DNA from: Desulfobacterales bacterium
Lineage (GTDB): Bacteria > Desulfobacterota > Desulfobacteria > Desulfobacterales > JAFDCJ01
Assembly (NCBI GenBank): GCA_020345785.1
Contig: CP070771.1
Span: 3,748,367 to 3,757,773 of the forward strand
Direction: 5' to 3'
Length of the DNA stretch: 9,407 nt
Both the position numbers and the translations under genes were made by a program. A model generated the notes under the pieces. That model had not been told where the DNA came from. It did not search any database and was given only the letters and a program-made list of their open reading frames with translations. The first letter of the stretch is position 1. Each line of letters starts with the position of its first letter. Below are positions 1-9,407 of this stretch, in pieces.

Positions 1-1
1 T

Positions 2-763
2 ATTATTGACAGATTGCTTTACAAATTTGGCACAGACGGACTTGTGGTTGTTAATGAAAAAAGCAAGCAAGCTGCGATAGGGCGCAATGGTTTTAAATCC
101 GAGAGCGTGCAGGTTGCCGAACCCGGCATCGACCTGGAGCGATTTTCACCCCGGCGTAAAATTTCCGTCGACCGGGAATTCTCCGAATTGAAGCCGGCTT
201 CTTTCGTGATGGGTGTTGTCACCCGAATCAGGGATAGTCGCCGCTTGGACATTCCTTTGAAAGCGTTGTCGGCGCTTGCACCAACCCATCCGCAGGTGCG
301 CATGCTGCTGGTCGGTCGCGGCAGAGAAGGGGCGGTTGACATGGTGGTGGAAAAACCGGCGCGGGAGATGAACATTTATGACAGAATTGTGATGCCGGGA
401 TACTGCAGCGGCGATCACCTTGTCGCAGCCTATCGTGCCATGGATGTTTTGGTCTATCCGACTCCCGGCTCGGACAAATCATGCCGGACCGTCAGAGAGG
501 CCATGGCAGCCGGTGTACCGGTTATTGCGCCGAGAATCGGCTTCCTGCCGGAACTCATAGAGGACCATGTTACCGGCAGACTGATGGATTTATCTTGGGA
601 AAGTTTGGCAAATATTCTCAGAGATCTCATAAAGGACGATATCAAGTTGCGTGACATGGGACGCCGGGCACTTGAGTGCGCGGCCCAACGGTTTTCTCTC
701 GCTCTGCAGGCTGAAAAAACGTTATCCTTTTATCAGCGATTGCTGGAAAGCTTGGCGGCCTGA
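2..763 (+). CDS. GT4-type glycosyltransferase, C-terminal part (5' end outside window)
   Basis: The frame is open from base 2, so the gene begins before the window and the TTG at 14 is not a true start. The visible 253 residues are the C-terminal nucleotide-sugar-binding half of a GT-B, family GT4 (glycosyl transferase group 1) enzyme. Seen in order are the linker 'PGIDLERFSP', 'VTRIRDSRR', the beta-strand 'MLLVGRGRE', and 'VMPGYCSGDHLVAAYRAMDV' followed by 'REAMAAGVPVIAPRIG'. In this family the last block carries the E-x7-E type motif that holds the NDP-sugar; here it runs from the Glu of REAM to the Glu of LPEL. The usual role is adding a sugar to a lipid-linked or polysaccharide acceptor at the inner face of the membrane. 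The polysaccharide genes further right support a surface-glycan role. Donor and acceptor cannot be read from the sequence. An 8-nt repeat array starts at the stop codon. Confidence 0.9.
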   Translation: MIDRLLYKFGTDGLVVVNEKSKQAAIGRNGFKSESVQVAEPGIDLERFSPRRKISVDREFSELKPASFVMGVVTRIRDSRRLDIPLKALSALAPTHPQVRMLLVGRGREGAVDMVVEKPAREMNIYDRIVMPGYCSGDHLVAAYRAMDVLVYPTPGSDKSCRTVREAMAAGVPVIAPRIGFLPELIEDHVTGRLMDLSWESLANILRDLIKDDIKLRDMGRRALECAAQRFSLALQAEKTLSFYQRLLESLAA

Positions 764-858
764 AGGCTTGAAAGCTGGGAAGCTGGGAGGCTGGAAAGCC
801 AGGAAGCAAGGAAGTTGAGAAGTTAAGATGCTGTGAGGTTGAGAAGATGGAATGCGGG
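763..858. repeat. Array A: 12 degenerate 8-nt repeats (GAAGCTGG type)
   Basis: Twelve units stay in strict 8-nt register from the last base of the upstream stop codon. Examples are AAAGCTGG, GAAGCTGG, GAGGCTGG, AAAGCCAG and GAAGCAAG. The pattern is roughly [GA]A[AG]GCTGG and decays to the right. The array has no open frame of its own. It faces a complementary-strand array at 931-1042, so the gap between the two genes is a large imperfect inverted repeat. Confidence 0.85.
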
Positions 859-901
859 TTTTAAGGCGTAAATTGCAATCGAATTCTATTAGTTACGATT
901 T

Positions 902-929
902 AAATCCGAAATCTGAAATCCATAATCGT
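902..929. repeat. Short 7-nt repeat patch (AAATCCG type)
   Basis: Four 7-nt units, AAATCCG, AAATCTG, AAATCCA and TAATCGT, lie between the two 8-nt arrays. The period changes from 7 to 8 at about 931. The rest of the spacer (859-901) shows no recognisable feature. Confidence 0.6.
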
Positions 930-930
930 C

Positions 931-1042
931 ATTACTCCAATACTCCATCACTCCAATACTTAAGCATTTAGGCATTCCAGCCTCCTGGCTTCCGAGCTTT
1001 CCAGCCTAAGTTCTTTTAGGCCTTCCGGCTTCATTGCCTCAG
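931..1042. repeat. Array A': 14 degenerate 8-nt repeats, reverse complement of array A
   Basis: Fourteen units stay in strict 8-nt register. They begin ATTACTCC, AATACTCC, ATCACTCC and continue as AGCCTCCT, GGCTTCCG, AGCTTTCC, AGCCTAAG, GGCCTTCC, GGCTTCAT. The right half is the reverse complement of the array A unit type. The array ends 28 nt before the radical SAM gene, just upstream of its ribosome-binding site. Confidence 0.85.
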
Positions 1043-1070
1043 TATTGGAAACAATAAGAGGTGAATAAAT

Positions 1071-2111
1071 ATGAAAATAAACCGCAGCTGGCATCAGCTC
1101 CAGGAGGCATTCGGCGTTAGATTTCGACCCTATCGGGTCCGATATCTACCGACAAAACTGCAACTTGAAACCACCAACCGGTGCAACCTGGGCTGCATTG
1201 AATGCTACCGCACCAACCTCGATTTCAAGGCCAAACTCGGTGATCTGTCTTTTCAGAACTTCCGCAGGATAGTGGATCAGTTTCCCTATCTGCGCGGGAT
1301 CAGTCTCTTCGGCCTGGGAGAGCCGCTCATGAATCGTGAACTCGGCGACATGCTGACCTATCTCCGCCGGGACAGACCCGAAGTCCGCCCCTATATCACC
1401 ACCAACGCAACCCTGCTCGATGAAGCGCGGTCGGCCATGCTGGTCACGCATCGAGTTGATCTGACGGTTTCACTCAACGCAGCAACCCCGGAAACCTATA
1501 AGCGAACCACCGGCGATACGCGGTACGAAATCGCCGAGATCATCGACAATCTCAAACGGCTTTCCGCCGCCGCCCGCAAAGCAGATCTGCGGTTTACGAT
1601 CTGCATGGTCATTATGAATGAGAACGTTGACGAGATACCCGCTTACGTCCGCCTGGCGCATGAGGTCGGGGCCCGTGAAGCCTATTTCGGCGAGCAGAAT
1701 TACGACGGGGCCGGCGACAGGCGTGATGAACTTGAGCTGCGCGAACCGCAGCTGGTGCGAAGCAAACTTAAAGAAGCGCACGAGCTCGGCACCCGACTCG
1801 GGGTGCGGGTCGGCCATTCAAAGCGCGATCCGAGCATCTGGGGCAGCAAAAACGCCTTCGTCCCCTGCAAGTATCTTTGGAAAATGCCCTACGTATCGTG
1901 GGACGGTTATCTGCTGCCCTGCTGTGCGCGCCCTTTTCCGGGTGTTTTCAATTTCGGCAATATCGTGCCGCCCGACCAGGACCAGGGGGCGTCTTTCCGT
2001 GAATTATGGTTTTCTGATCGGTACAACGGCATGCGACGCAGTGTCGCCCGGGGGCGGGAAAACGGACTTTGCGACGGGTGCCAACACCTGCGTCCCGACA
2101 TTCGTGTATAG
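1071..2111 (+). CDS. Radical SAM protein with SPASM-type C-terminal cysteines
   Basis: A 346-residue radical SAM enzyme. The [4Fe-4S] site is C38-x3-C42-x2-C45 (sequence CNLGCIEC), preceded by 'LETTNRCN' as is usual for this class. 'LFGLGEPLMN' (79-88) is the GGEP-like SAM-contact motif. A C-terminal SPASM/twitch-like region carries C266, C284, C285, C334 and C337, and probably binds one or two auxiliary clusters. Family members cleave SAM to a 5'-deoxyadenosyl radical and modify peptides, sugars or cofactors; which substrate applies here is unknown. The start is well supported: AAGAGGTG lies 7 nt before ATG. The stop is 8 nt before the GNAT-type gene, so the two are probably co-transcribed. 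Nearby glycosyltransferases make a glycan- or envelope-related substrate a reasonable guess. No short precursor-peptide gene was seen beside it, which argues mildly against a RiPP role. Confidence 0.9.
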   Translation: MKINRSWHQLQEAFGVRFRPYRVRYLPTKLQLETTNRCNLGCIECYRTNLDFKAKLGDLSFQNFRRIVDQFPYLRGISLFGLGEPLMNRELGDMLTYLRRDRPEVRPYITTNATLLDEARSAMLVTHRVDLTVSLNAATPETYKRTTGDTRYEIAEIIDNLKRLSAAARKADLRFTICMVIMNENVDEIPAYVRLAHEVGAREAYFGEQNYDGAGDRRDELELREPQLVRSKLKEAHELGTRLGVRVGHSKRDPSIWGSKNAFVPCKYLWKMPYVSWDGYLLPCCARPFPGVFNFGNIVPPDQDQGASFRELWFSDRYNGMRRSVARGRENGLCDGCQHLRPDIRV

Positions 2112-2119
2112 GATCCGAT

Positions 2120-3040
2120 ATGATCAGTGTGCAGAAAGTCAGCTGCGCGGCGTTTGCGGATATCAACCCGATTCTTACTGAAATCTGGGGCAAGGGCAGT
2201 GAAGCAAAATGGCGCAAACTATTCGATTATACCTGGGAACGGGATGAAGATTATTGCGGACTCGTATTAAAGGACGCGGAAAGCACCGTTGGATTTCTCG
2301 GCATGATTTTCAGCCGGCGCCGCATAAACCAAAACCCCGAGAAATTCTGCAATTTGACTTCCTGGTTTGTGCATGAGGACTACCGGATCAAAGCGATGTC
2401 CATGCTGTTGCCCCTGTTGGCCATGAAAGATTACACCATAACCGATTTAACACCCGCTAAAAACGTCTACCGGATCCAACAAAGGATCGGATTCAAGGAC
2501 CTGGATGCCAAGGGGCGGATACTGCTGCCTTTCGGCGGTCGACGAGCCCGGCCTGAACTATCCGACACCCGCGTCACCCATGATCCGGCGGAAATAGAAA
2601 AAAAGCTGCAGGGAGAGCATCTTAAAATTTTCAATGATCACAAAATCTATCGCTGCTCTCATTTTCTGCTGACGGATAGGGAACGTTATTGCTACCTCAT
2701 TTACTCCAAACTGAAAAGAAAACGCCTCCCTTATGCCCATGTTCATTATGTCAGCGATCGGGACCTTTTTGCACGTGCTTATCGCGATATCCGCAATTCG
2801 ATTGTATCGCATTGCGGGGCCTATTTTATCCTGATCGATTCCAGATTAGTGGAAAACCTCAAACTGCCCTTCAGTTTTTGTCTGCCGTACCGGGCGCCCA
2901 AACAGTATCTGTCCTCAACGCTCAAGCCTGGCCAAATCGATAATTTATACTCGGAGCTTATTTTGCTCGATCTGAAAACCCACCCGCGGTTCAAATATCT
3001 GATCCGCAATTACCGCAGAAAGCTATTCGGCTCAAAGTGA
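2120..3040 (+). CDS. GNAT-like acyltransferase domain protein
   Basis: A 306-residue protein whose N-terminal half looks like a GNAT N-acyltransferase. 'TVGFLGMIFSRRRI' (56-69) fits strand beta4. 'LTSWFVHEDYRIKAMSMLLP' (79-98) has the W-x-V-x4-R shape of motif A, which holds acyl-CoA pyrophosphate. 'NVYRIQQRIGF' (115-125) is the usual N-x2-Y-x4-GF close of the fold. Residues 140-306 are not recognised and may be a second, degenerate GNAT-like lobe. The ATG at 2120 was chosen because AGGA (2110-2113), overlapping the previous stop, is correctly spaced; a GTG at 2069 lies inside the radical SAM gene and has no such support. It follows the radical SAM gene by 8 nt, so the two may act in one pathway. 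GNAT-like proteins of this shape occur in exopolysaccharide loci. The acceptor is unknown. Confidence 0.75.
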   Translation: MISVQKVSCAAFADINPILTEIWGKGSEAKWRKLFDYTWERDEDYCGLVLKDAESTVGFLGMIFSRRRINQNPEKFCNLTSWFVHEDYRIKAMSMLLPLLAMKDYTITDLTPAKNVYRIQQRIGFKDLDAKGRILLPFGGRRARPELSDTRVTHDPAEIEKKLQGEHLKIFNDHKIYRCSHFLLTDRERYCYLIYSKLKRKRLPYAHVHYVSDRDLFARAYRDIRNSIVSHCGAYFILIDSRLVENLKLPFSFCLPYRAPKQYLSSTLKPGQIDNLYSELILLDLKTHPRFKYLIRNYRRKLFGSK

Positions 3041-3050
3041 CCGGCTCCAT

Positions 3051-3992
3051 TCACAAGCCACCCCGACCTATCGGGATGAGATTTGAAAAAGTTGTATCGG
3101 GGCCGGCGGGAGCATATTTTGTTGGTTCAAATTTAAACGATGCCGGTGGCTTATGAATAGAGAGAAAATATGGAGCATAAGATGGTGATGCCGCTGTTCT
3201 TACCTGGACATAATGGCCTTCTCTCCAGTTTATATTGGCCAATTTTTTTGATTTTCGATTCCAATTAAATCCTACGCCCCGAATTTTGTAATGTTTGACC
3301 TGGTCGATGGTAGAGACTTTTTCAAAAAAAAACGAATAAGATGGGTTTTTGGAATTTGTTGCAAAACAGGCGATCCAGATAAAAGTAGAGGGATCGATAC
3401 GAAATCCCAAATGTGGCGCATGGGTATTTTTGCGCTTCGACCTTTCAACATCAACTGCTCCTAAAATCATGTTGTTTTTTGGATTGTAGGTATTGATAGC
3501 GGCTATTGCATTGGCGGGTTTTTCGTTACGATCATCCCATTGTCGTATGATAACTTTTTGGGCAATGAGACCACCCTCTATTTCATAGGGTGAAAACCAG
3601 ATTTGGTCATAAACGATCGTTTTCCGGTTTTGAATCCATTTTCCTCTCCAGCGGCCTTGAAACCGGTGGAAAACATCGGCTCCCACATCCAACCGATTCC
3701 GTCTTTTGGGTGTTAATCCTAAAAGGATTTTTTCGATCTGATTGAATTCATCTTTCCGGAATTGACTAACGTACTTTTCTTTTATTTCTGAATAAAGTTG
3801 CCTTTTGAATGTCCTATAATCCTCAATGACTTGCTGGAAGGGGGGGTTGAATCCTGCATTCCGGTGGGCTTGTATTTGTTCCTTCAGGAGAATTTCGTAG
3901 TCCGAATCAACCTGATTGGCATTATTGCGAGAAGCACACCCGATTGATATAAATAGAAAAAAAAATGTTATGTGAATACTGTAGTGCCTCAT
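3051..3992 (-). CDS. Uncharacterised probable lipoprotein with calycin-like segment
   Basis: A 313-residue protein I do not recognise. It opens with a short basic N-terminus, a hydrophobic stretch 'ITFFFLFISIG' (8-18) and C19, which looks like a signal peptidase II lipobox. The -3 position is Ser instead of Leu, so the match is imperfect. A charged, probably helical region (about 30-100) follows. From about residue 108 the protein is rich in alternating beta-type residues; 'FHRFQGRWRGKW' (108-119) resembles the opening strand of lipocalin-like folds. Four of five Trp-rich segments lie after residue 110. The ribosome-binding site is weak. The gene starts 67 nt after the selenoperoxidase stop on the same strand, so they may share a transcript. 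It converges on the GNAT gene with only a 10-nt gap. Base composition is clearly AT-richer than the neighbours, which suggests transfer. Function unknown. Confidence 0.75.
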   Translation of the reverse strand: MRHYSIHITFFFLFISIGCASRNNANQVDSDYEILLKEQIQAHRNAGFNPPFQQVIEDYRTFKRQLYSEIKEKYVSQFRKDEFNQIEKILLGLTPKRRNRLDVGADVFHRFQGRWRGKWIQNRKTIVYDQIWFSPYEIEGGLIAQKVIIRQWDDRNEKPANAIAAINTYNPKNNMILGAVDVERSKRKNTHAPHLGFRIDPSTFIWIACFATNSKNPSYSFFFEKVSTIDQVKHYKIRGVGFNWNRKSKKLANINWREGHYVQVRTAASPSYAPYFLSIHKPPASFKFEPTKYAPAGPDTTFSNLIPIGRGGL

Positions 3993-4059
3993 ATGCTATC
4001 TTGGGATTTTCGGTTTGAGAATAAGATTTCCCACTTCTCTACCTAACTCTCCAGCTGTG

Positions 4060-4548
4060 TTAAATAGCTTGAAGCTCTTTTACAATATATGAAGCACTGC
4101 TTATGTCATCGACTTCCTTAAAACGAATAATACCGCTTTTATCAATAATTATAGTACCATATTCCCTGACTCCAAATAGTTTTGCAACCGATCTATTCGG
4201 TGTAGGAATAAGAGTAAAAGTAATCTTGTGAAAACTTTCGGAAATTTCTACATCATTTTGATTTCCGGCAGTTGCAAAAGCTATTACCTCGGCATCAAGG
4301 TTCTCGATTTCAGATATTTTTTCCTGCAGCTCACCGAGCCGCCTACTGCTAAGAGATCACTTACTGTCGGCATAAAAAACTAAGACAACATTCTTTTTTC
4401 CTTTAAAGTCACTCAATCTGACCTCGTCTCCAGAAACATCCGTGATACTGAAATCCGGAGCAGCCTTCCCCACTGCTGGAGATTGACCTGTTGTTGCGCA
4501 GCCTAACAAAAGCGCAAATACAACCAAAGTTAACGCGGTCTTTTTCAT
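4060..4548 (-). CDS. Peroxiredoxin-like lipoprotein, probable selenoprotein (in-frame TGA = Sec64)
   Basis: Reading through a single TGA (4357-4359) gives one continuous 162-residue protein ending at TAA 4060-4062. Start: ATG at 4546-4548 with AAGGAGGG 4 nt upstream. Residues 1-17 are a clear lipoprotein signal ending LLGC (lipidated C17). Residues 28-160 have the AhpC/TSA thioredoxin fold in order: 'KAAPDFSITD', 'VRLSDFKGKKNVVLVFY', 'RRLGELQEKI', 'AEVIAFA', 'SVAKLFGVREYGTIIIDKSG'. Relatives with the motif FYRGxWCPxC have the peroxidatic Cys five residues after Tyr and seven before the Leu of 'LGELQ'. The TGA sits exactly there (FYADSK-U-SLSSRRLGELQ). A SECIS-like hairpin follows. The resolving-Cys position is Ser, so the protein would have no other redox residue. 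Likely role: peroxide or disulfide reduction at the periplasmic face of a membrane. Alternative: a nonsense mutation. I consider that less likely, because the frame after the TGA is intact for 98 codons. Confidence 0.8.
4326..4342 (-). promoter_or_regulatory. Candidate bacterial SECIS hairpin for Sec64
   Basis: On the coding strand, 21 nt after the TGA, lies a 7-bp stem GCGGCUC / GAGCUGC (one G-U pair) closed by the triloop GGU. Bacterial SECIS elements sit just downstream of the UGA, with a small apical loop carrying a conserved G in its first two positions about 16-37 nt away. The well-studied E. coli fdhF element also presents GU in its loop to SelB. Spacing, loop and stem all match. The folding was done by eye. 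Confidence 0.7.
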
Positions 4549-4606
4549 TTTACCCTCCTTTTTATTCTGTACAAGCGTTCCACATTCACTTGTAACCATA
4601 GATAAA

Positions 4607-4632
4607 GTTTAGACTAAACCTTTCGCGAAAGG
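4607..4632. promoter_or_regulatory. Two abutting perfect palindromes upstream of the selenoperoxidase gene
   Basis: GTTTAGACTAAAC (4607-4619, a 6-bp dyad around one central A) abuts CCTTTCGCGAAAGG (4619-4632, perfect 14-nt palindrome), sharing one base. They lie about 59-84 nt before the ATG, where an operator or promoter-proximal site would be expected. I could not place a convincing -35/-10 pair. Tandem operator sites are my inference; the factor is unknown. Confidence 0.4.
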
Positions 4633-4939
4633 CGATCCCCATGATACTTTGGCTGTGAGCTCGGCCTTGTTTGACTAGTCCTAAAACAAGATCCGGTCTC
4701 CCGGGCATTTCTCAGTTAGACATCCAAACACCGAAGCCGCGAAGCTTTGAATAAATGAAAGCCAGAGATTTTACTCAAGCTCACTTACCACCTTCAAAAC
4801 TTCAGCGATTTTTTTTCGATTTTTTATTGATTTCCAAGGGACTATATATTGAGGAAGACAAGCAATATTTCCCAACAGGGCACACAGCACCTGTCAGGAC
4901 CGAGCTAGGCAGATTTTGAGGGGTTTCTCCATTGGATCT

Positions 4940-4959
4940 TTAACTTATTAATAGGTTAA
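4940..4959. promoter_or_regulatory. 20-nt near-perfect palindrome
   Basis: The sequence TTAACTTATTAATAGGTTAA pairs with itself at all ten positions; one of the ten pairs is T-G. Such AT-rich dyads are typical binding sites for dimeric regulators. No supported gene lies next to it, so its role is open. Confidence 0.35.
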
Positions 4960-5026
4960 AGTTTATGGAAAACAGAATATATTTGAACAGGAATGATCGT
5001 TTTAATTTTAATTCATCAGATAGTAG

Positions 5027-5056
5027 ATAGGGGACAGAGAGAAACGATGTTCCTAT
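5027..5056. repeat. Imperfect inverted repeat, possible REP/IS-end remnant
   Basis: ATAGGGGACA (5027-5036) pairs with TGTTCCTAT (5048-5056) over 9 bp with one bulged G and one G-U pair, around an 11-nt loop. Hairpins with a GGGGACA arm often flank REP-associated Y1 transposase genes. No transposase lies here, so this is at most a remnant. Confidence 0.3.
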
Positions 5057-5152
5057 TCAAACAAGGTTATGGAGGAGTGTAATACATTGTGGTATTATCT
5101 GTCAAGCTAATTTTCGGGTTTTTTACTGATTTTGCGCTTTCCCAGCCCCCCG

Positions 5153-5208
5153 GGCTCTACAGCCTTCAAGCCTTCCAGCTTCGCAGCCTCATAGCTTCTT
5201 TGCCCTGG
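5153..5208. repeat. Array B: seven degenerate 8-nt repeats (AGCCTTCC type)
   Basis: Seven units in 8-nt register: GGCTCTAC, AGCCTTCA, AGCCTTCC, AGCTTCGC, AGCCTCAT, AGCTTCTT and TGCCCTGG. This is the same family and orientation as array A' (931-1042). No inverted partner lies nearby; the array stands about 60 nt beyond the 3' end of the beta-barrel remnant. Confidence 0.75.
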
Positions 5209-5268
5209 CTTCAGGACTCCGGAAATAATCAGGCAGTGGTTAAATGAGATGGTAAAGGTGGAAGGTTT

Positions 5269-5472
5269 TTAGAAGCCGAATGTCACGTATAGCATTGGCC
5301 CTGGAAGCTTAACGTTGTACTTATCTTCCTTATTCCCCGGATCATACTCAATTTTTGCGTGAAGGTACCTGAATCCTGCCCCAAAACCGGCATATTGAAT
5401 CGGCCAGTATTCGAGAAAAACAGTGCCAAAGCCCTCAGGGCGACGGCTGATCTTCAGCCTAACCGGCCGCAC
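5269..5472 (-). pseudogene. Remnant of an outer-membrane beta-barrel protein (C-terminal end only)
   Basis: The reading frame ends in 'GPMLYVTFGF' followed by TAA. A final beta-strand of alternating hydrophobic residues with a terminal Phe is the BAM-recognition signature of outer-membrane barrels. Before it, 'TVFLEYWPIQYAGFGAGFRY' looks like one more pair of barrel strands with a tight turn. Only about 55 residues are barrel-like (from about 5436 down). The piece overlaps the end of the deacetylase gene in another frame, has no ribosome-binding site or signal peptide, and the first dozen codons (from GTG 5472) look like read-through sequence. I read it as the 3' stump of a gene cut off by a rearrangement that brought the deacetylase next to it. 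It is probably not expressed. Confidence 0.55.
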
Positions 5473-6184
5473 GAATCCAGGGCATCAGGTAGTATTTGTA
5501 AAGTTTGAATAAATTCGCGCGGCGGCCCCAATTTACGCGGGGCAGGCGGAAGGGATCGATATTTGGCGAGACAAGTTTCTTTTTCTGGGTGGTGAATGCC
5601 AGTTTGTAACCGGCCTCTCTGACTTTTTGAGCGGCAGCTTGCGTTGTTCCACCCCACGGATATGCAAAATAGGGAACTTCTACGTTGAGAGATTCCTCCA
5701 GCAGATCTTTTGGCGGGCGTAATTCTTGCCACAGCTCATCGCCCTTCAGCCGGGTGAGATCACGGTGGTTGTAGCCGTGGGCGCCGACTTCAACCAGACC
5801 GGTTTTCAGGAGCGTCTTTAGCTGCTCGAGATCAAGGTGTCGGCGCTTGGGCCCCGAGGGGCGCTTCGAAAAATGGCTTTCGCGACCAATGAGACCGGCG
5901 ATAACAAAAATGGTAATCGGAATCGCCTGCTGTTTCAGATGTGCGAAAACGTTTTCGGAAATTGAAACGAGGGCGTCGTCAAACGTCAAGACGGCGGCTC
6001 GTTTAGGGATCGGTTTTTTCCCCTGAAGCCAGGCCATAAAATGGTTCATGGAAATAAATCGAACCCCCATACGGTCTAACCATCGCAGCTGGTACAAAAA
6101 CGCGTTGATATCGAGGGTGCCCCGCTGCTTTTCGCCGGGCGCCAGCGGAACCACATTATGGCAGGTATAAACGACACAGCTCAT
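5459..6184 (-). CDS. Polysaccharide deacetylase (NodB/CE4 family)
   Basis: A 241-residue CE4 (NodB homology) enzyme that removes N-acetyl groups from a glycan using a divalent metal. 'VLTFDDA' (65-71) is motif 1, with D69 the likely base and D70 a metal ligand. 'GAHGYNHRDL' (134-143) is motif 2, with H136 and H140 as metal ligands. 'YFAYPWGG' (172-179) matches motif 3, with Ala where Arg is often found. There is no signal peptide, so it either acts in the cytoplasm or is exported another way. The ATG at 6182-6184 overlaps the stop of the upstream GT2 gene (ATGA), which points to translational coupling; an in-frame ATG 15 codons earlier lies inside the GT2 gene. Pairing with a glycosyltransferase suggests deacetylation of the same exopolysaccharide or a lipid-linked sugar. 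It ends at TAG 5459-5461, near a broken beta-barrel gene. Confidence 0.9.
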   Translation of the reverse strand: MSCVVYTCHNVVPLAPGEKQRGTLDINAFLYQLRWLDRMGVRFISMNHFMAWLQGKKPIPKRAAVLTFDDALVSISENVFAHLKQQAIPITIFVIAGLIGRESHFSKRPSGPKRRHLDLEQLKTLLKTGLVEVGAHGYNHRDLTRLKGDELWQELRPPKDLLEESLNVEVPYFAYPWGGTTQAAAQKVREAGYKLAFTTQKKKLVSPNIDPFRLPRVNWGRRANLFKLYKYYLMPWIRAAG

Positions 6185-7029
6185 AGCTTGCGCAGCCCGT
6201 TTTTGCAGATAACGTCGGGATCCGGCCATTTGAAATATGGGTGATCATTTAAATTGCTGATTTGCGGAAGCGTGCGCCAATTTTGAACCCGATGGTATAA
6301 ATGATACGTGCGGGCTTTCGAGTGCAGCGGTACTGCCCGGAAAGATCCCTTGACGAGGCGGTTACGGATGTCGGAATCGCTTTTGTTGTATCCATCATAA
6401 TTTTCATCATAACCGTTGATTTTTTCAAACACATTCCGATTGATCGCACAGTTTCCGCCCCAGATTTTCGGTTTGCGAACCTTAAACGTGCTGTAAAATC
6501 GGCTTTTCCAGTAGCGTTTAAAGTTCCGGGTTGCGGTCCCCTTTTTTTGGTTTTGCAGTTGAGCGGCTCCCATCCAGAATGCTTGCGGCGTAAAGGACCG
6601 GAAATTATGCAGCATTGCTTCTGAAAAATGCTGGGTCAGATAGTAGACGCCGCCAAGGTAAAAGGCCTCCGGCGCCGAATGGGCCGCATAAGTGGCGAGA
6701 AGATTTTCGTCCGGTATGCAATCGCTGTCCAGAAATATTAAAATGTCGCCGCTTGCCTTCCGGCTGGCCTGATTGAGAATAAACGCCCGTCGATACATCA
6801 GGTGCTCGTGCCAACAATGCTGGATTTCCGGCACGCTTCGGTTTGAGCGGGCTTCTGAAATCACCTCCGGTGTATGGTCAGTGGAGCCGTCATCGGCGAC
6901 GATGATTTGCCATTCGCCCTTATAGTTTTGAGCTGAAAGGCATGCAAGGCAGAGACGCAAATAATCGGCACGATTATAGGTTGCCACCAGGACGGATAGG
7001 GAAGGAAGCATTAATCCTTGGGATTTCAT
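6181..7029 (-). CDS. Family 2 glycosyltransferase with Glyco_transf_7C-like C-terminus
   Basis: A 282-residue GT-A glycosyltransferase. 'LSVLVATYNR' (11-20) is the opening strand. 'VADDGSTD' (44-51) holds the nucleotide-binding Asp pair D46-D47. 'IFLDSDCIPD' (98-107) contains the DxD metal site (D101, D103). 'WGGNCAINRNVFEKINGYDE' (190-209 plus E) and 'SDSDIRNRL' resemble the galactosyltransferase C-terminal block found in GT2 and GT7 enzymes. There are no membrane spans, so it is probably a cytosolic or peripheral enzyme adding a hexose to a lipid-linked or polysaccharide acceptor. AGGGTG 7 nt upstream of the ATG serves as ribosome-binding site. The stop overlaps the deacetylase start by ATGA, so the two form one operon. 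The sugar is not determined by sequence. Confidence 0.92.
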   Translation of the reverse strand: MKSQGLMLPSLSVLVATYNRADYLRLCLACLSAQNYKGEWQIIVADDGSTDHTPEVISEARSNRSVPEIQHCWHEHLMYRRAFILNQASRKASGDILIFLDSDCIPDENLLATYAAHSAPEAFYLGGVYYLTQHFSEAMLHNFRSFTPQAFWMGAAQLQNQKKGTATRNFKRYWKSRFYSTFKVRKPKIWGGNCAINRNVFEKINGYDENYDGYNKSDSDIRNRLVKGSFRAVPLHSKARTYHLYHRVQNWRTLPQISNLNDHPYFKWPDPDVICKNGLRKL

Positions 7030-7130
7030 CTAATTGCACCCTAGCTGTTAGTGGTTGAACAAAATCCCGTCCAACGGCTGTTTTGGGTTTCGCCCTCAGG
7101 AATCCTTACCGGCGTAAGTTTTTGATTTTC

Positions 7131-7187
7131 GTAGGTTGGGTTGAGGTACGAAACCCAACATTATCGGTCGGGCTCAACCCAGCCTAC
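7131..7187. repeat. Hairpin repeat of the GTAGGTTGGGTTGAG type
   Basis: GTAGGTTGGGTTGAG (7131-7145) and CTCAACCCAGCCTAC (7173-7187) pair over 15 bp with one T-G pair. An inner alternative hairpin pairs TTGGGTT (7136-7142) with AACCCAA (7152-7158). Repeats with this wording recur in intergenic DNA of many unrelated bacteria, and their translations are often mis-annotated as tiny hypothetical proteins. It is probably a non-autonomous REP/MITE-like element. Confidence 0.7.
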
Positions 7188-7460
7188 CCTAAATCAGCCA
7201 GCTACCATATCCTTGAAAGCAGGAAAAGGCAAGCTTCAATCGATTTGAACTTGACCTTTAACCTTCTATAAACCATTTAATCAGATCCTGGATTCGAATC
7301 TGATCCGCCAATTATATTTTATACAGTGCCATTTAAATTTATGCTTGCTATCCTTTGATTTCTGCAATAATAAAAAACATTCTTGGGTGAGAGGCATCCA
7401 ATCAAATAAACTGTCCTCCTGAAACTATTTTTCACGATTTTTCTTAAAAATCCGCAGAAC

Positions 7461-7484
7461 ATCGGCTGCCTGTACTCAGCCGAT
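7461..7484. promoter_or_regulatory. Perfect 8-bp inverted repeat just upstream of a candidate promoter
   Basis: ATCGGCTG (7461-7468) and CAGCCGAT (7477-7484) pair perfectly around an 8-nt loop. It lies directly before the candidate -35 box for the Trm112-like gene. No T-run follows on either strand, so an operator fits better than a terminator. This is inference only. Confidence 0.35.
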
Positions 7485-7485
7485 C

Positions 7486-7513
7486 TTGGTTTAAATTAGA
7501 CAGAAAATAGATT
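7486..7513 (+). promoter_or_regulatory. Candidate sigma70 promoter for the Trm112-like gene
   Basis: TTGGTT (7486-7491) and TAGATT (7508-7513) are separated by 16 nt and lie about 28 nt before the start codon. Each is a partial match to TTGACA and TATAAT, so the support is modest. Confidence 0.3.
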
Positions 7514-7540
7514 GTAAATCCTTGAGCATGGGAGATAGTT

Positions 7541-7714
7541 ATGGCGATCAGTCAGGAACTTTTAGACATCTTAGCCTGTCCGAAGTGTAAGGGCGACATT
7601 TACCTGAATGAGACAAAAGACGGACTGATTTGCGATCAATGCAAATTATTATATGAAATTCGGGACGATATTCCGATCATGCTGATCGATGAGGCGAAAC
7701 CGATTGAAGGATAG
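7541..7714 (+). CDS. Trm112-like zinc-ribbon protein (UPF0434/YcaR family)
   Basis: A 57-residue protein. 'LLDILACPKCKGDI' (7-20) and 'LICDQCKLLYEIRDDIPIML' (29-48) are the diagnostic blocks of the Trm112/YcaR family. Two CxxC pairs (C13/C16 and C31/C34) form a zinc ribbon. The length matches the bacterial family, which is about 60 residues. In eukaryotes and archaea Trm112 activates methyltransferases that modify tRNA, rRNA or release factors. The bacterial single-domain versions are less well understood. GGGAG (7530-7534) stands 6 nt before the ATG, which makes the start secure. It is followed by a repeat array and then by DUF4416 and YicC on the same strand; such small translation-linked genes commonly cluster in Desulfobacterota (from memory). 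The sequence predicts a soluble cytoplasmic partner protein. Confidence 0.92.
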   Translation: MAISQELLDILACPKCKGDIYLNETKDGLICDQCKLLYEIRDDIPIMLIDEAKPIEG

Positions 7715-7738
7715 TTGTTTATTGTCCCGGGATGACAG

Positions 7739-7858
7739 GAAATCCGGAAACCGAGGTGTCGGAAAGCCGGGAAACTAACAAGCTATAAAGCTGGCAGGCC
7801 GGGAAGCTGGGAAGCCAACAGGCTGGGAAACTGGGCGGCCGGGAAGCGGGGAGGCTGA
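7739..7858. repeat. Array C: 15 degenerate 8-nt repeats (GAAGCTGG type)
   Basis: Fifteen units stay in 8-nt register, for example GAAATCCG, GAAACCGA, AAAGCCGG, GAAACTAA, AAAGCTGG, CAGGCCGG, GAAGCTGG, GAAGCCAA, CAGGCTGG, GAAACTGG and GAAGCGGG. Same family and orientation as array A. It starts 24 nt after the Trm112-like stop codon and faces an inverted partner at 7885. Confidence 0.87.
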
Positions 7859-7884
7859 GATGATTTGATGTGATCCGAAATTTT

Positions 7885-7924
7885 TGCTTTCAAGCCTTCT
7901 GGCTGCCAAGCATCCAAGCCTTTT
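7885..7924. repeat. Array C': five 8-nt repeats, inverted partner of array C
   Basis: TGCTTTCA, AGCCTTCT, GGCTGCCA, AGCATCCA and AGCCTTTT lie in register 26 nt after array C and are of the complementary type. Transcribed, C and C' would fold back on each other. The array ends 14 nt before the DUF4416 start codon. Confidence 0.75.
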
Positions 7925-7938
7925 TTGAGACTTTTGAA

Positions 7939-8469
7939 ATGAGCATACCGCAAGCGCCGAAGCCTGCGAAGCTGATCATCGGGCTTATGATGAAAGACCG
8001 GACGCTGATTGAGCCTCTGACCGATGAACTTTGTGCATCTTACGGTTCCCTTGACATTGTCAGCGCATGGATGCCCTTTGATTACACTGCATACTATGCA
8101 CCGGAGATGGGAGCGCCCCTTGTGCGCCGAATGCTGGTATTTAAAAACCTGATCCGGCAAAGTGAGCTGACGGCGATAAAATTGACGACCAATCGCCTGG
8201 AAGAATCCTATTCTAAAAACGGCAAGCGCCGGGTCAATATTGATCCGGGGTACTTGCTGCTTGAGCGTCTGGTGTTGGCTTCGGGGAAGAATTTCAGCCA
8301 CCGGATTTATATCGGCGACGGAATTTACGCGGATCTAACCCTAATTTATCAGCGTGGCGCTTTCGAGAAATTACCGTGGACCTACCCTGATTATGCGGAT
8401 CAACCCATGCTGGAATTTCTGCAGCAGGTCCGCAGCAAATATGCCGTTGATCTAAAAAAAAGAAGCTGA
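7939..8469 (+). CDS. DUF4416 family protein
   Basis: A 176-residue protein of the DUF4416 family, recognised by 'KLIIGLMM' near the N-terminus, 'RRVNIDPGYL' (97-106), 'SHRIYIGDGIYADLTLIYQR' (120-139) and 'LPWTYPDY' (145-152). The length is usual for the family. The biochemical role is not established; the acidic and aromatic conserved blocks look like an enzyme active site, but that is a guess. The ATG at 7939 was preferred over a GTG at 7870, because the extra 23 codons of the longer form are simply translated repeat array. The ribosome-binding site is weak (GAG at 7927-7929). The gene is followed by YicC after an intergenic gap of about 265 nt filled with 7-nt repeats. No signal peptide or membrane span is present, so it is cytoplasmic. 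Confidence 0.88.
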   Translation: MSIPQAPKPAKLIIGLMMKDRTLIEPLTDELCASYGSLDIVSAWMPFDYTAYYAPEMGAPLVRRMLVFKNLIRQSELTAIKLTTNRLEESYSKNGKRRVNIDPGYLLLERLVLASGKNFSHRIYIGDGIYADLTLIYQRGAFEKLPWTYPDYADQPMLEFLQQVRSKYAVDLKKRS

Positions 8470-8475
8470 CGCTTC

Positions 8476-8517
8476 GTCCGTGGTCCGTTGTCGGTGGCCT
8501 ATTGTCCGTGGTCATCT
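8476..8517. repeat. Array D: six degenerate 7-nt repeats (GTCCGTG type)
   Basis: GTCCGTG, GTCCGTT, GTCGGTG, GCCTATT, GTCCGTG and GTCATCT run in strict 7-nt register from 6 nt after the DUF4416 stop. This is a second repeat family, different in period and sequence from the 8-nt arrays. Confidence 0.8.
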
Positions 8518-8626
8518 GAGCTCTGGGAAAATTAAACCTGGCAACCTGTTGCAAGAATCTTGAGGTTTTAGACGTGAATCCTGCGGGCTGGAGGCTACCG
8601 CGATTAAAATGTCGAAAAAACTTTTT

Positions 8627-8661
8627 ACAACGGACAACAGACCACTGACAACTGACAAAAT
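8627..8661. repeat. Array D': five 7-nt repeats, inverted partner of array D
   Basis: ACAACGG, ACAACAG, ACCACTG, ACAACTG and ACAAAAT are in 7-nt register and complementary in type to array D. The 109-nt spacer between D and D' includes a scrap of the 8-nt family (GGGCTGGA GGCTACCG near 8584-8599). Confidence 0.75.
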
Positions 8662-8734
8662 GATTGCAGGCGCTGATATTAGTTTTGGTATTCCACCGCT
8701 GTTTACAGCAACTTAAATGAGGAATTTCCATGTT

Positions 8735-9407
8735 ATGATCAAAAGCATGACCGGTTTCGCAACAGCTGAAATAACTGCCGGAGAAATTACGGTTTCGGCC
8801 GATATTCGTTCGTACAACAGTCGACACCTGGATGTTGTAATTCGCGTGTCACCAGGCTCCATGGAGTTGGAGGAAAAAATAAAAGGACTCATCGCCGGAA
8901 AGATCGCCAGGGGGCGACTGGAAGTAAAGATTCAGACCAAAGATACGTCCGGGGGGGCCGTCACCTTCGACATTGACTGGCCCAGGGCCGAAGGCATGCA
9001 TGCCGCTCTGATCCAGCTGAAAAATAAATTTGGCTTGGAGGACGACATTACCATAGAGCACCTGCTCGGTGTGGGGGGGATAATTAAACCGGTTGAAGCG
9101 GCAGAGGAATCCGAGCGATTTTGGCCGACGATCGAGGACTGTCTTACCCGCGCCCTCGATGACCTTGATGCCATGCGCAGGAAGGAAGGTGATTTTATCG
9201 CCGGCGACCTGTATGCGCGGCTGGATTATATCGAGGCGTGTCTGGGCAAAATTAAGGGTGATACCGATGACCTGTTAGGCCAGTATCAGGAACGATTGAA
9301 GGAGCGCATAGCGGCTCTGACCCAGGAAACGATTGAACTTGATCCGGCGCGGCTTGCTCAGGAATCTGCCTATCTGGCGGATCGAAGCGACATTTCCGAG
9401 GAAATCA
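8735..9407 (+). CDS. yicC: YicC family endoribonuclease, N-terminal part (3' end outside window)
   Basis: The frame is open from ATG 8735 to the window end, giving 224 of the family's usual 290 or so residues. Diagnostic blocks are 'MIKSMTGFAT' (1-10), 'SYNSRHLDV' (26-34, family form SxNxRxLD), 'RGRLEV' (59-64), 'MRRKEGDFIAGDL' (147-159) and 'YLADRSDISEEI' (213-224), where the C-terminal DUF1732 block begins. E. coli YicC is a stress-linked endoribonuclease reported to promote decay of the small RNA RyhB. An earlier ATG at 8730 runs into a stop after two codons, so 8735 is the start. GAGGA (8719-8723) is a good ribosome-binding site at a somewhat long distance (11 nt). In many genomes guanylate kinase follows; that would lie beyond the window. 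Confidence 0.93.
   Translation, partial: MIKSMTGFATAEITAGEITVSADIRSYNSRHLDVVIRVSPGSMELEEKIKGLIAGKIARGRLEVKIQTKDTSGGAVTFDIDWPRAEGMHAALIQLKNKFGLEDDITIEHLLGVGGIIKPVEAAEESERFWPTIEDCLTRALDDLDAMRRKEGDFIAGDLYARLDYIEACLGKIKGDTDDLLGQYQERLKERIAALTQETIELDPARLAQESAYLADRSDISEEI

What the first reader, a model, noticed from the sequence alone, without database searches (positions are those of the whole stretch)
4060..4548. A TGA-interrupted peroxiredoxin-like lipoprotein gene is probably a selenoprotein gene
Gene callers stop at codon 64 and would report a short, apparently useless lipoprotein of 63 residues (80 if started at 4599). Reading TGA as selenocysteine gives an intact 162-residue AhpC/TSA-fold protein. 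The TGA sits precisely at the peroxidatic cysteine position (FY-x4-U, then six residues to LGELQ), as in relatives with FYRGxWCPxC. The 98 codons after the TGA contain no further stop and retain the expected strands. A random nonsense mutation landing on this one codon and leaving all else intact is unlikely. Selenoprotein peroxiredoxins are known, but a membrane-anchored lipoprotein version with this motif is one I do not recall.
Basis: partly seen in the sequence, partly recalled or inferred. Interest (0 to 1): 0.87.

Follow-up and report, generated by a model that had tools for sequence, protein, structure and literature searches.

The report
Exported single-selenocysteine peroxiredoxin-fold lipoprotein
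A bacterial gene that looks cut short by a stop codon most likely carries selenium at that codon, giving a membrane-anchored redox protein that annotation programs often break in two or misread.

Summary
In detail: on the minus strand, 4548-4060, one in-frame TGA (4359-4357) interrupts an otherwise open 162-codon AhpC/TSA-fold gene. It is not a decayed gene. Homologous DNA from two other genomes of the order has TGA at the same codon. The part after the TGA is under purifying selection (dN/dS 0.27-0.36). In all three DNAs a 7-bp hairpin with a GGN loop, 21 nt after the TGA, fits the published bacterial SECIS model. Many relatives put Cys there, or Trp, which is very probably TGA read with code 4. 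One relative's genome has tRNA-Sec, SelA, SelB and SelD. The window's own genome is not held, so its machinery is inferred. One detail is wrong: Sec replaces the Thr of the peroxiredoxin PxxxTxxC motif (the first Cys of a thioredoxin CxxC). Ser sits at the peroxidatic position, and the Pro and Arg are replaced too. Sec is the only redox residue of the mature protein. I read it as an exported, one-Sec variant of the known Prx-like (PF00578) selenoproteins.

The parts
4060..4548 (-). Selenoprotein CDS, 162 codons with one in-frame TGA, AhpC/TSA (peroxiredoxin) fold
   Evidence: AlphaFold2 mean pLDDT 89.5, modelled with C for U
4357..4359 (-). TGA, codon 64, read as selenocysteine; first position of UxxS
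   Evidence: TGA at the homologous codon in L001 and L134; Cys in 20 and Trp in 26 of 102 database relatives
4326..4342 (-). SECIS-like hairpin: 7 bp, GGU loop (4335-4333), 21 nt between TGA and loop
   Evidence: meets the model quoted in PMC13188914; same hairpin in L001 and L134 with a U-A / G-C exchange at the fourth pair
4498..4548 (-). Signal peptide with lipobox LLGC; Cys17 is the likely lipidated residue and the only Cys in the protein
   Evidence: sequence; lipobox pattern recalled, no predictor run
4553..4558 (-). Shine-Dalgarno GGAGGG, 4 nt upstream of the ATG at 4548
3051..3992 (-). Next gene on the same strand, 67 nt away: 313-aa predicted lipoprotein without Pfam match; possible partner, not seen beside the two relatives

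Best explanation
The gene encodes an exported selenoprotein. UGA at codon 64 is decoded as selenocysteine by SelB/tRNA-Sec with the hairpin 15-31 nt downstream as SECIS (inferred by comparison; no expression data). The precursor is exported by its signal peptide and probably lipidated at Cys17, so the peroxiredoxin-fold domain faces the periplasm on a membrane anchor (inferred). Sec64 sits at the start of the first active-site helix (shown in the model) and is the only redox-active residue of the mature protein (shown by sequence). The likely cycle is therefore one-Sec: the selenolate reduces a peroxide or an oxidised thiol/disulfide partner and is regenerated by an external thiol or redoxin, because no resolving Cys exists (chemistry inferred). 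Confidence in Sec decoding alone is about 0.94; in the one-Sec peroxidase/reductase role about 0.6.
For: TGA at the same codon in L001 (CP070746.1) and L134 (G562). Among 102 relatives: Cys at the column in 20 (2 of them distant), Trp in 26, 6 end exactly before it, 37 begin just after it. W rows pair with TGA rows: P0052 is 87% identical to L134 and carries W where L134 has TGA; the truncated P0061 differs from the W-bearing P0002 in 1 of 63 residues up to the break (by eye). On the tree, the three rows with observed TGA lie on separate branches among W rows, and Cys rows fall in two separate groups. SECIS-model hairpin in 3 of 3 TGA DNAs; random synonymous recoding gives this hairpin in 0.6%, 4.2% and 1.1%, and any hairpin of 7 bp or more within the model in 2.4%, 4.2% and 2.0%. 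Loop-codon Gly in 25 of 26 W rows against 4 of 20 Cys rows. dN/dS after the TGA 0.355, 0.321 and 0.268 (NG86). G001: tRNA-Sec 75.2 bits with anticodon TCA, SelB 387, SelA 612, SelD 361 bits, all over cut-off; of 14 control genomes 5, 2, 1 and 2 pass those cut-offs. Only Cys17 and U64 in the protein. Model: helix 65-76 begins right after residue 64.
Against: The window's own genome is not held, and two SelB searches listed no hit on the 7,205,039-base contig (only 120 of about 8,000 scored are shown). DNA behind the W rows and the truncated rows was not seen. A minority of family rows have neither Cys nor W at the column: S in P0028, P0041 and P0045, R in P0023, I, T, Y, T in P0050, P0051, P0054, P0056. 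In the free 48-nt fold the window's hairpin is not the minimum (pair probability 0.12; 0.43-0.46 in L001), though it dominates once the first 9 nt after the TGA are left out. Energy z-scores are weak: -1.37, -0.87 and +0.74 for 45, 54 and 85 nt. No expression or enzymology. G562 has no SelD over cut-off.
Confidence: 0.85

Rival explanations
1. TGA is read as tryptophan (code 4 or a suppressor), as the W in database relatives would suggest at face value.
For: 26 of 102 relatives carry W at this column.
Against: The 33 Trp codons in the 8 window genes examined are TGG, and 5 of the 7 other genes end in TGA; this is partly circular because ORFs were called with TGA as stop, but the DUF4416 model is matched to its last position before that gene's TGA. 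The column is Cys in other relatives. G001 carries tRNA-Sec(TCA), SelA and SelB. L134 has TGA where its 87% relative P0052 shows W.
Confidence: 0.03
2. Nonsense mutation, assembly error or decaying gene; only the 63-residue lipoprotein is made.
For: Standard gene calling; the C-terminal fragment P0018 is listed as a protein of its own.
Against: Same TGA in three diverged genes (64% or less protein identity among them), purifying selection after it, 43 of 102 database relatives broken at or just after the same codon.
Confidence: 0.03
3. A bona fide selenium peroxiredoxin with Sec as the peroxidatic residue.
Against: PxxxTxxC is A60-xxx-U64-xx-S67 here, and the AhpE catalytic Arg lines up with Tyr130. 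Peroxidase activity by a different geometry stays possible.
Confidence: 0.2
4. A periplasmic thiol:disulfide reductase or thiol-repair protein of ResA/SelL kind rather than a peroxidase.
For: Sec at the first position of CxxC; NCBIfam's two best matches, both under cut-off, are ResA and SelL-related redox protein; ResA among the fold matches; UxxC in the relatives L001 and L134.
Against: The second Cys is Ser in this clade, so a classical dithiol cycle is impossible.
Confidence: 0.35

Closest known systems
Prx-like thiol:disulfide oxidoreductase selenoproteins, PF00578, UxxC/UxxU (table in PMC13188914, passages seen)
   Same: Same Pfam domain; Sec at the same (first) position. Of 27 distinct TGA stretches at this column in the fetched DNA, from several phyla, 26 read UPxC
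   Different: Window: resolving Cys replaced by Ser; exported with a lipobox; no RGxWUPFC motif
Peroxiredoxin-like AhpC/TSA selenoprotein, cd02970, UxxS (table in PMC13188914, citing the 2007 Olavius symbiont paper)
   Same: AhpC/TSA fold and UxxS motif
   Different: Not known: sequence MDX2448127.1 could not be compared. G590, whose SelB is 100% identical to one named 'Olavius sp. associated proteobacterium D...' (name cut), has no match to this family at E 1e-25; that G590 is the symbiont of that paper is not shown
Selenium peroxiredoxins, PF00578, PxxxTxxU
   Same: Fold and Pfam family
   Different: Sec three residues earlier; Pro, Thr and Arg of the active site absent
SelL-related redox proteins (NF040769)
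   Same: Second NCBIfam match, 37.4 bits
   Different: Far below the curated cut-off of 120 bits

Membership tests
Bacterial selenoprotein gene | In-frame TGA at a column where relatives have Cys or TGA | tested here: met
Bacterial selenoprotein gene | SECIS: loop 3-9 nt, upper stem 4-16 bp, G in the first two loop positions, 16-37 nt from the TGA, MFE at most -7.5 | tested here: met
   Loop 3 nt (GGU), 7 bp, 21 nt, core -9.4 kcal/mol; a competing fold wins in the free 48-nt RNA
Bacterial selenoprotein gene | selA, selB, selC, selD in the same genome | tested here: inconclusive
   Own genome not held; all four in G001; SelA and partial SelB in G562, SelD under cut-off, tRNA-Sec not sought there
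Bacterial selenoprotein gene | Se in the product | not testable with these tools
   needs 75Se or mass spectrometry
Peroxiredoxin | AhpC-TSA/Redoxin fold | tested here: met
Peroxiredoxin | PxxxTxxC or PxxxTxxU active site | tested here: not met
   A60, U64, S67
Peroxiredoxin | Catalytic Arg (R116 of AhpE, numbering counted by me) | tested here: not met
   Tyr130 in the alignment
Prx-like PF00578 selenoprotein, UxxC | Sec at the first position of UxxC | tested here: met
Prx-like PF00578 selenoprotein, UxxC | Cys three residues after Sec | tested here: not met
   Ser67; Cys is present in L001 and L134
AhpC/TSA UxxS selenoprotein (cd02970) | UxxS motif | tested here: met
AhpC/TSA UxxS selenoprotein (cd02970) | cd02970 domain, similarity to MDX2448127.1 | not tested
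   neither the CDD nor that sequence was at hand
Bacterial lipoprotein | Basic N-terminus, hydrophobic stretch, lipobox ending in Cys | tested here: met
   MKKTALTLVVFALLLGC by eye; pattern recalled, no predictor run
TGA=Trp code | TGA serves as Trp, not as stop, in other genes | tested here: not met
   5 of 7 other genes end in TGA, and the DUF4416 model is complete before its TGA; 33 TGG codons. ORFs were called with TGA as stop, so the absence of in-frame TGA is circular

The most novel reading that the evidence does not exclude
A clade of Desulfobacterales makes a membrane-anchored, exported redox protein in which selenocysteine is the sole redox residue: neither the peroxiredoxin active site nor a CxxC survives. 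It is a one-Sec enzyme outside the cytoplasm, hidden in databases because the codon is called stop or tryptophan, and exchanged with Cys at least twice among relatives.
Probability: 0.6. Interest if true: 0.55.

Novelty: new variant of a known kind. Interest (0 to 1): 0.45.

Why it matters
It adds an exported, single-Sec member to the Prx-like selenoproteins. It shows how selenium chemistry can be placed on the cell envelope of anaerobes, where the regenerating thiol must come from outside the protein. It also exposes a database artefact: 26 listed relatives appear to carry a tryptophan that is very probably selenocysteine.

Tried and rejected

Limits of the counts: in the tree column 64 was not removed and the root is a midpoint, so the direction of Sec/Cys change is not shown; 50 rows were used (P0001, P0104, L134 and 47 of the 102 hits; P0012, P0016, P0018, P0022, P0041, P0043, P0047, P0055 and P0057-P0103 were left out). 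The synonymous-codon null uses uniform codon choice and a hairpin chosen after inspection. The Fisher test ignores relatedness. Searches, domain scans and the structure model used C for U.

Full report
Observation. The minus-strand frame 4548-4060 has one internal stop, TGA at 4359-4357. Read through, it is 162 residues; Pfam AhpC-TSA spans residues 26-143 at 1.2e-19. The start at 4548 has GGAGGG 4 nt upstream, so the 63-residue version is the likelier short form.

Conservation of the TGA. A genome-collection scan with the read-through protein found L001 (CP070746.1, MAG of a Desulfobacterales bacterium), 57-61% identical, with TGA at the same codon: FYSRHG-U-PPC. A profile search of 389 genomes of its order found one more, L134 in G562: FYARHV-U-PSC. 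These three are the only close-family DNAs in hand. More distant AhpC/TSA genes share the column: 27 distinct TGA stretches including these three, 26 of them UPxC. A second large group has its TGA three residues later, at the true peroxiredoxin position.

Protein relatives. In 102 database hits the residue at column 64 is W in 26, C in 20, T in 5, S in 4, and R, I and Y in 1 each. 37 begin just after it and 7 end just before it, 6 of these at FYADS-x; the seventh, P0103, I take as not of the family. Some family rows thus have neither Cys nor W there (S in P0028, P0041, P0045; R in P0023; P0050, P0051, P0054, P0056), so Sec/Cys is not universal. W is best read as TGA translated with code 4. P0052 has W where L134, 87% identical, has TGA. 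P0061 and P0060 end where P0002 and P0003, differing in 1 and 4 of 63 residues by eye, continue with W. The DNA behind the W rows was not seen. On a tree of 50 rows the three TGA rows sit in separate places among W rows, and Cys rows fall in two separate groups, the usual pattern of Sec/Cys exchange; the direction is not shown.

Selection. Nei-Gojobori dN/dS of the 98-107 codons after the TGA is 0.284/0.801, 0.357/1.112 and 0.216/0.807 for the three pairs, comparable with the codons before it (0.255/0.898, 0.353/1.797, 0.230/0.710; synonymous sites are near saturation). A dead C-terminus is very unlikely.

SECIS. All three genes have a 7-bp, 3-nt-loop hairpin beginning 15 nt after the TGA, core -9.4, -8.1 and -9.2 kcal/mol: GCGGCUC-GGU-GAGCUGC (window), GCAUCUC-GGC-GAGAUGC (L001), GCAGCUC-GGU-GGGCUGC (L134). 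The fourth pair changes on both sides (G-C against U-A). It meets the four constraints of the bacterial model in PMC13188914. Random synonymous recoding, 200,000 trials each, yields the same hairpin in 0.6%, 4.2% and 1.1%; any hairpin of at least 7 bp within the model (20,000 trials each) in 2.4%, 4.2% and 2.0%. Against: the free 48-nt fold prefers another pairing in the window (hairpin probability 0.12) and in L001 (0.43-0.46), and energy z-scores are unremarkable (-1.37, -0.87, +0.74). With the first 9 nt left out, as if covered by a ribosome, every pair has probability 0.98 or more in the window, 0.96 in L001 and 0.89 in L134. The Gly codon forming the loop is kept in 25 of 26 W rows but in 4 of 20 Cys rows (relatedness not corrected).

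Machinery. G001 has tRNA-Sec (75.2 bits, anticodon TCA), SelB, SelA and three SelD over cut-off, two of them with their own TGA; among 14 control genomes 5, 2, 1 and 2 pass the respective cut-offs. G562 has SelA and a SelB cut by a contig end, but SelD only below cut-off. The window's genome is not held. Its DUF4416 protein has its five best matches in G590, G547, G500, G526 and G578, which all belong to the 8-genome family of G562; of the other three, G406 ranks 14th and G464 and G562 gave no match, so this placement rests on one protein. G590 carries a SelB over cut-off, 100% identical to one named from an Olavius-associated proteobacterium. The window's C-terminal fragment P0018 and a paralogue fragment P0090 [Desulfobacterales bacterium] are both listed on a contig of 7,205,039 bases, so the genome probably has at least two such genes. 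SelB searches did not list that contig among the 120 rows shown.

Location. MKKTALTLVVFALLLGC fits a lipoprotein signal (pattern recalled). The anchor is not universal: Cys at the lipobox in 14 of 22 W rows and 7 of 17 Cys rows with an aligned N-terminus. L001 lacks it, suggesting ordinary secretion there.

Known or new. Tables in PMC13188914 list PF00578 selenoproteins with TxxU and UxxC/UxxU, and an AhpC/TSA cd02970 protein with UxxS. The kind is known. A lipid-anchored, one-Sec clade did not come up in my searches.

Noticed in passing
window 3051-4548: The selenoprotein gene (GC3 0.32) and the lipoprotein gene below it (0.39) have lower third-position GC than the other six genes examined (0.55-0.67); with the patchy distribution this hints at horizontal gain.
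   Followed up: partly
window 7760-7855 and 5154-5209: Degenerate intergenic repeats with 8-nt spacing (units like GGGAAGCC / GCCTTCAA).
   Followed up: no
window 5269-5532: Short frame ending ...PGPMLYVTFGF, like the end of an outer-membrane beta-barrel (by eye), with a TGA upstream; a possible remnant.
   Followed up: no
window 3051-3992: 313-aa predicted lipoprotein without a Pfam or NCBIfam match, 67 nt after the selenoprotein gene on the same strand.
   Followed up: partly
e.g. L006, L015, L018, L110, L113: Many AhpC/TSA relatives, among them several MAGs named Acidobacteria or Blastocatellia, have an in-frame TGA at the true peroxidatic position (TGGU, TPVU).
   Followed up: no
L164, L166: G001 carries three SelD genes over cut-off, two with an in-frame TGA.
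   Followed up: no
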